Below the pieces are notes generated by a model. It had not been told where the DNA came from, made no database searches, and saw only the letters and a list, made by a program, of their open reading frames with translations. Shown here in pieces: positions 1-64,000 of a stretch of DNA of 64,000 bases; the first letter of the stretch is position 1; each line of letters starts with the position of its first letter. This DNA is from a virus: positions 1-64,000 of IMG/VR virus record IMGVR_UViG_3300040771_000133; one strand, 5' to 3'. A program made the translations under genes and the position numbers.

Positions 1-659
1 TCGCCTACAACGCCTAAAGATTTTACATTTACATAAATTAAATTTTTATTAACTGCGTCAACTGTAGGGTATTTAATTCCTGTTCCGTCTGCTGCTAAAC
101 TGTTTTGTTTGTTTGAAATATCTTCTTTTAAGTTTAAAGCCGTTTGTTGTGCAGTAGATATAGGTTTGTTTATATCACTAGTATCATTTACATTCGACAA
201 TCCAACATCTACTTTACTTAAATCAATATTACCAATACCTTCTAAAGATTGCCCTTCAATAGTTTTTAAAGGTCTTTTAGATTGTATGGTAGCAGTTGTC
301 TCATCTCCAGTGTTAGTTCCACTAGATGTTCCACTACCTGTTACTTTTGTTGCTAATCCATCAACTAATGCTTTAGTGTTAGTGTAAGTTGTTATACTAG
401 ATGTAGTAAATGAACTAGATTTATTTACTAAATCCTCTTTACCACTTATATCAGTAATTAAAGTTACATTTCCTGAACCTAATAAACTGCTACCATTTAT
501 AGTTTTTATATTAACTCCAGAAACTAAAGCTTCTTGAGCGTTGTCAAGTTTATTCTTTTCAAGTTGAGTTAAATGAATAAAGTTACCTTCATTCAAACCT
601 TCAGTATTGTTATGAACAATAGTATTAGTGTTTGATAATTTAGTTATTATTTTAGCCAT
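1..659 (-). CDS. Tail fibre protein, N-terminal part (runs off the left edge)
   Basis: Open frame of about 219 codons that leaves the window, so only the N-terminal part is seen. It carries two copies of a motif common in phage tail fibres, KTINGSSLLGSGNVTL near residue 55 and KTIEGQSLEGIGNIDL near residue 135, followed by VGLSNVNDTSDINKP, also typical of fibre shafts. Composition is rich in Thr, Ser, Asn and Gly with no Cys. The start ATG overlaps the stop of the upstream gene (TAATG), which supports the start and a shared leftward operon. Probable role: shaft of a host-recognition fibre. The host receptor cannot be read from this. Confidence 0.8.
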   Translation of the reverse strand, partial: MAKIITKLSNTNTIVHNNTEGLNEGNFIHLTQLEKNKLDNAQEALVSGVNIKTINGSSLLGSGNVTLITDISGKEDLVNKSSSFTTSSITTYTNTKALVDGLATKVTGSGTSSGTNTGDETTATIQSKRPLKTIEGQSLEGIGNIDLSKVDVGLSNVNDTSDINKPISTAQQTALNLKEDISNKQNSLAADGTGIKYPTVDAVNKNLIYVNVKSLGVVG

Positions 660-1048
660 TATATAGTTTCTTTTATATATTCTACTAATACTCTTGAACC
701 AGCTTTTACCGTAAAAGTAAAAGATGTTTGATTTAAGGTAGTTACTTCAATATTTTGAGTTAATCCTGCAGGAAATGTAAACGTGTTGTATACTATACTT
801 CCAGTTAAAACTATTAAAGTTATTGAATGAAATGTGTTTACAGGGTAAGTTACGATTTGATCTATAGTAGGTTCATAAACATCTGAGATAACAGTATTAT
901 AATTAGGTCCCCCATTTTGACAAATGTTAACAGCTGATACTAACTCAACTAATTTTCTTAAATCTTCATTTTTTATTTTATTACAATCTTTAAATGAAAT
1001 TAAAAGTTCATTTATAGTTTGAGATATTTCATTACATTCTATTATCAT
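659..1048 (-). CDS. Hypothetical tail-operon protein, 129 aa
   Basis: Not recognised as a named family. Residues 1-45 are polar and likely helical with Cys at 5, 22 and 43; the rest is rich in Thr, Val and Ile and looks like beta structure, as in small tail-tip or fibre accessory proteins. It sits between two fibre-like genes and its stop overlaps the start of the next fibre, so translational coupling is likely. A virion role is inferred from position only. Confidence 0.6.
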   Translation of the reverse strand: MIIECNEISQTINELLISFKDCNKIKNEDLRKLVELVSAVNICQNGGPNYNTVISDVYEPTIDQIVTYPVNTFHSITLIVLTGSIVYNTFTFPAGLTQNIEVTTLNQTSFTFTVKAGSRVLVEYIKETI

Positions 1049-1095
1049 ATTTATATATTTTATAAGTAATATTATTAAATTTAGTTAAATATATA

Positions 1096-1410
1096 TTATA
1101 AGCATAACGTATCCAAGGTAATTACACCCGTGTCACTTATTAAAACTGAATGTATATTTATTAAAGATACTTTGTAGTATTGATTTCCACCAACTACTGG
1201 AATTGTTCCAAGCTCATTGGTGTAAGCTATATCTCCAGAATTAATTGCACCATTTATAGATGTATCAAAGTAGCAAATAGTGTCTAACAGTTCTGAACAT
1301 ACTATTCCAGAAGTTGCTCTAGAAATAGAACTTATTGATCCTGATTCTAAAACAGCTCCCGAAAAAGTTTCAAAACTATTAGAGTATATATTTTTTTGAA
1401 AACTATTCAT
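1096..1410 (-). CDS. Hypothetical tail-operon protein, 104 aa
   Basis: No family recognised. Ser-rich N-terminal half (about residues 15-35), three Cys residues in the second half, and a short predicted beta-rich C-terminus. Only two bases separate its start from the stop of the fibre gene upstream, so it belongs to the same leftward tail operon. Possibly a small fibre or adhesin accessory protein. Confidence 0.55.
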   Translation of the reverse strand: MNSFQKNIYSNSFETFSGAVLESGSISSISRATSGIVCSELLDTICYFDTSINGAINSGDIAYTNELGTIPVVGGNQYYKVSLINIHSVLISDTGVITLDTLCL

Positions 1411-1412
1411 AT

Positions 1413-2444
1413 TTAAATTTTTGTATTACCTCCTAAAAAGTAATTATTAGTATTTAACTCTTGACTTAAATAAGTTTGATAAAATTGACCTTTAATTTTT
1501 AAACCTATAGGGTTATTAATCGTTGTTCCTGAAGATACATATGACACATCTCCTGCACCTTTTTGAGTAAACCCTACACCAATTTTAGATGTTAATCCAC
1601 TAGGTACAGTAATAGTTATGGCTGTTGCACCATTATTAATTATAATTTCATAATTATTATCTAAATTAATTAAAGTATAATTTGTACCTACAAAGTCTGC
1701 AGGGTATGTAATCACTTTTTGAAGATTATTTATATTAAATGTTGTTCCAGATAAAAGTAAACCTTCTCCGGCAGAATATGTAGTGTTTGTATCTGTAGCG
1801 TTTATAACATAAGGTGTTGATATAGTTCCATCCCCTGAGATTGTTATATTCGTTCCAGCATTAACCTTAGTTTCAGAACCATTTACATTTATGACCGGAT
1901 TGAGCGGATCATTATTATTTACAGCTGTTCCTGTTATTGATGCTACCCCTGTTGAAATTGCAATGTTTCCTAAACCTATTATAGAGCTTCCATTAATGGT
2001 TTTAAAAGTAGGTTTATTCAAAATTTGACTAATTCCGCTTACAGAATTCCAATCTGAATTTACTTGTGCAGTTATTGCAGGTTTGTTTAGTATTTGACTT
2101 AATCCACTTGTTGAGTTCCAATCTGAATTTACTTGAGATGAGTTGAACACTTTATAAAAGTTATAAGTTTGGTTTGAATAGTTTATTCCAAAAGTGATTA
2201 TATTAGCAGGATATGTAAAATCTTGAGTTAATAAACCAATACCTTCTGTAGAAGGTTTCCACTCCCATCTAGTACCTTCTTGTACACAATATATAATCAT
2301 ACCTTTTACATATGTAAAAGCTAAGTTATTACTTACACCTAAATTAGATAACGAATTTTCACTAGCTATCCAGTTTTTAACATCTAAAGGTATTTGGGAC
2401 TGAACTCTTAATCCAGCTAATAAGTTATTATAATCTTGTGGCAT
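1413..2444 (-). CDS. Tail fibre protein with internal repeats, 343 aa
   Basis: Fibre-like protein. Two nearly identical units beginning QVNSDWNSTSGLSQILNKP occupy roughly residues 104-145, followed by KTINGSSIIGLGNIAI, the same fibre motif as in the gene at the left edge. The C-terminal part has Thr/Ser/Asn-rich beta segments ending in Gly-Asn-Thr. Such repeats usually form trimeric shafts. It lies in a run of tail genes with gaps of only a few bases. Receptor specificity is not predictable. Confidence 0.75.
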   Translation of the reverse strand: MPQDYNNLLAGLRVQSQIPLDVKNWIASENSLSNLGVSNNLAFTYVKGMIIYCVQEGTRWEWKPSTEGIGLLTQDFTYPANIITFGINYSNQTYNFYKVFNSSQVNSDWNSTSGLSQILNKPAITAQVNSDWNSVSGISQILNKPTFKTINGSSIIGLGNIAISTGVASITGTAVNNNDPLNPVINVNGSETKVNAGTNITISGDGTISTPYVINATDTNTTYSAGEGLLLSGTTFNINNLQKVITYPADFVGTNYTLINLDNNYEIIINNGATAITITVPSGLTSKIGVGFTQKGAGDVSYVSSGTTINNPIGLKIKGQFYQTYLSQELNTNNYFLGGNTKI

Positions 2445-2455
2445 ATGTTTGATAA

Positions 2456-3091
2456 TTAAATTTTATTTTTAAATAATTTTAAAAGGCGTTTTTCCTCTAT
2501 TTCAAATCTTTCACCAATTTCTTCATGTTTATTTGAATTAAGATTAGATAACCCTGCTTTTAATTGCCCTGTTAAAAATGGTAATGTTAACGCAATTTTC
2601 GTATTTTCTAGTTGTGACATAGAGCTTAAGACAACGTCCCAATTACCTCCAGATGGATAGCTTAATAACTTTTCATATAACGAATTAAATATTACAACTA
2701 ATTGACTATTATGTGCAGAGTTAATACTAATTAAATTACCACTTAACTTTTCATTATTATGAGTTACTTTAGAACAACCTGTAAATATAGCTTTAACATT
2801 ATTGTTTTTAACTTTTTCAATTATATTTAATAATTCTTCTTTACAATTATTATTGTTAAAAATGCAATCGTCTTCCATTATTATAACATACTCTGAATTT
2901 TTGTTATTTTTTATTATTTCTTTTACTGTTTCCCATAAATTAATTGAATTATGACTTTTTTTAGGAGAGTCTCCCATATACAATTTATATTCTATTTTTA
3001 ATTGACTAAGCTTAGGTAAAAGTATTTTTCTCCTTAAGGTTCCTATTTTGTCATCAGTACTTATTAAATTTACTTGCATAAAACTGTCCAC
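2456..3091 (-). CDS. Glycosyltransferase-like protein in the tail operon (GT25-like)
   Basis: Resembles small glycosyltransferases of the GT25/LPS type: an N-terminal segment VNLISTDDKIGTLRRK, then YVIIMEDDCIF near residue 90, where the EDD triad is the expected metal/nucleotide-sugar site, then a Ser/His-rich stretch and a charged C-terminal helix. An internal ATG at 3076 would remove the overlap with the upstream gene and may be the true start. Placement among fibre genes suggests glycosylation of a virion protein or of host surface sugar. Substrate unknown. Confidence 0.6.
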   Translation of the reverse strand: MDSFMQVNLISTDDKIGTLRRKILLPKLSQLKIEYKLYMGDSPKKSHNSINLWETVKEIIKNNKNSEYVIIMEDDCIFNNNNCKEELLNIIEKVKNNNVKAIFTGCSKVTHNNEKLSGNLISINSAHNSQLVVIFNSLYEKLLSYPSGGNWDVVLSSMSQLENTKIALTLPFLTGQLKAGLSNLNSNKHEEIGERFEIEEKRLLKLFKNKI

Positions 3092-3465
3092 TTAAGGTTG
3101 TTTAATCCTATTTTAGGAACTTTAGGATAATAATCATAATTTTGATAGCTTATTGTAATATTTGTGCTATCTGCAAATGCAAAAAATAACAAAGGGTAGT
3201 GATTAAATCCATCAAAAAAACTTAAAGTATCCATTGTATTTCCTGTTGCCAAAACCATAGTTGGAGTATAACTTAAGCCATGAGGGAAAATAAAAATAGG
3301 TGTTACCTCATCCCCACTAGATGTAACTAATAATAATTTACCGTTATCGTTAACTTCTAACACTTCATCTATAATCGTGCCAACTATAGTTGGAGTAACA
3401 GAATTAGCGGCAGTTGCATTTGTAATCTCTGCAAGAATTCTCGCTTTTGTTGTTGATTTTGACAT
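3070..3465 (-). CDS. Small tail-associated protein, 131 aa
   Basis: N-terminal region begins MSKSTTKARILAEI with a polar helix, then TPTIVGTIIDEVLEVNDNG, which resembles the base of phage fibre or adhesin proteins, then a beta-rich C-terminal part with many aromatic residues. No enzyme motif. It overlaps the glycosyltransferase gene by up to 22 bases, so the two may be co-translated. A virion protein is likely; the exact role is unknown. Confidence 0.55.
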   Translation of the reverse strand: MSKSTTKARILAEITNATAANSVTPTIVGTIIDEVLEVNDNGKLLLVTSSGDEVTPIFIFPHGLSYTPTMVLATGNTMDTLSFFDGFNHYPLLFFAFADSTNITISYQNYDYYPKVPKIGLNNLKWTVLCK

Positions 3466-3466
3466 A

Positions 3467-4171
3467 TTATGTAAATTGACTTGTAAATTGATTTGTAAAA
3501 ATTCCAGATAATGTTAAAGCTGTTGTTGATTTTGTTAATTTAACAAAAACATCACCATAACTATAAATGTTATTGGATGTAAATAGTATAGTCTTATTTT
3601 CAAAATAAGTCCTAGTAAAACTTTCTGTAATATCATTATTTAAAATATCATATATTTTATAATTATCATTACTTAAAGAGTTTGTTATAGCAAAAGATAT
3701 TATACCTATACTAGTGTAATTAATTGTTTTACCAATGTTAAAATTAGCTATGGTATCAGAAGTTTTAGTTTGAATATAACCTGATGCATTTACATTTGCT
3801 ATTATGTCATTTCTTACTATAGTAGTATTAGGTTCTTGCCAATAGTAAACTTTCTGTGAATCACCAGTATTATTACAATCTGAGCATTCTGCTTGAGTGA
3901 ATTTAGATTTTAATAAAACTTTATCTTGATTTAATATAATTGATTTACAAGTATATTTAGAAGTGTTTAATATAGTGTTATATAAAGATATTAAAGAACG
4001 TCTTTGTAAATGGTTAATAGATGTTGAACACCCACTTAATAATTTATAAATTCCGTCTAAAATATATATATCACCAGAATTTAAAATTCCAGTAACTCTA
4101 GATTGATTATAAATTTTATCTAACGATCCTATTACTACTGCTGTATGGGTTTTTTCATTTATATTTGTCAT
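3467..4171 (-). CDS. Hypothetical tail-operon protein, 234 aa
   Basis: No recognised family. Contains a CSDC pair (about residues 96-99) and a preceding Cys near 74, then a long Asn/Thr/Ile-rich, probably beta-structured C-terminal half ending in a short repeat, FTNQFTSQFT. Starts one base after the stop of the upstream gene. Ends with TAG, the only clear TAG stop in the left arm. Likely a tail or baseplate component. Confidence 0.55.
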   Translation of the reverse strand: MTNINEKTHTAVVIGSLDKIYNQSRVTGILNSGDIYILDGIYKLLSGCSTSINHLQRRSLISLYNTILNTSKYTCKSIILNQDKVLLKSKFTQAECSDCNNTGDSQKVYYWQEPNTTIVRNDIIANVNASGYIQTKTSDTIANFNIGKTINYTSIGIISFAITNSLSNDNYKIYDILNNDITESFTRTYFENKTILFTSNNIYSYGDVFVKLTKSTTALTLSGIFTNQFTSQFT

Positions 4172-4172
4172 A

Positions 4173-4748
4173 CTAAGTTTGTATAAAGTTATTACAGCTT
4201 GAGCATTCTATAGTAGGACAGTTATCACATTTCTTTAATAAGCATAGTTTTTTTAACTTTGCAATCATATCTATAGCTTGAGAATAATATCCAATTTCTA
4301 AAGATTTCATTACAGTATCTATAAGCATGTTTATAGTTATAACCATTTTATTAGATTCCTCTTTATCGCAATTTATACATTGAGTTAATTGTAAATCAGT
4401 TAAATAATTAAGTAAACATGTATAGTAAGTTGAAAGATTATAAGTTATACCTAATATTGGAGATTGACAATCTACACACCCAGGAATATCTACAAAAGTA
4501 CTTTCTATTTCTATAAAACATATGTCTTCGAATTTAGAAATTCCAACACTATTTGCATTTATAATTAAAACTTCTTTATTATTTACTTTTAACAATCTGC
4601 TATTTAAATTTATAGCCAACGAATAATCTTTAAAGTTAGACATTGTCCAAAATAATAATGAATTTATAGTATGTCCAATATTAGTTTCTACATCTATAGC
4701 TAACTGCGTACCGTTATTTATTATTTCAAAATTTTTTAATAATATCAT
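4173..4748 (-). CDS. Hypothetical Cys-rich tail-operon protein, 191 aa
   Basis: N-terminal two thirds look beta-rich; the C-terminal third has an array of CxxC pairs (CVDC near 91, CINC near 123, then several in the last 25 residues ending CSSC), suggesting one or more metal-binding or disulfide knots. First gene after the terminator at 4761-4793, so it opens the tail transcription unit. Function unknown. Confidence 0.55.
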   Translation of the reverse strand: MILLKNFEIINNGTQLAIDVETNIGHTINSLLFWTMSNFKDYSLAINLNSRLLKVNNKEVLIINANSVGISKFEDICFIEIESTFVDIPGCVDCQSPILGITYNLSTYYTCLLNYLTDLQLTQCINCDKEESNKMVITINMLIDTVMKSLEIGYYSQAIDMIAKLKKLCLLKKCDNCPTIECSSCNNFIQT

Positions 4749-4760
4749 TTTAGTTTAAAT

Positions 4761-4793
4761 AAAAAAAGGGAAGAAAGTTTTTGCTCTCTCCCC
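4761..4793 (-). terminator. Rho-independent terminator after the 335-aa structural gene
   Basis: On the minus strand a 10-bp stem (GGGGAGAGAG with CTTTCTTCCC, two G-U pairs) with a short A-rich loop is followed by seven T. It closes the transcription unit containing the gene at 4817-5824 and separates it from the tail genes. Confidence 0.85.
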
Positions 4794-4816
4794 TTTAAGG
4801 TTAATTATAAGTTGTA

Positions 4817-5824
4817 TTATACTACTGCTAAATTAGCTGGAACTAACGCTAATGTTCCAACAGCTGTTCTAATATCAGTTAAGATAGAGTTAGTAGCAGC
4901 GTTGTTAGCAACTACGTTTGTAACTTTGTCTACAAGAATTGTAAGCACTTTGTACTGACGTTCTTGAATAGTTTCGTTTCTAGGAGAGAAATATTTAATT
5001 TGAATAACATTATATATACCTGCTTTAGAAGTATAAAATGGAACATCAAACCCAACTGGATATTCAAAATCTCTTTCAGCTGAATATTTCATACCTTTTA
5101 CAAAGTACTCAAAGTTAGTTGCAAATTTACCAGTACCGTTACCATCACTTCCTGCAACTGTAACTGTAGATGTTAATAGTCCAAGGTTTGAATTGTAACC
5201 ATTTGAAATGTTACTAAATACTTTACCTTGAGCTGTAAACAATAGTTTACGACCATCAATTCTTCCAGGTTTGTTGTTTTGAGATTTCTCAGTAATTAAA
5301 ATTCCAGTACCATCAGCAGCTACTGTAAATTCAGCATTACCTCTACGCACTAAATTTTTATTTAAACTTGCAATTACACCATCACGAATAGTGGTAGCTG
5401 TATCAGATCCTAATAGTTCACCAGTTACGTAATAACCAGAGATAACTTCAAAGTTTTCAGGAGATAATTGATTCTCAAGTCTAATTTCAGCAGTGTAAGT
5501 TCTTTGAGCAGCAGCTACGCCACCTACAGCAAATCCATCAATTTTTACGGCTTTTAATACCTCTGGGGTATATTGAGCAACTGTGATTCTGTCAATGTAA
5601 CGTGGATCAATCTTGTCTGAAAATTCATAATTCAATCCTTTAGCTGCGTCACCAGCTGTTTTTTGCAATAAGTAAAAAGGTTTCCCAGCAGCAACGTTGC
5701 TACCGTCTTTTGATAACACTTTTACGGACTTATCTGCAGCAGAAGCTACAAATGTAGCTACAGTTGTTTGTGCAGCAGAAGTTGCTCCTACAATTAATTC
5801 TCCTACTTGATTCGGTGCGAACAT
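4817..5824 (-). CDS. Abundant structural protein, 335 aa
   Basis: Ala/Val/Thr/Gly-rich protein without enzyme motifs; composition and codon choice resemble the major capsid gene more than its neighbours, suggesting high expression. Residues 1-35 are Ala-rich; the middle holds repeated beta segments (for example near EIRLENQLSPENFEVISGYY); the C-terminal 40 residues are hydrophobic. It is followed by a strong terminator. Candidates are an auxiliary capsid, head-fibre, tail-tube or muzzle protein. Position between capsid-side and tail genes supports a virion role; I cannot say which. Confidence 0.65.
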   Translation of the reverse strand: MFAPNQVGELIVGATSAAQTTVATFVASAADKSVKVLSKDGSNVAAGKPFYLLQKTAGDAAKGLNYEFSDKIDPRYIDRITVAQYTPEVLKAVKIDGFAVGGVAAAQRTYTAEIRLENQLSPENFEVISGYYVTGELLGSDTATTIRDGVIASLNKNLVRRGNAEFTVAADGTGILITEKSQNNKPGRIDGRKLLFTAQGKVFSNISNGYNSNLGLLTSTVTVAGSDGNGTGKFATNFEYFVKGMKYSAERDFEYPVGFDVPFYTSKAGIYNVIQIKYFSPRNETIQERQYKVLTILVDKVTNVVANNAATNSILTDIRTAVGTLALVPANLAVV

Positions 5825-5861
5825 AATTCTTTAGTTTTAATTTATAATAATAATTTTTTGT

Positions 5862-6608
5862 TTATTCATTACGTGAATTTGTTTGAATAAACGCTTCTAA
5901 ACCTTGCGGCTTATAATCACGCAATGCCAACTCCACAGATCTATCAAGTATTTCTCGATGAATTCCTTCACCTAACTCACACTCTGTAACTGCACTTAAA
6001 CCGTCTATTGTTAGACCGTCTGATGGGAATAATGTATTTAGATTACCCACTATAATAGGTTTAGGATATTTTAAATATCTTCCTGAATAGTATGGTGAAC
6101 TTAAAGTATTAAATTTTGATATTAGTTCAACTACAGTTTTCTTAGTATCATATGACGCATCTAATCTCCAAACAGTATTATCATCTGGATTTTTAAAAGG
6201 GTTATTTACCTGTATATTGTAATCGTCATGCGTAATAGGGATTACTTTTATTAATCTACCGTTGTTACAATCTGTCGATACAATTTGATACTGCTCATAT
6301 ATAATTAGAAATACATCCGTACTTAAAGTAAAAAATTTAGATGTAGAATGCAATCCGTTTGAATTAGTAGTAGAAACATTAGTTTTAAAAGGCTTTATTA
6401 AACCTTTTAAATCAGATCTTCTTTTTTCTGTATTTTCAAATCCAGTTTTTTTACGATTACTTAAAGGGTCATAATAATCTTTAATTAACTCTAATTGAGC
6501 TTTTGTAAGATATACAGAAATTTCATAGTCATCTAATCCCGGTGAGGAATTGGAGGCTATGGCATTATAGTGTATTAAAAATTCATTTTTTAACTCTTGA
6601 GTAGTCAT
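5862..6608 (-). CDS. Structural/connector-like protein, crAss-like family, 248 aa
   Basis: The opening MTTQELKNEFLIHYNAIASN, then PGLDDYEISVYLTKAQLELIKDYY and later GEGIHREILDRSVELALRDY, fits a family I recognise from Bacteroidota podophages, where it lies just downstream of the capsid genes and is thought to be a neck/ring or connector protein. The last part (ILDRSVELALRDY) is the most conserved region in my memory. Its start is two bases from the end of the upstream gene, which fits co-translation. The assignment to the neck is inference. Confidence 0.6.
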   Translation of the reverse strand: MTTQELKNEFLIHYNAIASNSSPGLDDYEISVYLTKAQLELIKDYYDPLSNRKKTGFENTEKRRSDLKGLIKPFKTNVSTTNSNGLHSTSKFFTLSTDVFLIIYEQYQIVSTDCNNGRLIKVIPITHDDYNIQVNNPFKNPDDNTVWRLDASYDTKKTVVELISKFNTLSSPYYSGRYLKYPKPIIVGNLNTLFPSDGLTIDGLSAVTECELGEGIHREILDRSVELALRDYKPQGLEAFIQTNSRNE

Positions 6609-6610
6609 AA

Positions 6611-7483
6611 TTATTTTTTGGCTTTATTTATCTTAGCTTCAATTATTAGACGCACCTCTTGATTCTTAGCAGAATCTAAATAAGCTATAGCATTATCAAA
6701 TGATGCTATTTCACCAGCATTACATAAATCAAGACCATCAATAGTTGAATATTTATTGCCTCTTTTCAATACAACACCTGCGTCAATACCTGAGTTTAAT
6801 AATAGTTTAGTATAGAAAGCTTTATCATTTACAGCTGACACAAATTTACTAGGTGATTGATCGATAATCTCTTCTACTTTATGTTGTAACCAACTTAATT
6901 TAGAATCTGGAGATACAATTTTGTTTGTAAGTATTTTATATACTCCAAGCAATTTATCTTTATCATCTTCAATTTTACCATATAGTTTAAATGCTTCTTT
7001 CTTAGCATCGTATTTACCTTTGTTTTCAAGCATCTCTTCATCTTCGCGAGTAATTGCAAATTGATAAGTTTGGTTGTTATTACGAGCTGCCCAAGATGGT
7101 GCGATATCGTCTTTAGATAAGCACTCTAGTATTTTAATAGATATATAATCCATTGGTGAACTAGTGTCAAATCTATTACCAGCATCGTCTTTCCCAAGCC
7201 TAACATAATAATTATGCCAAAATGTTCCGTAAATTGATAAATCTAATCCAGTAGCGTCTTCAAGGTATTCTTTCTCCTCGTTAGTTAAAACATTTTTGAT
7301 TGATCCATTTCGTTGTATAGGTGCTGCAAATTTTCTAACAGCATTAGACAACATACCTCCTGATATAACGTGATTAGCTTCTACATTAGCTGCCATACCT
7401 CTACGTCTATTAATGTATTTAACAATTAATATTTCATTTGGTAATTTAAAAGTATTTTTTGATTCTGTAACTTCTGCTTTCAT
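6611..7483 (-). CDS. Hypothetical structural-operon protein, 290 aa
   Basis: Basic, mixed alpha/beta protein with no catalytic motif I recognise. N-terminus carries KYINRRRGMAANVEANHVISGGM; a central charged region (about residues 150-180) may be helical; the C-terminus is rich in Lys and Ala. It lies downstream of the capsid gene and upstream of the connector-like gene with a two-base gap. Possibly a minor capsid, ring or ejected cargo protein; evidence is positional. Confidence 0.55.
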   Translation of the reverse strand: MKAEVTESKNTFKLPNEILIVKYINRRRGMAANVEANHVISGGMLSNAVRKFAAPIQRNGSIKNVLTNEEKEYLEDATGLDLSIYGTFWHNYYVRLGKDDAGNRFDTSSPMDYISIKILECLSKDDIAPSWAARNNNQTYQFAITREDEEMLENKGKYDAKKEAFKLYGKIEDDKDKLLGVYKILTNKIVSPDSKLSWLQHKVEEIIDQSPSKFVSAVNDKAFYTKLLLNSGIDAGVVLKRGNKYSTIDGLDLCNAGEIASFDNAIAYLDSAKNQEVRLIIEAKINKAKK

Positions 7484-7538
7484 ATTCTTCAGTATTAATC
7501 TTCTTCCTAAGATTTTTGTTGTTAATGTTATAAGTTAC

Positions 7539-7567
7539 CCTCCTAAAAATATAGTATGATTAGGAGG
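7539..7567 (-). terminator. Hairpin between major capsid gene and downstream gene
   Basis: Perfect 8-bp inverted repeat (CCTCCTAA with TTAGGAGG) around a 13-base loop, in the 100-base gap after the capsid gene. No strong T tract follows, so it may be a partial terminator, a processing site or an mRNA stabiliser for the capsid message. Its TTAGGAGGTAA arm also occurs in the hairpin at 56673. Confidence 0.5.
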
Positions 7568-7584
7568 TAAACTTATGAATTTAT

Positions 7585-9099
7585 TTAGTCAATAATTGAC
7601 GGTTTTAATGTTGCAGTTCTAGATGGATCCTTAACCATTGCTCCGTACCCTTCGCAAAGTGCGGTCATAGTTGCAGAATCTTCCATTGTTTGCATTTCTC
7701 CACCTCTACGTCCAGTAAATGGATTTCTAATACCTCCTTGGTAGCCACGTAGTTCATCAGAACCAGCCACTTTAATTTTTTGGATATTAGGCTCTTCCAT
7801 AGAACCGATGTAAAGAATGTCGTATCTGTAAGATTCAGCTACACCACCATCTGGGTGAAGAACTTTATTTCTTACTTTATCGTCATATAATGGATCTACT
7901 TCTAACATCAAGTGAATGTTGTTAGGCGCTTTCCATTCTGTAAATTGGAAACCTGCTACAAATGCGTTGGTATGGTATTTAGAAGTAGTTTGTTTAATTG
8001 CATTAGCGTTTGTATTATCAAACCCTAAAGACTGCCATCCTGAAGCTTGTTGTGTAACAGCTCTGTGGAATTGTGCAGCACCTCTTTCACCAGTACGCAA
8101 CATAAACTTACGTTGATCCCAATCTAATTTACCTTCTGATAATTCAGACAATAAATCTTCAATAAGCATAATTGAAAACTTGTTGTAAGTAGTAGTGTTA
8201 GACACTTCCATTTGCTCTCTAATTCCAGAACCAGCTTTAATTTCAATATTAGCATTACCTTTGTTTAAGTAACGACCATTCTCATCACGGTTTGTTTTAC
8301 CAAACATGACAGTACGAGATTTAATACGTGACAAAGCTTTTTCAAACTGCCAGTAAACCTCTTGCATCCAAGTTACAGATTTATGAACTTTTCCAGTAGC
8401 TGGATCACGAGTTTCAATTCCTGCGAAATACACTGGTTCAATTTTACAGTCAATCATTTTTCCAGAAACTTTGTGTTCCATACGAATAGATGTAACTGAG
8501 TTTCTCATTAAGTAAGGAGATGTAAATTGAATACCGGCACCTTGGATAGATAACTCGTCTTCAACTGGCGCTCCCTCAATAGAGAATTTGTTTCCAGCAA
8601 CTAATTCATCACCAGGAATACCTGATAAAGATTCTTGACCTCCCCACACCTCACATGTGTATACGTAATTTTGACCTTCTTCATAAGGATCTTCTAAGAT
8701 TCTCATTTGGTATACGTCTGGTCTATGACCTGCAATTAAATGCATTTTAGTAAACCATTTTTCAGCAAATACCATTTCAAAGGTAGCTCTAGCTTGTCCA
8801 ACATTAGTTGTACCACTTGTAACTACTGCTCCGTTGTATCTAGCTTCTACCAAAGGTATATTACGCTCATCACTACCTACTACTTTCCAAACAAAGTCAG
8901 AAGCACCTGCGCTTAATGTTTTGGTTGGAAACAATGATAAAGTTGTGTCAAGATTTTTCATTCCAGAATTCTGCAATAAAACGGTAGTTAATGGTGAAAC
9001 CAATTCTGGCTTTTCTCCAAATAACTGACCAATGTGGTTTTTTAATGTTAAACCTGACCAGGCTTGACCCTTAGTCATAACGAACTTTCCTACTGACAT
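7585..9099 (-). CDS. Major capsid protein (HK97-type, crAss-like)
   Basis: 504 aa, in the range for crAss-like and other large Bacteroidota phage capsid proteins. It directly follows an acidic scaffold-like gene, which follows portal and terminase, the classic head-gene order. GC content and codon bias are higher than in most of the window, as expected for the most abundant virion protein. No protease cleavage site or Cys cluster is obvious. The start has an AT-rich leader (ttaaaaacaaaaatct) without Shine-Dalgarno. Fold assignment is from context and overall similarity; residue-level proof would need structure or profile comparison. Confidence 0.8.
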   Translation of the reverse strand: MSVGKFVMTKGQAWSGLTLKNHIGQLFGEKPELVSPLTTVLLQNSGMKNLDTTLSLFPTKTLSAGASDFVWKVVGSDERNIPLVEARYNGAVVTSGTTNVGQARATFEMVFAEKWFTKMHLIAGHRPDVYQMRILEDPYEEGQNYVYTCEVWGGQESLSGIPGDELVAGNKFSIEGAPVEDELSIQGAGIQFTSPYLMRNSVTSIRMEHKVSGKMIDCKIEPVYFAGIETRDPATGKVHKSVTWMQEVYWQFEKALSRIKSRTVMFGKTNRDENGRYLNKGNANIEIKAGSGIREQMEVSNTTTYNKFSIMLIEDLLSELSEGKLDWDQRKFMLRTGERGAAQFHRAVTQQASGWQSLGFDNTNANAIKQTTSKYHTNAFVAGFQFTEWKAPNNIHLMLEVDPLYDDKVRNKVLHPDGGVAESYRYDILYIGSMEEPNIQKIKVAGSDELRGYQGGIRNPFTGRRGGEMQTMEDSATMTALCEGYGAMVKDPSRTATLKPSIID

Positions 9100-9125
9100 A
9101 GATTTTTGTTTTTAATTGTTATTTA

Positions 9126-10223
9126 TTATAGTACTAGCTCTGATCCATAATTAGAAGAGTAACTATCTGGGTCTTGCATATACCCCGGAACACCACCGTC
9201 TTCAAACTTAGTTTTGCGTAATACTGTCTCTAGTTTTTTCACAGCAGAAGACGTTACTGTTTTAGATATACCACTTAAATCTGTAAATCCTTTTGTTAAT
9301 TCATATAGGTAATACATTTTAGTGTCAAATTCTATTGGGTTAGCAGATCGGCTTTGCATAAACTTGTTTTGAAGTTCACCACTTGAAGGATCTTTAGCTA
9401 CAACTTCTGTCATAGTTTTAAATACCCTATCTTGCAAAGCTTTATTAGTAACCATACCATCTATAATTGGTTTAGGATTATATATAGTATTTTTAATAGA
9501 ATCGTTAATTCTTTCTTGTTCTAATTGTGATTCAACTAAAGATTGCTTATAACGAGCTTTTTCTTGCTCTTCATTTCTTTTTTCAAACTCTTTCAAACTT
9601 TGAGTAGATTCTAAAGCTTCTTCTACAATCATATCTGCACCAAGATCAATTGTTTTTCTAAGATATTTTCTAGCTCTATCTTCAGGTAAACCTTGATTAA
9701 TATAATCTCTTAAAATAATATTTTTAGCAACTTCTAAATTATCATGTAAATACTCTTCATCTATTGAATCTAATTGTAATTGTGTTTGCCTAGATGCAGC
9801 TATCTTTTCAAGATCTAGATTTGAAATATAGTCTTCAAGTTGTTTAGCAGATTGCAGTTCAATTTCTCTTTTAAGAACTCCTACAAAATCATCAGCATTT
9901 TTAATTCCTTCTGAAGATTCTAACGAGGGTATAATTCCTTGCTCAATAAGAACGTCTGAGATGGAAGAATACAAGTTGGAAGAAGAATCATCATCATTAG
10001 AATCATCACCCTCGCTATCATCATCCCCATCTACGCTCTCTGAACTTTCGTCCTCAATAGGTTTATTTTTATCTACAAGCCCATCTGGCTCATTGTTGTC
10101 ATCATCTTCTTCAGAACTATCATCTAAACCACCGTTTATATAATCGTTCATGTCAAAAGGTTCGTCAGTATGTAACTCAGCGTTATCGCTAAATACTGAC
10201 ATCAAATTTAAATCATCTTCCAT
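9126..10223 (-). CDS. Acidic scaffold-like head assembly protein
   Basis: 365 aa. Residues about 25-85 are an extremely acidic low-complexity tract of Asp, Glu and Ser; the rest (about 100-340) is charged, Gln/Glu/Lys-rich and likely coiled-coil or helical. This two-part design and the place immediately upstream of the capsid gene are typical of scaffolding or prohead core proteins. It has its own -7 box and follows the terminator that ends the portal unit. An internal structural role instead of scaffold is possible. Confidence 0.65.
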   Translation of the reverse strand: MEDDLNLMSVFSDNAELHTDEPFDMNDYINGGLDDSSEEDDDNNEPDGLVDKNKPIEDESSESVDGDDDSEGDDSNDDDSSSNLYSSISDVLIEQGIIPSLESSEGIKNADDFVGVLKREIELQSAKQLEDYISNLDLEKIAASRQTQLQLDSIDEEYLHDNLEVAKNIILRDYINQGLPEDRARKYLRKTIDLGADMIVEEALESTQSLKEFEKRNEEQEKARYKQSLVESQLEQERINDSIKNTIYNPKPIIDGMVTNKALQDRVFKTMTEVVAKDPSSGELQNKFMQSRSANPIEFDTKMYYLYELTKGFTDLSGISKTVTSSAVKKLETVLRKTKFEDGGVPGYMQDPDSYSSNYGSELVL

Positions 10224-10245
10224 AATTCTTCCATTTTATAAAGTA

Positions 10246-10253
10246 CAAAGGTA
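10246..10253 (-). promoter_or_regulatory. -7 box TACCTTTG before the scaffold-like gene
   Basis: Minus-strand TACCTTTG fits the Bacteroidota -7 consensus TAnnTTTG. It lies 23 bases before the ATG at 10223 and directly after the terminator hairpin at 10265-10311. The longer string TACCTTTGTA recurs at the 21053 site. The -33 partner is not clear. Confidence 0.6.
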
Positions 10254-10264
10254 CGGCTTTTAAA

Positions 10265-10311
10265 CTGCATATCCAATATAATTTTAATATATTTATATTG
10301 GATATATGCAG
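10265..10311 (-). terminator. Hairpin terminator after the portal gene
   Basis: Long inverted repeat with arms starting CTGCATAT and ending CCAATA, separated by an AT-rich loop, with a two-base bulge. On the minus strand it is followed by TTTAAAA. It sits immediately after the portal stop and before the next promoter. Confidence 0.7.
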
Positions 10312-10325
10312 CGTAATAGCATTTA

Positions 10326-12725
10326 TTATTTACTTGTAGATTTTTTAGCTATCCTAGATATAGCGTTAGATTCTTTTTTAAGCTCAACATTGTCAGAATG
10401 TTTAACCATATCCTGATTAAGAGCTTTCATCTTAATTACCATATCATCTTTTTGTTTAGCAATATCTAATTGAAATTTCTCGCGATCTAACGGTGATTCA
10501 ATACCATCATCTGTGCCAGTTTCTTCTATATCTCCGCTATGAGCTAATTCAGCTATATAGCGTTTAGTTGCATCATCTCTCAAGTCTTTAGCTTCTTGTA
10601 AAACCATAAGTTTATCTTGAGTAACTTTAGCTTCAGCATTAGCAGCCTGTTGAGTTTCATTAGCAGCTTGTGAAGATTCTTGTTGACGTTGATGAACTTG
10701 TTCCTCAGCATCTTCCAATCGTCTTCTCATATCTGATAACGAAGGGCTAAAGTATATATCCATGATAGTAGACATAGTTCCACCATTCTGAATAAAAGCT
10801 TGTGCATTTTGTTTAATCATTTGTTCAAGTTCAGCAGTTTTAGAACTAGTTGTAATAACTAATCCATAATCGCATTCTGAGAATGACTCTCCGTCCATAT
10901 TTAAAATCTCAATAGATTGATCATCTAATATATTTTGAACTTTCTTATTTTTACCTTTAAGAGCAATTTTAGCTGTTTCTAAAAAGCATTCTAACACTCT
11001 AATTTTACAGTTGTCATGAGACATGAACCAATACTCTGTAATATGAGATGATTGATTTACAGCTCTCTCTACACCACCGACAGTTTCTCTATTTTCAACT
11101 TGACCCTGTCTTTGTGCAGATACTCCAGCAATCTCACCCATTTCCATCTTGATGAATTCAAGTAATTGTATATGTTGTTGAATATAAGCTCCAGTTTCCA
11201 TATCCATTACTCTACCACCTTGAGTATTCATTGATCCAGCTAACTTACCTGTAGAAGCACCTTGATTACCTTCTTTAAATGAATCTATTACAGCAATCTT
11301 ATTAACTACTGCAAAGTGCATCCATTTATCTATTTCCCAGTTTTCAGGAACTTTAGCAATATCTAATTCAAATATTTTACCGTAGTTAGTAGCAATAGCC
11401 TTATTAAGTCTATCCCAAATTACATCATACATGTATTGATAGTTTTTACATCTATCAACTAATGATACTGCTTCAGATTGATTAGTATTATAAACTTGAC
11501 CTACTATACCAGCATGACATTTAGACGGATTAAGCAATGTGTTGTATTGAACTTTTCTAGGTCTGATATTTAAGAATATATCTTTACCAATCTTAGTACC
11601 TTCCCAGAATTCATTAACCCACATTTCCTTAACTTCTTCACCCATATCTTTATCTGCAATATATTCTTCAGAAGCTATTTTATATTGCTCTTCTCCAAAC
11701 TCGTCATAGTATTTAACTTTCTTAATAAGTTTTACAGATCGCCAATACATTCTAAGAACTCTGATGTTACCACTAGCGTCAGTATAGTTAGATCCAAATA
11801 CGTGACCGTTAATTTCAGCCATGTTAAATATAGTATCGTAAGTACCTTCAGAAGATCCTAGCTTATCACCAAACAATACGTGGTTATTTTGATCATCAGA
11901 GTATTCACCTTTAGTACCAGTAGTATCGTAGTCAATGATATAATCTATATCCTGAGGTTTAAGCTCATCGTGAAAGTAATCTATAATTTTTCCAGGAGAC
12001 CAGTGGTCCTCAATAATAATAATTGTAGAATCTTCTATTCTATCAGAGTTACCACTTTTAACAGTATAAACTTTAAGTGGATTTAATTTAGTAAGTACAG
12101 GTTCGTCTTGAACTATATCACATTGGTAAATCTCTTCACCCATAATTAAAGCATCTTTAAAACCGGATGAAAATAAATTGTCAAAGCGTTGCTCTTGAGA
12201 ATAATGTTTAAGTATTTGACTACCCATTTTCTCACGCATATCTTGCCAACTATACTTCATGTACTTTTCTAAATCTTTCAATTTAGCTTCTAATTCTTTA
12301 TCAGCATATCCATTTTGATACAACTCTTGAAGCTTTTCAAATAAAAACTTTTTCTTATCCTCTTCTTTCATTGTAATAGCATCCGGATTAGTTACTACAA
12401 GCGAGTAATCAAACCTTCGTTTAATTTCTTCACCTACTAATAAGTCAATCTTAGGTACTATAATTGGATGATGTGGTAAATTGTCAGGAACATAACTAGC
12501 TTCAATTTGACTAGGGTTAACTACATTAGATAAATCTCTAATATCAACTTTCCCATTATACAAATTAAGATTAATTACTTTATTTTTTAAACTCTTTCTA
12601 ACATCAGCATTGTTATAGAACGAATGGGTATCACCATACATTAAACAGTCCTGCCTCCATTGTTTATTTTTCTTAGCGTACGGTAGACGTTGTCTAGGCA
12701 ACTTTGAAGTATGTCTTGTATCCAT
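10326..12725 (-). CDS. Portal protein (crAss-like)
   Basis: 799 aa, the size of crAss-like portals. The stretch GVSAQRQGQVENRETVGGVE near residue 545 is a signature I associate with this family; N-terminal positions carry basic residues and an LLVGEEIKRR-like segment near 85; the C-terminal 150 residues are Gln/Ala/Glu-rich and helical, fitting the barrel. Role: dodecameric channel at the capsid vertex through which DNA is packaged and ejected, docking the terminase. It lies between terminase and scaffold and is flanked by its own promoter box and terminator. Confidence 0.85.
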   Translation of the reverse strand: MDTRHTSKLPRQRLPYAKKNKQWRQDCLMYGDTHSFYNNADVRKSLKNKVINLNLYNGKVDIRDLSNVVNPSQIEASYVPDNLPHHPIIVPKIDLLVGEEIKRRFDYSLVVTNPDAITMKEEDKKKFLFEKLQELYQNGYADKELEAKLKDLEKYMKYSWQDMREKMGSQILKHYSQEQRFDNLFSSGFKDALIMGEEIYQCDIVQDEPVLTKLNPLKVYTVKSGNSDRIEDSTIIIIEDHWSPGKIIDYFHDELKPQDIDYIIDYDTTGTKGEYSDDQNNHVLFGDKLGSSEGTYDTIFNMAEINGHVFGSNYTDASGNIRVLRMYWRSVKLIKKVKYYDEFGEEQYKIASEEYIADKDMGEEVKEMWVNEFWEGTKIGKDIFLNIRPRKVQYNTLLNPSKCHAGIVGQVYNTNQSEAVSLVDRCKNYQYMYDVIWDRLNKAIATNYGKIFELDIAKVPENWEIDKWMHFAVVNKIAVIDSFKEGNQGASTGKLAGSMNTQGGRVMDMETGAYIQQHIQLLEFIKMEMGEIAGVSAQRQGQVENRETVGGVERAVNQSSHITEYWFMSHDNCKIRVLECFLETAKIALKGKNKKVQNILDDQSIEILNMDGESFSECDYGLVITTSSKTAELEQMIKQNAQAFIQNGGTMSTIMDIYFSPSLSDMRRRLEDAEEQVHQRQQESSQAANETQQAANAEAKVTQDKLMVLQEAKDLRDDATKRYIAELAHSGDIEETGTDDGIESPLDREKFQLDIAKQKDDMVIKMKALNQDMVKHSDNVELKKESNAISRIAKKSTSK

Positions 12726-12750
12726 ATTTTGTTTTAAATTATTTAACTTA

Positions 12751-12758
12751 CAAATATA
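12751..12758 (-). promoter_or_regulatory. -7 box TATATTTG before the portal gene
   Basis: Minus-strand TATATTTG fits TAnnTTTG and lies 26 bases before the portal ATG, just after the terminator hairpin at 12766-12814. This is the second terminator-then-promoter pair in the head-gene block. Confidence 0.55.
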
Positions 12759-12765
12759 CTAAATA

Positions 12766-12814
12766 AAACAGCTTATTCAATTTAATTATATAATTATTTT
12801 AAAATAAGCTGTTT
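12766..12814 (-). terminator. Hairpin terminator after the terminase gene
   Basis: Perfect 12-bp inverted repeat AAACAGCTTATT / AATAAGCTGTTT around a 25-base AT-rich loop; on the minus strand it runs into a T-rich stretch. It closes the terminase transcript. Confidence 0.8.
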
Positions 12815-12828
12815 ATAGTAATAGCTAA

Positions 12829-15072
12829 TTATGATTTATAGTTTTTTGAGAAAAATGGATCGTTGGCTGCATTTCGTATTACTTTACCACCGTTAGCTTT
12901 AGCACTTTGCGTACGTTTGACTCTATCTTCTCTTAGTAAGAATAACATACCTGCGGCAGATACCCTATCGAAGTTTCCATCAGGATTCCAAGCTATACAT
13001 TCTTCCATATAAGCTAATGATCTAATTCTATGCAAGTTTAAACGTTCATCATCGTCATCACCGTGGGCTTTAGTTTGCATCCATTGTGCTTGCAATAATC
13101 TTCCCCACTTATTTATCTCTTTATTAGCATGCGTACCTTTAGCTTTGTTACCATATAAATTGGTAGCTTTTACCATATCCATATCTTTAAGGATCTGTGG
13201 AACATCTGATAAATAATGTAAACAATTCTTTGCATCAAAGTAACTAAACAAACCTTTAAGGTTGCTCTCATAATTTGCTTCAGCATTATAGAACTTTAAC
13301 ATTCTTAATGCTATTTCATACGCATCATTAGCTAATCTAGGTCTACCAGAGTATTCAGCTACTATACGATCTGTAAATAGATCGAATACTATTATACTAA
13401 ATAACGATGTACCAGTGTCAGCATCAATAGGGTCAATTCCCGCTATATACCTACCTCTAACTATTACACCATCTGCATTCTTACGAGGCATCTCAAATAT
13501 TTCTAATGCTCCAGTTTTATCACCCTCAGAAGATGCATACGATCTAAGTGGAACTTTATCTGGATTTAATTTCCATATAACTGTTCCTTCAGCATCTAAT
13601 ATTAATTCTCCTAAGTAATGTTCTGCTAACCAAGTCTCCCTCTTAGGACCAATCGATTCTAAGTATTCTTTTATATCAGCTACAGGAAATACCGTTCCTT
13701 CAGTACGCATAATAGCGTCTTGAGGTGTAATAGGTTCCTCAGCTTTCTTTTGTGTAATGGCTTTAGGATCTTGAGAGTTGTATTTAATCTTATATCTACC
13801 TGTCTCAATTTCAAATAAAGCTTTAATTACATCCGGTTCACCTGTTACCTCATCATAACAATTATTACGATTTAAATAACCTCCCCAGAAAAATCCACAT
13901 AAAGTTTCACCATTAACATTTCTATCAAATACATTTGGTATACCATAAACTTCGTAAGCTTGTGGTGTATAAAATAGTTTTTCAGAACCTTCAAAAGATC
14001 CTCCTTCTACTCCACCCGTTCCACCTGCGAGCATGAATCCAAACGATGTTCCACCATCTTCTACCGCTTTTAAGTTTACCGTCCAAGCTTTCTCTAGATT
14101 AGGAAACAAACCATCTTCTTCATAATGAATAAGTGGCCCCCTAATACCTCTTGCCTTATCCGGATTATCTTTCAGCGATATACCGTGTACAGAAGACAAT
14201 AATCCCTTACGTACACCATACTCATCTTTGTATCCTAACTGTATCTCTAATGTACTACCCGCTCTATCGACAGTTCTAATTCTAGGCATAGGTGTAGCTT
14301 CCGCTATCCAGTCTAAAGTATCTACTACCTTACCCCATATACCTTTATCACCAGCAAGGAAAGTTTTCTCTGATGCCAAGTGAAAGTTAGGGTTACCAGA
14401 TCCAGGATATACATACATATTACAAGGTGATATAGCTCCCATCTTAAATGAGAAACCTACACCCCTAGTTTTTAGCAGTTTACCATGTAGTCCACCATCT
14501 CTAGCTTGTTGCATGTAGTGATAGAATAAGTAATCTCCTAACCAAGGTTTTGGAAACTTCCTTACACGTTCACCTTTTCTTTTAGCAGATGTACTTTCAG
14601 ACTTAACTTCCTGCACTAACCAAATAGGTGAGTAATTCCAATAGAAGTATAACTGTCCTGAAATCCATTCACCATCCGACTCTCTAACTAAACCGTGCTT
14701 CCATCTACGTAGTTCTTCTACCCAGAATTGAGCATAGTCTGATGTTGGATTAGCATTTGGAGTTATGTTAGTGTACTTACCATTCTTGTCATAGAATATA
14801 GCTCTTTCCCTAAAGAAATCCATATCCTCCAGTATATGAGGTTCTGTTAAGTTTACATTAATTCTACCATCATTATAATAGTTTGTTTCACGAGGTTTAT
14901 CTTTAGCAAATCCTCGAACTGCTTCTGGTGATATAAGAGTTTGGATAAAAGTTACTGTACTACAATGTTCTAGTACTTTATCATATATTTCTTTAGATAA
15001 CTCACCATCAACTAGTAAATCTTTATACACTGATAATGGAGTTTGATAATCGTTTAAATTACTTAAGTCCAT
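12829..15072 (-). CDS. terL: Terminase large subunit
   Basis: 747 aa, two-domain packaging motor. The ATPase part holds YFYWNYSPI near residue 145 (a crAss-like hallmark), a P-loop-like TRGVGFSFK near 200 that lacks the usual Gly-Lys-Ser, and Walker B LIHYEEDG near 314. The nuclease part has GIDPIDAD near 544 and further Asp residues (YFDAKN, about 630) fitting an RNase H-like fold. It cuts concatemers and drives DNA into the prohead through the portal. The start overlaps the end of the chaperonin gene by 10 bases. No separate small subunit was identified. Confidence 0.88.
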   Translation of the reverse strand: MDLSNLNDYQTPLSVYKDLLVDGELSKEIYDKVLEHCSTVTFIQTLISPEAVRGFAKDKPRETNYYNDGRINVNLTEPHILEDMDFFRERAIFYDKNGKYTNITPNANPTSDYAQFWVEELRRWKHGLVRESDGEWISGQLYFYWNYSPIWLVQEVKSESTSAKRKGERVRKFPKPWLGDYLFYHYMQQARDGGLHGKLLKTRGVGFSFKMGAISPCNMYVYPGSGNPNFHLASEKTFLAGDKGIWGKVVDTLDWIAEATPMPRIRTVDRAGSTLEIQLGYKDEYGVRKGLLSSVHGISLKDNPDKARGIRGPLIHYEEDGLFPNLEKAWTVNLKAVEDGGTSFGFMLAGGTGGVEGGSFEGSEKLFYTPQAYEVYGIPNVFDRNVNGETLCGFFWGGYLNRNNCYDEVTGEPDVIKALFEIETGRYKIKYNSQDPKAITQKKAEEPITPQDAIMRTEGTVFPVADIKEYLESIGPKRETWLAEHYLGELILDAEGTVIWKLNPDKVPLRSYASSEGDKTGALEIFEMPRKNADGVIVRGRYIAGIDPIDADTGTSLFSIIVFDLFTDRIVAEYSGRPRLANDAYEIALRMLKFYNAEANYESNLKGLFSYFDAKNCLHYLSDVPQILKDMDMVKATNLYGNKAKGTHANKEINKWGRLLQAQWMQTKAHGDDDDERLNLHRIRSLAYMEECIAWNPDGNFDRVSAAGMLFLLREDRVKRTQSAKANGGKVIRNAANDPFFSKNYKS

Positions 15073-16523
15073 AGTCGTTCGTGTAATATTACTGCGTTAG
15101 TTGATAATATAGTTTTAGCTATAGATACTGAATTCTCTAAAGCATATCTTGTAACTTTAAGTGGATCAATTATATTTAATTCAAACATTGAGTTTAATTT
15201 ATCGTAAACATATCCGTTCTCTATAATTGTATTATTTGGAGATTTTAAACTATTGTATAATGCACGATCTAGCAAAGGTAAAGTTCTGCCTAAATTGCTA
15301 GATGCAATTTTAACTAAAGCTATACCACCACCTTCAACAATTCCTTCTTCTAATGCGCAACCTACAGCTAATACTGCATCATCATACCTGTCTTTACGTT
15401 CTTTCATTTCTAATTCAGATATGGCTCCAACTTTAATGATACTTATTTTACTTGATAAGTTTTCCATTCTAAGTTTGATAGCTTCTTGTTCATGCTGACT
15501 GAGATCGTCAGACACAAATTGTTCACCAAGCATATTTACATAAGGTGTAATATCAATGTCAGGATGTTTAACTAATACAGTGTTGTTTTTAGATACCTTA
15601 ATTGACTCCAATTTACCTAAGTAATGTAATGTATACGATTTAGTAAGATCGTTGATTATAGTAGCTCCTGTGAGATCTGAGATGTCTCTTAATAGATCTT
15701 CACGATGTTGGCTATAACCTGGTGACTTAACTACACATATATTTAACTTATTGCCAGCCGCATTTGTCTCTAATATACGCAATGTAGATTCATTAACGTG
15801 TTCTGTAATTATAACTACATTATGATTAGCTTCAGCAATCTCTTGTAGTATTGACTCAAATGGTTTGAGTGTTGTAAGCTTACCACTTATAATAATAACA
15901 TGAGGGTTAGTAAAGTTACATTCAGCTCTCTCAGGAGTATTGATAAAGTGTTTAGAAAAGTATGATACTGGAAATGTCATTCCATTAACTAGTTCTAGCT
16001 TATCTTCAGAACCGGTTCCTTCTTCTACTTTAACTACATCAGCATGATTAAAAGCCATCTGAATAACATTCCCAATCGCCATATCATTATTAGCAGATAT
16101 GCTTGCAACATATTTAATTTCATCTCTCTTTAACTCTTTTGAGTTATCTTTTAAATGTTTAAGTACTTTAGGTATAATCTCATCAAATGCTTTGTTAACA
16201 TCGTGTGAGTCAAAATCTTTTAGATTGTTTATAAAAGCTGCAGCAAGTACAGTTGCGGTTGTAGTTCCGTCTCCAGCTTTGTCAACAGTTAGTTCAGCTA
16301 CTTCTTTTACCATCTGAGCTCCTATATTTTCAATAGGATCTTTAAGGTATATAGCTCTAGCTACTGATACACCATCTTTAGTTACTGTAGATTTACCATA
16401 GTCATCTGTAATAATAACTGTACGACCTTTTGGTCCCATAGTAGAAGCTACAGCATCTCTAAGTTTGTTTACACCAGCTATTAGTTTATTTCTAGCTTCT
16501 TCTTTAAAATATATTTCTTCCAT
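15063..16523 (-). CDS. groEL: GroEL-like chaperonin
   Basis: 486 aa from the ATG at 16523 (an upstream in-frame start would overlap the preceding gene by about 80 bases). Group I chaperonin hallmarks are clear: TMGPKGR at 28-34, GDGTTTATV at 84-92, and ALEEGIVEGGG in the last third. It is shorter than bacterial GroEL (about 545) and has no Gly-Gly-Met tail. Such rings fold proteins in an ATP-driven cycle; in phages they can assist capsid or tail proteins. It is translationally linked to terL, and a GroES-like gene lies 1.1 kb upstream in the same operon. Whether it forms a double ring is unknown. Confidence 0.9.
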   Translation of the reverse strand: MEEIYFKEEARNKLIAGVNKLRDAVASTMGPKGRTVIITDDYGKSTVTKDGVSVARAIYLKDPIENIGAQMVKEVAELTVDKAGDGTTTATVLAAAFINNLKDFDSHDVNKAFDEIIPKVLKHLKDNSKELKRDEIKYVASISANNDMAIGNVIQMAFNHADVVKVEEGTGSEDKLELVNGMTFPVSYFSKHFINTPERAECNFTNPHVIIISGKLTTLKPFESILQEIAEANHNVVIITEHVNESTLRILETNAAGNKLNICVVKSPGYSQHREDLLRDISDLTGATIINDLTKSYTLHYLGKLESIKVSKNNTVLVKHPDIDITPYVNMLGEQFVSDDLSQHEQEAIKLRMENLSSKISIIKVGAISELEMKERKDRYDDAVLAVGCALEEGIVEGGGIALVKIASSNLGRTLPLLDRALYNSLKSPNNTIIENGYVYDKLNSMFELNIIDPLKVTRYALENSVSIAKTILSTNAVILHERLWT

Positions 16524-16524
16524 A

Positions 16525-17091
16525 TTAATCAAATTTAAGACCATCTTCAAACAATCCAAAAGTTTTAGCCCCTTTACTCTTACCAGCGTTATCTCTAATT
16601 TCACTAACTACTTCTTTGTATGCAGCTTTTAAGTTACGCATAATCTCAGGTAAACCTTTATTAGCAGCTACAATCATTGGTAGTGTAGTAACTGTACCAC
16701 CGTTAGCAGATCTCTCAGCTAATAGCTCTCCAGTAGATCTCAAATACTGAGATGTTTCATTTACTGATATTAAAGATGACTTATATAACTTAGATATTAC
16801 AGTTTCAGTTTTATCGTTATAGAAATCAATCGCATTTTGCATAACTTCATCTACTTTCCAGGTTTGGTCTAAACCAATTACCTTTACAAGCTCTTTAGTA
16901 CGTTCTGCGTTATCTGTGATTGATACATAATCTGACCTGACATCTGCGTAGTAATATATAAATAGCATCTCTTTAAATGCAGTTTCTTTTGTACGACTTT
17001 TATCCCGTTTAAGAATTACCTTAAAAGGCAAAAGCCCCCATGCTAATTCATTAACTTGGAGGCTAAAATCTTTCATTTCAAATAACTTCAT
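16525..17091 (-). CDS. Hypothetical protein between chaperonin and membrane protein, 188 aa
   Basis: Mixed helical protein with an N-terminal MKLFEMKDFSLQVNELAWGL, a basic segment KRDKSRTKE, and a conserved-looking middle about residues 60-130. I recall similar proteins in crAss-like phages near terminase, without known function. One base separates it from the chaperonin start and it overlaps the upstream membrane gene by one base, so it is in the same operon. It may be a packaging or assembly factor, by position only. Confidence 0.6.
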   Translation of the reverse strand: MKLFEMKDFSLQVNELAWGLLPFKVILKRDKSRTKETAFKEMLFIYYYADVRSDYVSITDNAERTKELVKVIGLDQTWKVDEVMQNAIDFYNDKTETVISKLYKSSLISVNETSQYLRSTGELLAERSANGGTVTTLPMIVAANKGLPEIMRNLKAAYKEVVSEIRDNAGKSKGAKTFGLFEDGLKFD

Positions 17092-17459
17092 TATGCTACT
17101 ACTTCAGTTTTAGGTTTGCTTTTATATCGCCTAGGCTTCTTAGTTACTTCAACAGGTGTTGCAGGTGTAACAGGTGTAGGTTCTGTATACTTACAACCCG
17201 CATCATTAAGTTTATCTGTCAGAGCATTTTCTAAGATATTAATCCTACCGTTTGAAGCTCTTAAAGCTTTTTGCATAAAAGCTAATAGGTCTAAACCATT
17301 ATCTCTTTCACACTTATATTTATAAGCTAATGATAAAGCTACTGCTGTTAATGTGCAAGCTGCACTTACTATCAATGATCCACCTTGTGATACAGCAATT
17401 GCTGATATAGCTACGAACGTACCTGTAACTCCTAGTACTAATTTATTTGTATCTTTCAT
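17091..17459 (-). CDS. Holin-like small membrane protein
   Basis: 122 aa with two hydrophobic segments at about residues 7-24 and 28-46 separated by a short turn, followed by a charged region, a Pro/Thr-rich linker and a strongly basic end (KKPRRYKSKPK). Two membrane passes plus a charged tail fit holins, which open the inner membrane for lysis at the end of infection. No lysin gene is next to it, so this is a candidate only. Confidence 0.5.
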   Translation of the reverse strand: MKDTNKLVLGVTGTFVAISAIAVSQGGSLIVSAACTLTAVALSLAYKYKCERDNGLDLLAFMQKALRASNGRINILENALTDKLNDAGCKYTEPTPVTPATPVEVTKKPRRYKSKPKTEVVA

Positions 17460-17460
17460 A

Positions 17461-17643
17461 TTATTCCTTTATAATTTCAGGAACGATCGCTTCGTCACCT
17501 TTTGATTTAATATATTCCTTGATAAACTCAAGCGCATGATTAATTAATGCTGAATCTTTGATTGCATATGATCCTTTTGCTGAACCTACGTTAACAGCTT
17601 GTTCTAGTACGCTTACTGCTTGAGCAATTGTAAATTCTCCCAT
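17461..17643 (-). CDS. Small hypothetical protein, 60 aa
   Basis: Short, mostly helical and acidic; no recognised motif. Gaps of one base on both sides place it in the same operon as the GroES-like gene and the holin-like gene. Confidence 0.5.
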   Translation of the reverse strand: MGEFTIAQAVSVLEQAVNVGSAKGSYAIKDSALINHALEFIKEYIKSKGDEAIVPEIIKE

Positions 17644-17644
17644 C

Positions 17645-18001
17645 TTATTTATATTTAGCTTTTAAAAATCTATCTTCGATTAGTGCAAATGTGTAACCTT
17701 CAAACTCAATTGGGTCAATCTTAACTTGCATTTGTGTTTGGTATGCGTCTACCGTTTCAGTTTTAACTGGAACCATTAGTTTTTCAATATCAACTAGTAC
17801 TTCGTCATTTTTATTAACTGATAAGACATTAGCTCCAGTAGCAATAACATACTGTCTATCTGACAGTACATTCTCAGACAATACTAGTGCACCATCTGCA
17901 TCTAAACTATTTAAACTAATAAGTACCTTACTGAATAATGGTACAATTGTAATTCTTTTAGAAAGCTCTAACGCTTCCTCTTTCGTAATTTTCTTACTCA
18001 T
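17645..18001 (-). CDS. groES: GroES-like co-chaperonin
   Basis: 118 aa. After a short N-terminal extension, RITIVPLFSKVLISL matches the first strand of GroES, followed by a mobile-loop-sized segment (about 35-45) with a hydrophobic GALVLSE, then VIATGANV and NKNDEVLVD, which match the GxVxxxGxG and GDxV strands, and a C-terminal FALIEDRFLKAKYK like the last GroES strand. Bacterial GroES is about 97 aa. Placed upstream of the groEL-like gene in one operon, it likely caps that ring. Recognition is by pattern, so less sure than groEL. Confidence 0.65.
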   Translation of the reverse strand: MSKKITKEEALELSKRITIVPLFSKVLISLNSLDADGALVLSENVLSDRQYVIATGANVLSVNKNDEVLVDIEKLMVPVKTETVDAYQTQMQVKIDPIEFEGYTFALIEDRFLKAKYK

Positions 18002-18296
18002 TTTTAACTTTGTTTAATTTATGATATTCTGTAAACCTCTCACTACGCTTTCTATGATTAGAAAGTATTCCGTATGTACAATAAACTTTACCTATATACT
18101 TATATATAAAATTTGTTTTTAATTCATTAAAATCTTCTTCCGACTCTACTGAGCTTACATCCATATTTACAATAGTATGTTTAGTAAACTTATATGGTGA
18201 ATTTACAATCTTATTTACAATACTATCTTGTAAGTTGAATTTTAAACCAACTCTATGTATTAACATCTTTACAGCAGTATCATCAATGTTATCCAT
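17994..18296 (-). CDS. Hypothetical protein, 100 aa
   Basis: Basic, helical small protein without a recognised motif; its end overlaps the start of the GroES-like gene by eight bases and its start overlaps the upstream gene by eight, a tight operon pattern. Function unknown. Confidence 0.55.
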   Translation of the reverse strand: MDNIDDTAVKMLIHRVGLKFNLQDSIVNKIVNSPYKFTKHTIVNMDVSSVESEEDFNELKTNFIYKYIGKVYCTYGILSNHRKRSERFTEYHKLNKVKNE

Positions 18297-18687
18297 TATC
18301 TACTATATTAAAATTAAATATAACTTTAAATGATTTACTTTTTGGTGTAAGATCTGGTATAAACATTGGTGATATTTGACCATCAACTATGATACCTTTC
18401 TTGCGTAAACCAGTTATAATATTGTGAAGCACATTATTACTCATCTCTTTATCTTTGAATACCTCATCCTCTCTAATCTTAAGTTTAGTATCGTAATCAA
18501 ACACCATTTTCCAAAGTATTTTAGGATTAGTTGTATCTTTTTTAAATTGATAATGGTAGTATAGAAATAATGATAAAACCTGCTGTTGTTGATTGGTAAG
18601 CTTATGAAAAGCTCTTGTAATGTCCAACCATCTACTGAATAACTCTTTGATTTTAATATTTAGCGTTGCTACTTTTTCATTACTCAT
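18289..18687 (-). CDS. Possible winged-helix regulatory protein, 132 aa
   Basis: Start chosen at the ATG giving MSNEKVATLNIKIKEL; a longer frame runs upstream but overlaps the neighbour more. The segment LTNQQQQVLSLFLYYHYQF followed by NNVLHNIITGLRKKGIIVDG has the helix-helix-wing spacing of a winged helix-turn-helix, and the C-terminal part is beta-rich. It resembles a conserved protein of crAss-like phages near the head genes. A late-gene regulator is one possibility; this is inference. Confidence 0.5.
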   Translation of the reverse strand: MSNEKVATLNIKIKELFSRWLDITRAFHKLTNQQQQVLSLFLYYHYQFKKDTTNPKILWKMVFDYDTKLKIREDEVFKDKEMSNNVLHNIITGLRKKGIIVDGQISPMFIPDLTPKSKSFKVIFNFNIVDNG

Positions 18688-18994
18688 TTTTTTTAGATAT
18701 ATAACTATTATACTCGTATATGTTTGCATATTCAATAGTATCGTTTATACTACCACATTTCATACATATATCATTCTCTACCTCATCATTTAAGATGTGT
18801 AAGCTTTTACAATGCTTACAAGCTACTACTGGTTCATTATCATAATCTGATGATTTATCATTTTCCATAATTTTTATCTTTTTAATAATAAGCGATACAT
18901 GTTCTGTATCGTAAACTGGAAATGGAGCCATTAGATTGTAATACTCCATATGTTCCAGTTGTGTCTTTAATTTATTTAATACTATTGTGTTCAT
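18680..18994 (-). CDS. Zinc-ribbon protein, 104 aa
   Basis: Two CxxC pairs in CKHCKSLHI and CMKCGSI, separated by 15 residues, form a clear zinc ribbon near the C-terminus, between acidic segments. A second ATG at 18868 (MENDKSS...) could be the true start and would leave only the ribbon domain; the upstream stretch also looks coding, so I keep the longer form. Similar proteins occur in crAss-like phages beside terminase genes. It may bind nucleic acid or RNA polymerase. Confidence 0.6.
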   Translation of the reverse strand: MNTIVLNKLKTQLEHMEYYNLMAPFPVYDTEHVSLIIKKIKIMENDKSSDYDNEPVVACKHCKSLHILNDEVENDICMKCGSINDTIEYANIYEYNSYISKKNE

Positions 18995-19442
18995 TAGTTA
19001 TCGTTGTTGTACACTGCCAACCATTATCTTTAGGTTCGATAACTATGTCATACTTATATTCTTTTGAAGAAGTTTCAGCAAATTTAGTCATCATATTAAT
19101 AAACTCTTTTAGCTCCTTAAGTAAGGTATCTAGTTTAGTATGTGTAGCGGTATATGTATTATTCAAGTTGTTACTTATTTTAAAATTTGTCCATTCGTCG
19201 TTGTTCATAAAATCTGGAAACCTATCTGCGTTACAAGTTTGAGATGTATAAGCTCTTCCCGGAAGACTACATCCACACTTCTTACAAGAACCTATTTTAA
19301 CGCAGTCATCTTTACATACTGTTAATCTGTATTGAACTTGTTCTTCTATACACTTGGTAGATAAACCTAAACCACTCATTAGCTTGGTAAGATTACCTTC
19401 AAAGAAGTTAAATACATTTTGAGGTGTTATATCTTTACTCAT
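18972..19442 (-). CDS. Cys-rich zinc-binding protein, 156 aa
   Basis: Residues about 40-75 carry several Cys (CKDDC, CKKCGCSLPGRAY, then SQTC) followed by RFPDFMNNDEW, a pattern I recall from conserved Bacteroidota phage proteins; this is likely a treble-clef or ribbon metal site. The C-terminal half is helical. It overlaps the zinc-ribbon gene and the next small gene, indicating one operon. Function unknown. Confidence 0.6.
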   Translation of the reverse strand: MSKDITPQNVFNFFEGNLTKLMSGLGLSTKCIEEQVQYRLTVCKDDCVKIGSCKKCGCSLPGRAYTSQTCNADRFPDFMNNDEWTNFKISNNLNNTYTATHTKLDTLLKELKEFINMMTKFAETSSKEYKYDIVIEPKDNGWQCTTTITNEHNSIK

Positions 19443-19689
19443 CTTTAACTTTATTGTTTAACTTACCTAAGACTAGTATCTTTTCTAAAGAATCTAAGTC
19501 TCTACCGTAAATCGGTTTAACATGTTCGTTGAGGTTATCATCTGTATAAGTTATAGCCTCATCAATTTCTAATCTATTTGCGATATCATCCATATCTTTA
19601 AGGATTCCATAAAACCCTTTAAGATGTAGTTTAGTTTTAGTTTTTGCAGCAAGTTTAACTTGTCTAGCTCCGTTTTTGTATGTGCTCAT
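19435..19689 (-). CDS. Small hypothetical protein, 84 aa
   Basis: Basic N-terminus (KNGARQVKLAAKTKTKLH) then an acidic helical remainder. Overlaps both neighbours by one to eight bases. No family recognised. Confidence 0.5.
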   Translation of the reverse strand: MSTYKNGARQVKLAAKTKTKLHLKGFYGILKDMDDIANRLEIDEAITYTDDNLNEHVKPIYGRDLDSLEKILVLGKLNNKVKDE

Positions 19690-19961
19690 TAAACTGTAAT
19701 TTCAGGTTTTGAAAGTAATTGTTCTAATTTAAGTAAAGTGTCGTATCTCTTTTTATCTACTAGGACTGCTTCAAATTTGAAGTCTACATCAGTAGTAGTC
19801 TTAGTTGGATAATCAGATCTGTGTTGAACTAAGCTTGTTAGATTTCTTACTGCATTGAACAATAAAGTTTGTTTTGCAAATTTTAAAGCATCTTCGCTAA
19901 CTACTCCATTAGTAGTTGAAAAAGTTTGTGTAAACTTTGTATTGATAATAGTATCAGTCAT
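19689..19961 (-). CDS. Small hypothetical protein, 90 aa
   Basis: Alpha/beta small protein; the middle LKFAKQTLLFNAVRNLTSLVQHRSD is likely helical and the end is Leu-rich. Shares a base with the next gene. No family recognised. Confidence 0.5.
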   Translation of the reverse strand: MTDTIINTKFTQTFSTTNGVVSEDALKFAKQTLLFNAVRNLTSLVQHRSDYPTKTTTDVDFKFEAVLVDKKRYDTLLKLEQLLSKPEITV

Positions 19962-19967
19962 TATAAT

Positions 19968-20231
19968 TTATTTAATTGTTATTTTTAAATCGTAGCTATA
20001 TAAAGCTCTATCATTCTTATTAATTTTAAACTTTTCTCTAATTCTACCCTCTTTAGTTTTAACATATATTTGAACTGTAGAATAGTGCATGTTATCTTGA
20101 AAGATGCCAACGTGTACGTCTACAAATCTTTCTTGGCTTCTATACTTATGTGTATAGTAATGCTGTAAGTTAAGTAAATCTTTTTGATTTTCTATTAAGT
20201 CTTGTCTTATCTCGTTATATATAGAATACAT
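19968..20231 (-). CDS. Small hypothetical protein, 87 aa
   Basis: N-terminal helix (NEIRQDLIENQKDLLNLQHY) followed by strands with many charged and aromatic residues. It is the first gene after the -7 box at 20253-20260, so it probably starts a transcription unit. Function unknown. Confidence 0.5.
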   Translation of the reverse strand: MYSIYNEIRQDLIENQKDLLNLQHYYTHKYRSQERFVDVHVGIFQDNMHYSTVQIYVKTKEGRIREKFKINKNDRALYSYDLKITIK

Positions 20232-20252
20232 ATCTTTAATTATTTATTACTG

Positions 20253-20260
20253 CAAAGATA
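20253..20260 (-). promoter_or_regulatory. -7 box TATCTTTG before the 20231 gene
   Basis: Minus-strand TATCTTTG fits TAnnTTTG, 22 bases before the ATG at 20231, in the same spacing as the boxes before portal and scaffold genes. Confidence 0.55.
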
Positions 20261-20288
20261 CGACAAAAAAACGAGACTACCAAATATT

Positions 20289-20462
20289 TTAGCACTTATT
20301 TTCAAAAATAAATGCATTTTTTAGTAATTTGTTAAAATTATCAGTGTCGAACTCACCTTTAGTCACATAAGGTAGCTTAGATATACGCTTACCTCCTAAT
20401 AATACTACATAATCTTTGTACCATATAATCTGGTCGTACCAGTCTTTATATTCTTTACTCAT
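20289..20462 (-). CDS. Small hypothetical protein, 57 aa
   Basis: Begins MSKEYKDWYDQIIWYKDYVV and ends in an aromatic, Lys-rich tail. Its first residues resemble the next gene (MINKEYKNWKG), so the two may be related small proteins. Overlaps the upstream gene by eight bases. Function unknown. Confidence 0.5.
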   Translation of the reverse strand: MSKEYKDWYDQIIWYKDYVVLLGGKRISKLPYVTKGEFDTDNFNKLLKNAFIFENKC

Positions 20463-20658
20463 TATTTTGTTGTTTACCAGTGTGTTTTAAAAATTTATTT
20501 AGTGATATCTTACTATATTTAGCTGCTAACTTGGCTTCTATTGTGTTAGGATCTTTTAGCTTCTCTAAATATTCTATTTGCTCGTTTAGTATCTCAAAAT
20601 CTAAGTAATTAGTTTTAGTACATATACCTTTCCAGTTTTTATATTCTTTATTTATCAT
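20455..20658 (-). CDS. Small hypothetical protein, 67 aa
   Basis: Helical, Lys- and Leu-rich protein with an N-terminus resembling its downstream neighbour. Overlaps the genes on both sides by 8-11 bases. No family recognised. Confidence 0.5.
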   Translation of the reverse strand: MINKEYKNWKGICTKTNYLDFEILNEQIEYLEKLKDPNTIEAKLAAKYSKISLNKFLKHTGKQQNNE

Positions 20659-20935
20659 TATTTAAATTTAATAATTGAAATTTATCATTAACACAGTCTA
20701 CATTTTTAATAGGTAAGTTATTGATAATTTTAGGAATAAATGTACCGGTTTGATCAATCATCCATTTCATGTAATCAGCTGATTCAATTTGACCATTCAT
20801 ATGCAATTGATTAATCATAGATCCTAAAGATCTATTATGTTCTAATCTCATCTTTTGTTTAAGATATTCAAATTCTTGCTGTTGATCTTCTTTTTGATAG
20901 CGCCAAAGTCTATCTTCTATAGTTTCTTCCATCAT
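20648..20935 (-). CDS. Hypothetical protein opening the leftward block, 95 aa
   Basis: Start taken at the ATG giving MMEETIEDRLWRYQKEDQQQ; a TTG 15 bases upstream is possible. Gln/Glu-rich helix first, then a segment around YMKWMIDQTGTFIPKI. It is the most upstream leftward gene and is preceded by the -7 box at 21053. Function unknown. Confidence 0.5.
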   Translation of the reverse strand: MMEETIEDRLWRYQKEDQQQEFEYLKQKMRLEHNRSLGSMINQLHMNGQIESADYMKWMIDQTGTFIPKIINNLPIKNVDCVNDKFQLLNLNNDK

Positions 20936-21052
20936 TATAATTTTTGTCAATGCTAAAGGTACCCTTCCTCTTTAATAATACTCCATCCCCCAAAAGCTTT
21001 ATTTTACTCGGCCGTGTCACACTAGTTTTGTTAAGTTTGTTTTTAACTTTTA

Positions 21053-21060
21053 CAAAGGTA
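21053..21060 (-). promoter_or_regulatory. -7 box TACCTTTG for the leftward block
   Basis: Minus-strand TACCTTTG followed by TA, identical over ten bases to the box before the scaffold gene. It is about 120 bases before the first leftward start, so it would give a longer leader than the other boxes. Confidence 0.5.
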
Positions 21061-21404
21061 GTGAAAATAAATGACAATTCCTAATTATTTACTACTTTTT
21101 TTTAAATTATTTTTGTGAAACAAAAATTTTTTGCTATTTCTTAGTTATGTCATCACATCAATAATTGTCGTAGCTCGGAATTAGTTAGTGATAGCGATGA
21201 CTTTATCTAAGAAAAGTTGGTAAGGAGTTAGAGATGTTATGGTAGCTGGAAATAATAGTGAAATAATGAAAAATACATTATTATAAGAGGTAAGTTATAG
21301 TGGATGATGACCACTTATAATAGTATGCGATGGTTGTAGATAAATTTCTTGTGGAAAAAATATTTTTTTTAAAAATTTTTATCGTGAGCGTAGACTAATA
21401 AGAA

Positions 21405-21505
21405 GCATCACCCCACTTTAATCGAACTTTGGGGATATACCCCTAGGCTTTTTCATAATTAGAGTTGTCATTCCACTTTGATAGAGTCTTGGGAATAGTT
21501 CCCGC
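21405..21505 (+). promoter_or_regulatory. Two tandem three-arm hairpin modules in the leader of the 21565 gene
   Basis: Copy one, 21407-21443: CCCCA, loop with CTTTAATCGAA, TGGGG, short loop, CCCC. Copy two, 21467-21503: TTCCA, loop with CTTTGATAGAG, TGGGAA, short loop, TTCCC. The middle arm can pair with the arm before or after it. Arms differ between copies but pairing is kept, while the loop is conserved. This suggests an RNA or protein-binding control element, perhaps a switch; its ligand is unknown. Confidence 0.55.
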
Positions 21506-21564
21506 AATATAAACCCGTGCTAATGATGTCTTGAATCGACCGTAGCACATAATACACCCACATT

Positions 21565-22029
21565 ATGAACAAATTACACATTACCACAGCACCAAGATTG
21601 GCTTACTCTCGTAACGCACAAGGAGAATTAGTTCCGTCTATTGACTCTGTAACAGGAGAGCAAGACGTTAACGTAGCAGGTACGTTAATCTCAATTAAGC
21701 CACAAGCTATTGAGTACACTAGACAAGACGGAACTGTAGGTACAGCCTACCAAGGTAAGTCTTTGATTGCAGACGATAACGGTAAAGAAACTACGGTTTC
21801 AGTACTTATCAATGGTTCAGCAATTGAAGAGGTAGCAGTAGGTCAAACTTATTGGTTGACAGAACGTTTGTCTAAAGACGGACAGTACTCTAACTACTCA
21901 CAAGGTAGCTTACTAGTTATGGAAGCAGTTGACGCTTCAGTAGCTAAGAACAGACGTGCAATGTTATTGGCTAAATTATCTGAAGCTGGTAATGCACCAG
22001 TTGTAGTAGCACCTGCTATCAGAGCATAG
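21565..22029 (+). CDS. Highly expressed small protein of unknown function, possibly OB-like, 154 aa
   Basis: First rightward gene. GC content and codon choice stand out from the AT-rich surroundings, with many GTA, GCA, CGT and GGT codons, as in strongly expressed genes. The sequence has repeated beta segments (VAGTLISIKPQAIEYT, YQGKSLIADDN, TTVSVLINGSAIEEVAVGQTYWL) that could form an OB-type barrel, and an Ala/Val-rich end. It has a structured leader and ends at a very strong terminator. Possible roles include nucleic-acid binding or takeover of host functions; no family is recognised and the fold is a guess. Confidence 0.75.
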   Translation: MNKLHITTAPRLAYSRNAQGELVPSIDSVTGEQDVNVAGTLISIKPQAIEYTRQDGTVGTAYQGKSLIADDNGKETTVSVLINGSAIEEVAVGQTYWLTERLSKDGQYSNYSQGSLLVMEAVDASVAKNRRAMLLAKLSEAGNAPVVVAPAIRA

Positions 22030-22041
22030 TGCAAACTAAAG

Positions 22042-22070
22042 AGAGCCTCTTCGGAGGTTCTTCTTTTTTA
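22042..22070 (+). terminator. Strong Rho-independent terminator with UUCG loop
   Basis: Eight-pair stem AGAGCCTC / GAGGTTCT (one G-U) closed by a TTCG tetraloop and followed by TTCTTTTTT, thirteen bases after the stop of the 21565 gene. One of the clearest signals in the window; it makes that gene a single-gene transcript. Confidence 0.93.
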
Positions 22071-22086
22071 ATTGATAATTAGAGTT

Positions 22087-22107
22087 ATCACTCAACGTTT
22101 AACCGAG
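22087..22107 (+). repeat. Third, weaker copy of the leader motif
   Basis: ATCACTCAACGTTTAACCGAG resembles the loop-and-arm unit in the leader of the 21565 gene, and the 12 bases before it, ATAATTAGAGTT, are identical to those before the second leader copy (21455-21466). This points to a repeated control element reused before the following RNA-rich stretch. Confidence 0.4.
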
Positions 22108-22112
22108 GTAAT

Positions 22113-22183
22113 TTTCAACACTAAGTGAGTTATATTTTTTTGACACTCTAGTGACAAGAAGTTTCAACACTAAGTTTGTTATA
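22113..22183. repeat. Pair of 22-base direct repeats
   Basis: TTTCAACACTAAGT then two changed bases and GTTATA, present at 22113-22134 and 22162-22183, 49 bases apart. It could be a binding site for a phage protein or part of an origin. Only two copies are seen. Confidence 0.5.
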
Positions 22184-22325
22184 GCTAGAGAGATGTTAGT
22201 GATGATTGTGACACTATATCAATCACCATAATTATCCTCTCATCTATCAATAACATTACAAGCTACTCTTGCTATTTAATATAGCATAAACTATACATTT
22301 TGTCTAACTAAACACTCTACACATT

Positions 22326-22475
22326 ATGGAGAATAAGTATCATTTTTACGCATCAAAACAGTGTTTATCTGAAGATATTTGCACAAAACTAGCTACAAGA
22401 GTATTAGTTATTGCAATATTAACAGCAATTTTAACAGTATCACTCACATTATCATATGTGTTTAATACTAAATAA
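22326..22475 (+). CDS. Small single-pass membrane protein, 49 aa
   Basis: Starts MENKYHFYASKQCLSEDI and continues into one clear transmembrane helix at about residues 26-45 (VLVIAILTAILTVSLTLSYV). Preceded by an A-rich leader ending ACATT. Small early membrane proteins are common in phages; function unknown. Confidence 0.5.
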   Translation: MENKYHFYASKQCLSEDICTKLATRVLVIAILTAILTVSLTLSYVFNTK

Positions 22476-22935
22476 TACCATTTTATATTACAAATGCAAT
22501 TATATCATTATGCTTAGCTTTGACTATTCAGTAGATATAAATATGATAGCATATGAATATATAAACAATAATAAAAAACTTAATAACTTCACAAGTCATT
22601 GAGTGCACCAGTTTCTTTAATACGAATTTATAGTCATTGTTGTGGTAGTTGAGCTGTTGAGCAACCATTTAGATTATACAAAGCAATTTCAAACATTGTG
22701 GAAGAAAGTATATTAAAGTTTTAGGTGTAAAATGCATTTTTATGTAACATGGAGCAGAATAAATTCATGTGAGGGTTGGTGTTTTATCTATTATATCCAA
22801 TTACAATATAACAAATAGATTTGTGGCTCCTGCATATATTAAAGGAGATGAGCTCATTATTTTATCTATTTTAGAGATGAAGCAATAAACAAATAGATTT
22901 TAAAACAAATTATTAACTGACTAAATAAAAAAGTT
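22476..22935. other. Gene-free stretch with paired ATCTATT/AATAGAT hairpins
   Basis: No convincing gene. Two hairpin pairs share arms: ATCTATT at 22786 with AATAGAT at 22814, and ATCTATT at 22864 with AATAGAT at 22892, with a CTCCT/AGGAG hairpin between them. The rest is AT-rich with no stop-free frame of note. It may be part of an untranslated RNA. Confidence 0.4.
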
Positions 22936-23115
22936 ATGCTTTATACTAAAGAAGAGTTTAAAAAATTATGGGACTCAAACAATAATGGTGGTGGAATAAC
23001 TTATGACGATATTGCAGATTGTGCTAAATCATGGGGATTATTTTCTACACCAAGAATTCATCAAATGAGTAAAGTTAAAAATAAAGTTGTAAAAGCAGCT
23101 GGATGCTTAACATAA
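22936..23115 (+). CDS. Small hypothetical protein, 59 aa
   Basis: MLYTKEEFKKLWDSNNNGGG followed by ITYDDIADCAKSWGLFSTPR and a Lys-rich helical end. The spacing suggests a helix-turn-helix-like fold, and I recall similar small proteins in Bacteroidota phages. Coding potential is supported by codon pattern and an AAATAAAAAAGTT leader. Function unknown. Confidence 0.65.
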   Translation: MLYTKEEFKKLWDSNNNGGGITYDDIADCAKSWGLFSTPRIHQMSKVKNKVVKAAGCLT

Positions 23116-23410
23116 ATTTATAACAAAACCTTAGTCAGTCAATTACAGATGATGCTGGGTTGACTGATTATAAAATAAAACTCTATCCAATTGCAGGTCC
23201 ACATATTAGGTTGTTGGATGATTATGTTAGACAATAGAAGTGAGGAAGTCAAGTTTCATACCTAATTGATACTATAACTACGATAACTATTGCATTCATC
23301 AAGGTGCAACCTTGTAGAGTTTAATAATATATTATGAGTTAAGATTACAGAGATTAGTTGTAATCCTATAAATCTTTGAAAGCTATGAAGCAAGTAAATC
23401 TTATAATATC

Positions 23411-23512
23411 ACTTATACACACCTAGAGAATATTGTGTATAAGTACTAGTATGATCGTTGATAGATTATAGAACGTTAGTAAGACGGGAGTTCGATTCTC
23501 CCCAGCTCCACA
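23411..23512 (+). ncRNA. ssrA: tmRNA, acceptor (3') piece of a permuted gene
   Basis: GACGGGAGTTCGATTCTCCC with CAGCTCCA is the standard tmRNA 3' end: a 5-bp T stem (23486-23490 with 23498-23502), loop TTCGATT and acceptor strand CAGCTCC (23503-23509). CAGCTCC pairs perfectly, allowing one G-U, with GGGGCTG at 23851, which lies downstream, not upstream. Two more helices join the pieces: GTTAGT (23475) with GCTAAT (23871) and ATTATA (23465) with TATAAT (23883), matching the long P2 of tmRNA. A 10-bp hairpin ACTTATACAC/GTGTATAAGT lies at the 5' side. The end reads CACA, so CCA is not fully encoded. Confidence 0.75.
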
Positions 23513-23850
23513 AAGAGTCCGTGTAAACTCAAAATAACAGTTAGTGTAAATGTTTAACACCCTTATCAGTAGATGTAACAATTATAAGCATTAAATTATT
23601 ATTAATATTAACAATGATGTATAACGAGTAATTAACGTATTTATCACATAACCTGAAGCACCTTTTAAAATGTCAGGTATATGTAAATCGAAACTTTTGC
23701 ACAAACTTCGAGAGTTGTGTCTAAGTCGTTGAGGACCTACTTTATGAATTGATAATTAATATACCATTGATTAATAATGATTTATATAAGAATAAAACTT
23801 ATAGTTGAGGAAATGTAGATTAACAACCTACACTGTTATTTTATTCAAAA
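23513..23850 (+). other. Spacer between the two tmRNA pieces
   Basis: About 340 bases with no gene. It contains small hairpins such as ACCTGA...TCAGGT (near 23650-23680) and TGTAG/CTACA (near 23815-23832). In permuted tmRNA genes this segment is removed after transcription. It is longer than I would expect, so it may hide another element. Confidence 0.4.
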
Positions 23851-24124
23851 GGGGCTGACTGGTATTGATTGCTAATAAAGTATATAATAAGTAGATTATA
23901 TTAAACAATAACCGCAAACATTTTTGCAATTAACAATGAACCATTAAGAATGGTAGCATAGTTACGTAAAAAAGAGAACGACATCTCTAAACCATGTGCA
24001 CGTAGTGAATATTGCACATGGTTACTAATTAAATATTAACATGTAAAACGCAAACCCGTAGACTCTAAATGCATAAGATGAGGGGCACTCTACATACTGG
24101 ATGACCTCTGTTAATATTTTACAA
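23851..24124 (+). ncRNA. ssrA: tmRNA, coding (5') piece of a permuted gene
   Basis: Begins GGGGCTGACTGGTATTGATT, the classic tmRNA 5' end. A short frame after a GCAAA/TTTGC hairpin could encode the proteolysis tag: from GCA at 23926 it reads AINNEPLRMVA then TAG (23959). A following strong hairpin, ACCATGTGCA (23991) with TGCACATGGT (24013), has a loop TAGTGA that can pair with TTACTA just after it, as in a tmRNA pseudoknot. A further closed domain is bounded by AATATTAAC (24032) and GTTAATATT (24110). Tag frame and exact ends are inference. Confidence 0.75.
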
Positions 24125-24173
24125 AACATTAAATTAAATTAAATAAAAATAACAAACTAAAACACAAACTAAC

Positions 24174-24377
24174 ATGGGAAAAATACTCCACACCATCATT
24201 TCATTACTACTTACTTATTTAGTAATATTTCTTAGTTATGAAGAGTTTACTTTACCAAGTAATCTTCGTACAATACCTGCAGAAGCTGTTGCTTTTGTAC
24301 TAGTATTATCATTATTATATATGATAACTACACCATATTCATTGTTTAACAAATCATTCTATAAATCATGGAAGTAG
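24174..24377 (+). CDS. Small membrane protein, 67 aa
   Basis: Two hydrophobic segments (about residues 4-21 and 36-55) with a short polar connection and a Lys-rich end. Ends TAG and overlaps the next small membrane protein by ten bases. Function unknown; inner membrane location likely. Confidence 0.6.
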   Translation: MGKILHTIISLLLTYLVIFLSYEEFTLPSNLRTIPAEAVAFVLVLSLLYMITTPYSLFNKSFYKSWK

Positions 24378-24538
24378 TATTATACATTATAGCATCTTAC
24401 ATACTTCATATGGGTATGATTATTAATGAGTATGACAAACCTAAAAATGTACCTATTCAAATAAAAGTTTCATTACTTTTTGCACCAATAACAGTATTAT
24501 TAATATTAGGCATGATGCTTAACAAAATAGATAAATAA
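24368..24538 (+). CDS. Small membrane protein, 56 aa
   Basis: Hydrophobic N-terminus (VVLYIIASYIL), a polar middle with EYDKPKN, and a second hydrophobic helix near the end (LLFAPITVLLILGMML). Overlaps its neighbour, supporting co-translation. Function unknown. Confidence 0.55.
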   Translation: MEVVLYIIASYILHMGMIINEYDKPKNVPIQIKVSLLFAPITVLLILGMMLNKIDK

Positions 24539-24539
24539 C

Positions 24540-24629
24540 ATGAGAAAATTAATTAAATTATACAACTACGTATCATATGTATTGTATGGAGGTAAACGAT
24601 TATCCGTAGCAGAGACTACATGGAGATAG
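24540..24629 (+). CDS. Very short open frame, 29 aa
   Basis: MRKLIKLYNYVSYVLYGGKR then a few residues and TAG. Starts two bases after the previous stop. Could be a real small basic peptide or chance; no other support. Confidence 0.3.
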   Translation: MRKLIKLYNYVSYVLYGGKRLSVAETTWR

Positions 24630-24692
24630 CAAAACGATCAACCATGCCTACATAGTTATTTATAGCTACTAGGTATAGGGTATCATATTGAG

Positions 24693-24766
24693 AATATACA
24701 CAGGCGCCCAATCCAGTTAGTCGTGGAGATAAAGAATAGTTCAAATCGAAGAGAACGGTGTATATT
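24693..24766 (+). other. Closed RNA domain before the 24798 gene
   Basis: Nine-base inverted repeat AATATACAC / GTGTATATT encloses 56 bases that include CAGTTAGTCGTGGAG and TAGTTCAAATCGAAG. It is followed by TTTTA. It may be a terminator-like or structured leader element; it does not fold as a tRNA. Confidence 0.35.
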
Positions 24767-24797
24767 TTTAAACAAATAATAATAAATAAATAATACT

Positions 24798-25157
24798 ATG
24801 AATAAATTAAAAGTAATAAAAGTTGATTCATCTGAAATAACTTTTGATAATGGTTCAAAACTATATTCAAATCACGAACAAGATTGTTGTGAAAATCATT
24901 ATTTATCAATGAATGATTTAACACTTGATGATTTTGATGGTTTAGAATTTAATTTAACAACAGATAAATTCTTGGAAAAAGTTGAAGACTATGGTATTGC
25001 TTTAAAACCAATACTAGGTCATCCAGTAAGAATACCAGGATATGGTTCAAACAATGGCTATTACTCATCAAATTTGGATTTAGTAATCACAAACGCAAAT
25101 AATAATGGTATTTATAAAAAATATAACATTAGCAAATGCCAAGAAATAAGTGATTAA
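24798..25157 (+). CDS. Conserved hypothetical protein, DUF7448-like, 119 aa
   Basis: Contains DNGSKLYSNHEQDCCENHYL and LKPILGHPVRIPGYGSNNGYY, a pattern I recognise from a conserved family of phage and bacterial proteins without known function (I associate it with DUF7448). Two adjacent Cys plus His and Asp suggest a metal site. Leader is A-rich (aataataaataaataatact). Confidence 0.65.
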   Translation: MNKLKVIKVDSSEITFDNGSKLYSNHEQDCCENHYLSMNDLTLDDFDGLEFNLTTDKFLEKVEDYGIALKPILGHPVRIPGYGSNNGYYSSNLDLVITNANNNGIYKKYNISKCQEISD

Positions 25158-25182
25158 TAATAACAATTAAACAATTAATATT

Positions 25183-25281
25183 ATGTCAAAAAGTAGTAAC
25201 AAGTCAAAATTAACTAATCTAGCAGAATGGTTAAAAGTTAGAGCATTATCTCTCAAACCAATCATAACAACATATAAATAA
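25183..25281 (+). CDS. Very short basic peptide, 32 aa
   Basis: MSKSSNKSKLTNLAEWLKVR and 12 more residues. Its stop shares a base with the next start (TAATG), which supports translation. Function unknown. Confidence 0.4.
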   Translation: MSKSSNKSKLTNLAEWLKVRALSLKPIITTYK

Positions 25282-25439
25282 TGAATATCTTAAATAGATT
25301 ACTAAGAGTAGGTTTATTTACATTATTAATATTATTTAGCCCAATTATATCACCAATAGCTTTATTAATTTGGATATTTACAGTTTTCACTTGGTATTTA
25401 AAGTCTTTGCAAGGGTGTGTTACAAATGAATATGATTAA
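25281..25439 (+). CDS. Small membrane protein, 52 aa
   Basis: One long or two short hydrophobic segments (about residues 9-41) between a basic N-terminus and a polar tail ending NEYD. Translationally coupled to the short peptide upstream. Function unknown. Confidence 0.5.
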   Translation: MNILNRLLRVGLFTLLILFSPIISPIALLIWIFTVFTWYLKSLQGCVTNEYD

Positions 25440-25462
25440 CAATTAATAAGTTCATAACTAAT

Positions 25463-25528
25463 ATGAAACATTCTAAATGTATACAACAAGGATTAGATAA
25501 CTTTTCAAAAGGTATCTATAACTTCTAA
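25463..25528 (+). CDS. Very short open frame, 21 aa
   Basis: MKHSKCIQQGLDNFSKGIYN then F and TAA. Only its spacing and frame support it; it may be chance. Confidence 0.25.
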   Translation: MKHSKCIQQGLDNFSKGIYNF

Positions 25529-25561
25529 AACAAAAAAATAACAATCTTAAAAACAAATGTC

Positions 25562-26248
25562 ATGGAACAGTTTAAAAGAGCAAAGGTAATAATGTTACCA
25601 ACATTATTAGAAAGTAAAATTCATTTATTTACTGGTAATAAACAAGGATTGTATCAATATCCTAAAAATATAAATGTTATGCCAGAGAATCCACATTGTT
25701 TAAATCAACATTTATATATTATTTCAGATGATAAAATTAAAGAAAATGATTGGTGTTACAATATAGTAAGTAAAACAATATTTCAAGCAAATGAAGATTT
25801 TATTAAACTAATTAGTGACCCAAATGTTGTCTTAACTACTAATAAAAAAATCATAGCTACAACAGATACTTCATTAAAAACAATAAATTATATAGGTACA
25901 CACCCTAAATATGGAGATGCTTTTGAGGGAAAATCATTACCTCAACCATCACAACAATTCATTGAAAAATATATTGAATCTTATAATAAAGGTGAAATTA
26001 TTACTGATGTATTAGTTGAATATGATTTTGTTATGTGTCTTAATGAACCTAAATGTATTAATTGTTATTCAAAATGTTTAATAAGTTACAAACTAAAAGT
26101 AAATCCTAAAGACAATACTATTACAATTAAAAAAGTAAAAGATAATTGGAACAAAGATGAAGTTATTAAAATTTTAAATAAATTAAATAATACTTTAAAT
26201 ATTGGATCTGATTTAACATTAGAAGAATGGATTAAAAAAAACTTATAA
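25562..26248 (+). CDS. Hypothetical protein, 228 aa
   Basis: Residues about 35-90 have an alternating pattern with NWCYNIVSKTI-like motifs; about 150-175 carries CLNEPKCINCYSKC, a possible metal site; the end holds DLTLEEWIKKNL. No named family. Very AT-rich with an AACAAATGTC leader. Confidence 0.6.
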   Translation: MEQFKRAKVIMLPTLLESKIHLFTGNKQGLYQYPKNINVMPENPHCLNQHLYIISDDKIKENDWCYNIVSKTIFQANEDFIKLISDPNVVLTTNKKIIATTDTSLKTINYIGTHPKYGDAFEGKSLPQPSQQFIEKYIESYNKGEIITDVLVEYDFVMCLNEPKCINCYSKCLISYKLKVNPKDNTITIKKVKDNWNKDEVIKILNKLNNTLNIGSDLTLEEWIKKNL

Positions 26249-26268
26249 AACAACAAAAACTAATAATT

Positions 26269-26724
26269 ATGAAAAATCAAATAAATATATCTAAGTTAAA
26301 AAATGGTCAAAAATTGTGGGATAGTAGATTTGGTGAAGTCACATTTCTTACAACAGAAAATGGAATTTATCCAATATTGTGCAAAAAATTAGACGGGGAT
26401 ATAAGAAGTTATACTCATGATGGTAAATCATTTAATAATGACAAGTACCCATCATTGTTTTTATCAAATCCATTTGAACAAATTAATGAGTTTCCTAAAA
26501 TTATGGAAGTTTCAGCATATGGTGATAAATGGTCTAAAAAAACTGTATTAGCTTATGATGAGTCAAATGATGTTTATATAGCAATATCTGATAAATGTAA
26601 AAGCACTATAATACATTGGAAAAAAGCTAGAGAACTTCAAGAACCAATTATAACAGAATACACAATTGAAGAAATAGCTACTAAGCTAGGTGTTGATGTG
26701 AATTTAATTAGAATTAAAAAATAA
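26269..26724 (+). CDS. Hypothetical protein with repeated domain ends, 151 aa
   Basis: N-terminal part LKNGQKLWDSRFGEVTF resembles small beta modules; MEVSAYGDKWSKKTVLAY and WKKAREL near residue 125 match a motif common in phage accessory proteins. The last 20 residues look like a helix-turn-helix (YTIEEIATKLGVDVNLIRI). Function unknown. Confidence 0.6.
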   Translation: MKNQINISKLKNGQKLWDSRFGEVTFLTTENGIYPILCKKLDGDIRSYTHDGKSFNNDKYPSLFLSNPFEQINEFPKIMEVSAYGDKWSKKTVLAYDESNDVYIAISDKCKSTIIHWKKARELQEPIITEYTIEEIATKLGVDVNLIRIKK

Positions 26725-27394
26725 ATACAAACCACACATAGAAAGACAAATAAATAGAATTAAAATTGATTATTCACGCCCTGTTATAGCATTTGCCTAT
26801 AATGAGACGATTCTAAACACTACAAGAAGTGTTATGTTTGTTGAGTATGATAAAAATAAGTTATAGGAAGACAGTATGTCCTGACACTACGTAAATGATT
26901 TATCCCTATCTTGAAGGATGTGTGGTTTTTATAAAATAGGCTAAACATTGAACCTTTGTAAATGTCTTTAACAAAGACTTAATAAGTAATAGGCAGAACA
27001 GCTAAGTATTTATTTACATAAAGATACTAATCCTGAATTAAAAGGATAATTAGTACCCAATGGTTATTGAATATTGAAAAGTTTTGATAACCGTTAGGGC
27101 TAACTTATTGAAAAATAAGATTGGAGTAATCCTAGATGTGTTGTTCCCTTGAGAAAGGAAAAAGAAACAAACTTAAAGAAAATATGTGTACAAGGATGAT
27201 TAAGTCGCACACACAACACAAATGAGTTCTCAGCAAGTAGTTATGGTTGCCCTTGTGACAGACTTAAATGTACTTACCATAGGTGAATAACTACGTGACC
27301 CTACTTTTATTAACTTCTACTAAGATTATATCAAAGTGGAAGTCAATGTAAAAAGGGTGCTAAATTAAAAACAACAAATTAAAATAAATAAAAC
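26725..27394 (+). ncRNA. Candidate large structured noncoding RNA
   Basis: A 670-base gap without a convincing gene. It holds many hairpins, among them CACT/AGTG near 26818-26831, GTCTTTAACAAAGAC near 26965, ACTAATCCT/AGGATAATTAGT near 27028-27055, GGTTAT/ATAACC near 27062-27093 and CTTATT/AATAAG near 27104. A long-range pair TGTGTTGT (near 27137) with ACAACACA (near 27213) encloses another hairpin. Density of pairing exceeds that of nearby coding DNA. Class unknown. Confidence 0.5.
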
Positions 27395-27856
27395 ATGAAA
27401 ACAGAAAATGCAATTAATGCACAAGTAAAATTTACACAAGCTGATATACCATCATTATTAGAAACTGTAAATAACAAAATTAAAGAATTAAGCAAAAATG
27501 ATTCTACAGTTCCTGTTATTACAACAGGGCTTCCTGGTTTTGGACCAATAGCTAATATTAATGATGTAATGAAATTAATACAAGCTTGTTCAACAATTGA
27601 TGCTAAAGTTCAAGCTTATGATGCTGCTGCTGATAAATATCTTCCAGAAGGTGTTAAAAAACCAGCGTTTGTCATTGAAGGATTCTCACCAAAGGCTTGG
27701 TTAGATGTTATTTCATTAAAAATTAGTGAAATTTCACACAAGAAAGAATTAGATAAATTAAGAGCTGTTAAAACTACTCTTGAAGCTAATTTATCTCAAG
27801 AAATGAAACTAGCTAATGATTTAGCTAAAATTAGTGAACTTTTAAATGAAGAGTAA
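27395..27856 (+). CDS. Hypothetical protein, 153 aa
   Basis: Helical, Lys/Glu/Ala-rich protein with a Pro/Gly-rich turn VITTGLPGFGPIANIND near residue 45 and a C-terminal helix of about 45 residues that may be coiled-coil. Its stop overlaps the next start (TAATG). Function unknown. Confidence 0.6.
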   Translation: MKTENAINAQVKFTQADIPSLLETVNNKIKELSKNDSTVPVITTGLPGFGPIANINDVMKLIQACSTIDAKVQAYDAAADKYLPEGVKKPAFVIEGFSPKAWLDVISLKISEISHKKELDKLRAVKTTLEANLSQEMKLANDLAKISELLNEE

Positions 27857-28131
27857 TGGCTGAAGCAAAATTTAAAAAAGGTGACATCCTTAAACCTTCT
27901 AAAAAAGGTGTCTCAAATTATTGGGGCTTAATAAATATTGTTGAATTAGAAGTTTTAAATAAAGATATAAACTCATCTTGGTCTAAAAAACTTTTAAGAT
28001 TAAAAATAAAAAAAGGTAGTACCTCTAATACAATGACATATTGCTCTGCATTCAATGGTGATACCATTGATATTTATGAAGACGCTTTAGAACTATTTAT
28101 AGCTCCAGAACAAGATTACGATATATTTTAA
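27856..28131 (+). CDS. Hypothetical protein, 91 aa
   Basis: Opens with FKKGDILKPSKKGVSNYWGL, like small beta-barrel proteins with a KGD turn, followed by acidic strands. Translationally coupled to the gene before it, so the two probably act together. Function unknown. Confidence 0.55.
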   Translation: MAEAKFKKGDILKPSKKGVSNYWGLINIVELEVLNKDINSSWSKKLLRLKIKKGSTSNTMTYCSAFNGDTIDIYEDALELFIAPEQDYDIF

Positions 28132-28188
28132 ATACAATAGCTATTGTATTATGTGAAATTCAAAACTTAGTAGAGATAGCATCAACGT

Positions 28189-28209
28189 TAAGCCGTTATA
28201 GTCGGTTTA
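28189..28209 (+). other. Isolated 7-bp hairpin
   Basis: TAAGCCG / CGGTTTA (one G-U) with a 7-base loop TTATAGT in the 100-base gap before the 28233 gene. It may be a transcription attenuator or processing site. Confidence 0.4.
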
Positions 28210-28232
28210 TATTAATTACAAACAAATAAATT

Positions 28233-29012
28233 ATGAAAAAGTATAAACTTATTAAAGAATACCCAGGTAGTCCTAAATTAAAAAACATTGTTATTCAAGA
28301 CAAAACTTTTAAAGATTGTTACATTGTATCAGAAACATCTAATTATCATGAATGGAAAGTTTATGATTGTGAAAACTATCCAGAATTTTGGGAAGAAATT
28401 GTTGAAAAAGATTATGAAATACTAAGTTTTTACAACAAAGAAGGAAATAGTTATTATAATATTACAACTTTTGGATATTATTCAGAACCAGCAAGTCAAA
28501 GATCTTTAGAATTTTGTACACTATATTACAAAATTAATTCAATCAAAAGATTATCTGATAGTGAAATATTTGCTGTTGGTGATAAATTATGTGATGGTTT
28601 GATTAATGATATTGTTATGTCTAATAAAGATTTGTGGTTATTTCATAATGGTAAAAAACCTAATGTAAAACTTAAAGACGCTATTAAATTTAAACAACCA
28701 TTATTTACAACTGAAGATGGTGTTGATATATTTGAAGGTGATACAATATTTGGAGTAAATGCTGATTGGAAAATATTTTCACACTATACTGATTTACAAA
28801 ACAAAGTAAAATCTTGGGGAATTAAACCTATATTTCCAACTAAAGAAAAAGCTGAAGAATATATTTTAATGAATAAAAAATCATTAAGTATTAATAATAT
28901 ATTAAAAGTATGGTCAGATTTATCAGGACATGCTGCAGAATCATTATCAAAGAATAGTACACTTATGAAATACTTAATAAAACATCTAAAAGATGAAAAC
29001 AATAAAAAGTAG
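28233..29012 (+). CDS. Hypothetical protein, 259 aa
   Basis: Acidic and aromatic-rich; residues about 105-175 contain FAVGDKLCDG and TTEDGVDIFEGDTIFGVN, which resemble repeated small domains found in phage accessory proteins with the EDGVDIFEGD pattern. The C-terminal 40 residues are helical. Ends TAG and overlaps the next short gene. Function unknown. Confidence 0.6.
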   Translation: MKKYKLIKEYPGSPKLKNIVIQDKTFKDCYIVSETSNYHEWKVYDCENYPEFWEEIVEKDYEILSFYNKEGNSYYNITTFGYYSEPASQRSLEFCTLYYKINSIKRLSDSEIFAVGDKLCDGLINDIVMSNKDLWLFHNGKKPNVKLKDAIKFKQPLFTTEDGVDIFEGDTIFGVNADWKIFSHYTDLQNKVKSWGIKPIFPTKEKAEEYILMNKKSLSINNILKVWSDLSGHAAESLSKNSTLMKYLIKHLKDENNKK

Positions 29013-29169
29013 AGCTACTACAGCTCACGTTTTAACTCTAATAAACAAAGCTATAGCTACAGAAGCTAAGCCTAATTTAGAATTAATAGACACTATTCCT
29101 AATACTAATCCACCTATTGAAGGTGTCTGGGTTTACAATGGTATAAGATATGTGCTAGCAAAAAATTAA
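28993..29169 (+). CDS. Small hypothetical protein, 58 aa
   Basis: Helical first half with many Ala and Thr, then Pro-rich IDTIPNTNPPIEGVWVYNG. Overlaps the gene before it by 20 bases. No family recognised. Confidence 0.5.
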   Translation: MKTIKSRATTAHVLTLINKAIATEAKPNLELIDTIPNTNPPIEGVWVYNGIRYVLAKN

Positions 29170-29200
29170 ATTATTTAAACTTATAAAAAACACAAACAAA

Positions 29201-29548
29201 ATGGAAAACAAACATTTAAATAATGCATCAGAGCTTCAAAAAGCTGGGTACACGGGATTAAAAGTATCATGCATGCTAAAAGCTGTATTGAGTGTTGAAA
29301 TTAAACAACATTTAAGATTAGTTCAACTTGATGAGTTAACTAGAATTAACAATAAGTATTTTAAAACAAGTTATATCAGCAAAGCTGAAATGACATTGTT
29401 ATGGAATATATTTTGGAACTTTGTACTTAATGATTATAGATTTGACACAGATATGAAACTTACTAAAGTTACAGATACTGTACCATGTCTACCTAAACAT
29501 ATAGGTATGATTAAGTTTAATGAATTAATACCTGAACAAAATGCTTAA
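29201..29548 (+). CDS. Hypothetical protein, 115 aa
   Basis: N-terminal SELQKAGYTGLKVS with helices, then a hydrophobic aromatic segment TLLWNIFWNFVL near residue 65 that could be a membrane or core helix. Overlaps the next membrane gene. Function unknown. Confidence 0.55.
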   Translation: MENKHLNNASELQKAGYTGLKVSCMLKAVLSVEIKQHLRLVQLDELTRINNKYFKTSYISKAEMTLLWNIFWNFVLNDYRFDTDMKLTKVTDTVPCLPKHIGMIKFNELIPEQNA

Positions 29549-29789
29549 AGGTAAACACATTGTAATAGTAGTGGGTATTTTGCTACTATTACTTATAAAC
29601 TATGAAGTATACAATAGTTTAACTTTAGCTACAGAAAATGAAATAAGAAACTCTTCAGGATGCTTATCATTTTGTCAACTTATAATAATAATAGAAGGTG
29701 TATTTTTTATATTTATAATCATGCGCTTATTATTATGTAATTGGGATAAAATATGGAACTGGGAGTTTAATTTAAAAAAATGGTTATGA
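29541..29789 (+). CDS. Small membrane protein, 82 aa, ending in TGA
   Basis: Two membrane-like stretches at about residues 5-21 and 45-65 with a Cys-containing connection, then a Trp-rich end (NWDKIWNWEF). It is one of only three genes in the window that end with TGA. The next start overlaps the stop as ATGA. Part of a run of small membrane proteins. Confidence 0.55.
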   Translation: MLKGKHIVIVVGILLLLLINYEVYNSLTLATENEIRNSSGCLSFCQLIIIIEGVFFIFIIMRLLLCNWDKIWNWEFNLKKWL

Positions 29790-30025
29790 AAGTTAAAACA
29801 TTAGTTACAATAATAGTATATGTAATTGTACTAGTATTATATTGGTTTACAATTAATTGGTTAATAGATAACCCTAGGCCAAAAGTATATAGTATACATT
29901 ATACAAACATAAAAATGTTAGTTATTGCTACAATAGTACTTTGTACTTTATCATGGTTTGTACCATTAATTAATTATATTGAAGATCATTGGAATGATAA
30001 TATTAATTTAAATAAATTCAAATGA
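29786..30025 (+). CDS. Small membrane protein, 79 aa, ending in TGA
   Basis: Starts MKVKTLVTIIVYVIVLVLYW; an ATG two codons upstream is equally possible. Second hydrophobic segment at about residues 46-62. Ends TGA directly followed by TAA. Overlaps its neighbours through ATGA junctions. Function unknown. Confidence 0.55.
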   Translation: MKVKTLVTIIVYVIVLVLYWFTINWLIDNPRPKVYSIHYTNIKMLVIATIVLCTLSWFVPLINYIEDHWNDNINLNKFK

Positions 30026-30282
30026 TAAAAATAAGCATCTTAGATATAATAACTTCGATAATAATATTAATTTTTATAGTTGCAGGTATTTATGGAACAT
30101 TTATATGGTACAGTGATGTAGATAAACTTACTAATATACAAATATTATGTATAATTATATCATTTTTATTTCATTTTATGCTTGGAATGGGAGCTATAGC
30201 TTTATTAGAATATTTATCTAAAAAAACTTTTACAATTAATATTGACAAAATAAAACAAAATCTTAAACAATTAATTAAATAA
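30022..30282 (+). CDS. Small membrane protein, 86 aa
   Basis: Two hydrophobic helices (about 5-28 and 40-64) and a Lys-rich C-terminal tail (KTFTINIDKIKQNLKQLIK). Starts inside the previous stop. With its neighbours it forms a row of small membrane proteins that may be holin/antiholin-like or superinfection factors. Confidence 0.55.
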   Translation: MIKISILDIITSIIILIFIVAGIYGTFIWYSDVDKLTNIQILCIIISFLFHFMLGMGAIALLEYLSKKTFTINIDKIKQNLKQLIK

Positions 30283-30286
30283 AACA

Positions 30287-31027
30287 ATGAAAAACATTTT
30301 TAAATTATTATTAGTAACACTATTATTTAGTGTATCATCATTTGCACAGAGTAAAGATGGCTTTGGAAATAAGTTAGGTAATGCTACTGAAACAAGTGTT
30401 GCCGCAGCTAAAGATGGTGTATCTACTGTCTACAATGATAGTAAAGATGCCACAAAAGAAATTTATAGCCAAATTAAGAAAGCTTCACCGAAAGCTGCAT
30501 CATTGCTTGGTAAAATGGCTCAAAAGCTTGAAGTAGGCGCAGATGCAGTGTGGAGTGTATTAGTTAAACAGCAACTAGTATGGTCTATATGTTTTCTTAT
30601 ACTTACATTAGCATCATTATATAATTGGTATGTATTTAATAGCAGATATTTGAAATTAAACAGTAAAATATTAAGCGATCCTATTATAGGTAAAAGAACC
30701 GTTGTTAAATCCAGACCTAATCCTGAATTCAATAATAATTACTATGAACTTAACAATAAATATTTAAATTCAGACTACTCAAGTGATAGACGTAAAACAG
30801 AAGTTATTGAGTTTAAAAAAGAATTAGAATATAATTCAGAAGAAGACTTTATAATAGACATACCTTTGACTGAAAAACTTAGTGGTTTTAGATACTTGCA
30901 TTTAATTATATGTATAGGATTATCAGGATTAAGTTTCTATAACTTTCCAGCAATGTTAACAGGTTTTATTAATCCAGAGTTTGGTGCTATGAAAAACATT
31001 ATGGAATTTGCAATATCATTTAAATAA
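30287..31027 (+). CDS. Exported/membrane protein with signal peptide, 246 aa
   Basis: Residues 1-20 form a signal peptide (KNIFKLLLVTLLFSVSSFA with cleavage after SFA-Q). The mature part has repeated short amphipathic helices up to about residue 85 (GAD/KDG-type), then WSICFLILTLASLYNWYVF, a membrane helix at about 100-118, a charged loop, and a second hydrophobic segment near 205-225. I recall similar proteins in Bacteroidota phages, unnamed. Probably in the inner membrane or periplasm; could affect lysis or host entry. Confidence 0.65.
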   Translation: MKNIFKLLLVTLLFSVSSFAQSKDGFGNKLGNATETSVAAAKDGVSTVYNDSKDATKEIYSQIKKASPKAASLLGKMAQKLEVGADAVWSVLVKQQLVWSICFLILTLASLYNWYVFNSRYLKLNSKILSDPIIGKRTVVKSRPNPEFNNNYYELNNKYLNSDYSSDRRKTEVIEFKKELEYNSEEDFIIDIPLTEKLSGFRYLHLIICIGLSGLSFYNFPAMLTGFINPEFGAMKNIMEFAISFK

Positions 31028-31028
31028 T

Positions 31029-31106
31029 ATGATATTCTGGTTAATAATAGCAACACTATTCATAGTAATAATAGCTACAGACGATGGTCCTAATTTAAGT
31101 AGATAG
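31029..31106 (+). CDS. Very short membrane peptide, 25 aa
   Basis: MIFWLIIATLFIVIIATDDG then PNLSR and TAG. One membrane helix. Starts right after the previous stop, so translation is plausible. Confidence 0.4.
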   Translation: MIFWLIIATLFIVIIATDDGPNLSR

Positions 31107-31110
31107 TCAC

Positions 31111-31179
31111 ATGAGAAAAGCGTTTATAGGTTCACTAGGTTTAATTATAGCAATTATAATAATTGTAATCACAACATAA
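31111..31179 (+). CDS. Very short membrane peptide, 22 aa
   Basis: MRKAFIGSLGLIIAIIIIVI then TT and TAA. One membrane helix with a basic start. Follows another membrane peptide by four bases. Possible lysis-type peptide. Confidence 0.4.
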   Translation: MRKAFIGSLGLIIAIIIIVITT

Positions 31180-31194
31180 AAAGCAAAAACAAAC

Positions 31195-31467
31195 ATGAAA
31201 AAAAGAATCAAAAGATGGTTAAAGCACAAATTTGTGAGTTATATACCAGGAACAAGTAAGCTTGCTTCAATGGAAGCATTAAGATTATCAAAGTATCTAA
31301 CTGAGAACTTTGATACAACACAACAATTAATAATTATTGAAGAATTAAAAGAAAACATTATAGCTTTTAGAAACGCTGAAATAATCAATAAGATAGAAGA
31401 TATCGAGTTGTGCAATAGGCAATTAGAAAGCTTAAAAGTTAATTTAGGCAAACTTTGTACTGAGTAA
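31195..31467 (+). CDS. Small hypothetical protein, 90 aa
   Basis: Strongly basic start (MKKRIKRWLKHKFVSYIPGT) followed by amphipathic helices; the end NRQLESLKVNLGKLC may be coiled-coil. Could bind nucleic acid or the membrane surface. No family recognised. Confidence 0.55.
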   Translation: MKKRIKRWLKHKFVSYIPGTSKLASMEALRLSKYLTENFDTTQQLIIIEELKENIIAFRNAEIINKIEDIELCNRQLESLKVNLGKLCTE

Positions 31468-31624
31468 ATTAGGTTCATATATGCAAAACATCCTACACGA
31501 TAGATGAAGCTTTTTTGACATAACTAATGTGATGTTTACACATAACATTATGTCATATACTGATAGATAGCTATTAATGGTAAGTAACATATATTCCGCA
31601 CTAGCCACGGAGAATGCAAAGTAT

Positions 31625-31695
31625 CTATTAATATAATATATTGAATGGTTGGCACGTAAGCGTGAATATAAACGGTCATAATATTATATTAATAG
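31625..31695 (+). repeat. Perfect 15-bp inverted repeat, family member 1
   Basis: Arms CTATTAATATAATAT and ATATTATATTAATAG enclose 41 bases that contain a CACG/CGTG hairpin. Near-identical arms occur at 41064-41131 and partly at 56660-56710, so this belongs to a dispersed stem-loop family. Confidence 0.65.
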
Positions 31696-31925
31696 GTAAG
31701 CTTAAATTAAATAAAACGCTGAAAAAAGGTTTATAGTAAGCAAATATATTTCTATATCAGAAACCTTGAAAGACCCGAAAGCAGGGATTTTGTAAGTCCT
31801 TATTCTTAGTAATAAACAAACAGTGCTCTGATTTATCAACATTGGAATATGCTAGTGAAGCTGTAATATAGAAATCATCCACATTTATTATTGTTTAAGG
31901 GATGTAAAAGATTAAACTTTAAGGC

Positions 31926-31999
31926 AGTAGTGTAAGTCTCAGTTGGTAGAGCTAAAATTAGAGAAATTTTGGTCACAGGTTCAAGTCCTGTCACTATTA
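31926..31999 (+). tRNA. tRNA-like element, anticodon position GAG, unusual loop
   Basis: Seven-pair acceptor stem AGTAGTG/CACTATT, a D arm with the standard loop AGTTGGTA, anticodon stem AAAAT/ATTTT and T arm ACAGG-TTCAAGT-CCTGT. Oddities: the anticodon loop reads TAGAGAA, so the nearly invariant T33 is A; there are two extra bases before the D stem; and GAG would mean Leu, yet there is no long variable arm. It may be a decayed tRNA or a tRNA mimic rather than a working Leu tRNA. Confidence 0.5.
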
Positions 32000-32151
32000 C
32001 AAAAGTTAGGATAGTTCAGCAATGTTAATTTCTTAAAGTATTTATGTTTATTAACATTGTCGCTGGAAAAGAACTTATAAAACTCCTGCCTGACTTTACA
32101 TTTAAGATTACATTAGTTGAAAATGCAGTCGTCGTTACTCATCGTGAGTGT

Positions 32152-32222
32152 TGGTGCAACCATGAGTCAGGTTACGGACAGATTAAATCGTCCAAGTGCG
32201 GGTTCGAGTCCCGCTGCATCCT
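32152..32222 (+). tRNA. tRNA-like element, possible anticodon TAA, irregular
   Basis: A perfect T arm GCGGG-TTCGAGT-CCCGC, acceptor strand TGCATCC pairing at six of seven places with TGGTGCA, and a D loop with GG (GAGTCAGGTT). The anticodon arm is irregular: GGAC/GTCC around a ten-base AGATTAAATC that can pair further. TAA would fit Leu but the variable region has only four bases. It may be decayed or specialised. Confidence 0.45.
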
Positions 32223-32262
32223 CTAATAGTTTTCATAATGCTATTATTTGTTGTAATTTATT

Positions 32263-32290
32263 AACACGGTGTAAAAACCGTGTTTTTATT
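32263..32290 (+). terminator. Rho-independent terminator after the tRNA-like elements
   Basis: AACACGGT / ACCGTGTT, eight pairs around GTAAAA, followed by TTTATTAT. It ends the RNA-rich unit before the replication-side genes. Confidence 0.82.
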
Positions 32291-32327
32291 ATAACTTTAA
32301 AATTAATATTAACAAATAAAAAACCTT

Positions 32328-32402
32328 ATGTTAGAAGAAATAGATTATTTAGACACAATGGATTTAGAAGGTTGGTTTAATAACGAAGTAGTATGTTCTT
32401 AA
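32328..32402 (+). CDS. Very short acidic peptide, 24 aa
   Basis: MLEEIDYLDTMDLEGWFNNE then VVCS and TAA, with an AACAAATAAAAAACCTT leader typical of starts in this genome. Overlaps the frame of the next gene's upstream region. Function unknown. Confidence 0.4.
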   Translation: MLEEIDYLDTMDLEGWFNNEVVCS

Positions 32403-32425
32403 AAATTATAAATAAATTTAAAAAA

Positions 32426-33208
32426 ATGGAAGAAGAGGAAGAAAAAATAGTGTTCAAGAAATTTAACTTTCAATTAGATGACAGAATTAAAGTTTCTAAA
32501 AAAGCAAAAATGTATAACCAAAATAAGTTTCATCCAGCTGAGGTTGAAGGAACTATAGTTTACATAGGAAATAACAGTGATTATCAAAGTAATCAAGCTC
32601 CACTTTACATAGTTTGGGACAATGATGTATTGTCAGCTAATTGTTTGCAAGATATTGAACTTGTTGAAGCTGAGCGTCTAAAAGATAGATTTACTTACCC
32701 TAAATATAAATTATACTTTGAAGAGTTTGTGCCTAAAACAGTTGATGAAGTTTTACCTCATCTATATAGTGGTAAGTATCGCGCAGCAGTTGAAACATTT
32801 TACAAAAATGAATTTGGAAATCATCTTCATTGTAAAGCAGGTAAGCTTAGAAGTTTCGATGACATTTATTATCTATTTAAATCTTATTTTCTTGAAGAAA
32901 CTCATGCAAGCGTGTTTGAAAGAATGCTTTTATTTGAAATAAAGTTATCAAACGTAACATTAGGTAATATGCCTATACAACTGTCTGAATGCTCTACAAT
33001 TAAACGAATTAGATACATGCCATTTGGTTGTGAATCTAGTATGACTAGAATTTGGAATGAATCTCAAGATGCTAAGCAATATGAATCGTTTATGCATTGG
33101 AAAGATTTATTTAAGTTATTAAATATTAATAACAAAGACCAATTAACTGAATGGTATAAATCAAAACTAACTTCAACCCCTTATGTAGGAGCTGTAAAAA
33201 CTGCTTGA
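32426..33208 (+). CDS. Hypothetical protein, 260 aa, ending in TGA
   Basis: Start at MEEEEEKIVFKKF; an upstream start at 32393 is possible but overlaps the previous peptide. Residues about 25-75 look like a small beta domain (VEGTIVYIGNNSDYQ, LYIVWDNDVLS). The rest is helical with IRYMPFGCES. It ends TGA, one of three in the window. No family recognised; it may belong to the replication side by position. Confidence 0.6.
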   Translation: MEEEEEKIVFKKFNFQLDDRIKVSKKAKMYNQNKFHPAEVEGTIVYIGNNSDYQSNQAPLYIVWDNDVLSANCLQDIELVEAERLKDRFTYPKYKLYFEEFVPKTVDEVLPHLYSGKYRAAVETFYKNEFGNHLHCKAGKLRSFDDIYYLFKSYFLEETHASVFERMLLFEIKLSNVTLGNMPIQLSECSTIKRIRYMPFGCESSMTRIWNESQDAKQYESFMHWKDLFKLLNINNKDQLTEWYKSKLTSTPYVGAVKTA

Positions 33209-33209
33209 A

Positions 33210-33383
33210 ATGAAAAAAATAATAACTATCTTGTATACAAGAATCTGCGTGGACACACTAGGTTTTCCAGTGTACCTAAATTTGTTCGTAAAACCTTATA
33301 ATGGTTGTGTTAAACGATTAAATGATCCTAGACCATTTAATAATAGTGTAACCTTAGAAAACAAATTAGTCAAACAACATTAG
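33210..33383 (+). CDS. Small hypothetical protein, 57 aa
   Basis: MKKIITILYTRICVDTLGFP followed by VYLNLFVKPYNGC and a basic tail. The start lies one base after a TGA stop. If that TGA were read through, the upstream protein would continue about 30 codons over the same DNA in another frame, so this gene is uncertain. Confidence 0.45.
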   Translation: MKKIITILYTRICVDTLGFPVYLNLFVKPYNGCVKRLNDPRPFNNSVTLENKLVKQH

Positions 33384-33429
33384 ACATTATATATTGTATT
33401 AAAAGTATGAATCACTTTAATATAACTAT

Positions 33430-34026
33430 ATGGCTATAAATGTTACAACTAAATTATTTGAGCGAAAACCTGGTGTATATGAAATAAAAAACTTAGTGAA
33501 CAACAAAATATATATTGGACAAACTAAAAACGTATACCAAAGGTTTATAAACCATCGCGCTCAACTTCGATTAAATAAACATAATAATTCTCATCTACAG
33601 AGATCTTTTAATAAACATAGTGAACTAAACTTTATCATTAATGTTTTAGAATATTGTGATGAAAAAGATCTTACTGAAAAGGAAATTTATTATATTAATC
33701 AAGCTGAAAGTGTTTATAACATCAGAGAAGCTTCTGATAGTGTGATACATTATAGAAGAGCTTCTATTACAGAAGAAACTAGGTTAAAACTCTCATTAGT
33801 TAAAAAAGGTATAATTCCTTCAAATTTAGCAGAATTACAACAATTAAATCGTAAAAAAATTGCGTATTTTATTAATGATGATTTAGTTCAAATATTTGAA
33901 TCATGTAAAGATGCCGCTAATAATTTTAAAATTACTAGCAAAGCATTTCATTATTATATTGGTAAGAAAACAAATTGCAATAGTAAATACTTTCCAAAAG
34001 GATATAAATTTGAATATTATGTCTAA
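33430..34026 (+). CDS. GIY-YIG homing endonuclease
   Basis: 198 aa. The catalytic domain is at the N-terminus: GVYEIKNL (the GIY part) and KIYIGQT (the YIG part) near residues 15-35, followed by R and H/E positions (YQRFINHR, ...KEIYYINQ). The C-terminal half has short basic helix-turn segments like NUMOD DNA-binding repeats (ITEETRLKLSLVKKG, CKDAANNFKITSKAF). These enzymes cut DNA at specific sites and spread their own gene. It overlaps the start of the DNA polymerase gene by eight bases, so its natural target may be in or near that gene. Confidence 0.85.
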   Translation: MAINVTTKLFERKPGVYEIKNLVNNKIYIGQTKNVYQRFINHRAQLRLNKHNNSHLQRSFNKHSELNFIINVLEYCDEKDLTEKEIYYINQAESVYNIREASDSVIHYRRASITEETRLKLSLVKKGIIPSNLAELQQLNRKKIAYFINDDLVQIFESCKDAANNFKITSKAFHYYIGKKTNCNSKYFPKGYKFEYYV

Positions 34027-36022
34027 AGAGTTATACGTGTACGATTTAGAGACGTTCCCAAATTTCTTTCTAGCAATGTTTAAATCTACAACTACTGGCG
34101 TATATACAAGTTTTGAGATAAGTGATAGAAGAAACGAAATCTATATACTCAAAAAGTTTCTAAGAGACAATGTACGAGGTTTAATAGGTTTTAACAATCT
34201 AAATTTTGATTATCCAGTCATACATAACACAATTTTAAAAACTAATAGAATTATATATGCTCCTGAGATATATGAAGAAGTCAAAAAAATTATTGGCAAT
34301 AAGTATTCATCTATTTATGATAATCAAATCAAAATTCCTCAACTAGATTTATATAAAATCTGGCATTATGATAATAAAAACAAATCTACATCACTAAAGT
34401 GGTTAGAGTTTGCTATGCGTTTTCCAAACGTAGAAGATTTACCATATGCACCTGGAACAATATTAACTTCTCAACAAATGGATAAAATCATCGATTACTG
34501 TAAGAATGACATTGATGCAACAGAACAATTTTATAGAAAATCTATTAAGCATATTGAAATTAGACAATTTTATACTGCTCACGAGGAATTACCGTTAATA
34601 AATGCATCTGAGATTAAAATGAGTAAGGAAATCTTTGGTAAATATTTAGCTAAAGAAATGGGCATTCCACTTAAAGAACTCACATCGATGAGAACTCACA
34701 GATCACGAATTGACATAAAAGATATAGTTTTTGACTATATTAAGTTTAATGACGCAGTGAATCAATCTTCTCTTAAAAGCTTTAAAGACTTTGTATGGCT
34801 ATACAATGACGACACTGAGAAAGCTTTTGAAAACATTAGATTTACTGTACCATACAAAAATGTAGTAAGAGAATACGCTGAAGGTGGATTGCACTCCTTT
34901 GGAAAGCCAGGTATATATGAGTCTGACGACGATTATGTATTAGTGGACGTAGATTTCGCAAGTTACTACCCTCACCTTTCATTTAGAAACAAACTGCATC
35001 CAGCTCATATCCCTGAAGAGATATTTAATAAGATATATGAAGGTTTTTATAAAGATCGTAAACTATACGATAAAAAAGACCCTCGTAATTATGTATTAAA
35101 AATTATATTAAATGGTTCTTATGGATTGTCTAAAGATAAGTTTGCATATTTGTACGATGTATTATGGCAATTAGCTATATGCGTCAATGGTCAATTAATA
35201 CTAACTCTTTTAACTGAAAGAATCTTTGAAAAATGTAAAACTGAACCTCAAATCATTTTTGAGAACACAGACGGAGCTATGTATCGTATTCATCGCTCTG
35301 ATATGGATTTACTAAATGAAGCTTGCAAAGAAGTTGAGGAAATTGTTAATATACCATTAGAAATACAAACTTGTGAAAAAATCATAGCAAAAGATGTTAA
35401 TAACTACATTAACGTTATTGAAACCGGTTTGACAGATAAAAGTAGCGGTGAAAAATATGATAACATAAAGTTTAAAGGTTGTTTTGAAATCGATAGAGAT
35501 TATCATAAAAACCATTCTAAAAGGATCGTACCGGTTGCTTTAGCAAATTATTTTATAAATGGCGTGGATCCATTGGTGACAATAGATAACCATTTAAAAG
35601 AAGTAAAGTATTCATTTGCTGAAAACTATGGTATATATGACTTTTGTTTAGGTGCCAAAATGAAAGGTACAAACAAGCTTATCCAACGATATTGGAAAGG
35701 TCACGATCTTATAGAAGAACCTTTATCTAAAATGAACAGATACTATATTTCAAATGTAGGAGTAGATTTGATCAAGAGGTTAGAGCCACTCGCTAAGAAT
35801 TACTTAACTAGTACCGACAAACATCAGATGAAGGTGGATGCAAATCAACTTAGTATTTTTGATGTAATCGAGGACGTTAAAATAGATCCCGAGCTACGTG
35901 ATGAAAATTTAGAATCTGGTCACAAATGTACATTGTTTAATAAGTATAGTGATTACAACTATGACTTAAACAAATCGTACTATGTTAATGAGTGTGAAAA
36001 AATTATAAACGTTTTAAATTAA
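34019..36022 (+). CDS. DNA polymerase, family B
   Basis: 667 aa from the ATG at 34019; a longer frame would duplicate the endonuclease region. The 3'-5' exonuclease motifs are visible: VYDLETF (Exo I), GFNNLNFDYP (Exo II) and YCKNDIDATE (Exo III). Polymerase motifs follow: DVDFASYYPHL (A), KIILNGSYG (B) and ENTDGAMY (C), where the first Asp of the usual DTD is Asn and the second is kept. This is the replicative enzyme of the phage; whether it is protein-primed cannot be decided. A primase and a DnaB-like helicase nearby argue for RNA priming. Confidence 0.92.
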   Translation: MSKELYVYDLETFPNFFLAMFKSTTTGVYTSFEISDRRNEIYILKKFLRDNVRGLIGFNNLNFDYPVIHNTILKTNRIIYAPEIYEEVKKIIGNKYSSIYDNQIKIPQLDLYKIWHYDNKNKSTSLKWLEFAMRFPNVEDLPYAPGTILTSQQMDKIIDYCKNDIDATEQFYRKSIKHIEIRQFYTAHEELPLINASEIKMSKEIFGKYLAKEMGIPLKELTSMRTHRSRIDIKDIVFDYIKFNDAVNQSSLKSFKDFVWLYNDDTEKAFENIRFTVPYKNVVREYAEGGLHSFGKPGIYESDDDYVLVDVDFASYYPHLSFRNKLHPAHIPEEIFNKIYEGFYKDRKLYDKKDPRNYVLKIILNGSYGLSKDKFAYLYDVLWQLAICVNGQLILTLLTERIFEKCKTEPQIIFENTDGAMYRIHRSDMDLLNEACKEVEEIVNIPLEIQTCEKIIAKDVNNYINVIETGLTDKSSGEKYDNIKFKGCFEIDRDYHKNHSKRIVPVALANYFINGVDPLVTIDNHLKEVKYSFAENYGIYDFCLGAKMKGTNKLIQRYWKGHDLIEEPLSKMNRYYISNVGVDLIKRLEPLAKNYLTSTDKHQMKVDANQLSIFDVIEDVKIDPELRDENLESGHKCTLFNKYSDYNYDLNKSYYVNECEKIINVLN

Positions 36023-36033
36023 TATAGATTTTT

Positions 36034-36231
36034 ATGGTAAAATTGTATTCACATTTATCAGTAGCAGTAGATTTAGTTCAGACAGAGATGAAATTGACTA
36101 ATGCTATAGAAATAGCTGAAGCAATTGAAATCCATCTTGGATTAGAATTTTCAATACATCAAATATCAGATTATTTAGATATTAACAAAATGGAAAACTA
36201 TGAATACGAATCAAGATTAATAAATTATTAA
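36034..36231 (+). CDS. Small hypothetical protein, 65 aa
   Basis: Helical, acidic, with AIEIAEAIEIHLGLEFSIHQ reminiscent of small helix-turn-helix proteins. Eleven bases after the polymerase. Function unknown. Confidence 0.5.
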   Translation: MVKLYSHLSVAVDLVQTEMKLTNAIEIAEAIEIHLGLEFSIHQISDYLDINKMENYEYESRLINY

Positions 36232-36243
36232 ATAAAAAATATA

Positions 36244-36663
36244 ATGGTTAGAGAATCTTTTGCAGGAATTAAAAAAGGTCAAAAGTTTATTGTAGTTGCT
36301 AACACAGGTGGTCATAATTACCCTATAGGAGAAGAACTATATTTTAATAGAGATGGTACAGCCGCTTCTTCAATGGAAAACATTGCTGTAAGTACCACCG
36401 GTAGAACATATAATCATATTAAGATTAGTGAGATTGAGTTAGTAAACGACAGTATAGAGTCAATGAAACTTGAAATTGCTAAAATTAAAGGTAAAAGTGA
36501 AGCAAGAATTAAAGAGCTTCAATCTCGCATAGATATATGTGAAGAATTAGGTATAGAAGTGTATAATGCACAATTTGTAAAAGTTTACAGATCTTTGCAA
36601 GTTTTAAATTCTGATGCAACTGTGTTAGAGAAAACAAAACTAATTATTAAGCTAATTGAATAA
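36244..36663 (+). CDS. Hypothetical protein, 139 aa
   Basis: N-terminal beta domain (FAGIKKGQKFIVVANTGGHN through YNHIKISEIELV) resembling small SH3-like modules, then a helical, possibly coiled-coil C-terminal half (residues 75-139). Function unknown; sits in the replication operon. Confidence 0.55.
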   Translation: MVRESFAGIKKGQKFIVVANTGGHNYPIGEELYFNRDGTAASSMENIAVSTTGRTYNHIKISEIELVNDSIESMKLEIAKIKGKSEARIKELQSRIDICEELGIEVYNAQFVKVYRSLQVLNSDATVLEKTKLIIKLIE

Positions 36664-36677
36664 TAGTATGAAAAAAC

Positions 36678-36857
36678 ATGGATAGTATTTGCCCAAAATG
36701 TGTGGGTGCTAAACAAATTATGGAACCTAATGTTAAACCCAAAGTTGGTTTTACTTATAACACTTGTACACTATGTAACGGTGTAGGTTTTGTTAATTCT
36801 GAGTTAGAAGAAGATTTCCTATTATCATTAAATGAAGATAACTTTGATATAGAGTAA
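36678..36857 (+). CDS. Small zinc-ribbon protein, 59 aa
   Basis: Two CxxC pairs: CPKC at residues 5-8 and CTLC at 30-33, the latter followed by NGVG, as in DnaJ-like zinc repeats. Acidic tail. Likely binds one zinc ion; may contact nucleic acid or a replication partner. Confidence 0.6.
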   Translation: MDSICPKCVGAKQIMEPNVKPKVGFTYNTCTLCNGVGFVNSELEEDFLLSLNEDNFDIE

Positions 36858-36858
36858 A

Positions 36859-37458
36859 ATGAAAGATACAGCTTATATACTAGATTTTAATCTACTTTAC
36901 GAGCAAGACCTTTCTGCTGAAGAATTTATAGCTTTGATAAACTTAAATAAGGATATTGAACATATAGATATTTCACTAGCAATAAAGTTAGAAGAAAAAC
37001 AGTTTATAAAAATTAATAGACTGGATAATAATAAACTGGAAATAAGAGAAAAGGGGAAATTATTAATTGACTTTGTTTCTATAGAAGGTGTTGCATCGAT
37101 TACAAATAAAAAGACTGTTAAAAAGTCTAATCGTGCTCTCACAGAGGGTATGGTTGAATTTGTAAGAGAATATAGAGCTCTTTGGAAAGGTTTAAAACCC
37201 GGTTCAATGGGCTCTGAGAATACGTGTAAAGACAAATTAATTAAATGGATGTCACTAAATCCATCTTATTCAAAAGATGATATATTAAAAGCTGCTAGGA
37301 TATATCTAAAATCCATTGATAACTATCAATATTTACAACAAGCAGATTATTTCATTTTTAAAAAAGATGCTCATGGTGAATCTAGTAGACTTTCGTCATT
37401 TATTGATGAGATTGATATTAAGATTGTCGATGAAAACTGGACTACAAAACTTAACTAA
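36859..37458 (+). CDS. Hypothetical replication-block protein, 199 aa
   Basis: Helical protein. Residues about 90-165 (EGMVEFVREYRALWKG, SENTCKDKLIKWM, KDDILKAARIYL) look like those of phage replication-initiation or helicase-loader-type proteins, and the gene precedes the helicase. No catalytic motif. Loader role is inference. Confidence 0.5.
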   Translation: MKDTAYILDFNLLYEQDLSAEEFIALINLNKDIEHIDISLAIKLEEKQFIKINRLDNNKLEIREKGKLLIDFVSIEGVASITNKKTVKKSNRALTEGMVEFVREYRALWKGLKPGSMGSENTCKDKLIKWMSLNPSYSKDDILKAARIYLKSIDNYQYLQQADYFIFKKDAHGESSRLSSFIDEIDIKIVDENWTTKLN

Positions 37459-37471
37459 AAACAGGATAAAA

Positions 37472-37888
37472 ATGGAGAAAATATATATCAAAGAAAGTGA
37501 TATTCCATCAACTAAGTATCGAAAGACACTTATAAGAGCTTTAATTATGCAACAGGGTGTCATTACGTATAGTGATCCAGAATGCACTGTAATACAATGC
37601 TCTAATAAAGCCGCTTACAGAAGTATTAGTGAATTACATATGATAGTACGTACTAGATTTAAATTTACTTCGTTAGAAGCCTTAATTAAGATAATCAAAG
37701 AGATTATCAATGAGGAAAAATGCATTGCCGTAGTGTGGTGTACTCAAATTAACAAAGTTGTAGTCAAGTATATGAAGAACATAAGCTCTGAGTATATTAC
37801 ATCTTACAGTAGAGATAGATACTATATTGTTAAAGGTGTTGATGGTTATTCCTTAAAAGACTACGAGGAACTTTATAATAAACTGTAA
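37472..37888 (+). CDS. Hypothetical protein, 138 aa
   Basis: Start at MEKIYIKESDIPSTKYRKTL after a short gap; a longer frame upstream lies inside the previous gene and is not used. Basic with a helix-strand pattern (ISELHMIVRTRF, LEALIKIIKEII). Ends three bases before the helicase start. Function unknown. Confidence 0.55.
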   Translation: MEKIYIKESDIPSTKYRKTLIRALIMQQGVITYSDPECTVIQCSNKAAYRSISELHMIVRTRFKFTSLEALIKIIKEIINEEKCIAVVWCTQINKVVVKYMKNISSEYITSYSRDRYYIVKGVDGYSLKDYEELYNKL

Positions 37889-37891
37889 TGA

Positions 37892-38995
37892 ATGCCAGAG
37901 ATTAAAACCAGTTTGTACTTGAGAACGTTGTCAGCAATTGAAACTAAACGACAACGATTAATAGATGGTAAAATTAACTGTATTCCATGAGGGCTTCCAC
38001 GATTCGAAGAAGAATCACCAGGAATAGAACAGGGTAAATATTACTTAATCACCGCAAACTCAAAAGTTGGTAAAACGCAAATCGCAGATCACTTATTTTT
38101 ATATAATACTGTTAAACAGATTATTGATAATAAATTAGACATAAGATTAAAAGTGTTTTACTTCTCATTAGAAATGTCCGCTGAAGAAAAAATGCTAGCA
38201 TGTTTCGCAAATATTTTATACGTTAAAGAGGGCTTGAGGATCAGTCCAACTGATTTAAAATCTACTAAAGCTGATAGAATGTTATCAGCAGAAGTAATTG
38301 AAACAATAAAGTCATATGAACCTTACTTTGCAAAAATTGAGGAAGTAGTAGAATTTATTGATTCTGTAAGGCATCCATTTGGTATCTATAACCTAGCTAG
38401 AAAATATGCTTTAGCTAATGGTAAAGTACATACCAAAGATATTATAATAGATGGTGAAGTTACTGAAGTTGAAGATTATTATGAACCAAACGACCCTGAT
38501 GAATACGTAATGGTTTTAATAGACCACATTTCATTAATATCACCTGAAAAGCGAGACGGTAAACTCTTTACTTTACATGAAAGCATATCTGTTCTATCAT
38601 CAGATTATCTTCTTAAACTAAGAAATAGATTTAAATACATACCTGTTGTTATACAACAGCAAGCTCAGTCGCAAGAAAGCGTTGAGAATAAAAAGTTTAA
38701 CAAGCTAAAACCTTCTATGGATGGTTTAGGTGATAATAAACTTACTCAACGTGATGCTAATGTTATAATAGGATTGTTCAGTCCTTTCAGACATGAAATA
38801 CCTGATTACTTTGGGTATGACATAATGCTATTTAAAGATAGAATTAGATTTTTAGAGATACTTGGTGGTAGAGATGGTGGTGCTGGAACTACAGCTCCTT
38901 TATATTTTGATGGTGCTGTAAACTATTTTAAAGAATTACCATTGCCTACAGACACAAGCACTATGCAAAAAGTATATAACTTATTAAAAAAATAA
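37892..38995 (+). CDS. dnaB-like: DnaB-like replicative helicase with one in-frame TGA
   Basis: Read straight through, the frame gives about 367 codons: an N-terminal IKTSLYLRTLSAIET, then NCIP-TGA-GLPRFEEESPGIEQG, then the P-loop ANSKVGKTQ near residue 60, FSLEMSAEE near 91, Walker B VLIDHIS near 212 and VVIQQQAQ near 253. The TGA at 37988-37990 lies before the P-loop, with no ATG between it and 38153, so a truncated product would lack the ATP site. In related helicases I expect Trp at this spot (IPWGLPRF). Either the codon is read as Trp, or this copy carries a mutation or sequencing error. Confidence 0.75.
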
Positions 38996-39014
38996 AAAGC
39001 AAATTTAAAAAAAC

Positions 39015-39599
39015 ATGAAAAATATAGATTTCAGTTCCCATTATGTAAATTACAAAGTTACTAAATTAGATTTAGTACTTATTAATCTAGAATCATCAGC
39101 TTGTTTTGGAGATTTATTCAGACTAAAATTTGATAAAAGAAATGTAATTGAACTTTCAGAATTTTTAAGAGTTGATACAAAAACTTATGCTTCTGATTAT
39201 ATTAAAATAATTAGTAAGATATGTGGTGTTAAAACATTTTTTAAATCTGAAGATTGTATTGTAGTTGAAGGTTTTAAAAATTTATTTATTTTAAAAACTT
39301 TTTTAACAATGTATAGGTTGTTATTTGAAGCTAATAAAAATTATGGTAGTTCTTTAAATATTGAACATGTAATCAAGCAAAGAGTCCTATTTTTTGAAGC
39401 TTTAATAAACAAAACTGAAAAATGTAAGTATAGATGTAATTTTAAAAAACTAATTTATTTTCATAATTTATATATAAAGAATACTTTAGGTAATTCTAAT
39501 CATTGTTTAAGGTCATATAGCGACATGATTGTAAAATCAAAAGCTCAATTGTTAAATTATAAAATAGATTCACACGTCCATAATTTTTTTATGGTATAA
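39015..39599 (+). CDS. Hypothetical protein, 194 aa
   Basis: Helical, Lys/Phe/Leu-rich with scattered Cys and His (including CKYRCNF near residue 140 and NSNHCLRSY near 162). More AT-rich than its neighbours. No family recognised; possibly a recent insertion between helicase and recombinase genes. Confidence 0.55.
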   Translation: MKNIDFSSHYVNYKVTKLDLVLINLESSACFGDLFRLKFDKRNVIELSEFLRVDTKTYASDYIKIISKICGVKTFFKSEDCIVVEGFKNLFILKTFLTMYRLLFEANKNYGSSLNIEHVIKQRVLFFEALINKTEKCKYRCNFKKLIYFHNLYIKNTLGNSNHCLRSYSDMIVKSKAQLLNYKIDSHVHNFFMV

Positions 39600-39625
39600 A
39601 CAATAATATTTAGCGGAGGTATAGG

Positions 39626-40411
39626 TTGGATAAAAATGAAATGAGTATAATATTACCTACAGAGAAGTCAAAAGCAATTAGAATTAATCCTAGAAAGATT
39701 ATATTATTTGGAAAACCTAAGATTGGGAAATCGACAGCGATGAGTCAGTTAGAAAACTGCTTAATCCTAGACCTTGAAGGTGGTACAGATTTTATAGATG
39801 CTTTAAAGATTGATGTAATTAAACTGTCCAAAGAACGTGAAATAACACCTATCCTTGCACTTAAACAAGTTATTAATACAATTAAGGAAGCGAATAAGGC
39901 TAAAGGTGGTTATGTATACAAATACGGTGCAATTGATACAATTAGTGTATTAGAAGATATGGTGATGCCAATCGCATTAAGTTTGTACAGAGCTACTACA
40001 ATGGGTAGAAATTTCCAAGGAGATAATGTATTAGATCTTGCCAATGGTGCAGGTTATCAATACACTAGATCAGCGTTATGGATGGTATTAGATGAGTTAG
40101 AAGGATGTTTCGAGACATTAATTATACTTGCTCATTTAAAAGACAAGATGTTAGAAAAAGAAGGTAAGGAAATGACTGAAAGAGGTATAGACCTAATAGG
40201 TAAGTCAGCAGCCATTCTATCAGCAAATGTCGATGCAATAGGGTATATGTATAGAGAAGATAACGAAACTATCGTAAACTTCAAACCATCTGAATCCGTT
40301 ACTTGCGGATCAAGATGTGAACATTTGACAGATAAAAAGATTGTATTAATATCTTCTGATAAAGAAGGTAAAATTACAGTTGATTGGTCAGGTATTTTTA
40401 TCAAAGAATAG
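39626..40411 (+). CDS. Sak4-like RecA-fold recombination ATPase
   Basis: 261 aa. P-loop GKPKIGKSTA at about residues 29-38, then LILDLEGGTDFI with the acidic residues typical of this group, YGAIDTISVLEDM as Walker B-like, and LIILAHLKDKM. This is the phage Sak4/RecA-like ATPase that supports single-strand annealing or strand exchange, usually with a phage SSB, and an SSB-like gene follows. The start is TTG with GGAGGT about six bases before it; an in-frame ATG at 39641 is the alternative. Confidence 0.8.
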   Translation: MDKNEMSIILPTEKSKAIRINPRKIILFGKPKIGKSTAMSQLENCLILDLEGGTDFIDALKIDVIKLSKEREITPILALKQVINTIKEANKAKGGYVYKYGAIDTISVLEDMVMPIALSLYRATTMGRNFQGDNVLDLANGAGYQYTRSALWMVLDELEGCFETLIILAHLKDKMLEKEGKEMTERGIDLIGKSAAILSANVDAIGYMYREDNETIVNFKPSESVTCGSRCEHLTDKKIVLISSDKEGKITVDWSGIFIKE

Positions 40412-40476
40412 TTATACTTCTATAATAAAAAGTAAATTCAATTAATTTTATATAAATTCAAATACAAATAAATAAT

Positions 40477-41064
40477 ATGTTCGATTTAAATAGCGCAGAT
40501 TTCAAATCACAAACGGTTGCAATTTTTAATAATGCTGAAGCAGGTAGAGTAGAAAACGTTTCATTAACTGTTGATAAAAAAACAGTTGAAGACGGAGAAC
40601 GAGATCCAGATTTCAAAATTACATTTACTAACGAAACTGGTAGCATTAATATGGGTATATATTACCCAACAGATATGTCCACACCTTCTCAAGAGAAATT
40701 AACAGTTGGTAAAGTTGTAGCTATTACAAGAGCTGTAATGGGTGATGATTTCGTTTTTCCAGAAGTGTCTTCTTCTAAAGAAGCTGTAAGCACTTGTATG
40801 AATTTAGTTAAAAAGAATTGTGATGATGCAAAGGTTAATATCCTTGTAACATATGGTACAATCGGTTCGCCTAAAAGCTACCTAGGTGTGTATAAAAACT
40901 TTGATTTCATTGAAAAAGCTGGCACAACACCATCTAAATTGAAATTGACTAAAAATCCAAGTAAACCTCAATACGACGATCTTACTGAAAGAATCATGGC
41001 TGATGCTCCGGCTCAAGCTGATGCCTCTACGTCAGTAACTAGTAAAGAGGAAAGCTGGGTATAA
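40477..41064 (+). CDS. SSB-like single-stranded DNA-binding protein
   Basis: 195 aa with a beta-rich N-terminal two thirds (VENVSLTVDKKTVEDGERD, FKITFTNETGSINMGIY, VNILVTYGTIGSPKSYLGVY) consistent with an OB fold, a Pro-rich linker, and an acidic-aromatic tail ending EESWV, similar to the tail by which SSBs bind partners. It directly follows a Sak4-like recombinase, the usual pairing. Codon use suggests higher expression than neighbours. Assignment by pattern and context. Confidence 0.65.
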   Translation: MFDLNSADFKSQTVAIFNNAEAGRVENVSLTVDKKTVEDGERDPDFKITFTNETGSINMGIYYPTDMSTPSQEKLTVGKVVAITRAVMGDDFVFPEVSSSKEAVSTCMNLVKKNCDDAKVNILVTYGTIGSPKSYLGVYKNFDFIEKAGTTPSKLKLTKNPSKPQYDDLTERIMADAPAQADASTSVTSKEESWV

Positions 41065-41131
41065 TATTATATAATAGGATAGCTCTAACCTCTGGAAAAC
41101 AAGTACCATAGATCACCTATTAATATAATAT
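41064..41131 (+). repeat. Imperfect inverted repeat, family member 2
   Basis: Arms ATATTATATAATAGG and CCTATTAATATAATAT (one base bulged) enclose about 37 bases. The arms match those at 31625-31695 but in the opposite order. It begins at the stop of the SSB-like gene and may act as a terminator or processing site. Confidence 0.6.
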
Positions 41132-41137
41132 GATTTT

Positions 41138-41210
41138 AAGCCAGATAGTTACAAGTAGACTTCCTCTAGAAATGGGGGAGATAGTGAAGTGCAAGTCTTC
41201 ACCTGGTGTC
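41138..41210 (+). tRNA. tRNA-like element, irregular
   Basis: T arm TGAAG-TGCAAGT-CTTCA is perfect (six pairs if extended), acceptor AAGCCAG with CTGGTGT pairs at six of seven, and an anticodon-like stem TCCTC/GGGGG has loop TAGAAAT with A at position 33, as in the element at 31926. The D loop lacks GG. It may be a decayed tRNA or part of a stable RNA with the inverted repeat just before it. Confidence 0.35.
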
Positions 41211-41230
41211 TAATTAATAAATAAAAGATT

Positions 41231-41482
41231 ATGAAACAAGAAACGCTTGAAGAAGCCGCTAAATTAAACGCTTTATCAGAAGTTGAACAATATCAGCCAA
41301 CTAAAGAAAAATTTAAACTTAGTTATAAAAATTCTTTTCTTAGAGGTGCTAAATGGCAACAAGAAAGAAGTTATAGCGAGGAAGAAGTTTTAAAAATATT
41401 AAATACTTTTAGTATAGATAGTAAGTCTCCTGCAGAAAGAGATGATATTTTAATTTGGTTTAAACAATTTAAAAATAAATAA
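41231..41482 (+). CDS. Small hypothetical protein, 83 aa
   Basis: Acidic, helical; FLRGAKWQQERSYSEEEVLK matches a motif common in phage accessory proteins (an xGAKWQ box) without known function. One of three adjacent unknown genes before the primase. Confidence 0.55.
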   Translation: MKQETLEEAAKLNALSEVEQYQPTKEKFKLSYKNSFLRGAKWQQERSYSEEEVLKILNTFSIDSKSPAERDDILIWFKQFKNK

Positions 41483-41484
41483 TT

Positions 41485-41853
41485 ATGGAAAAAGAATTTG
41501 TACCTTATGAACAAGCATTAGCTTTAAAAGAATTGGGATTTGATGGAGTTTGTTTAGGTTATTATAACGATGATCAAGGAAAAGAAGACAGATTAATATT
41601 AAAGAGGTGTAATTCTAAAGATTTATATGAATACACTACAATAGCACTTCTTTACCAACAAGCTTTTAGATGGTTTAGAATTAATAAAAAGTTGGAATAT
41701 CATATTAAAAGTGATATGATGGGTTATTATACATATATTGTAGATAGAAATGTACATAAAACAATATCTATGGGTTCTAATATATTTGAAACTTATGAAG
41801 AAGCTGAATCAGCTTGTTTAACTAAATTAATAGAATTATGCAAGAAAGTTTAA
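41485..41853 (+). CDS. Hypothetical protein, 122 aa
   Basis: Contains EFVPYEQALALKELGFD, a phrase often seen in phage and bacterial mobile-element proteins, and later YQQAFRWFR and YHIKSDMMGYY. Two bases after the previous stop. Function unknown. Confidence 0.6.
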   Translation: MEKEFVPYEQALALKELGFDGVCLGYYNDDQGKEDRLILKRCNSKDLYEYTTIALLYQQAFRWFRINKKLEYHIKSDMMGYYTYIVDRNVHKTISMGSNIFETYEEAESACLTKLIELCKKV

Positions 41854-42239
41854 TAACATTTGAAACAGCTAAATTAGCTAAAGAAAAAGAATTTAAAATA
41901 AATGAACATTTAAGTATTGATGATGAAAATCCAAGGAATTTAAAATCTAATTATAATCCTAGAGAATATCAACCTTGGTATTTTAACTTAACACAATCAC
42001 TATTACAAAAATGGTTAAGAGAAGTTCATAATATTAAAGTGTTTGTAACTACAAATACCGAGGTAAATGCAAAATACTCTTATATAGTACTATATCCTCC
42101 TACTAAAGGATGGTCTCTATCAAGAGATAAGTTTTTAAGATGGACAAACACAAAAGGCAGTCTTGCGGATGAGTCTTACGAAAAAATTTTAGAAGAAGGA
42201 TTACAAGAAGGGCTAAAATTAATACCTGAAAAAACATAA
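41838..42239 (+). CDS. Hypothetical protein, 133 aa
   Basis: Related in pattern to its upstream neighbour: LITFETAKLAKEKEF, then PWYFNLTQSLLQKWLREVHN, which is typical of these small accessory proteins that also carry a LxxAGF-type start. Overlaps the gene before it by 16 bases. Function unknown. Confidence 0.6.
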   Translation: MQESLITFETAKLAKEKEFKINEHLSIDDENPRNLKSNYNPREYQPWYFNLTQSLLQKWLREVHNIKVFVTTNTEVNAKYSYIVLYPPTKGWSLSRDKFLRWTNTKGSLADESYEKILEEGLQEGLKLIPEKT

Positions 42240-42240
42240 T

Positions 42241-43260
42241 ATGGTAATAAATTTAAATAAAAAGATGGTGACTAAAGAGTCATTACTAGAAAAAGTTTCT
42301 GACTGGGATGTATATAATATGTACATCCCAGGACAACTAAACCTTAAAGATCCAATACTATCACCTTTAAGAGAAGAAAGTAAACCATCATTTGGTTTAT
42401 TTATAGGTGAAAGAGGTGAAATATGTTTTAAAGACTTTAAACTAGGTTCAGGAGATTGCATTAAGTTTGTACAAATGAAGTTTGGTTTAGACTACTTTGA
42501 AGCTATGAGTAAAATAGCTTTAGATGCAAGACTTGATGGACAATTTATCATTAAAAATACATTTAAAACAAATGTTAATGCCTCACCTGCAACATCTAGA
42601 GCTTCTATTATTACAGCTAATGAACGATTGCATTTAACAAAAAAAAGTAGAAAGTTTGAGTTATTTGACTTATCATATTGGAACCAATTTGGTATAGATC
42701 ACGAAACATTAGTAAAATACAATGTTACACCAGTAAGTCACATATTCTTTAGTGGTAAAATTGTAGTAGCTGATAAGCATGCGTATTGTTTCACAGAATG
42801 TAAAGACGGTGTAGAAACTTATAAAATCTATCAGCCATTTAATGAAACTTATAAATGGTTAAATAGTCATAATGAATCTGTATGGCAAGGTTGGGAGCAA
42901 CTTCCTAAAACCGGTACAGAAATTATTATTACTAAGTCATTAAAAGATGTAATGGCTATTAACAAGATTCTAGGTATACCTGCGGTATCTTTACAAGCAG
43001 AAGGCGTTATACCTAAAGAACACATTATTGAGCAGTTAAGAGCTCGTTTTACAATAGTGTTTTTATTATATGACAATGATTATGATAAGGAAATAAACTG
43101 GGGTAGAGAATTTGGTAAAAAAATTGCAAAAAAACATGAATTAATACAAATAGAAATAAATGAAACCTACAAATCTAAAGACTTCAGCGATCTTGTTAAA
43201 ACAATTGGAAAAGAAGAAGCTAAAAAAATACTTGAAGAATCGATCGAGGTTCCTTTTTAA
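42241..43260 (+). CDS. DnaG-like primase with TOPRIM domain
   Basis: 339 aa; an internal ATG at 42265 could be the start. The N-terminal third (LSPLREESKPSFGLFIGERG, then GDCIKFVQMKFGLDYFEA) matches the DnaG CHC2-type domain, although the zinc Cys residues are not obvious. The TOPRIM part follows: IIITKSLKDVMAI (usually with Glu) and FLLYDNDYD, the DxD signature. It would lay RNA primers for the family B polymerase, working with the DnaB-like helicase upstream. Confidence 0.8.
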   Translation: MVINLNKKMVTKESLLEKVSDWDVYNMYIPGQLNLKDPILSPLREESKPSFGLFIGERGEICFKDFKLGSGDCIKFVQMKFGLDYFEAMSKIALDARLDGQFIIKNTFKTNVNASPATSRASIITANERLHLTKKSRKFELFDLSYWNQFGIDHETLVKYNVTPVSHIFFSGKIVVADKHAYCFTECKDGVETYKIYQPFNETYKWLNSHNESVWQGWEQLPKTGTEIIITKSLKDVMAINKILGIPAVSLQAEGVIPKEHIIEQLRARFTIVFLLYDNDYDKEINWGREFGKKIAKKHELIQIEINETYKSKDFSDLVKTIGKEEAKKILEESIEVPF

Positions 43261-43288
43261 TGAGGTATACTTAAAAATAGATGCAATA

Positions 43289-43627
43289 ATGCATCTCTAT
43301 TTTAATGAAAATGCTGGACATTATTTACGAATACTAGATGTTAATCTTAGAAAAAATCATTATACAGGAGTTACACTTCCTTATATTGAGAAATTTGTTT
43401 TAGAAATGAAATTCTCAAAAAGCAATATTGTAGATTACATAATAAAAGCTCATTCTAAAAATAAACTAAAATCTTTGTATTGTCCAGACATAAAACATAT
43501 AGTCATACATAATCAATATGCTGGACATAATTATAACCGTGATAATCGTCGTGGATACAGTTATGCTAACCGATCAAAATACAAATATTTTATTAAACAC
43601 TTAAATACTTTTAAAAATGCAGGATAA
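43289..43627 (+). CDS. Hypothetical basic protein, 112 aa
   Basis: Start taken at the ATG giving MHLYFNENAGHYLRILDVNL; a longer frame runs back into the primase gene. His/Tyr/Asn-rich end (HNQYAGHNYNRDNRRGYSY). Function unknown. Confidence 0.5.
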   Translation: MHLYFNENAGHYLRILDVNLRKNHYTGVTLPYIEKFVLEMKFSKSNIVDYIIKAHSKNKLKSLYCPDIKHIVIHNQYAGHNYNRDNRRGYSYANRSKYKYFIKHLNTFKNAG

Positions 43628-44045
43628 AAAAGAACCAATTTTAGTAGCGGTATATGGATCATTAAGATCCGGATTTCATAATCACTCATTATTAAGTGAT
43701 TCAAAATTATTAGGTACATTTGATACTGAACCTATTTACGATATGTACTCTTGTGGAAGCTTCCCAGGATTAGTATTACATGGTTCAACTTCTATTAAAA
43801 TGGAAATCTATGAAGTTACAGAAGAAGTGAGTAAAAAAGTTGAAAGACTTGAAGGCTATACTAAAGGTGATGAAATGGATAACCATTACAATAAAGTAAT
43901 GATTGATACACCTTATGGTGAAGCTGGTACATACATTTACAATAATTCAACAACTAGACTACCTAAAGTAGATAGTGGTGATTGGAAAGTATGGAGAGAA
44001 ATAGTAAGTAAAAATGTTAAGCAAACAGTTTCATTATGGGATTAG
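43617..44045 (+). CDS. Gamma-glutamylcyclotransferase-like protein
   Basis: 142 aa. The AIG2/GGCT fold signature VAVYGSLRSG is at residues 10-19, followed by LLGTFDTEPIY, a GSFPGLV turn and VERLEGYTKGD, where the Glu fits the catalytic position. These enzymes release 5-oxoproline from gamma-glutamyl amines. It opens a group of ATP-grasp, amidotransferase and amidoligase genes and may trim or reverse gamma-glutamyl links made by them. Overlaps the next gene by ten bases. Confidence 0.82.
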   Translation: MQDKKEPILVAVYGSLRSGFHNHSLLSDSKLLGTFDTEPIYDMYSCGSFPGLVLHGSTSIKMEIYEVTEEVSKKVERLEGYTKGDEMDNHYNKVMIDTPYGEAGTYIYNNSTTRLPKVDSGDWKVWREIVSKNVKQTVSLWD

Positions 44046-44956
44046 TTACAAAAAAAGTATTAGTAAAAAGTTTAAATCCTGAGCTTGCAAGACCTGTATC
44101 TCAAAAACCTTTTGTAGGTAGAGGTATTTATAGGCCTATGGTACGCTCTAGACATCCTTCGCACAATGGTCTTAGAACAGCTATGAAAAGATTACCATTT
44201 AGATCAGTGATTAGAATGGGTTCAACTACAGAGCTTACAGATCTTGCAACATTAAATGGCTCTCGTATTGAGTTAAACAGTCCAAAAGCTATTGCAAACA
44301 GTAGTAGCAAATTCAAGATGAAGACTTGCTTTACAGAAGCAGGAGTTAAGACTGCTCAATGGGTTAACGGTAATAGTGTTGCAGAAGTTCTACAGTCTCT
44401 TAAAAACGAAGACGGTGATACAATTTATCCATTTGTTGCTAAACATTATTTTGGCTCAAGAGGTACAGGTAACACCCTTATAAAATCAGAAGAAGAGTTC
44501 ACTCAATGGGCTATTGGTAAAAACTTTGGAACTTATTTATTTGAGAAGTTTTGCAATTTTAACAAAGAGTATAGACTGCATGTCACTAAAAATGGATGCT
44601 TCTATTCTTGTAGAAAAATGTTAAAATCTGAATTTAAAGACCATCCTAATGCTTGGCAACGTCACGATGATAACTCTGTATGGATAATGGAACAAAATCC
44701 ATCTTTTGATAAACCTTCTAACTGGAAAGAAATTGAAGAACATTGTGTTAACGCATTAAAAAGCTGTGGTTTAGATTTTGGAGCATGCGATTTAAGAGTT
44801 CAAAATAATACTAATTCTAAAGGTGAAGCTAGAGAATCTATTGATTTTATAGTAGTTGAAATTAACTCAGCACCAAGTTTTGGTGAAGTAACTCTTGAGA
44901 AATATAAAGTTGAGCTTTACAACTTGTTAGTTGATAAATATAATAACAAACAGTAA
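44036..44956 (+). CDS. ATP-grasp ligase
   Basis: 306 aa. The first 60 residues are basic and Arg-rich (RPMVRSRHPSHNGLRTAMKR); the ATP-grasp core has FVAKHYFGSRGTGNTLI near 142 (the glycine-rich lid), FEKFCNFNKEYRLHV near 177, and DFIVVEINSAPSFGEVTLE near 275 with the catalytic Glu-Asn pair. The family forms amide or peptide bonds through acyl-phosphates. Its neighbours suggest a dedicated modification pathway. The acceptor could be a protein, a wall peptide or a small metabolite; not readable here. Confidence 0.85.
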   Translation: MGLVTKKVLVKSLNPELARPVSQKPFVGRGIYRPMVRSRHPSHNGLRTAMKRLPFRSVIRMGSTTELTDLATLNGSRIELNSPKAIANSSSKFKMKTCFTEAGVKTAQWVNGNSVAEVLQSLKNEDGDTIYPFVAKHYFGSRGTGNTLIKSEEEFTQWAIGKNFGTYLFEKFCNFNKEYRLHVTKNGCFYSCRKMLKSEFKDHPNAWQRHDDNSVWIMEQNPSFDKPSNWKEIEEHCVNALKSCGLDFGACDLRVQNNTNSKGEARESIDFIVVEINSAPSFGEVTLEKYKVELYNLLVDKYNNKQ

Positions 44957-44957
44957 A

Positions 44958-45368
44958 ATGGTAGTAGACGAAAGAAAATGTAAAGAGTTAATGATTACTA
45001 ATATAGACGGTCGAACCACGAATGTTAGAGTAAGACCATCGGATGGTAGTTATACTAGATCTTTTGGAATAACCATAAATCCAACTGATAATTGCCAATT
45101 AGCTAGTGCAAATTCAATTGGGCCGTCTATTAAAAGTTTAAATAAGTACCATTTAAGAGACTTGTTTATAAATTTAAAGCAACATATTAGTAAAAGAATA
45201 TTACTGTTAGATTTAAATAGACAATTTGTTCAACATCTTTTAGATTGTATACCTGAAAGCGCTGTATTAGTAAAAAATGACTATACTTCTACAAATGGTC
45301 ACTCGATGACTATCTTATTAATAAGATTGTCTTCAATAAGACAGTTACAATTACCAAAAACAAAATAA
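44958..45368 (+). CDS. Hypothetical protein in the amide-ligation cluster, 136 aa
   Basis: Start at MVVDERKCKELMI, two bases after the ATP-grasp stop. Alpha/beta pattern with HLRDLFINLKQHISKRILLL and a C-terminal TNGHSMTILLIRL that could hold a His active or binding site. Position inside the cluster suggests a part in the same pathway, perhaps a transferase or accessory factor. Confidence 0.5.
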   Translation: MVVDERKCKELMITNIDGRTTNVRVRPSDGSYTRSFGITINPTDNCQLASANSIGPSIKSLNKYHLRDLFINLKQHISKRILLLDLNRQFVQHLLDCIPESAVLVKNDYTSTNGHSMTILLIRLSSIRQLQLPKTK

Positions 45369-45380
45369 ATATAAAATAAA

Positions 45381-46097
45381 ATGAAAAAAACAATTGGAGT
45401 ATACTCGGACACATTCAATGGTAAAGTAGGACAAACTTTTGCATATATGCAATTTTTAAGTCAATTTGGCTACGTTAGATTAATTTCTACAAGTGATAAT
45501 TTAGAAACAATAGTTGACCAAGTAGATATGCTTGTGGTTCCTGGTGGAGCAGATGTTGATGCTACTAGATATCGTGCTGTACCTGGAGTAATGGATGGTA
45601 GAACAAACCAACATTATGAATATTTAGACTCTGTATTAATGCCAATCTTTGTTGAAAATAGAAAACCTATCGTAGGTATTTGTAGAGGTATGCAAAGTTT
45701 AAATGTATTTTTTGGCGGTACATTACACCAACATATCGTTGGGCACCAACAAGGTGAAGACAGAGCTGCTACAAGACAACCTTTACAATTTGTAGGTTCA
45801 GATCAACAAATTTTTGTAAACTCAATGCACCACCAATCTGTGGATGTATTAGGTGTAAATTTAGAGTTAGTAGGTTATACAAGAGCTTACCAAGGTTGCT
45901 ATTCAGGACTCAGACAAGCTCAAAATTGGAGAAACTTTAACAAGAATACTCTAGCTTTAGAAAGTCGTGAAAGAGTGCCTGTTATAATTGAAGTAATTAA
46001 ACATGTTGAACTTCCAATTATTGGATTTCAATATCACCCTGAAGAATTCAATTGTGAATATGCTGTTAAAGAAATTAAAAAACTATTAGAAATATAA
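45381..46097 (+). CDS. Class I glutamine amidotransferase-like hydrolase (peptidase C26 type), copy 1
   Basis: 238 aa. MLVVPGGADVDATRY, the nucleophile elbow GICRGMQSLN near residue 99, and FQYHPEEF near 219 give the Cys-His-Glu triad of this family, as in gamma-glutamyl-GABA hydrolase PuuD. It could hydrolyse gamma-glutamyl bonds or supply ammonia to a ligase. Copy 2 follows directly, so a tandem duplication is likely. Confidence 0.82.
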   Translation: MKKTIGVYSDTFNGKVGQTFAYMQFLSQFGYVRLISTSDNLETIVDQVDMLVVPGGADVDATRYRAVPGVMDGRTNQHYEYLDSVLMPIFVENRKPIVGICRGMQSLNVFFGGTLHQHIVGHQQGEDRAATRQPLQFVGSDQQIFVNSMHHQSVDVLGVNLELVGYTRAYQGCYSGLRQAQNWRNFNKNTLALESRERVPVIIEVIKHVELPIIGFQYHPEEFNCEYAVKEIKKLLEI

Positions 46098-46099
46098 TT

Positions 46100-46792
46100 A
46101 TGGAAAGTAAAACTAAAAGAAAAATTGCAGTATTAGTTAATCATTCTCAAAGTATAGGTAAATATATAGCTTTTCTATCGCAAGTGTTTGATGTAGAAAC
46201 TGTAAATGCAAACGAATGGGATTCTTCTAAAAAAATTGACTTAGTTCTATTTACAGGTGGTGAAGATGTTGATCCAACTTACTACAATGAAAACGTTGGT
46301 GAATATACTCATTGTAATCGTAAAAGAGATGAGTATGAAATGAAACTAATGTTTTCTAGAAGTACTCTTAGAAGAATTCCAAAACTTGGAATTTGTCGTG
46401 GTGCACAATTTGTAACAGTTATGTCAGGAGGTAAACTTGTACAAGATGTAAATGGTCATGCTATATCTAATTTACATAAAATTACATATAAAAATGATTA
46501 TATTCCAGATATGGATATTACATCTACTCATCACCAAATGATGAATCCATATGATATGGACGAAGCTGCTTATGAAGTAATAGCTACCTCTACTAACTAT
46601 TTATCTGACAAGTATTTAAATGGTTTAAACAAAAACATAAGTTTACCAAGAGGATTCAAGGAAGCTGAAATAGTTTATTATCCAAAAACTTTAAGTTTGG
46701 CTATACAAGGTCATCCGGAAATGGATCATTGCCCAAATGATACTAAACAGTATTGTTTACATTTAATACAAGAATATTTAAACTTACAATAA
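46100..46792 (+). CDS. Class I glutamine amidotransferase-like hydrolase, copy 2
   Basis: 230 aa. LVLFTGGEDVDPTYY, GICRGAQFVT near residue 98 and QGHPEMD near 210 supply the same Cys-His-Glu triad as copy 1. The sequences have diverged strongly, so the two copies probably act on different bonds or partners. Two-base gap to copy 1; the next ligase follows by 11 bases. Confidence 0.82.
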   Translation: MESKTKRKIAVLVNHSQSIGKYIAFLSQVFDVETVNANEWDSSKKIDLVLFTGGEDVDPTYYNENVGEYTHCNRKRDEYEMKLMFSRSTLRRIPKLGICRGAQFVTVMSGGKLVQDVNGHAISNLHKITYKNDYIPDMDITSTHHQMMNPYDMDEAAYEVIATSTNYLSDKYLNGLNKNISLPRGFKEAEIVYYPKTLSLAIQGHPEMDHCPNDTKQYCLHLIQEYLNLQ

Positions 46793-46803
46793 AAAAAATA
46801 ACA

Positions 46804-47598
46804 ATGAATACATTTAATATTACGTTAGGAGCAGATCCAGAGATATTTATTGAAAATGATGTTGAAATCGTATCAGCTGAAGGTTTAACAGAAGGTGGTA
46901 CAAAACATAATCCTAAACCAATTAGTCAACAAGGTCACATGATACAAGAGGATGGTATTATGTTTGAATATAATATTCCACCATGTTCAACAGCTGACGA
47001 ATGGGTAAGACATCATAATTTTTGTTTAAATTACTTAAAAGAACTTGCTGCAAAAAGCAACTTTACTTTAAGTAAAAAAGTAAGTGATGAAATTAACCCA
47101 AAATATTTGGTTACACCTCAAGCAACAACTTTTGGTTGTGAGCCAGATTTCAATGTTTATTTAAAACGTGAGAATACTGCTCCTGACAATAACACTAACT
47201 TGAGATGTGCTGGTGGTCACGTTGCAGTAGGTTACCCCAATCCTGAGTTTGAAATGTCAGAAAACATTGTTAAAATGTTTGACTTGTTTGTTACTTTACC
47301 AGCTCTCTTCAAAGACAATGATACGCGTCGAAGAGAGTTGTACGGTAAACCAGGTTCATTTAGGGTAAAAGACTTTGGTGTAGAATGTAGAGCATTATCT
47401 AACTTTTGGATACAATCTGAAGATTTAATGAAATGGGTTTTTAACCAAACTATAATTGCTGTAAATGAAGCATTAAGTGGTGATCGAAAAGGTTTACTAT
47501 TAGAATTTTCAGAGAAAGCTAAAAAAGCTATTGATGAAAATGATTTGGTGTCGGCAGAAGGACTGCTTAATCAAATTGCTGCAAAGTTAATCAATTAA
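46804..47598 (+). CDS. COOH-NH2 ligase-like protein (phage type-2 amidoligase)
   Basis: 264 aa from the ATG at 46804. MNTFNITLGADPEIFIEN opens with the GADPE motif of the phage COOH-NH2 ligase family, related to glutamine synthetase, followed by EDGIMFEYNIPPCSTADEW and CRALSNFWI, which carry further acidic and basic active-site residues. Known in phiEco32-type phages beside ATP-grasp and amidotransferase genes. It should join a carboxylate and an amine; substrates unknown. Confidence 0.8.
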   Translation: MNTFNITLGADPEIFIENDVEIVSAEGLTEGGTKHNPKPISQQGHMIQEDGIMFEYNIPPCSTADEWVRHHNFCLNYLKELAAKSNFTLSKKVSDEINPKYLVTPQATTFGCEPDFNVYLKRENTAPDNNTNLRCAGGHVAVGYPNPEFEMSENIVKMFDLFVTLPALFKDNDTRRRELYGKPGSFRVKDFGVECRALSNFWIQSEDLMKWVFNQTIIAVNEALSGDRKGLLLEFSEKAKKAIDENDLVSAEGLLNQIAAKLIN

Positions 47599-47616
47599 AA
47601 ATAAAAAAATAAACAT

Positions 47617-49596
47617 ATGTGTGGTATATTTGCATGGGCTGGTACGAATCCAAAACAATTTAATAAAGCTAAATATGACATCCAAGGTTTGTATAACAAC
47701 AGTCGAGGTGGGGATTCAAGCGGGGTAAGTACAGATGGTGAAATCTATCATGGTGTATTAATTAATAAAAATTACGGTGATTTTATTACAGGAACTGGTT
47801 ATAAAGTTCCTGTGGCAATTCCAACTGTAATAGGTCACACTCGTAAATCAAGTAGTGGTGGTATTAGCGCAGTTAATGCACATCCTTTTGGTTTTGGTGA
47901 CCACAATGAAGGTTTTGAATTTATAGGTGTTCACAATGGTACATTACACAATCAGGATGATTTAGCTTCAGATTATGGTGTTGAAGAAAGAGTTTACACT
48001 AGAAATAAATTTGGAGTAAAAACTTTTGACAGAACTAAAATAGATTCTGAAATATTATTAGAGTGCATTTTTGTAAATGAAAACTTTAGAGTATTATCTG
48101 ATTACATTGGTGCAGCAGCGTTGTTGTTTACAAATACTAGAGAACCCAATGTGTTATACGCATTTAGAGGAGCTTCTAAGATGGAAAAACATGGTGCTGG
48201 AGGTACAGTAGACGAAAGACCTTTATATTATTATCAAGAGGCTAAAAACAGCGTTTATATTTCTTCAATGCCTGAAAGCTTAGCGGCCATAGGCGCAACT
48301 ACAGAAACTATTGAAGAATTTGATGAAAATACTGTTTACAAAATCACTAATGGTAATGTGTTGCATGCTGAAAAGATTCTGTTGACTCGATCACATGCTC
48401 ACCAAAGACCTTTTTACAACTATGGGGGAACTGGTGGTCGTGTTAATAACCAATCGCAAGCATTCACAAATCACTCATGTGGTTATGAACCTAAGAATAA
48501 TAAGTACGCTGGTGGAGCTAAAAGCAGACGTGAAATTAGACAAGCAGCTTTAAATGCTAAAAAAGATCAATCTTCTAAAAGTACAGCTGTTCAAGGACCG
48601 TTTAACATATATGAAGAAGAGATTTCTAAAGTTGGTAAAAATCCAATATATTTTAATAAACTGCGCTATTACAGAAATGGTCACTTATTAAATGGTATAT
48701 ATACTTGGGTTCCAGATTTTGGTTTAGTATACTTAACTGATAATACAGATCTTGTTGAAAAAGAACAGGGTGACTTAATGGATAAACCTTTTAGTCATAA
48801 ATCAGGAATGTTTATAAATACAATTAATACTAAAGATGTTGTTTATCCTTTTAATAGTATGAATAATCTTAAAGCTCCAATATTGTATATGTATGAAGGT
48901 ATTCTAATTTCCAATGATATTGACTTTAAAGCTTTAAGAAATCCAGGATTAACTTTTTCAATATATAATATATCTGAAATGTCTAAACATCCTATTATTA
49001 ACTTAAATGCTCTTGATAAAAGCGTTGCTAATAATAATATTATACTTGACAACGAGATCTTTACTGGAACAATATCTCCATTAGGTTCAGCTTGTATATA
49101 TGAAATTCAAAATGGAATATTAATGTCTATTAGAAAACTTCCTAATTCAGAATATGAAAATGAAGGTCCAAATGTTATTGAATTGCATCCTGAGAAAAAA
49201 GTTGAAATTGTAAAAAATGAAACTAAAAGTATATTACTAGATGAATTAAAAAAAAACAATTTATCTCTAGCTAGTTATACTGATGTTTTAAAAAAGCAAA
49301 ATGATGAAGATTTTGAAGATTATCTTCGTGAAAGATATGGTTTAACTGATCAAAGTGGGACTTTATTCCCAGAGGAAGATTATGTAGACTTACCTATTAA
49401 TATAGGTACATTTGCAGAAGAAACTATAGCTAATGATCTAGTTAACGAGTTAATGCTTCCAATTTATCTAAAAATTCAACAAGCTAACACACTTATTGAA
49501 ATTCATAATAATATACCTTTTGCAAAAGAGGTCATTGATACCAATGAAGAATTTCTAATAACACTAGATGAAATTATTGAAAAAACAATTAAGTAA
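47617..49596 (+). CDS. Class II glutamine amidotransferase (Ntn hydrolase) with long C-terminal part
   Basis: 659 aa. The second residue is the catalytic Cys (MCGIFAWAG); GHTRKSSSGG and NAHPFGFG followed by HNGTL fit the Ntn glutaminase domain, which spans about the first 260 residues and supplies ammonia from glutamine. The remaining 400 residues are unlike asparagine or glucosamine synthases and have no motif I recognise, though EEDFEDY-like acidic stretches are present. It likely feeds the neighbouring amidoligases. One-base overlap with the next gene. Confidence 0.82.
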   Translation: MCGIFAWAGTNPKQFNKAKYDIQGLYNNSRGGDSSGVSTDGEIYHGVLINKNYGDFITGTGYKVPVAIPTVIGHTRKSSSGGISAVNAHPFGFGDHNEGFEFIGVHNGTLHNQDDLASDYGVEERVYTRNKFGVKTFDRTKIDSEILLECIFVNENFRVLSDYIGAAALLFTNTREPNVLYAFRGASKMEKHGAGGTVDERPLYYYQEAKNSVYISSMPESLAAIGATTETIEEFDENTVYKITNGNVLHAEKILLTRSHAHQRPFYNYGGTGGRVNNQSQAFTNHSCGYEPKNNKYAGGAKSRREIRQAALNAKKDQSSKSTAVQGPFNIYEEEISKVGKNPIYFNKLRYYRNGHLLNGIYTWVPDFGLVYLTDNTDLVEKEQGDLMDKPFSHKSGMFINTINTKDVVYPFNSMNNLKAPILYMYEGILISNDIDFKALRNPGLTFSIYNISEMSKHPIINLNALDKSVANNNIILDNEIFTGTISPLGSACIYEIQNGILMSIRKLPNSEYENEGPNVIELHPEKKVEIVKNETKSILLDELKKNNLSLASYTDVLKKQNDEDFEDYLRERYGLTDQSGTLFPEEDYVDLPINIGTFAEETIANDLVNELMLPIYLKIQQANTLIEIHNNIPFAKEVIDTNEEFLITLDEIIEKTIK

Positions 49597-51545
49597 TGGA
49601 AAAAGTAATGACATCATTGGGTGAACACCCAAAAGAGAACTGTAGGTTTATAAATGGTGAATACTATTTAATAGGTGATATTAATGTTGAAAATTCAGGA
49701 GATGTGTATCTTATAAACAACAGATTCGTAAGATTTGTTACTGGAAAAATAGTGTTTAATCATAGTGTTAATCAATATCAGTTAAGAAATTCATCAATAG
49801 TAGAAGGTGTAGTTAAGTTTGACGGTAATGAAGCTGTTAAAGGATTTTTTGATCCTGCAAAAAGTAACCTGACAACTATAATTACATTGTTAAATGGTGA
49901 AAGACTTTATGCTATTGATGAAACTAAAATTCCATTATCTTACAGAGAAGTTATTTCTAAAGGTGAATATGCTCATATTTCAAAATATGAAGCTTCAGAT
50001 TTTATAAAATTGAAATCAGTTAGTCAAAAGTATAAAGAAAGTTTATCTTACGACTCAAAAGGTATTACTGACAGATATTCTGAAAACTTTAGACGTAACT
50101 ATAATCCTAAGATATCTGCAGATATAGAAAAATATGCTAAATCTATTGGTGATTTAACATTTGGTTTAGAATTTGAGACTGTAAAAGGTGTAATTCCAGA
50201 TAATAAACTTGCAGCTTTACCATTAATTCCATTACGAGATGGTAGTATTCAAGGTTTAGAGTATGTAACTATACCTTTAAGTGGTAAAATTGGAATTCAA
50301 GCTGTTATTGATTCTGTAAAGGAGTTAGAGAAAAGAACTGAGTACGATGATAGTTGTGCATTGCATTTACATATTGGTAACGTACCTAGGACTCCTGAGT
50401 TTATTACAGCTTTTTACAAGTTAATTTCACATCATCAAGATGAGATGTTTTCAATGTTTCCGTTATACAAAAAATATAACTTTGGAGTAAAACGTAAAAG
50501 CTATTCTAAACCATTTCCAGTAAATCTTATCAATCCCCAAATACATCCTAATATAGATGTAAAAAATAGAGAGTCTATAATTGCTGGATTTACTCCAATA
50601 TTTGATTATTTAGCTGAATCTGCAACGTTTGCAGAATACGGTAATGATCTTAACAATGTTGGTGGGCATCCTAGAGATCCAGGCGGTAACGCAAAATGGA
50701 ATATCAATACACGTTATTATGCTGTAAATTTCATACCTCTTATATTTGGTAACCACCAAACTATTGAGTTTAGAATTCATACACCAACTTATGATATTGC
50801 TAAGATTCTAGACTTTTTATTTATGTGTTCTTATTTAATTAATTACACTATTAAAAATACATCTAAAATACTTTCAAATCCTAAATTCTTAAATAGTAGA
50901 AATTTATCTCAACTTTTAGTAGAGCATGTTATAAATGGTACTAATGTAGATAATAGTACTAAAACTACATTATCTTCAGAAATGGAAAACTATGTTTATT
51001 CTAGAATTAACAGTACTTACAAACAAAACTCAGAAGGTAATGTTAGAGGTGATGAAAACAAAATTAGATTTAATACATATTTAAATTTAAACGGTTTGCA
51101 CCCATCTAAACCTTTAGAAATTGCTAAAGGAGTTCGTAGAGATAATGATTCTAATAGAGAATCTAGATTTTTTTCAAAAGGAATGATGCCTAAACCTAAA
51201 CGTACAGATGGCGCTAGGTTTGATTCAGCAATGAGTGCTAGTATAGCTAGTTTAGATGCGGTATTAGAGAGTGATATGCAAGGTTTTATTGAAACTGCGC
51301 CTCTTAAATTTACTACTATGGGAACTTATGGTTCAGTAAAATTTCCAGAGCGTAAACCAAATTCAAATCCTCTTGAAGAATCTTTTAAAGCTTTGCAGCT
51401 TGATTTGCAAAACAGACATGCTGGTATAAGTGAATCAATAATTGATATAGATGCTTCAACTTATTATAAAAAGTATGGTCATGCAAACTTAGTTGATAAA
51501 GTTATAGAAGAAGTTATAAAAGAGCAATCTACTAACGAATGGTAA
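49596..51545 (+). CDS. Amidoligase-family protein, 649 aa
   Basis: The first 190 residues are beta-rich and unassigned. The amidoligase core starts at LTFGLEFETVKG near 193 (the GxExE motif), then DGSIQGLEYVTIPL and CALHLHIGN (HxHxG) near 253-265, and FRIHTPTYD near 393, together the metal- and ATP-binding set of the glutamine-synthetase-like amidoligases. The C-terminal 200 residues are polar and may recognise the substrate. Its start overlaps the class II amidotransferase stop, so the two are probably partners. Confidence 0.8.
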   Translation: MEKVMTSLGEHPKENCRFINGEYYLIGDINVENSGDVYLINNRFVRFVTGKIVFNHSVNQYQLRNSSIVEGVVKFDGNEAVKGFFDPAKSNLTTIITLLNGERLYAIDETKIPLSYREVISKGEYAHISKYEASDFIKLKSVSQKYKESLSYDSKGITDRYSENFRRNYNPKISADIEKYAKSIGDLTFGLEFETVKGVIPDNKLAALPLIPLRDGSIQGLEYVTIPLSGKIGIQAVIDSVKELEKRTEYDDSCALHLHIGNVPRTPEFITAFYKLISHHQDEMFSMFPLYKKYNFGVKRKSYSKPFPVNLINPQIHPNIDVKNRESIIAGFTPIFDYLAESATFAEYGNDLNNVGGHPRDPGGNAKWNINTRYYAVNFIPLIFGNHQTIEFRIHTPTYDIAKILDFLFMCSYLINYTIKNTSKILSNPKFLNSRNLSQLLVEHVINGTNVDNSTKTTLSSEMENYVYSRINSTYKQNSEGNVRGDENKIRFNTYLNLNGLHPSKPLEIAKGVRRDNDSNRESRFFSKGMMPKPKRTDGARFDSAMSASIASLDAVLESDMQGFIETAPLKFTTMGTYGSVKFPERKPNSNPLEESFKALQLDLQNRHAGISESIIDIDASTYYKKYGHANLVDKVIEEVIKEQSTNEW

Positions 51546-51562
51546 TAATTCAAAATTATTAA

Positions 51563-52033
51563 ATGGTTGAAATTAAAATTATTGACGGTGCTGAACATTT
51601 ATTTATAAAAGGTAATGTACCGTCTCTTAAAAATTCAAAAGTTAAAACTAGTAAAGGTATATTTTCTTCAAAAACTGTAAATCGTTACATACGATCTCTA
51701 GGAATACAAAGTTATTCTTCAGGTAGAAAAGTTGTGAAAGGATATGCTACTAAGCCAAATGAGTTTTTAAAAACAATGCCGTTTTTTGAGAAATACTTAG
51801 CTGTGAAACCTTACTTAGTAGGGTTTCATTTTGTTAGGGGTAGTAAACATAAATACGATTTCAATAACGCAAACCAAATTTTAGCCGATTTGATGACGGC
51901 GCATGATATTATTGAAGATGATGACACAAGTAACTTCTTTCCAATACCTCTTAAAATAGATGGTAGATTAGACAGTTATGATAAGGATAATCCTGGTGTC
52001 TATATTAAAGTACTTGACCAATCAGTACTTTAA
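51563..52033 (+). CDS. RusA-like Holliday junction resolvase
   Basis: 156 aa. IKGNVPSLKNSKV at the N-terminus and YDFNNANQILADLMTAHDII followed by EDDDTSNF near 120-130 carry the Asp and Lys pattern of RusA dimers that cut branched DNA. It would resolve replication-recombination junctions before packaging. It follows the amide cluster and precedes a RecB-like nuclease. Confidence 0.75.
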   Translation: MVEIKIIDGAEHLFIKGNVPSLKNSKVKTSKGIFSSKTVNRYIRSLGIQSYSSGRKVVKGYATKPNEFLKTMPFFEKYLAVKPYLVGFHFVRGSKHKYDFNNANQILADLMTAHDIIEDDDTSNFFPIPLKIDGRLDSYDKDNPGVYIKVLDQSVL

Positions 52034-52056
52034 AAATATTAACCTAATAAAATAAA

Positions 52057-52380
52057 ATGAAAGAGGAAATTATTAAAATCAAAAACAAAGCTGCGGTAAT
52101 ATTTAACAATTTGCAATTAGTTAGATTTTGTAAATATATTGACTCACATCAGTATAATAATGCCCGTCTTATGATAGATGATGAAATTCATAAATTAACT
52201 AATGAAGTTGTAACATATGATCACAACGGCTTAGAAATTGCCGCAGCTTGTAATCTAATTGATTTAATAATTGACTTGATTGTTAATGAAATTGATGATG
52301 ATAGAGAAAAGCAAATTAAGCCAATTATTAGAAAAAGACGTAAGCGAGGAAGAGATCGACCTAACTCTCTCGTACAGTAA
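52057..52380 (+). CDS. Hypothetical protein, 107 aa
   Basis: Helical, acidic middle and strongly basic end (IIRKRRKRGRDRPNSLVQ). Overlaps the next gene by about 80 bases in another frame, so one of the two starts may lie elsewhere. It may bind DNA. No family recognised. Confidence 0.5.
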   Translation: MKEEIIKIKNKAAVIFNNLQLVRFCKYIDSHQYNNARLMIDDEIHKLTNEVVTYDHNGLEIAAACNLIDLIIDLIVNEIDDDREKQIKPIIRKRRKRGRDRPNSLVQ

Positions 52381-53335
52381 GTATTCTGATTTTGACAGGA
52401 ATGGTGCAATATCTTTAATACGTCAACGAGAAGTTACCGGAGCTGGTTTAAAGCACGGTAGCTTAGTTGACGATTTACTAGTTGATAACTTAACTGGTAG
52501 TGAGATATGTAAAGATACATATTATAGATTTGATGGAGAAAAACCATCAGCCTCATTAGGAGTTTTATGCGATATTATAACAAAGAACTTTACGGAAATG
52601 CCAAATATAACTCAAGTTGCAGAACTTGTTGTTATAAACAAATTTTGGAGTAACGTTAAAGACCCTTCAATTTTAAGATCTAAGTATGATGTTCCAGAGT
52701 TTTGGGAATATCTAAAGTGTGCGTATGAAGCAGCTGATAAAGTCATAATTACAACACAAGAGTATAATGACGCTATTGAAATAGTTAGTATTTTAAAGAA
52801 TCATAAATATTCTAAACACGTATTAATAAATTCATATGAGAAAATATTTCAGATGAAATTTAATATGGATTACAAAGGTTTTAAAGTTAGAGGAATTTTA
52901 GATTTAATAACTATTGATCATAAAAGTAAACGAGTATGGTTTACAGATTTAAAGACTGGAAAAGGACCCGCACTGGAATTTGAAGATAGCTTCGTAAAAT
53001 GGAGATACTATTTTCAAGGAGGTTTATACACTCTAGCTTTTGATGCTATATGTGAAGAACTTGGTTTAGTAGATTACACATTAGAACCTTTTCAATTTTT
53101 ATATATTTCCAAATCAGACAAATTACCATTGTTGTATATAATGTCTGATAAGTGGTTAAAAGCTTCATTTAAAGGCTTTAAAATTGGGAAATATGTATAT
53201 AGAGGTATTGATGAACTTACTGACGAAATCTATTGGTGTTGGAAAAATAAGCAGTACGTAATAACTAAGTATATATCAGATAATAATGGTGTAGTTGGTT
53301 TACGTGATAACTTTATTGAAGTGAATGAGCAGTAA
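52298..53335 (+). CDS. PD-(D/E)XK nuclease, RecB/Cas4-like exonuclease
   Basis: Start taken at the ATG giving MIEKSKLSQLLEKDV; nearby ATG and TTG codons are alternatives. About 345 aa. Active-site motifs: GILDLITID near residue 200 (Asp) and VWFTDLKTGKG near 217 (Asp-x-Lys), then YFQGGLYTLAF with the Gln-Tyr helix of Cas4/RecB nucleases. Likely processes DNA ends for recombination with the Sak4-like ATPase and SSB. Confidence 0.78.
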   Translation: MIEKSKLSQLLEKDVSEEEIDLTLSYSKYSDFDRNGAISLIRQREVTGAGLKHGSLVDDLLVDNLTGSEICKDTYYRFDGEKPSASLGVLCDIITKNFTEMPNITQVAELVVINKFWSNVKDPSILRSKYDVPEFWEYLKCAYEAADKVIITTQEYNDAIEIVSILKNHKYSKHVLINSYEKIFQMKFNMDYKGFKVRGILDLITIDHKSKRVWFTDLKTGKGPALEFEDSFVKWRYYFQGGLYTLAFDAICEELGLVDYTLEPFQFLYISKSDKLPLLYIMSDKWLKASFKGFKIGKYVYRGIDELTDEIYWCWKNKQYVITKYISDNNGVVGLRDNFIEVNEQ

Positions 53336-53894
53336 ATCTTATAACCTTTCGAAAACATATTTACTCCCATTAGTATCAGAGTTAATTGATATTAATCCAA
53401 AGTTTATAAACAATTTAGACAATACTTATCTATTTGATGAAAACAATGAATATAATGAATGCTTTTTTATACTTCAAAGTTTTAGTTTTAAGAACCCTGA
53501 GTACACAGCATATGAGCATAAATTAACTAGCAGTAGTTTGTTTCTGAAACATATTGATTTGGGCTCTAAAGTATTGTATATTTTTAAATTTCCTGAAGAA
53601 TACTTACCAGAATATTATGCTTTTCAAAGAGGTGAATATTCTAAATTTGGTAATGACGCTAAGGAGCTTATAAATAAATTTTGGAAAAGTATTTATGGAA
53701 AACAGTTAGGTGCAAAACCTGCACTAGATAAAGTTTCACAAGTGTTATACAAAGATCCTGTACTAAAAGAAATCATTGAAGAGAGACTAAGTAGTGAAAA
53801 ACACAAAGTATCTCTTGGTGATAGTGAGTTAGGTGAGATGATGAATTCGTCATCTGAAACATACCGTAAAATAATTTACAGTGATGCGTGGTAA
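53325..53894 (+). CDS. Hypothetical protein, 189 aa
   Basis: Alpha/beta protein with aromatic-rich segments; the last 60 residues are charged. I recall similar unnamed proteins beside nrd and nuclease genes in crAss-like phages. Overlaps the nuclease end by 11 bases. Function unknown. Confidence 0.55.
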   Translation: MSSKSYNLSKTYLLPLVSELIDINPKFINNLDNTYLFDENNEYNECFFILQSFSFKNPEYTAYEHKLTSSSLFLKHIDLGSKVLYIFKFPEEYLPEYYAFQRGEYSKFGNDAKELINKFWKSIYGKQLGAKPALDKVSQVLYKDPVLKEIIEERLSSEKHKVSLGDSELGEMMNSSSETYRKIIYSDAW

Positions 53895-53930
53895 ACACGC
53901 TAATGATTTAAATCTATTAAAATAATAATA

Positions 53931-54896
53931 TTGAGTGAAATTACAACTAAGAGGGTAGCTTTCAAACCATTCAGATATCAGTGGGCATACGATTATTGGT
54001 TCGACCAACAAAACGCACACTGGTTACATACTGAGATATCTATGATGCAAGACGTCAGAGATTGGAAAGAAAACTTAAATGAGAGTGAGAAAAATGTAAT
54101 AGGTGGCATTCTAAAAGGCTTTACGCAAGCTGAATGTGAAATTGGTAGTTACTGGTCTACAATGGTTCCAAGATGGTTCCCAGTACCAGAGATTAAAATG
54201 CTAGGTAAATGCTTTGGATCTGTAGAGGATATTCACGCATCAGCTTATTCGTATCTTAATGATACATTAGGTCTCGATGACTTTGAATCATTTTTAGAAG
54301 ATGAGGCTACAATGACTAAGTTAAAAGTATTAATGGATATTGATCCGTATACTAAAGACTTATCAAAAATAGCTAAGAGTATAGCTTTATTTAGTGCATG
54401 CGCAGAAGGAATACAATTATTTAGTTCTTTTGCAGTACTATTATCATTTAGAAAATCTAATCGATTAATCGGTGTAGGTCAACAAATGATTTATAGTGTA
54501 AGAGATGAAAGTCTTCACTCTGAAGCAGGATGTAAAATATTCAGAACTATTATAGAAGAAAATCCTGAAATATGGACAGAAGCTTTTAGAGCTGATTTAT
54601 ATGCTGGAATTGAGTTAGCAATACATAATGAATTTACGTTCATTAATAAAACTTTTGAAATGGGTGACTTAGATACTATATCTAAAGCTCAACTTAAAAA
54701 CTTTATGTATGATAGGGCTAATAGAAAACTAGCTGAACTAATGCTTCCTCCAAAATACATTGTAAATGCTGAATTACTCGATCAAATGTCGTGGTTTTAC
54801 ATGCTAATTTCTGGAGAACAACAAACTGACTTTTTTGCAAACAAAGAAACCGGATACGCTAAACCAAATAGCGACTGGAATGATGATTTGTTTTAA
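53931..54896 (+). CDS. nrdB: Ribonucleotide reductase small (beta) subunit
   Basis: 321 aa with TTG start (TTGAGTGAAATTACA). Iron ligands and radical site are visible: VEDIHASAYSYL near 100-110 (Glu, His, Tyr), ACAEGIQLF near 162 (Glu), and RDESLHSEAG near 196 (Glu, His). It makes the tyrosyl radical for the alpha subunit. The two genes are adjacent, 34 bases apart, in the order small then large. Confidence 0.9.
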   Translation: MSEITTKRVAFKPFRYQWAYDYWFDQQNAHWLHTEISMMQDVRDWKENLNESEKNVIGGILKGFTQAECEIGSYWSTMVPRWFPVPEIKMLGKCFGSVEDIHASAYSYLNDTLGLDDFESFLEDEATMTKLKVLMDIDPYTKDLSKIAKSIALFSACAEGIQLFSSFAVLLSFRKSNRLIGVGQQMIYSVRDESLHSEAGCKIFRTIIEENPEIWTEAFRADLYAGIELAIHNEFTFINKTFEMGDLDTISKAQLKNFMYDRANRKLAELMLPPKYIVNAELLDQMSWFYMLISGEQQTDFFANKETGYAKPNSDWNDDLF

Positions 54897-54930
54897 TAAA
54901 TAAATAAGTGGAGGTTGGTCGGAAATATGT

Positions 54931-56658
54931 ATGATTGAAACACACAAAATCGCATTAGATTTAGGATGGAATGTAGGAGAAGATTACCCAGAGTGGGGTA
55001 ATAATGATTTGTATTTAACAACTATCAAAGGTGGATACCTTCAAAAAGGAGAATCGCCTAAAGATGGTTATAATAGATTAGCATCTAATGCTTGTAAATA
55101 CTTAGATAGATTTGATTTATTTGATAAGTTTTTTAACATATTTTGGAATGGATGGTTAATACCATCTACGCCAGTAATGTCAAGTTTTGGTACTACTAAA
55201 GGTTTACCAATATCTTGTTTTAGCGGAGTTATTCCTGACGATATGTACGACATTGGTCGTAAAGAGTTAGAAATGAGGATGCTATCTAAACACGGTGGAG
55301 GTACAGCTTATAGTTTTAGTGAAGTTAGACCTGCTGGTGCACCAATTCAAAATGGAGCATTAGGAACATCTGACGGTATTATACCTTTTATGAAGTCATT
55401 TGATAGTACAATTATGTCTGCAAAACAAGGTCAATTACGACGTGGAGCAGTAGCTATGTATTTAGACATAGAGCATAAAGACTATCCTGAGTTCTTAGAA
55501 GTTCGTGAACCAAAGGGTGATATTAATAGACAATGCCACAACATACACCAAGGAGCTGTAGTAAGCGATAGGTTTATGAAAGCGGTTAGAGAAGGTTCAG
55601 GAGCTGAACGTGCTTTATGGACTGAAACCCTTAAGAAACGTGTTAAAACTGGTGAACCTTATATAATGTTTATTGATAACGCTAACAAAGCTTTACCTAA
55701 TAACTGGAGAGAGAATAATCTGATTATAAAGCATTCAAATTTATGCTCAGAGATATTCTTACCAACAGATGGTGATCACACGTTAGTATGTTGTCTAAGT
55801 TCATTAAACTTACATAAGTTTGATGAGTGGAAAAACACTGACACTGTAAAACTAGCTATCTATTTCCTTGATGCAGTAATTGAAGAATTTATTCAGAAAT
55901 CTGCAGGTATTAAAGGTATTGAAGATGCAACTAGATTTGCAATCAAGAGTAGGGCGTTAGGATTAGGTACATTGGGGTATCACTCTTACTTACAAAGTAA
56001 AGGTATTCCATTTATATCTATTTATGCTAATGGTCAAACTCATAAAATATTTGGATTAATTAAATCCCAATCTGATGAAGCTTCTAAAGAATTAGCTGTA
56101 ACTTATGGAGAGCCTGAATGGTGTAAAGGTACGGGAAACCGTAATTTAACTAAGATGGCCATTGCTCCAAATAGAAGTAGCTCTAAACTTGCAGGAGGTT
56201 TATCACAAGGTGTAGAACCTATCGCAGCTAATATTTACGTTGATGACGACTCTAAAGGTCTTCACATTAGACGTAATCCAGAACTTATCAAAGTTCTCAA
56301 AGCTAAAAATAAAGATATACCTGAAGTATGGGATCAAATTATGGCAGACAAAGGTTCAGTAATAAATGTTAGATGTTTGTCAGATGATGAAAAAGATATT
56401 TTTAAAACATTTAAAGAAATTAATCAATTGGAACTAGTTAAACAAGCTGGTTTTAGACAAGCTTATATTGACCAAGGACAATCTATTAATTTAGCATTTG
56501 CACAAGATGCACCAGCTAAGTTTATCAATCTAGTTCACTACACCGCATGGGAAGTAGGTTTGAAGTCACTTTATTATTTTAGAAGTGAAAGCAACATAAA
56601 AGCTGATTCAGCTCAAAAGAGAGATTTATATAGTGAATGTATAATGTGTGAAGGATAA
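54931..56658 (+). CDS. nrdA: Ribonucleotide reductase large (alpha) subunit, short form
   Basis: 575 aa, shorter than the usual 750 because the N-terminal ATP-cone control domain is missing. Active-site Cys residues: PISCFSG near 92, HSNLCSEIF near 273 (radical Cys), LVCCLSSLN near 289, and a C-terminal CIMC pair for reduction by thioredoxin or glutaredoxin. It reduces ribonucleotides for phage DNA synthesis and may escape dATP feedback. A GGAGG site lies 17 bases before the ATG. A strong hairpin follows. Confidence 0.92.
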   Translation: MIETHKIALDLGWNVGEDYPEWGNNDLYLTTIKGGYLQKGESPKDGYNRLASNACKYLDRFDLFDKFFNIFWNGWLIPSTPVMSSFGTTKGLPISCFSGVIPDDMYDIGRKELEMRMLSKHGGGTAYSFSEVRPAGAPIQNGALGTSDGIIPFMKSFDSTIMSAKQGQLRRGAVAMYLDIEHKDYPEFLEVREPKGDINRQCHNIHQGAVVSDRFMKAVREGSGAERALWTETLKKRVKTGEPYIMFIDNANKALPNNWRENNLIIKHSNLCSEIFLPTDGDHTLVCCLSSLNLHKFDEWKNTDTVKLAIYFLDAVIEEFIQKSAGIKGIEDATRFAIKSRALGLGTLGYHSYLQSKGIPFISIYANGQTHKIFGLIKSQSDEASKELAVTYGEPEWCKGTGNRNLTKMAIAPNRSSSKLAGGLSQGVEPIAANIYVDDDSKGLHIRRNPELIKVLKAKNKDIPEVWDQIMADKGSVINVRCLSDDEKDIFKTFKEINQLELVKQAGFRQAYIDQGQSINLAFAQDAPAKFINLVHYTAWEVGLKSLYYFRSESNIKADSAQKRDLYSECIMCEG

Positions 56659-56672
56659 CATTATTAATATTA

Positions 56673-56706
56673 TTAGGAGGTAAGTTGTAATAAGCTTACC
56701 TCTTAA
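56673..56706 (+). repeat. Hairpin after nrdA, related to the inverted-repeat family
   Basis: TTAGGAGGTAAG pairs with CTTACCTCTTAA over 12 positions (one G-U) around a ten-base loop. Outer bases (AATATTA and TATAATA) can extend it and resemble the arms of the repeats at 31625 and 41064. Its inner arm repeats the one at 7560. Possible terminator or processing site between nrdA and the helicase. Confidence 0.6.
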
Positions 56707-56722
56707 TATAATACAATTAAAA

Positions 56723-57991
56723 GTGGATGTAAACCAAAGAAAAGACGAAGTACAAAATGAAGCTATAGCCAAATGGATTGTAAAGGATAAGCATGGGACT
56801 GCTGAGATTATAACAGGAGCTGGTAAAACTTTTTTAGGTTTAAAAGCTTTATACACAATGCCTAGACATAGTGATCTTACACATTTGTTTTTAGCTGAAC
56901 AAAAAGATAGAGAAGTAGATTTAGAAGCTGATATAATCAAGTTTAATAAAATTAATAGTTGTGATGTTCACAAGGATTACAATTTAAGATTTGTATGTTA
57001 TCAAACTGTAAGAAATTGGAGTGGTTATAAATTAGGATTAGTAATAGCAGATGAGATTCATGACTCAATGACTCCTGAAAATTACAAATTTTATATTAAT
57101 AATACTTATAATGCTATTATAGGTTTGACAGCTAAATTTGATGGTAAACTACAGTATGCTGTTAAAAATAATGATGTTCTTAAAGCTTTCTTTAATGAAA
57201 ACATAGTTTCTAAATTAGACATGTTAAATAAAGTTGCACCAATTATATTTTCATATACTACAATTCAAGGTCAATCTGAAGGTACTTCAAGATTATTAAA
57301 TATTTATATAGTTGAATCAGAAATTGATCGTAATAATAAAAATATTGAATCTGGAAATGCTACAACTAAGTTTTTTCAGTCTGAAGAAGCAGCGATAAAA
57401 TATGCTAATAAAAATGTCAAAATTGCATTAGGTTTACAACCTTTTCCAACTGAAGATTATTATGAATATCAAGAACGTAGAAATTTAGCAATATTTAAAT
57501 CTTCATTAAAAAGATGTTCCTTAATTTATGATTTGCCAAGTAAAGTAGCAGTAGCTAATAAAGTTATGGCAAGTTTGATTGGTAAAACAATAGTATTTAG
57601 CAACTCTTTAAAAGCTGTAAAAAAAGTTACAACGTTTGTAGTAGCTTCATCTAATACTGATTCTGAAAATATATTTAATAGAGCTATGTTTGATGAAGGT
57701 CAAATTAAAACTATAGGTTCATTTAAAAAGCTTAAACAAGGTGCAAACTTAGAACAAGCTGATAATGTAATACTAATGTCTTATTATAGTACAGAAGTTG
57801 ATTTTATACAAAGAATAGGTAGATTACGACAAAACAAAAATTTAGTTGGAAATGTATTTATTTTAGTTACTAAAGATACTCAGGAAGAAGTGTGGTTATC
57901 TAAAATGATGACAAGTAGCACAAATTACAAAGTTGTAAGAGGTACTTTAGAGCAATGTATGGATAAATATTTAATTAATCTTAAAGAATAA
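56723..57991 (+). CDS. SF2 DNA/RNA helicase
   Basis: 422 aa with GTG start (GTGGATGTAAAC). Motif I EIITGAGKT at about 28-36, motif II VIADEIHD near 111, motif III GLTAKF near 136, and motif VI QRIGRLRQ near 364. It resembles UvsW- or RecG-type helicases of phages that remodel replication forks. The hairpin just before it leaves a 16-base leader. Ends overlapping the next gene. Confidence 0.85.
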   Translation: MDVNQRKDEVQNEAIAKWIVKDKHGTAEIITGAGKTFLGLKALYTMPRHSDLTHLFLAEQKDREVDLEADIIKFNKINSCDVHKDYNLRFVCYQTVRNWSGYKLGLVIADEIHDSMTPENYKFYINNTYNAIIGLTAKFDGKLQYAVKNNDVLKAFFNENIVSKLDMLNKVAPIIFSYTTIQGQSEGTSRLLNIYIVESEIDRNNKNIESGNATTKFFQSEEAAIKYANKNVKIALGLQPFPTEDYYEYQERRNLAIFKSSLKRCSLIYDLPSKVAVANKVMASLIGKTIVFSNSLKAVKKVTTFVVASSNTDSENIFNRAMFDEGQIKTIGSFKKLKQGANLEQADNVILMSYYSTEVDFIQRIGRLRQNKNLVGNVFILVTKDTQEEVWLSKMMTSSTNYKVVRGTLEQCMDKYLINLKE

Positions 57992-58296
57992 TGAAGTTTA
58001 TAAAATTAAAAAAAAAGATAGTTTACAATCATTTATTAAATGTAAATGATAGAGATTATACTTTAAGAAAAACAATCGAGGAGCTTCAAGAATTATCTTT
58101 AGTATTAATTCAACGTTTAAATAAAAACGAAGTTTTAGTTCCGGATTCAAATATAATTGAAGAAATCGGAGATGTTAAAATACGATTGAAAGTGTTAGAA
58201 AAAATGTTTTCATCAGAATTAATAAAAAAAAGAATAAATTATAAACTAAAAAAATTCTACAAATATATTGTAGATAAAACTTATAAAAATATATAA
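57991..58296 (+). CDS. MazG-like nucleotide pyrophosphohydrolase
   Basis: 101 aa. TIEELQELSLVLI and NIIEEIGDVKIRL give the ExxE...ExxD pattern of MazG-type metal sites in a four-helix fold; the single domain is short and basic. These enzymes hydrolyse NTPs or ppGpp and are common in phages. Translationally coupled to the helicase upstream. Confidence 0.65.
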   Translation: MKFIKLKKKIVYNHLLNVNDRDYTLRKTIEELQELSLVLIQRLNKNEVLVPDSNIIEEIGDVKIRLKVLEKMFSSELIKKRINYKLKKFYKYIVDKTYKNI

Positions 58297-58297
58297 C

Positions 58298-59107
58298 ATG
58301 GTAATTATTTGCGAAAAAGTAGGTTCAACAAAGTCAATTAGAGTGGGAACAGTATATGAAGTTTTATCTGAAACCGATACTCGTTACAGAATTATTAATG
58401 AAAATGGCGTAGAAGCCAATTATTGCAAAACATTATTTGGTGAAGTATTTGCAGATAGTCGTCGTGAAAGAAGAAATGAACAACGTCGTAGACTTGCTAA
58501 TGCAAGACAGGAATTAGAAGCTGCAATGCCAGTAGCTCCTGTAGCTCCAGTAATACCAGTTATTGCTGAAATTAATGTTGAAACTTCAGCTATTGTTAAA
58601 GAAGTTGAAAATGATGATGATGAGGAGCATGCTTCTATTACATTAAAAGTTAATTTTATAATTAATAATGCAATTAATCTAGTTCTTGTATCAAATTCAG
58701 TATTATCTGTTTATAGATCAAATATTGGCTGTGGAATTAGAGAAGTGTCAGGTATAAATACGTTAATGAGCTTTACAACAAGTTTAAAACCTAAACTTGT
58801 AGAATTTATTAGAGTTAAATCTGAAGCAAATTTGTTTACGTTAGTTGAAGGTTTTGATATTGATGAATTAATTAAAGATATTTATGAATCATTATTGCAA
58901 GATATAATCTCTAAATTTCAAGGAGAAGATATTGAATCAATAATGAAAGCCGGATTAATTAATTTTTCTACAAATATTAACAATAATGGTCATAAAGATG
59001 AGTTATTACTTGAAATATTTGATGATAAAGCCGATTCTACTGTAGAGTTTGTTAACCCAAATGGAGGAAATATTTGTAAAATGTGGAGTTTTAAAACCGC
59101 AGAATAA
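58298..59107 (+). CDS. Hypothetical protein with charged linker, 269 aa
   Basis: Small N-terminal beta domain (VGSTKSIRVGTVYEVLSETD), then an Arg/Glu-rich coiled segment (RRERRNEQRRRLANARQELE), a Pro/Val/Ala linker, an acidic stretch (ENDDDEEH), and an alpha/beta C-terminal domain. The layout suggests an adaptor with two folded ends. Function unknown. Confidence 0.55.
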   Translation: MVIICEKVGSTKSIRVGTVYEVLSETDTRYRIINENGVEANYCKTLFGEVFADSRRERRNEQRRRLANARQELEAAMPVAPVAPVIPVIAEINVETSAIVKEVENDDDEEHASITLKVNFIINNAINLVLVSNSVLSVYRSNIGCGIREVSGINTLMSFTTSLKPKLVEFIRVKSEANLFTLVEGFDIDELIKDIYESLLQDIISKFQGEDIESIMKAGLINFSTNINNNGHKDELLLEIFDDKADSTVEFVNPNGGNICKMWSFKTAE

Positions 59108-59117
59108 AAAATTATAA

Positions 59118-59243
59118 ATGTTTATAAAAACAATAATTAATAATGAACTATACCTATACTACAATGGAACACTTATTTATAAGAGATGGTTGAATTATGG
59201 GTATAGCAAATTATTTCAAAACTATAAAATATGGCATCAATAG
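59118..59243 (+). CDS. Short hypothetical protein, 41 aa
   Basis: MFIKTIINNELYLYYNGTLI followed by a Tyr/Lys-rich tail, ending TAG inside the start of thymidylate synthase. Short but in a plausible leader context; low certainty. Confidence 0.35.
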   Translation: MFIKTIINNELYLYYNGTLIYKRWLNYGYSKLFQNYKIWHQ

Positions 59244-60370
59244 ATGTGAGTTATCATGCATTATTGCATGAAATATTAGAGAAAGGTTATACTTACAAAG
59301 ATCCTAATAGAAAAGATGTGAATAGAATAGAAATACTTTCTCATACTTTTAGACACGATTTTAAAAAGGGTTTTCCAGCAATAACTACAAAAAAACTTAA
59401 TTACAAAAATGTTGTAACAGAGTTAATATGGTTTTTAAGTGGAGATACAAATATTAAATACCTTGTAGATAATGATTGTAACATTTGGAACAAAGATGCT
59501 TATAAGTATTATCTAAAATTGCATACAGTACATATAAGTCATAAACCAGTATGGAATATTGAAACTTTTATTAAAACATGCAAACAAGATGCTTTAATAA
59601 TTGGTATTCCTAATTATAAAGTTGGTGATTTGGGACCTGTTTACGGTAAACAATGGAGAAACTTTAATGGTATTGATCAAATTTCCAAATTAATTCAAAG
59701 ACTTAAAGACAAGCCTTTAGGAACTGAACATATTGTAAATTCTTGGAATGCTGGTTATTTATCAGATATGGCTTTACCACCATGCCATTATGGATTTCAA
59801 ATAGTTGTAAAACCTTTAGAATTTGATTATGTTGCAGATTACACAGGATTAAAAGAAGATATTTGGTTTAATAAAGCATGTAAAAATTTAGAACATGGTG
59901 ATATTATTAAATGTAATAATAAATATTATCAAATATTTTTTGGACCAGAACATGACTCATTTGAAGAATATGTTCAAGAATATGGATTTGAACTTCATTG
60001 GAATCAAAGAAGTGTTGATACATTTCTTGGTTTACCTTATAACATAGCTTCGTATGCTACATTAGCATTGATTTTAGAGAAGATAACTGGTTATAAAGCA
60101 TTAGCTATACAAGGTAACTTAAACAAGGTTCATTTGTACGATAATAGCTTAGATGCTGTTAAGGAACAATTGAGTAGAGATGTACTTCAATTTGATAAAT
60201 TTAAACTAAAAATACAAGATAAGTCTGAATATTATAAGATTAAAACTTATGGTTTAGAAATTTGTAGTTTAGATAATTTACTATCTAATGTTGAAATTGA
60301 AGATTTTGAATTAGAAAATTATGAATCATACCCAGCTATTAATGTTAAAATGTTAGAAAGAGATGCGTAA
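59231..60370 (+). CDS. thyA: Thymidylate synthase
   Basis: 379 aa, longer than the usual 264 because of insertions near residues 100-130 and 205-255. Catalytic LPPCHYGFQ holds the nucleophile Cys; RRDF-type WNAGYLSDMALPP and GLPYNIASYATL bind dUMP, and QGNLNKVHLYDNS holds the His/Tyr pair. It makes dTMP from dUMP with methylene-tetrahydrofolate, completing the dNTP supply with NrdAB. Start at ATGGCATCAATAG, overlapping a short frame upstream. Confidence 0.93.
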   Translation: MASIDVSYHALLHEILEKGYTYKDPNRKDVNRIEILSHTFRHDFKKGFPAITTKKLNYKNVVTELIWFLSGDTNIKYLVDNDCNIWNKDAYKYYLKLHTVHISHKPVWNIETFIKTCKQDALIIGIPNYKVGDLGPVYGKQWRNFNGIDQISKLIQRLKDKPLGTEHIVNSWNAGYLSDMALPPCHYGFQIVVKPLEFDYVADYTGLKEDIWFNKACKNLEHGDIIKCNNKYYQIFFGPEHDSFEEYVQEYGFELHWNQRSVDTFLGLPYNIASYATLALILEKITGYKALAIQGNLNKVHLYDNSLDAVKEQLSRDVLQFDKFKLKIQDKSEYYKIKTYGLEICSLDNLLSNVEIEDFELENYESYPAINVKMLERDA

Positions 60371-60587
60371 TATAAAAAAAATTACAGGACAAGTAGTAAA
60401 TTATTGTGATATACCTGAAAAATTGACCGAAGGTAAATGGTTTAATGAATATAGCTCAGGCTGCTACATTGAATGTCATATAGATTTATCAGATAGTGCA
60501 CAAAGTGCAGATGAACTTGATAATTGGCTAATGAATAACTACCCAGGTATTGAAAATGAAACTTTTTATATTGAAATAAATTATTAA
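60363..60587 (+). CDS. Small hypothetical protein, 74 aa
   Basis: Acidic, with CDIPEKLTEGKWFNEYSSGC then IDLSDSAQSADELDNWLMNN. Overlaps the thymidylate synthase stop by eight bases. Function unknown. Confidence 0.5.
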   Translation: MRNIKKITGQVVNYCDIPEKLTEGKWFNEYSSGCYIECHIDLSDSAQSADELDNWLMNNYPGIENETFYIEINY

Positions 60588-60588
60588 T

Positions 60589-60813
60589 ATGCAAGCAGCA
60601 GAAGAATTTTTAAAAGAAAAAGATGATTATGGAAATTTATCAGTATATGCTAATGAAACAGCTATAATTATGATAGAATTTGCTAAACTTAATGTAGAAG
60701 CAGCTTTGAAAGAAGCCGATATTAAAGGGTCTGAATATATGAGCGGTGGCGCTGACTATGACGAATATCAAGAATCTGTTTTAAATTCATACCCATTGAC
60801 TAATATTAAATAA
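60589..60813 (+). CDS. Small hypothetical protein, 74 aa
   Basis: Acidic helices (AAEEFLKEKDDYGNLSVYAN, IIMIEFAKLNVEAALKEAD), ending in a flexible tail. One base after the previous stop. The first helix and LxxYAxxF-type motif resemble small accessory proteins. Function unknown. Confidence 0.5.
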   Translation: MQAAEEFLKEKDDYGNLSVYANETAIIMIEFAKLNVEAALKEADIKGSEYMSGGADYDEYQESVLNSYPLTNIK

Positions 60814-60814
60814 T

Positions 60815-61147
60815 ATGACAGAAAAAAGATTTGAAGAAGTAGTTAGTATATTTTTAGATGGTATTAAAGAAACTCTTGTTGTAAAAGGTCGTGAGTATCG
60901 TCGTAATAACAATCCATTTCATAACTTTGATATTGGTTCGCAACGTAGCGGTTTAATTCGAGAGAAAGTATTAGATGGGTTTTTGTTAAAACATGAAATA
61001 TCTATTGCTGATATAACTAATGATTTAGAAAAAGATGTTTTACCTAAAATTTCAACATTAGATGAGAAGTTTGGAGACAACGTAATTTATCTTATAATTA
61101 AGATGGCATCAATAATTGATAGAATTGAAGAAAATGATATGGTTTAA
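60815..61147 (+). CDS. Hypothetical protein, possibly nucleotide-modification associated, 110 aa
   Basis: GREYRRNNNPFHNFDIGSQR followed by LIREKVLDGFLLKHEISIAD resembles, by eye, small phage proteins grouped as nucleotide-modification associated (DUF1599-like), with conserved Lys-His-Glu-Ile-Ser. If right, it may act on nucleotides, fitting nearby thyA and nrd genes. Low certainty. Overlaps the next gene. Confidence 0.45.
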   Translation: MTEKRFEEVVSIFLDGIKETLVVKGREYRRNNNPFHNFDIGSQRSGLIREKVLDGFLLKHEISIADITNDLEKDVLPKISTLDEKFGDNVIYLIIKMASIIDRIEENDMV

Positions 61148-61559
61148 AAAAAAGAGAGTTGAATTAGGTGAAGGTCATATTATTCAATATACCATATTTG
61201 AATCAAAATATTTTGGTGGAATATGGATATATAATTGGAAAACTATTGGTCAAAACAGATTTCACACTCATGCTTTTAAATCAATAGCTATAACATTAAA
61301 TGGTAGTTACATACAAGAAGTAATAAAAGATAATAAAATTATTGCTCAAGTTGTAAAAAGTAAATTTATACCAAGATATTTACCAAGAAATTATTGTCAT
61401 AGAATATTAGAAGCTAAACCTAATACTTGGACAATTGTATTTTTTGGTAAATGGTCTGAATATTGGTGGGAATATTTTCAAGATTCAAAAACTTGGGTAA
61501 AATATACTTGGGGAAGAAAAGTAATTTTAAAAACTAAAAATAAAGATGGTGCAGTATAG
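61134..61559 (+). CDS. Cupin-like protein, 141 aa
   Basis: Start at the ATG giving MIWFKKKRVELGEGHIIQY. FHTHAFKSIAITLNGSYIQEV followed by PRYLPRNYCHRILEAKPNTW shows the two cupin motifs with the HxH metal pair and a later His. It could be a small metal-dependent enzyme or a binding protein. Overlaps genes on both sides. Confidence 0.7.
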   Translation: MIWFKKKRVELGEGHIIQYTIFESKYFGGIWIYNWKTIGQNRFHTHAFKSIAITLNGSYIQEVIKDNKIIAQVVKSKFIPRYLPRNYCHRILEAKPNTWTIVFFGKWSEYWWEYFQDSKTWVKYTWGRKVILKTKNKDGAV

Positions 61560-61821
61560 AAACAAAAACAGTGGTGTAATAGTTTCATCATCTGAATATT
61601 ACTCGATGTCGTATTCGGAAAAACAAAACTATAGGCTTATAAATAGTCAATCAACTAGTAATATGACAAATAACAGTTCTAATAATGGATCAAGTGGATT
61701 TTTAACATCAGCTATTATAGGTCATGTTACAGACTCTGCTTTATTAGGTGGGTTAGTTGGAGGAGACATTGTCGAAGGTATTGTTGGAGATATGTTCGGT
61801 GATAGTGATTTAATAGACTAA
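61546..61821 (+). CDS. Gly/Ser-rich hypothetical protein, 91 aa
   Basis: Polar Ser/Asn-rich first half and a Gly-rich, mildly hydrophobic end (GGLVGGDIVEGIVGDMFGD) that may insert in membrane or pack as a flexible tail. Function unknown. Confidence 0.5.
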   Translation: MVQYRNKNSGVIVSSSEYYSMSYSEKQNYRLINSQSTSNMTNNSSNNGSSGFLTSAIIGHVTDSALLGGLVGGDIVEGIVGDMFGDSDLID

Positions 61822-61822
61822 A

Positions 61823-62317
61823 ATGTCAGTTACACGCTATTATAGTGATCCACATTTTAGTCATAGAAATATGGCCATTAGACGTGGATTTAAAAATGAA
61901 TATGAGATGAATGAGCATATTGTATCAGAATGGAATAAAGTTGTATCTAAAAGAGATGTAACTTTTATTCTAGGAGATATAACTATGGAAAAATCATCTG
62001 AATATTACTGGCTAGACCAATTAAATGGTATTAAAAAAGTAATTCTTGGTAATCATGATAAACCTCAACACGTTCCGGAATTATTAAAATATGTAAATAA
62101 TGTTTCATCAATGAAATATACTAAAGATAAGCAATATGGTAACATTATTTTAACACACGCCCCAATTCATCCATGTGAACTAGAATATAGATTTAAAATC
62201 AATATTCATGGTCATGTCCATGAACATACTTTAGATGATAAGCGTTATATTAATGTCTCAGCTGAAGTAATAGATTACAAACCTAAATTATTAAGCGAAT
62301 TATTAAATAAAATATAA
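61823..62317 (+). CDS. Metallophosphoesterase, 164 aa
   Basis: YYSDPHFSHRN (DxH), FILGDIT (GDxx), ILGNHDKP (GNHD), LTHAPI (H) and HGHVHEH (GHxH) give the full metal set of calcineurin-type phosphoesterases. Could act on nucleotides, RNA ends or phosphoproteins; a second such enzyme follows. Confidence 0.88.
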   Translation: MSVTRYYSDPHFSHRNMAIRRGFKNEYEMNEHIVSEWNKVVSKRDVTFILGDITMEKSSEYYWLDQLNGIKKVILGNHDKPQHVPELLKYVNNVSSMKYTKDKQYGNIILTHAPIHPCELEYRFKINIHGHVHEHTLDDKRYINVSAEVIDYKPKLLSELLNKI

Positions 62318-62320
62318 ATT

Positions 62321-62413
62321 ATGGCATGCAAATATTGTAATCAAGATAAACCTATAACATCAGATAGAATATGTGATGAATGTAGAGAATTATTAATTGA
62401 TAGAGGAATGTAA
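62321..62413 (+). CDS. Short zinc-ribbon peptide, 30 aa
   Basis: MACKYCNQDKPITSDRICDE then CRELLIDRGM: two CxxC pairs in only 30 residues. Its stop overlaps the next start (TAATG), supporting translation. Confidence 0.55.
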   Translation: MACKYCNQDKPITSDRICDECRELLIDRGM

Positions 62414-63198
62414 TGAGTAAAACATTAGTAATAGGAGATATTCATGGTAATCATAAAGGTTTGTTACAGTGTTTAGAACGATCTAATTTTAATAATAGTA
62501 TTGATACATTAATTTCTTTAGGTGATGTTGTAGATGGACACTGTGATAGTTTTGAAGTGATTGAAGAATTACTTAAAATTAAAAATTTGATTGCTGTTAA
62601 AGGTAATCATGATGATTGGTTTAATAGTTGGATAGAAACTGGTATTAATCCTTCTAATTGGCAACAAGGACAAAAAGCTACAGGCTTAAGTTATTTGAAA
62701 CATTCTAGACCTACTCAATCTTGGATGGGAGTTAATAATGGATTAACAGTATTTGAACCCGCTATTAGAAGTAATGATATTCCTGATAGTCATATTGCAT
62801 TTTTTGCAAATCAATTACCATATTATAGGGATGATCAAAATAATATATTTGTACACGGTGGATTTAATAGACATTTTTACTTACGTGAACAAACGCCATA
62901 CACATTTTGGTGGGATAGAGATTTATGGAGTCAAGCTTTGTCATTTGGTAATATGACTGCCGTAGAAGGTATATCTCAATCTAGATTTAAAATGATTGAA
63001 AATTTTAAAGAAGTTTTTATTGGTCATACAACTACTGAATGTTGGGGTGAAACTGAACCTATGAACGCTGCTAATATTTGGAATTTAGATACTGGTGGTG
63101 GAATGTTTGGTAAAGTTTCAATTATGGACATTGACACTAAGGAATTCTGGCAAAGCGATACTGGTAGAGAACTATATCCTGATTATTTAGGAAGATAA
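62413..63198 (+). CDS. Serine/threonine-type metallophosphoesterase, 261 aa
   Basis: VIGDIHGNHKG (GDxHG), LISLGDVVDGH (GDxxD), VKGNHDDW (GNHD), FVHGGF (H) and FIGHTTTECWG match the PPP-type phosphatase set, as in lambda phosphatase and Ap4A hydrolases. It may dephosphorylate host proteins or diadenosine compounds. Longer and distinct from the neighbour at 61823. Confidence 0.88.
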   Translation: MSKTLVIGDIHGNHKGLLQCLERSNFNNSIDTLISLGDVVDGHCDSFEVIEELLKIKNLIAVKGNHDDWFNSWIETGINPSNWQQGQKATGLSYLKHSRPTQSWMGVNNGLTVFEPAIRSNDIPDSHIAFFANQLPYYRDDQNNIFVHGGFNRHFYLREQTPYTFWWDRDLWSQALSFGNMTAVEGISQSRFKMIENFKEVFIGHTTTECWGETEPMNAANIWNLDTGGGMFGKVSIMDIDTKEFWQSDTGRELYPDYLGR

Positions 63199-63216
63199 TA
63201 ATATAAAACAACTGAA

Positions 63217-63795
63217 ATGATTGATAATATAAAATTAATTTTACCTTTTTTAAAATTTGAGTCAAAAGATGATTTTTATTATCTTCAAATTCTGCAACGT
63301 AAAAAAGAAAATCCTCAAATAGGAAGTAATTCAAGAGTTATCAAAAACTATTATATTACATCTGAACAATATTTGTTAGATAGATATGATGAAATTACTA
63401 CAATGTGTTGTATGTTTAATGCCAGAGCAATGATTCGTTTAAATAAACGTTCATTTGAAAAAGTTGGATTTAAATGTATGACTAATTTAGCTAATACTAT
63501 GATGAACAAAGAATATAGCTTTCTTAAAGCATCATATGATAGAGCATGTGGTTTAGGTCATAATGATTCTGAAAAAAAATGGATCTTGGATATTGATGAA
63601 GATATTACTAATCATTTATTAATAGTAGATTATATTATAGATATTGAACCAAAAGGTCAAAAAGTATATGATATGATTAAAAGTAAAAATGGAGGTCATC
63701 TAATAACAAAACCTTTTAATTTAGAAAAATTTAGATTAAAATATCCAGAAATTGAAGTTCATAAAGATAACCCAACTAATTTATACATACCTTAA
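63217..63795 (+). CDS. Possible primase-polymerase (AEP-like) protein, 192 aa
   Basis: WILDIDEDITNH near residue 125 gives an hhhDhD motif, and NGGHLITKPFN near 158 gives the sxH motif of archaeo-eukaryotic primases, in the right order; a third acidic motif is less clear (IVDYIIDI). An RLNKRS basic segment lies near 75. It resembles an unnamed conserved protein of large phages. If right, it would be a small repair or priming polymerase beside the DnaG-like primase. Needs profile evidence. Confidence 0.45.
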   Translation: MIDNIKLILPFLKFESKDDFYYLQILQRKKENPQIGSNSRVIKNYYITSEQYLLDRYDEITTMCCMFNARAMIRLNKRSFEKVGFKCMTNLANTMMNKEYSFLKASYDRACGLGHNDSEKKWILDIDEDITNHLLIVDYIIDIEPKGQKVYDMIKSKNGGHLITKPFNLEKFRLKYPEIEVHKDNPTNLYIP

Positions 63796-63944
63796 TGAAA
63801 AAAGTAATATTTACATTTGAAACTGAAGAAGATTACGCTACTTTTATTAAAGAAGCTGTAGAAGCTGTTAAACCAGAAGTTGGTACAGTTACAATTACTG
63901 ATGGAACTATCGAAGTTCACATCACTGACCTATTAAAACAATAA
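63795..63944 (+). CDS. Small hypothetical protein, 49 aa
   Basis: MKKVIFTFETEEDYATFIKE, one helix and VEVGTVTITDGTI-like strands in a ferredoxin-type pattern. Overlaps the stop of the gene before it. Function unknown. Confidence 0.5.
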   Translation: MKKVIFTFETEEDYATFIKEAVEAVKPEVGTVTITDGTIEVHITDLLKQ

Positions 63945-63945
63945 T

Positions 63946-64000
63946 ATGAAAAGATATAAAAACGCATGCACAGATCGTGAAGATTCTAATTACTGCAATC
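63946..64000 (+). CDS. Start of a further gene, cut by the right edge
   Basis: MKRYKNACTDREDSNYCN is open to the edge. One base after the previous stop. Too short to identify. Confidence 0.4.
   Translation, partial: MKRYKNACTDREDSNYCN

Follow-up and report, generated by a model that had tools for sequence, protein, structure and literature searches.

The window analysed here is a 64,000-nt stretch of viral DNA (positions 1 to 64,000 of IMG/VR record IMGVR_UViG_3300040771_000133), and at 23411–24119 it carries a permuted tmRNA gene, consisting of an acceptor piece (23411–23510), a 340-nt spacer, and a coding piece that begins at 23851. Both sequence inspection and a partner scan identified this acceptor-before-coding order with its intervening spacer, and all elements of the T arm and 3′ end (23486–23510) and of the 5′ end (23851) lie where an initial annotation, made from the sequence alone, had placed them.

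Layout and pairing of the tmRNA gene

The features of the gene, with the observations on which each is based, are as follows.

23411..23446, + strand: hairpin, or perhaps an H-type pseudoknot, with which the acceptor piece begins; stem ACTTATACAC/GTGTATAAGT, identical in the related locus L005
23447..23482, + strand: 3′ strands of P2, TAGTATGATC (23447–23456), ATTATA, and GTTAGTAA (23475–23482); fold, pairing, compensatory changes, 13-gene comparison
23486..23502, + strand: T arm, GGGAG-TTCGATT-CTCCC; Rfam RF00023 match (E = 1.2e-9), partner scan
23503..23510, + strand: 3′ strand of the acceptor stem, CAGCTCC, with discriminator A73 (CAGCTCCA); RF00023, scan, pairing
23511..23850, + strand: intervening sequence of 340 nt, predicted from known two-piece tmRNAs to be removed in processing
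23515..23842, + strand: ncRNA in the spacer, here called D; homologous sequence lies 3′ of the standard tmRNA in L043, L033, L034, L026, and L080
23531..23540 and 23833..23842, + strand: terminal helix of D, AAAATAACAG/CTGTTATTTT, with compensatory changes; D also has a 5′ hairpin, GAGTCCGTGTAAACTC
23851..23862, + strand: 5′ end of the coding piece, with the acceptor 5′ strand GGGGCTG (23851–23857) and the D-loop-like start ACTGG; scan, counterpart in L005
23869..23903, + strand: 5′ strands of P2, TTGCTAAT (23869–23876), TATAAT, and GATTATATTA; fold, 13-gene comparison, compensatory changes
23914..23961, + strand: tag frame GCA...TAG, encoding ANIFAINNEPLRMVA and a stop; sequence, homologous frame in L005 called by ARAGORN
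23991..24028, + strand: stem ACCATGTGC/GCACATGGT with loop TAGT; three double compensatory changes between the window and L005
24031..24119, + strand: additional segment closed by the stem AAATATTAAC/GTTAATATTT; L005 lacks it

Between the pieces, the acceptor stem comprises 7 bp and includes G3–U70, the pair that confers alanine identity, while P2 totals 24 bp in three segments: GTTAGTAA/TTGCTAAT (8 bp), ATTATA/TATAAT (6 bp), and TAGTATGATC/GATTATATTA (10 bp). The acceptor stem and the helices GTTAGT/GCTAAT and ATTATA/TATAAT proposed at first are all present, and P2 proved larger than claimed, with the 10-bp segment as the addition. The T loop conforms to TTCRANN, and CCA is not encoded because CAA comes straight after A73 (23510), in agreement with the incomplete CCA described earlier. 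The tag-like frame ending in VA-stop was likewise found, with both a resume codon and a stop; the C terminus of the tag is MVA, versus the usual LAA. When the joined pieces were folded unconstrained with an arbitrary linker, they adopted the tRNA-like shape with all P2 segments (z = −3.26), and none of 200 shuffles was as good.

Outside this core, the CTAG loop of the hairpin at 23411–23446 could pair with the CTAG just 3′ of it in a possible pseudoknot, and the TAGT loop at 23991–24028, whose stem (23991–24022) covaries, could pair with a downstream ACTA, in which case the second pseudoknot stem would be only 4 bp. The segment at 24031–24119 may or may not be part of the coding piece, rather than separate from it, and its core motif was absent from every other locus fetched. 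We also noted a hairpin module, (stem)-C.(C/G)TAGNGAATATT-(stem)-TACTA, that occurs twice in the window gene (23411–23446 and 23987–24028), with similar modules outside tmRNA in RNA-rich regions of other crAss-like phages (L078, 310–351, minus strand; L057, 324–358, minus strand).

The terminase, portal, and major capsid genes of the carrier match crAss-like PHROGs, which supports the Bacteroidota phage setting suggested at the outset; crAss-like phages infect Bacteroidota. Its closest named terminases are those of crAss-like phages, at about 38–41% identity, and since the nearest is only ~41% identical, the carrier is assigned to no named family and represents an environmental branch. The tmRNA lies 8.4 kb from the terminase gene in the window and 8.6 kb from it in L005, and a terminase search gave 79 related loci.

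Program searches and comparison with a close relative

ARAGORN reported no tmRNA in the window. RF00023, the Rfam tmRNA model, matched the acceptor piece only, and over the whole 95,876-base record it found this site alone (E = 3.8e-9); a standard-order match with the 5′ part first was not encountered in the window, and full-length standard matches occurred only in relatives. The permuted model RF04321 gave the gene 10.1 bits, under its cut-off of 47, and its matches at 32198 and 23894 were rejected as noise. Most likely, ARAGORN and RF04321 miss the gene because its spacer is long. ARAGORN was silent at spacers of 340 nt (window) and 601 nt (gut phage cr56) and made calls in cr114 (159 nt) and cr125 (166 nt); the T loop of cr56 is odd as well, a second possible obstacle. 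Elsewhere in the window, a tRNA at 31926–31999 (38.6 bits by Rfam) was missed by ARAGORN.

A standard gene with an overlooked partner nearby was considered and rejected, as the scan in both orders gave permuted pairing only: the sequence before the acceptor piece offered no 5′ partner, and no T arm followed the coding piece. That the gene is not permuted in function, its halves coming from separate standard or partial genes, is likewise extremely improbable: no complementary standard-order 5′ or 3′ partner lies within 700 nt, the helices of the two halves match each other, the 95.9-kb record has a single RF00023 site, and we found nothing in favor of separate genes.

The most informative relative was L005, whose terminase is 98% identical to that of the window and whose tmRNA is reversed in the same way around a spacer that measures 65 nt, versus 340. 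Identity between the two genes is 94.7% over 114 nt of the acceptor piece and 82% over 206 nt of the coding piece. In L005, ARAGORN calls a permuted tmRNA (tmRNA*) with the tag ANIFAINNAPVRLAA followed by a stop, and the RF04321 score is 64.0 bits, which clears the cut-off of 47. Across 55 bp in seven helices, the two genes are separated by five double compensatory and three compatible single changes, with no pair broken; two of the double changes sit in P2 and therefore link both pieces across the spacer. To judge from the sequences, assembly error or decay would not produce such a pattern. The idea that the locus is a decayed remnant or a chimera (the 3′ fragment of a tmRNA beside a 5′ fragment of other origin, or a product of misassembly) does fit the fact that annotation programs left the gene uncalled, yet it conflicts with the same order around a different spacer in L005, the compensatory changes, the preserved tag frame, and the independent permuted genes in RefSeq phages, and we regard it as very unlikely. 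The original proposal of a permuted tmRNA with its 3′ piece encoded first is thus borne out by order, pairing, compensatory changes, and the layout shared with L005. Gene order, pairing, and tag frame are established at the level of sequence, and with high confidence we take this crAss-like phage to carry a true two-piece tmRNA gene in circularly permuted order. Against this reading stand the 10.1-bit score, the silence of ARAGORN, and the MVA ending of the tag.

Transcription, processing, charging, and tagging would be expected to follow the known family, for which a two-piece model has been described (PMC11915505; PMC9004378). A single precursor with acceptor piece, spacer, and coding piece would be transcribed and would fold into the acceptor stem, T arm, and 24-bp P2, with the spacer as the closing loop of the acceptor stem. 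RNase P would then cut before G23851, 3′ trimming would occur after A23510 with the CCA-adding enzyme completing the end, and removal of the spacer would leave two RNAs held together by about 31 base pairs. Given G3–U70, the RNA would be charged with alanine, and host SmpB and EF-Tu would deliver it to stalled ribosomes, where the tag ANIFAINNEPLRMVA would be added; the phage might benefit from ribosomes kept free late in infection, or from tagging with non-host peptides. In the window phage, the spacer would also carry a second structured RNA, D, whose presence there could complicate processing.

Permuted tmRNA genes among Bacteroidota phages

Permuted tmRNA falls into three main bacterial clades (PMC11915505) and is already known from phages, with 53 cases, mostly marine or aquatic, counted by ARAGORN (PMC9004378). 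Our literature search found no paper describing it in crAss-like phages, several of which have it in RefSeq via automatic annotation. The initial annotation named no other case from a Bacteroidota phage, but the window gene is not the only one: the order is shared by L005, by a second environmental crAss-like phage (G021; 70.3 bits with RF04321; terminase 58% identical to the window's and placed in another clade), by at least eight human-gut Suoliviridae (cr52_1, cr53_1, cr56_1, cr60_1, cr109_1, cr114_1, cr115_1, and cr125_1), and by Maribacter phage Panino (PP540027; tmRNA* by ARAGORN; 39-nt spacer). Five of the Suoliviridae (cr52_1, cr60_1, cr114_1, cr115_1, and cr125_1) are called tmRNA* by ARAGORN, and RefSeq labels those five SsrA. 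Permuted tmRNA recurs among Bacteroidota phages, and the window case is not unique.

Exact pattern searches of IMG/VR with the coding piece, tag, and P2 returned just L005 and the IMG/VR copy of cr60_1. Acceptor-pattern matches in L115, L116, and L118 were rejected, each having a standard-order partner; L117 matched the pattern as well. Also set aside was a 3′-end-like match in G005, a relative in which other tmRNA matches are absent; it belongs to a ~62-nt tRNA-like gene (L098, ~1562–1501, minus strand) with a 7-bp acceptor stem, a hairpin, and a T arm and without an anticodon arm. This gene may be a tag-less tmRNA, such as phage DS6A reportedly has. We rejected a host origin of the permuted form as well, since the Bacteroidota MAGs with the same acceptor end as the window, Saprospiraceae among them, have ordinary tmRNA in standard order (114–126 bits). 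Among 395 Bacteroidota genomes, a single one passed RF04321, and the genes around its match, for DNA polymerase, helicase, and exonuclease, are phage-like.

In 13 permuted genes, the strands of the acceptor stem, P2a, P2b, and P2c pair in 98.5–100% of cells within their own genomes and in 57–73% when strands were swapped between phages; the own-genome figure is favorable by construction because the blocks were hand-picked, and the window–L005 test is the cleaner one. Hand-placed blocks and the strand-swap control were adopted because a MAFFT-only alignment misplaced P2 in divergent members. G3–U70 was present in all 13 genes.

Compared with the alphaproteobacterial, betaproteobacterial, and cyanobacterial forms (RF04321 and RF01849–RF01851), the window gene is alike in piece order, acceptor stem, T arm, cross-piece P2, and tag frame, and it differs in its Bacteroidota phage carriers, its 340-nt spacer with an apparently independent ncRNA, and the lack of an encoded CCA. 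RF01850 reached 38.0 and 33.0 bits in L095/L096, under its cut-off of 84, and no match to RF01849 or RF01851 was listed in the Rfam search of relatives. Marine phages such as Methylophilales phage Melnitz, for which a glutamine riboswitch is also reported, and the pelagimyophages likewise bear permuted tmRNAs, which follow alphaproteobacterial or other known bacterial lineages (PMC9004378); here, in contrast, the carrier is a crAss-like phage, its host phylum has standard tmRNA, and D lies in the spacer. The SsrA genes of the five Suoliviridae share the permuted order, G3–U70, and helix plan of the window gene but differ in P2 sequence, in their GNTSYVMDYTRLAA-type tags, and in what some of the spacers contain (cr114_1 has a tRNA there, and the related cr56_1 an endonuclease gene). 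Panino is permuted like the window, with the tmRNA inside a tRNA cluster, and it gave no match to the terminase of the window.

Several observations concern the contents and surroundings of these genes. The tRNA gene of cr114_1 (L172, 1341–1412; 63.1 bits) lies within the permuted tmRNA spacer, an arrangement with one earlier report (PMC11915505). Antisense 'endonuclease' genes occur in or beside the tmRNA of cr56_1 (L162, 847–1428), cr113_1 (L165, 847–1428), and cr6_1 (L174, 606–1208), and the two compared with Pfam gave no match; that of cr56_1 lies inside the 601-nt spacer, and cr109_1 retains only a fragment. The T loop of cr56_1 and cr109_1 is unusual (TATCGTAT). In cr4_1 (L170, NC_055893), a group I intron (RF00028, 75.4 bits) at 581–870, followed by an antisense HNH endonuclease gene, is located upstream of the T-arm 3′ half of a permuted tmRNA, apparently an intron-bearing permuted gene. 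RAGATH-9, RAGATH-20, and RAGATH-7-associated RNAs were found upstream of permuted tmRNA in several gut crAss-like phages (L161, 71–228 and 1163–1264; L162, 516–613; L165, 500–600; L172, 817–984; L174, 240–361; L175, 997–1124). ARAGORN additionally predicts a permuted tmRNA with the tag ANDTSFDVRLAA in Pseudomonas phage PaMx31 (Samunavirus; L177, 939–1359), and an acceptor end of similar kind turned up in Achromobacter phage Axy11.

The spacer RNA and the origin of the permuted order

The spacer length of about 340 bases given at first is accurate (340 nt), but this is no plain spacer, as it holds the separate conserved ncRNA D. D is present in 12 IMG/VR contigs; in L043, L033, L034, and L026 it immediately follows the standard tmRNA on the 3′ side, in L080 it sits about 170 nt further away, and in L009 and L201 roughly 1–1.3 kb further. 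Its terminal helix is AAAATAACAG/CTGTTATTTT in the window, AAGTAGTAG/CTACTACTT in L026, and AAATAATAG/CTATTATTT in L009, with compensatory changes, and an Rfam search with D gave no match at E up to 10. D is an independent, covarying structured ncRNA of crAss-like phages, apparently undescribed. Its loci (window 23515–23842; L094, L092, L093, L084, L087, L089, and L191–L201) range from ~65 to 330 nt and share the conserved core GAAATGTAGATTRACAA. In L005, D has been lost except for its first hairpin sequence (GAGTCCGTGTAAA), while the 340-nt spacer of the window matches the D of L034, much of the variable arms included. A further conserved element, upstream of the permuted tmRNA at 23119–23322 (L005 ~1118–978, minus strand; AGTCAGTCAA...TTGACTG; AAAACTCTA...TAGAGTTT), is probably structured.

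Within the window's own phage family, tmRNA in standard order was found in L043, L033, L080, L048, L009, L023, L026, L040, and L034, and in the four of these with both genes in one locus (L043, L033, L080, and L048) it lies ~8.5–9.3 kb from the terminase. The family's standard tmRNA (L043, L080, L034, L009, and others) shares with the window gene the neighborhood upstream of the terminase and has D on its 3′ side; it differs in order, in its mostly long tags, and in the conserved TCAGCCAGAGAG/AAGCTGTA of its P2 loop. Mapped onto the terminase tree, the permuted state requires no fewer than three changes, each imposed by branches with good support, and therefore several origins, transfers, or reversals. 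The tmRNA core tree (~128 columns) sets the permuted genes apart from the family's standard ones with 98/99 support, with Panino as the nearest non-sister (93/81). This grouping is compatible with a single origin of the permuted genes but is merely suggestive, because some columns depend on the form itself.

Permutation in place would involve a tandem duplication of tmRNA and D, followed by loss of the 5′ part from the first copy and of the 3′ part from the second, leaving acceptor piece, D, and coding piece in that order. The homology of D and the remnant hairpin in L005 are as predicted by such a duplication with reciprocal loss. Near relatives with standard tmRNA in the same neighborhood and D directly 3′, the resemblance of the spacer to the D of L034 down to much of the variable arms, and the nesting of the window, L005, and L006 among standard-form phages in the terminase tree all point the same way. 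However, the tmRNA core sequence falls with the permuted tmRNAs of other phages, a result that form-specific columns may bias, and the L005 tag ending NNAPVRLAA is common to the permuted gene of G280 and not to the local standard tags. We consider this history plausible but somewhat short of an even chance.

Alternatively, a permuted lineage circulating in Bacteroidota phages may have replaced the standard gene, with recombination putting the local D in the spacer. Such an acquisition fits the core tree grouping, the unrelated Bacteroidota phages with permuted genes, and the form changes forced on the terminase tree, and NNAPVRLAA in both L005 and G280 speaks for a shared permuted ancestor. 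Two joins would nevertheless be needed to set the local D between the pieces, and the tree derives from about 128 columns, some of them shaped by form. We find the case for acquisition evenly balanced, which puts it slightly ahead of permutation in place. Inclining rather to doubt, we also suggest that Bacteroidota phages may hold one or more permuted tmRNA lineages that arose outside the three known bacterial ones, and that the window clade may have been permuted recently at the tmRNA–D locus, with the spacer as a trace of duplication that now carries a second functional RNA.

What is new here is that the spacer is another conserved RNA gene and that both gene orders coexist in one phage family. 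The steps to permutation cannot otherwise be watched, because the permuted tmRNAs known so far come from a small number of old bacterial lineages; with standard and permuted genes in the same neighborhood, and an independent spacer RNA that matches the 3′ flank of the standard gene, the tandem-duplication model becomes testable by comparison. Permuted genes whose spacers are long or carry cargo escape present tools. Few viruses of the human gut are as abundant as the crAss-like phages, which frequently encode a ribosome-rescue RNA themselves, with tags that depart from the familiar ones; they provide a new setting for studying how RNA genes of swapped order arise and spread.
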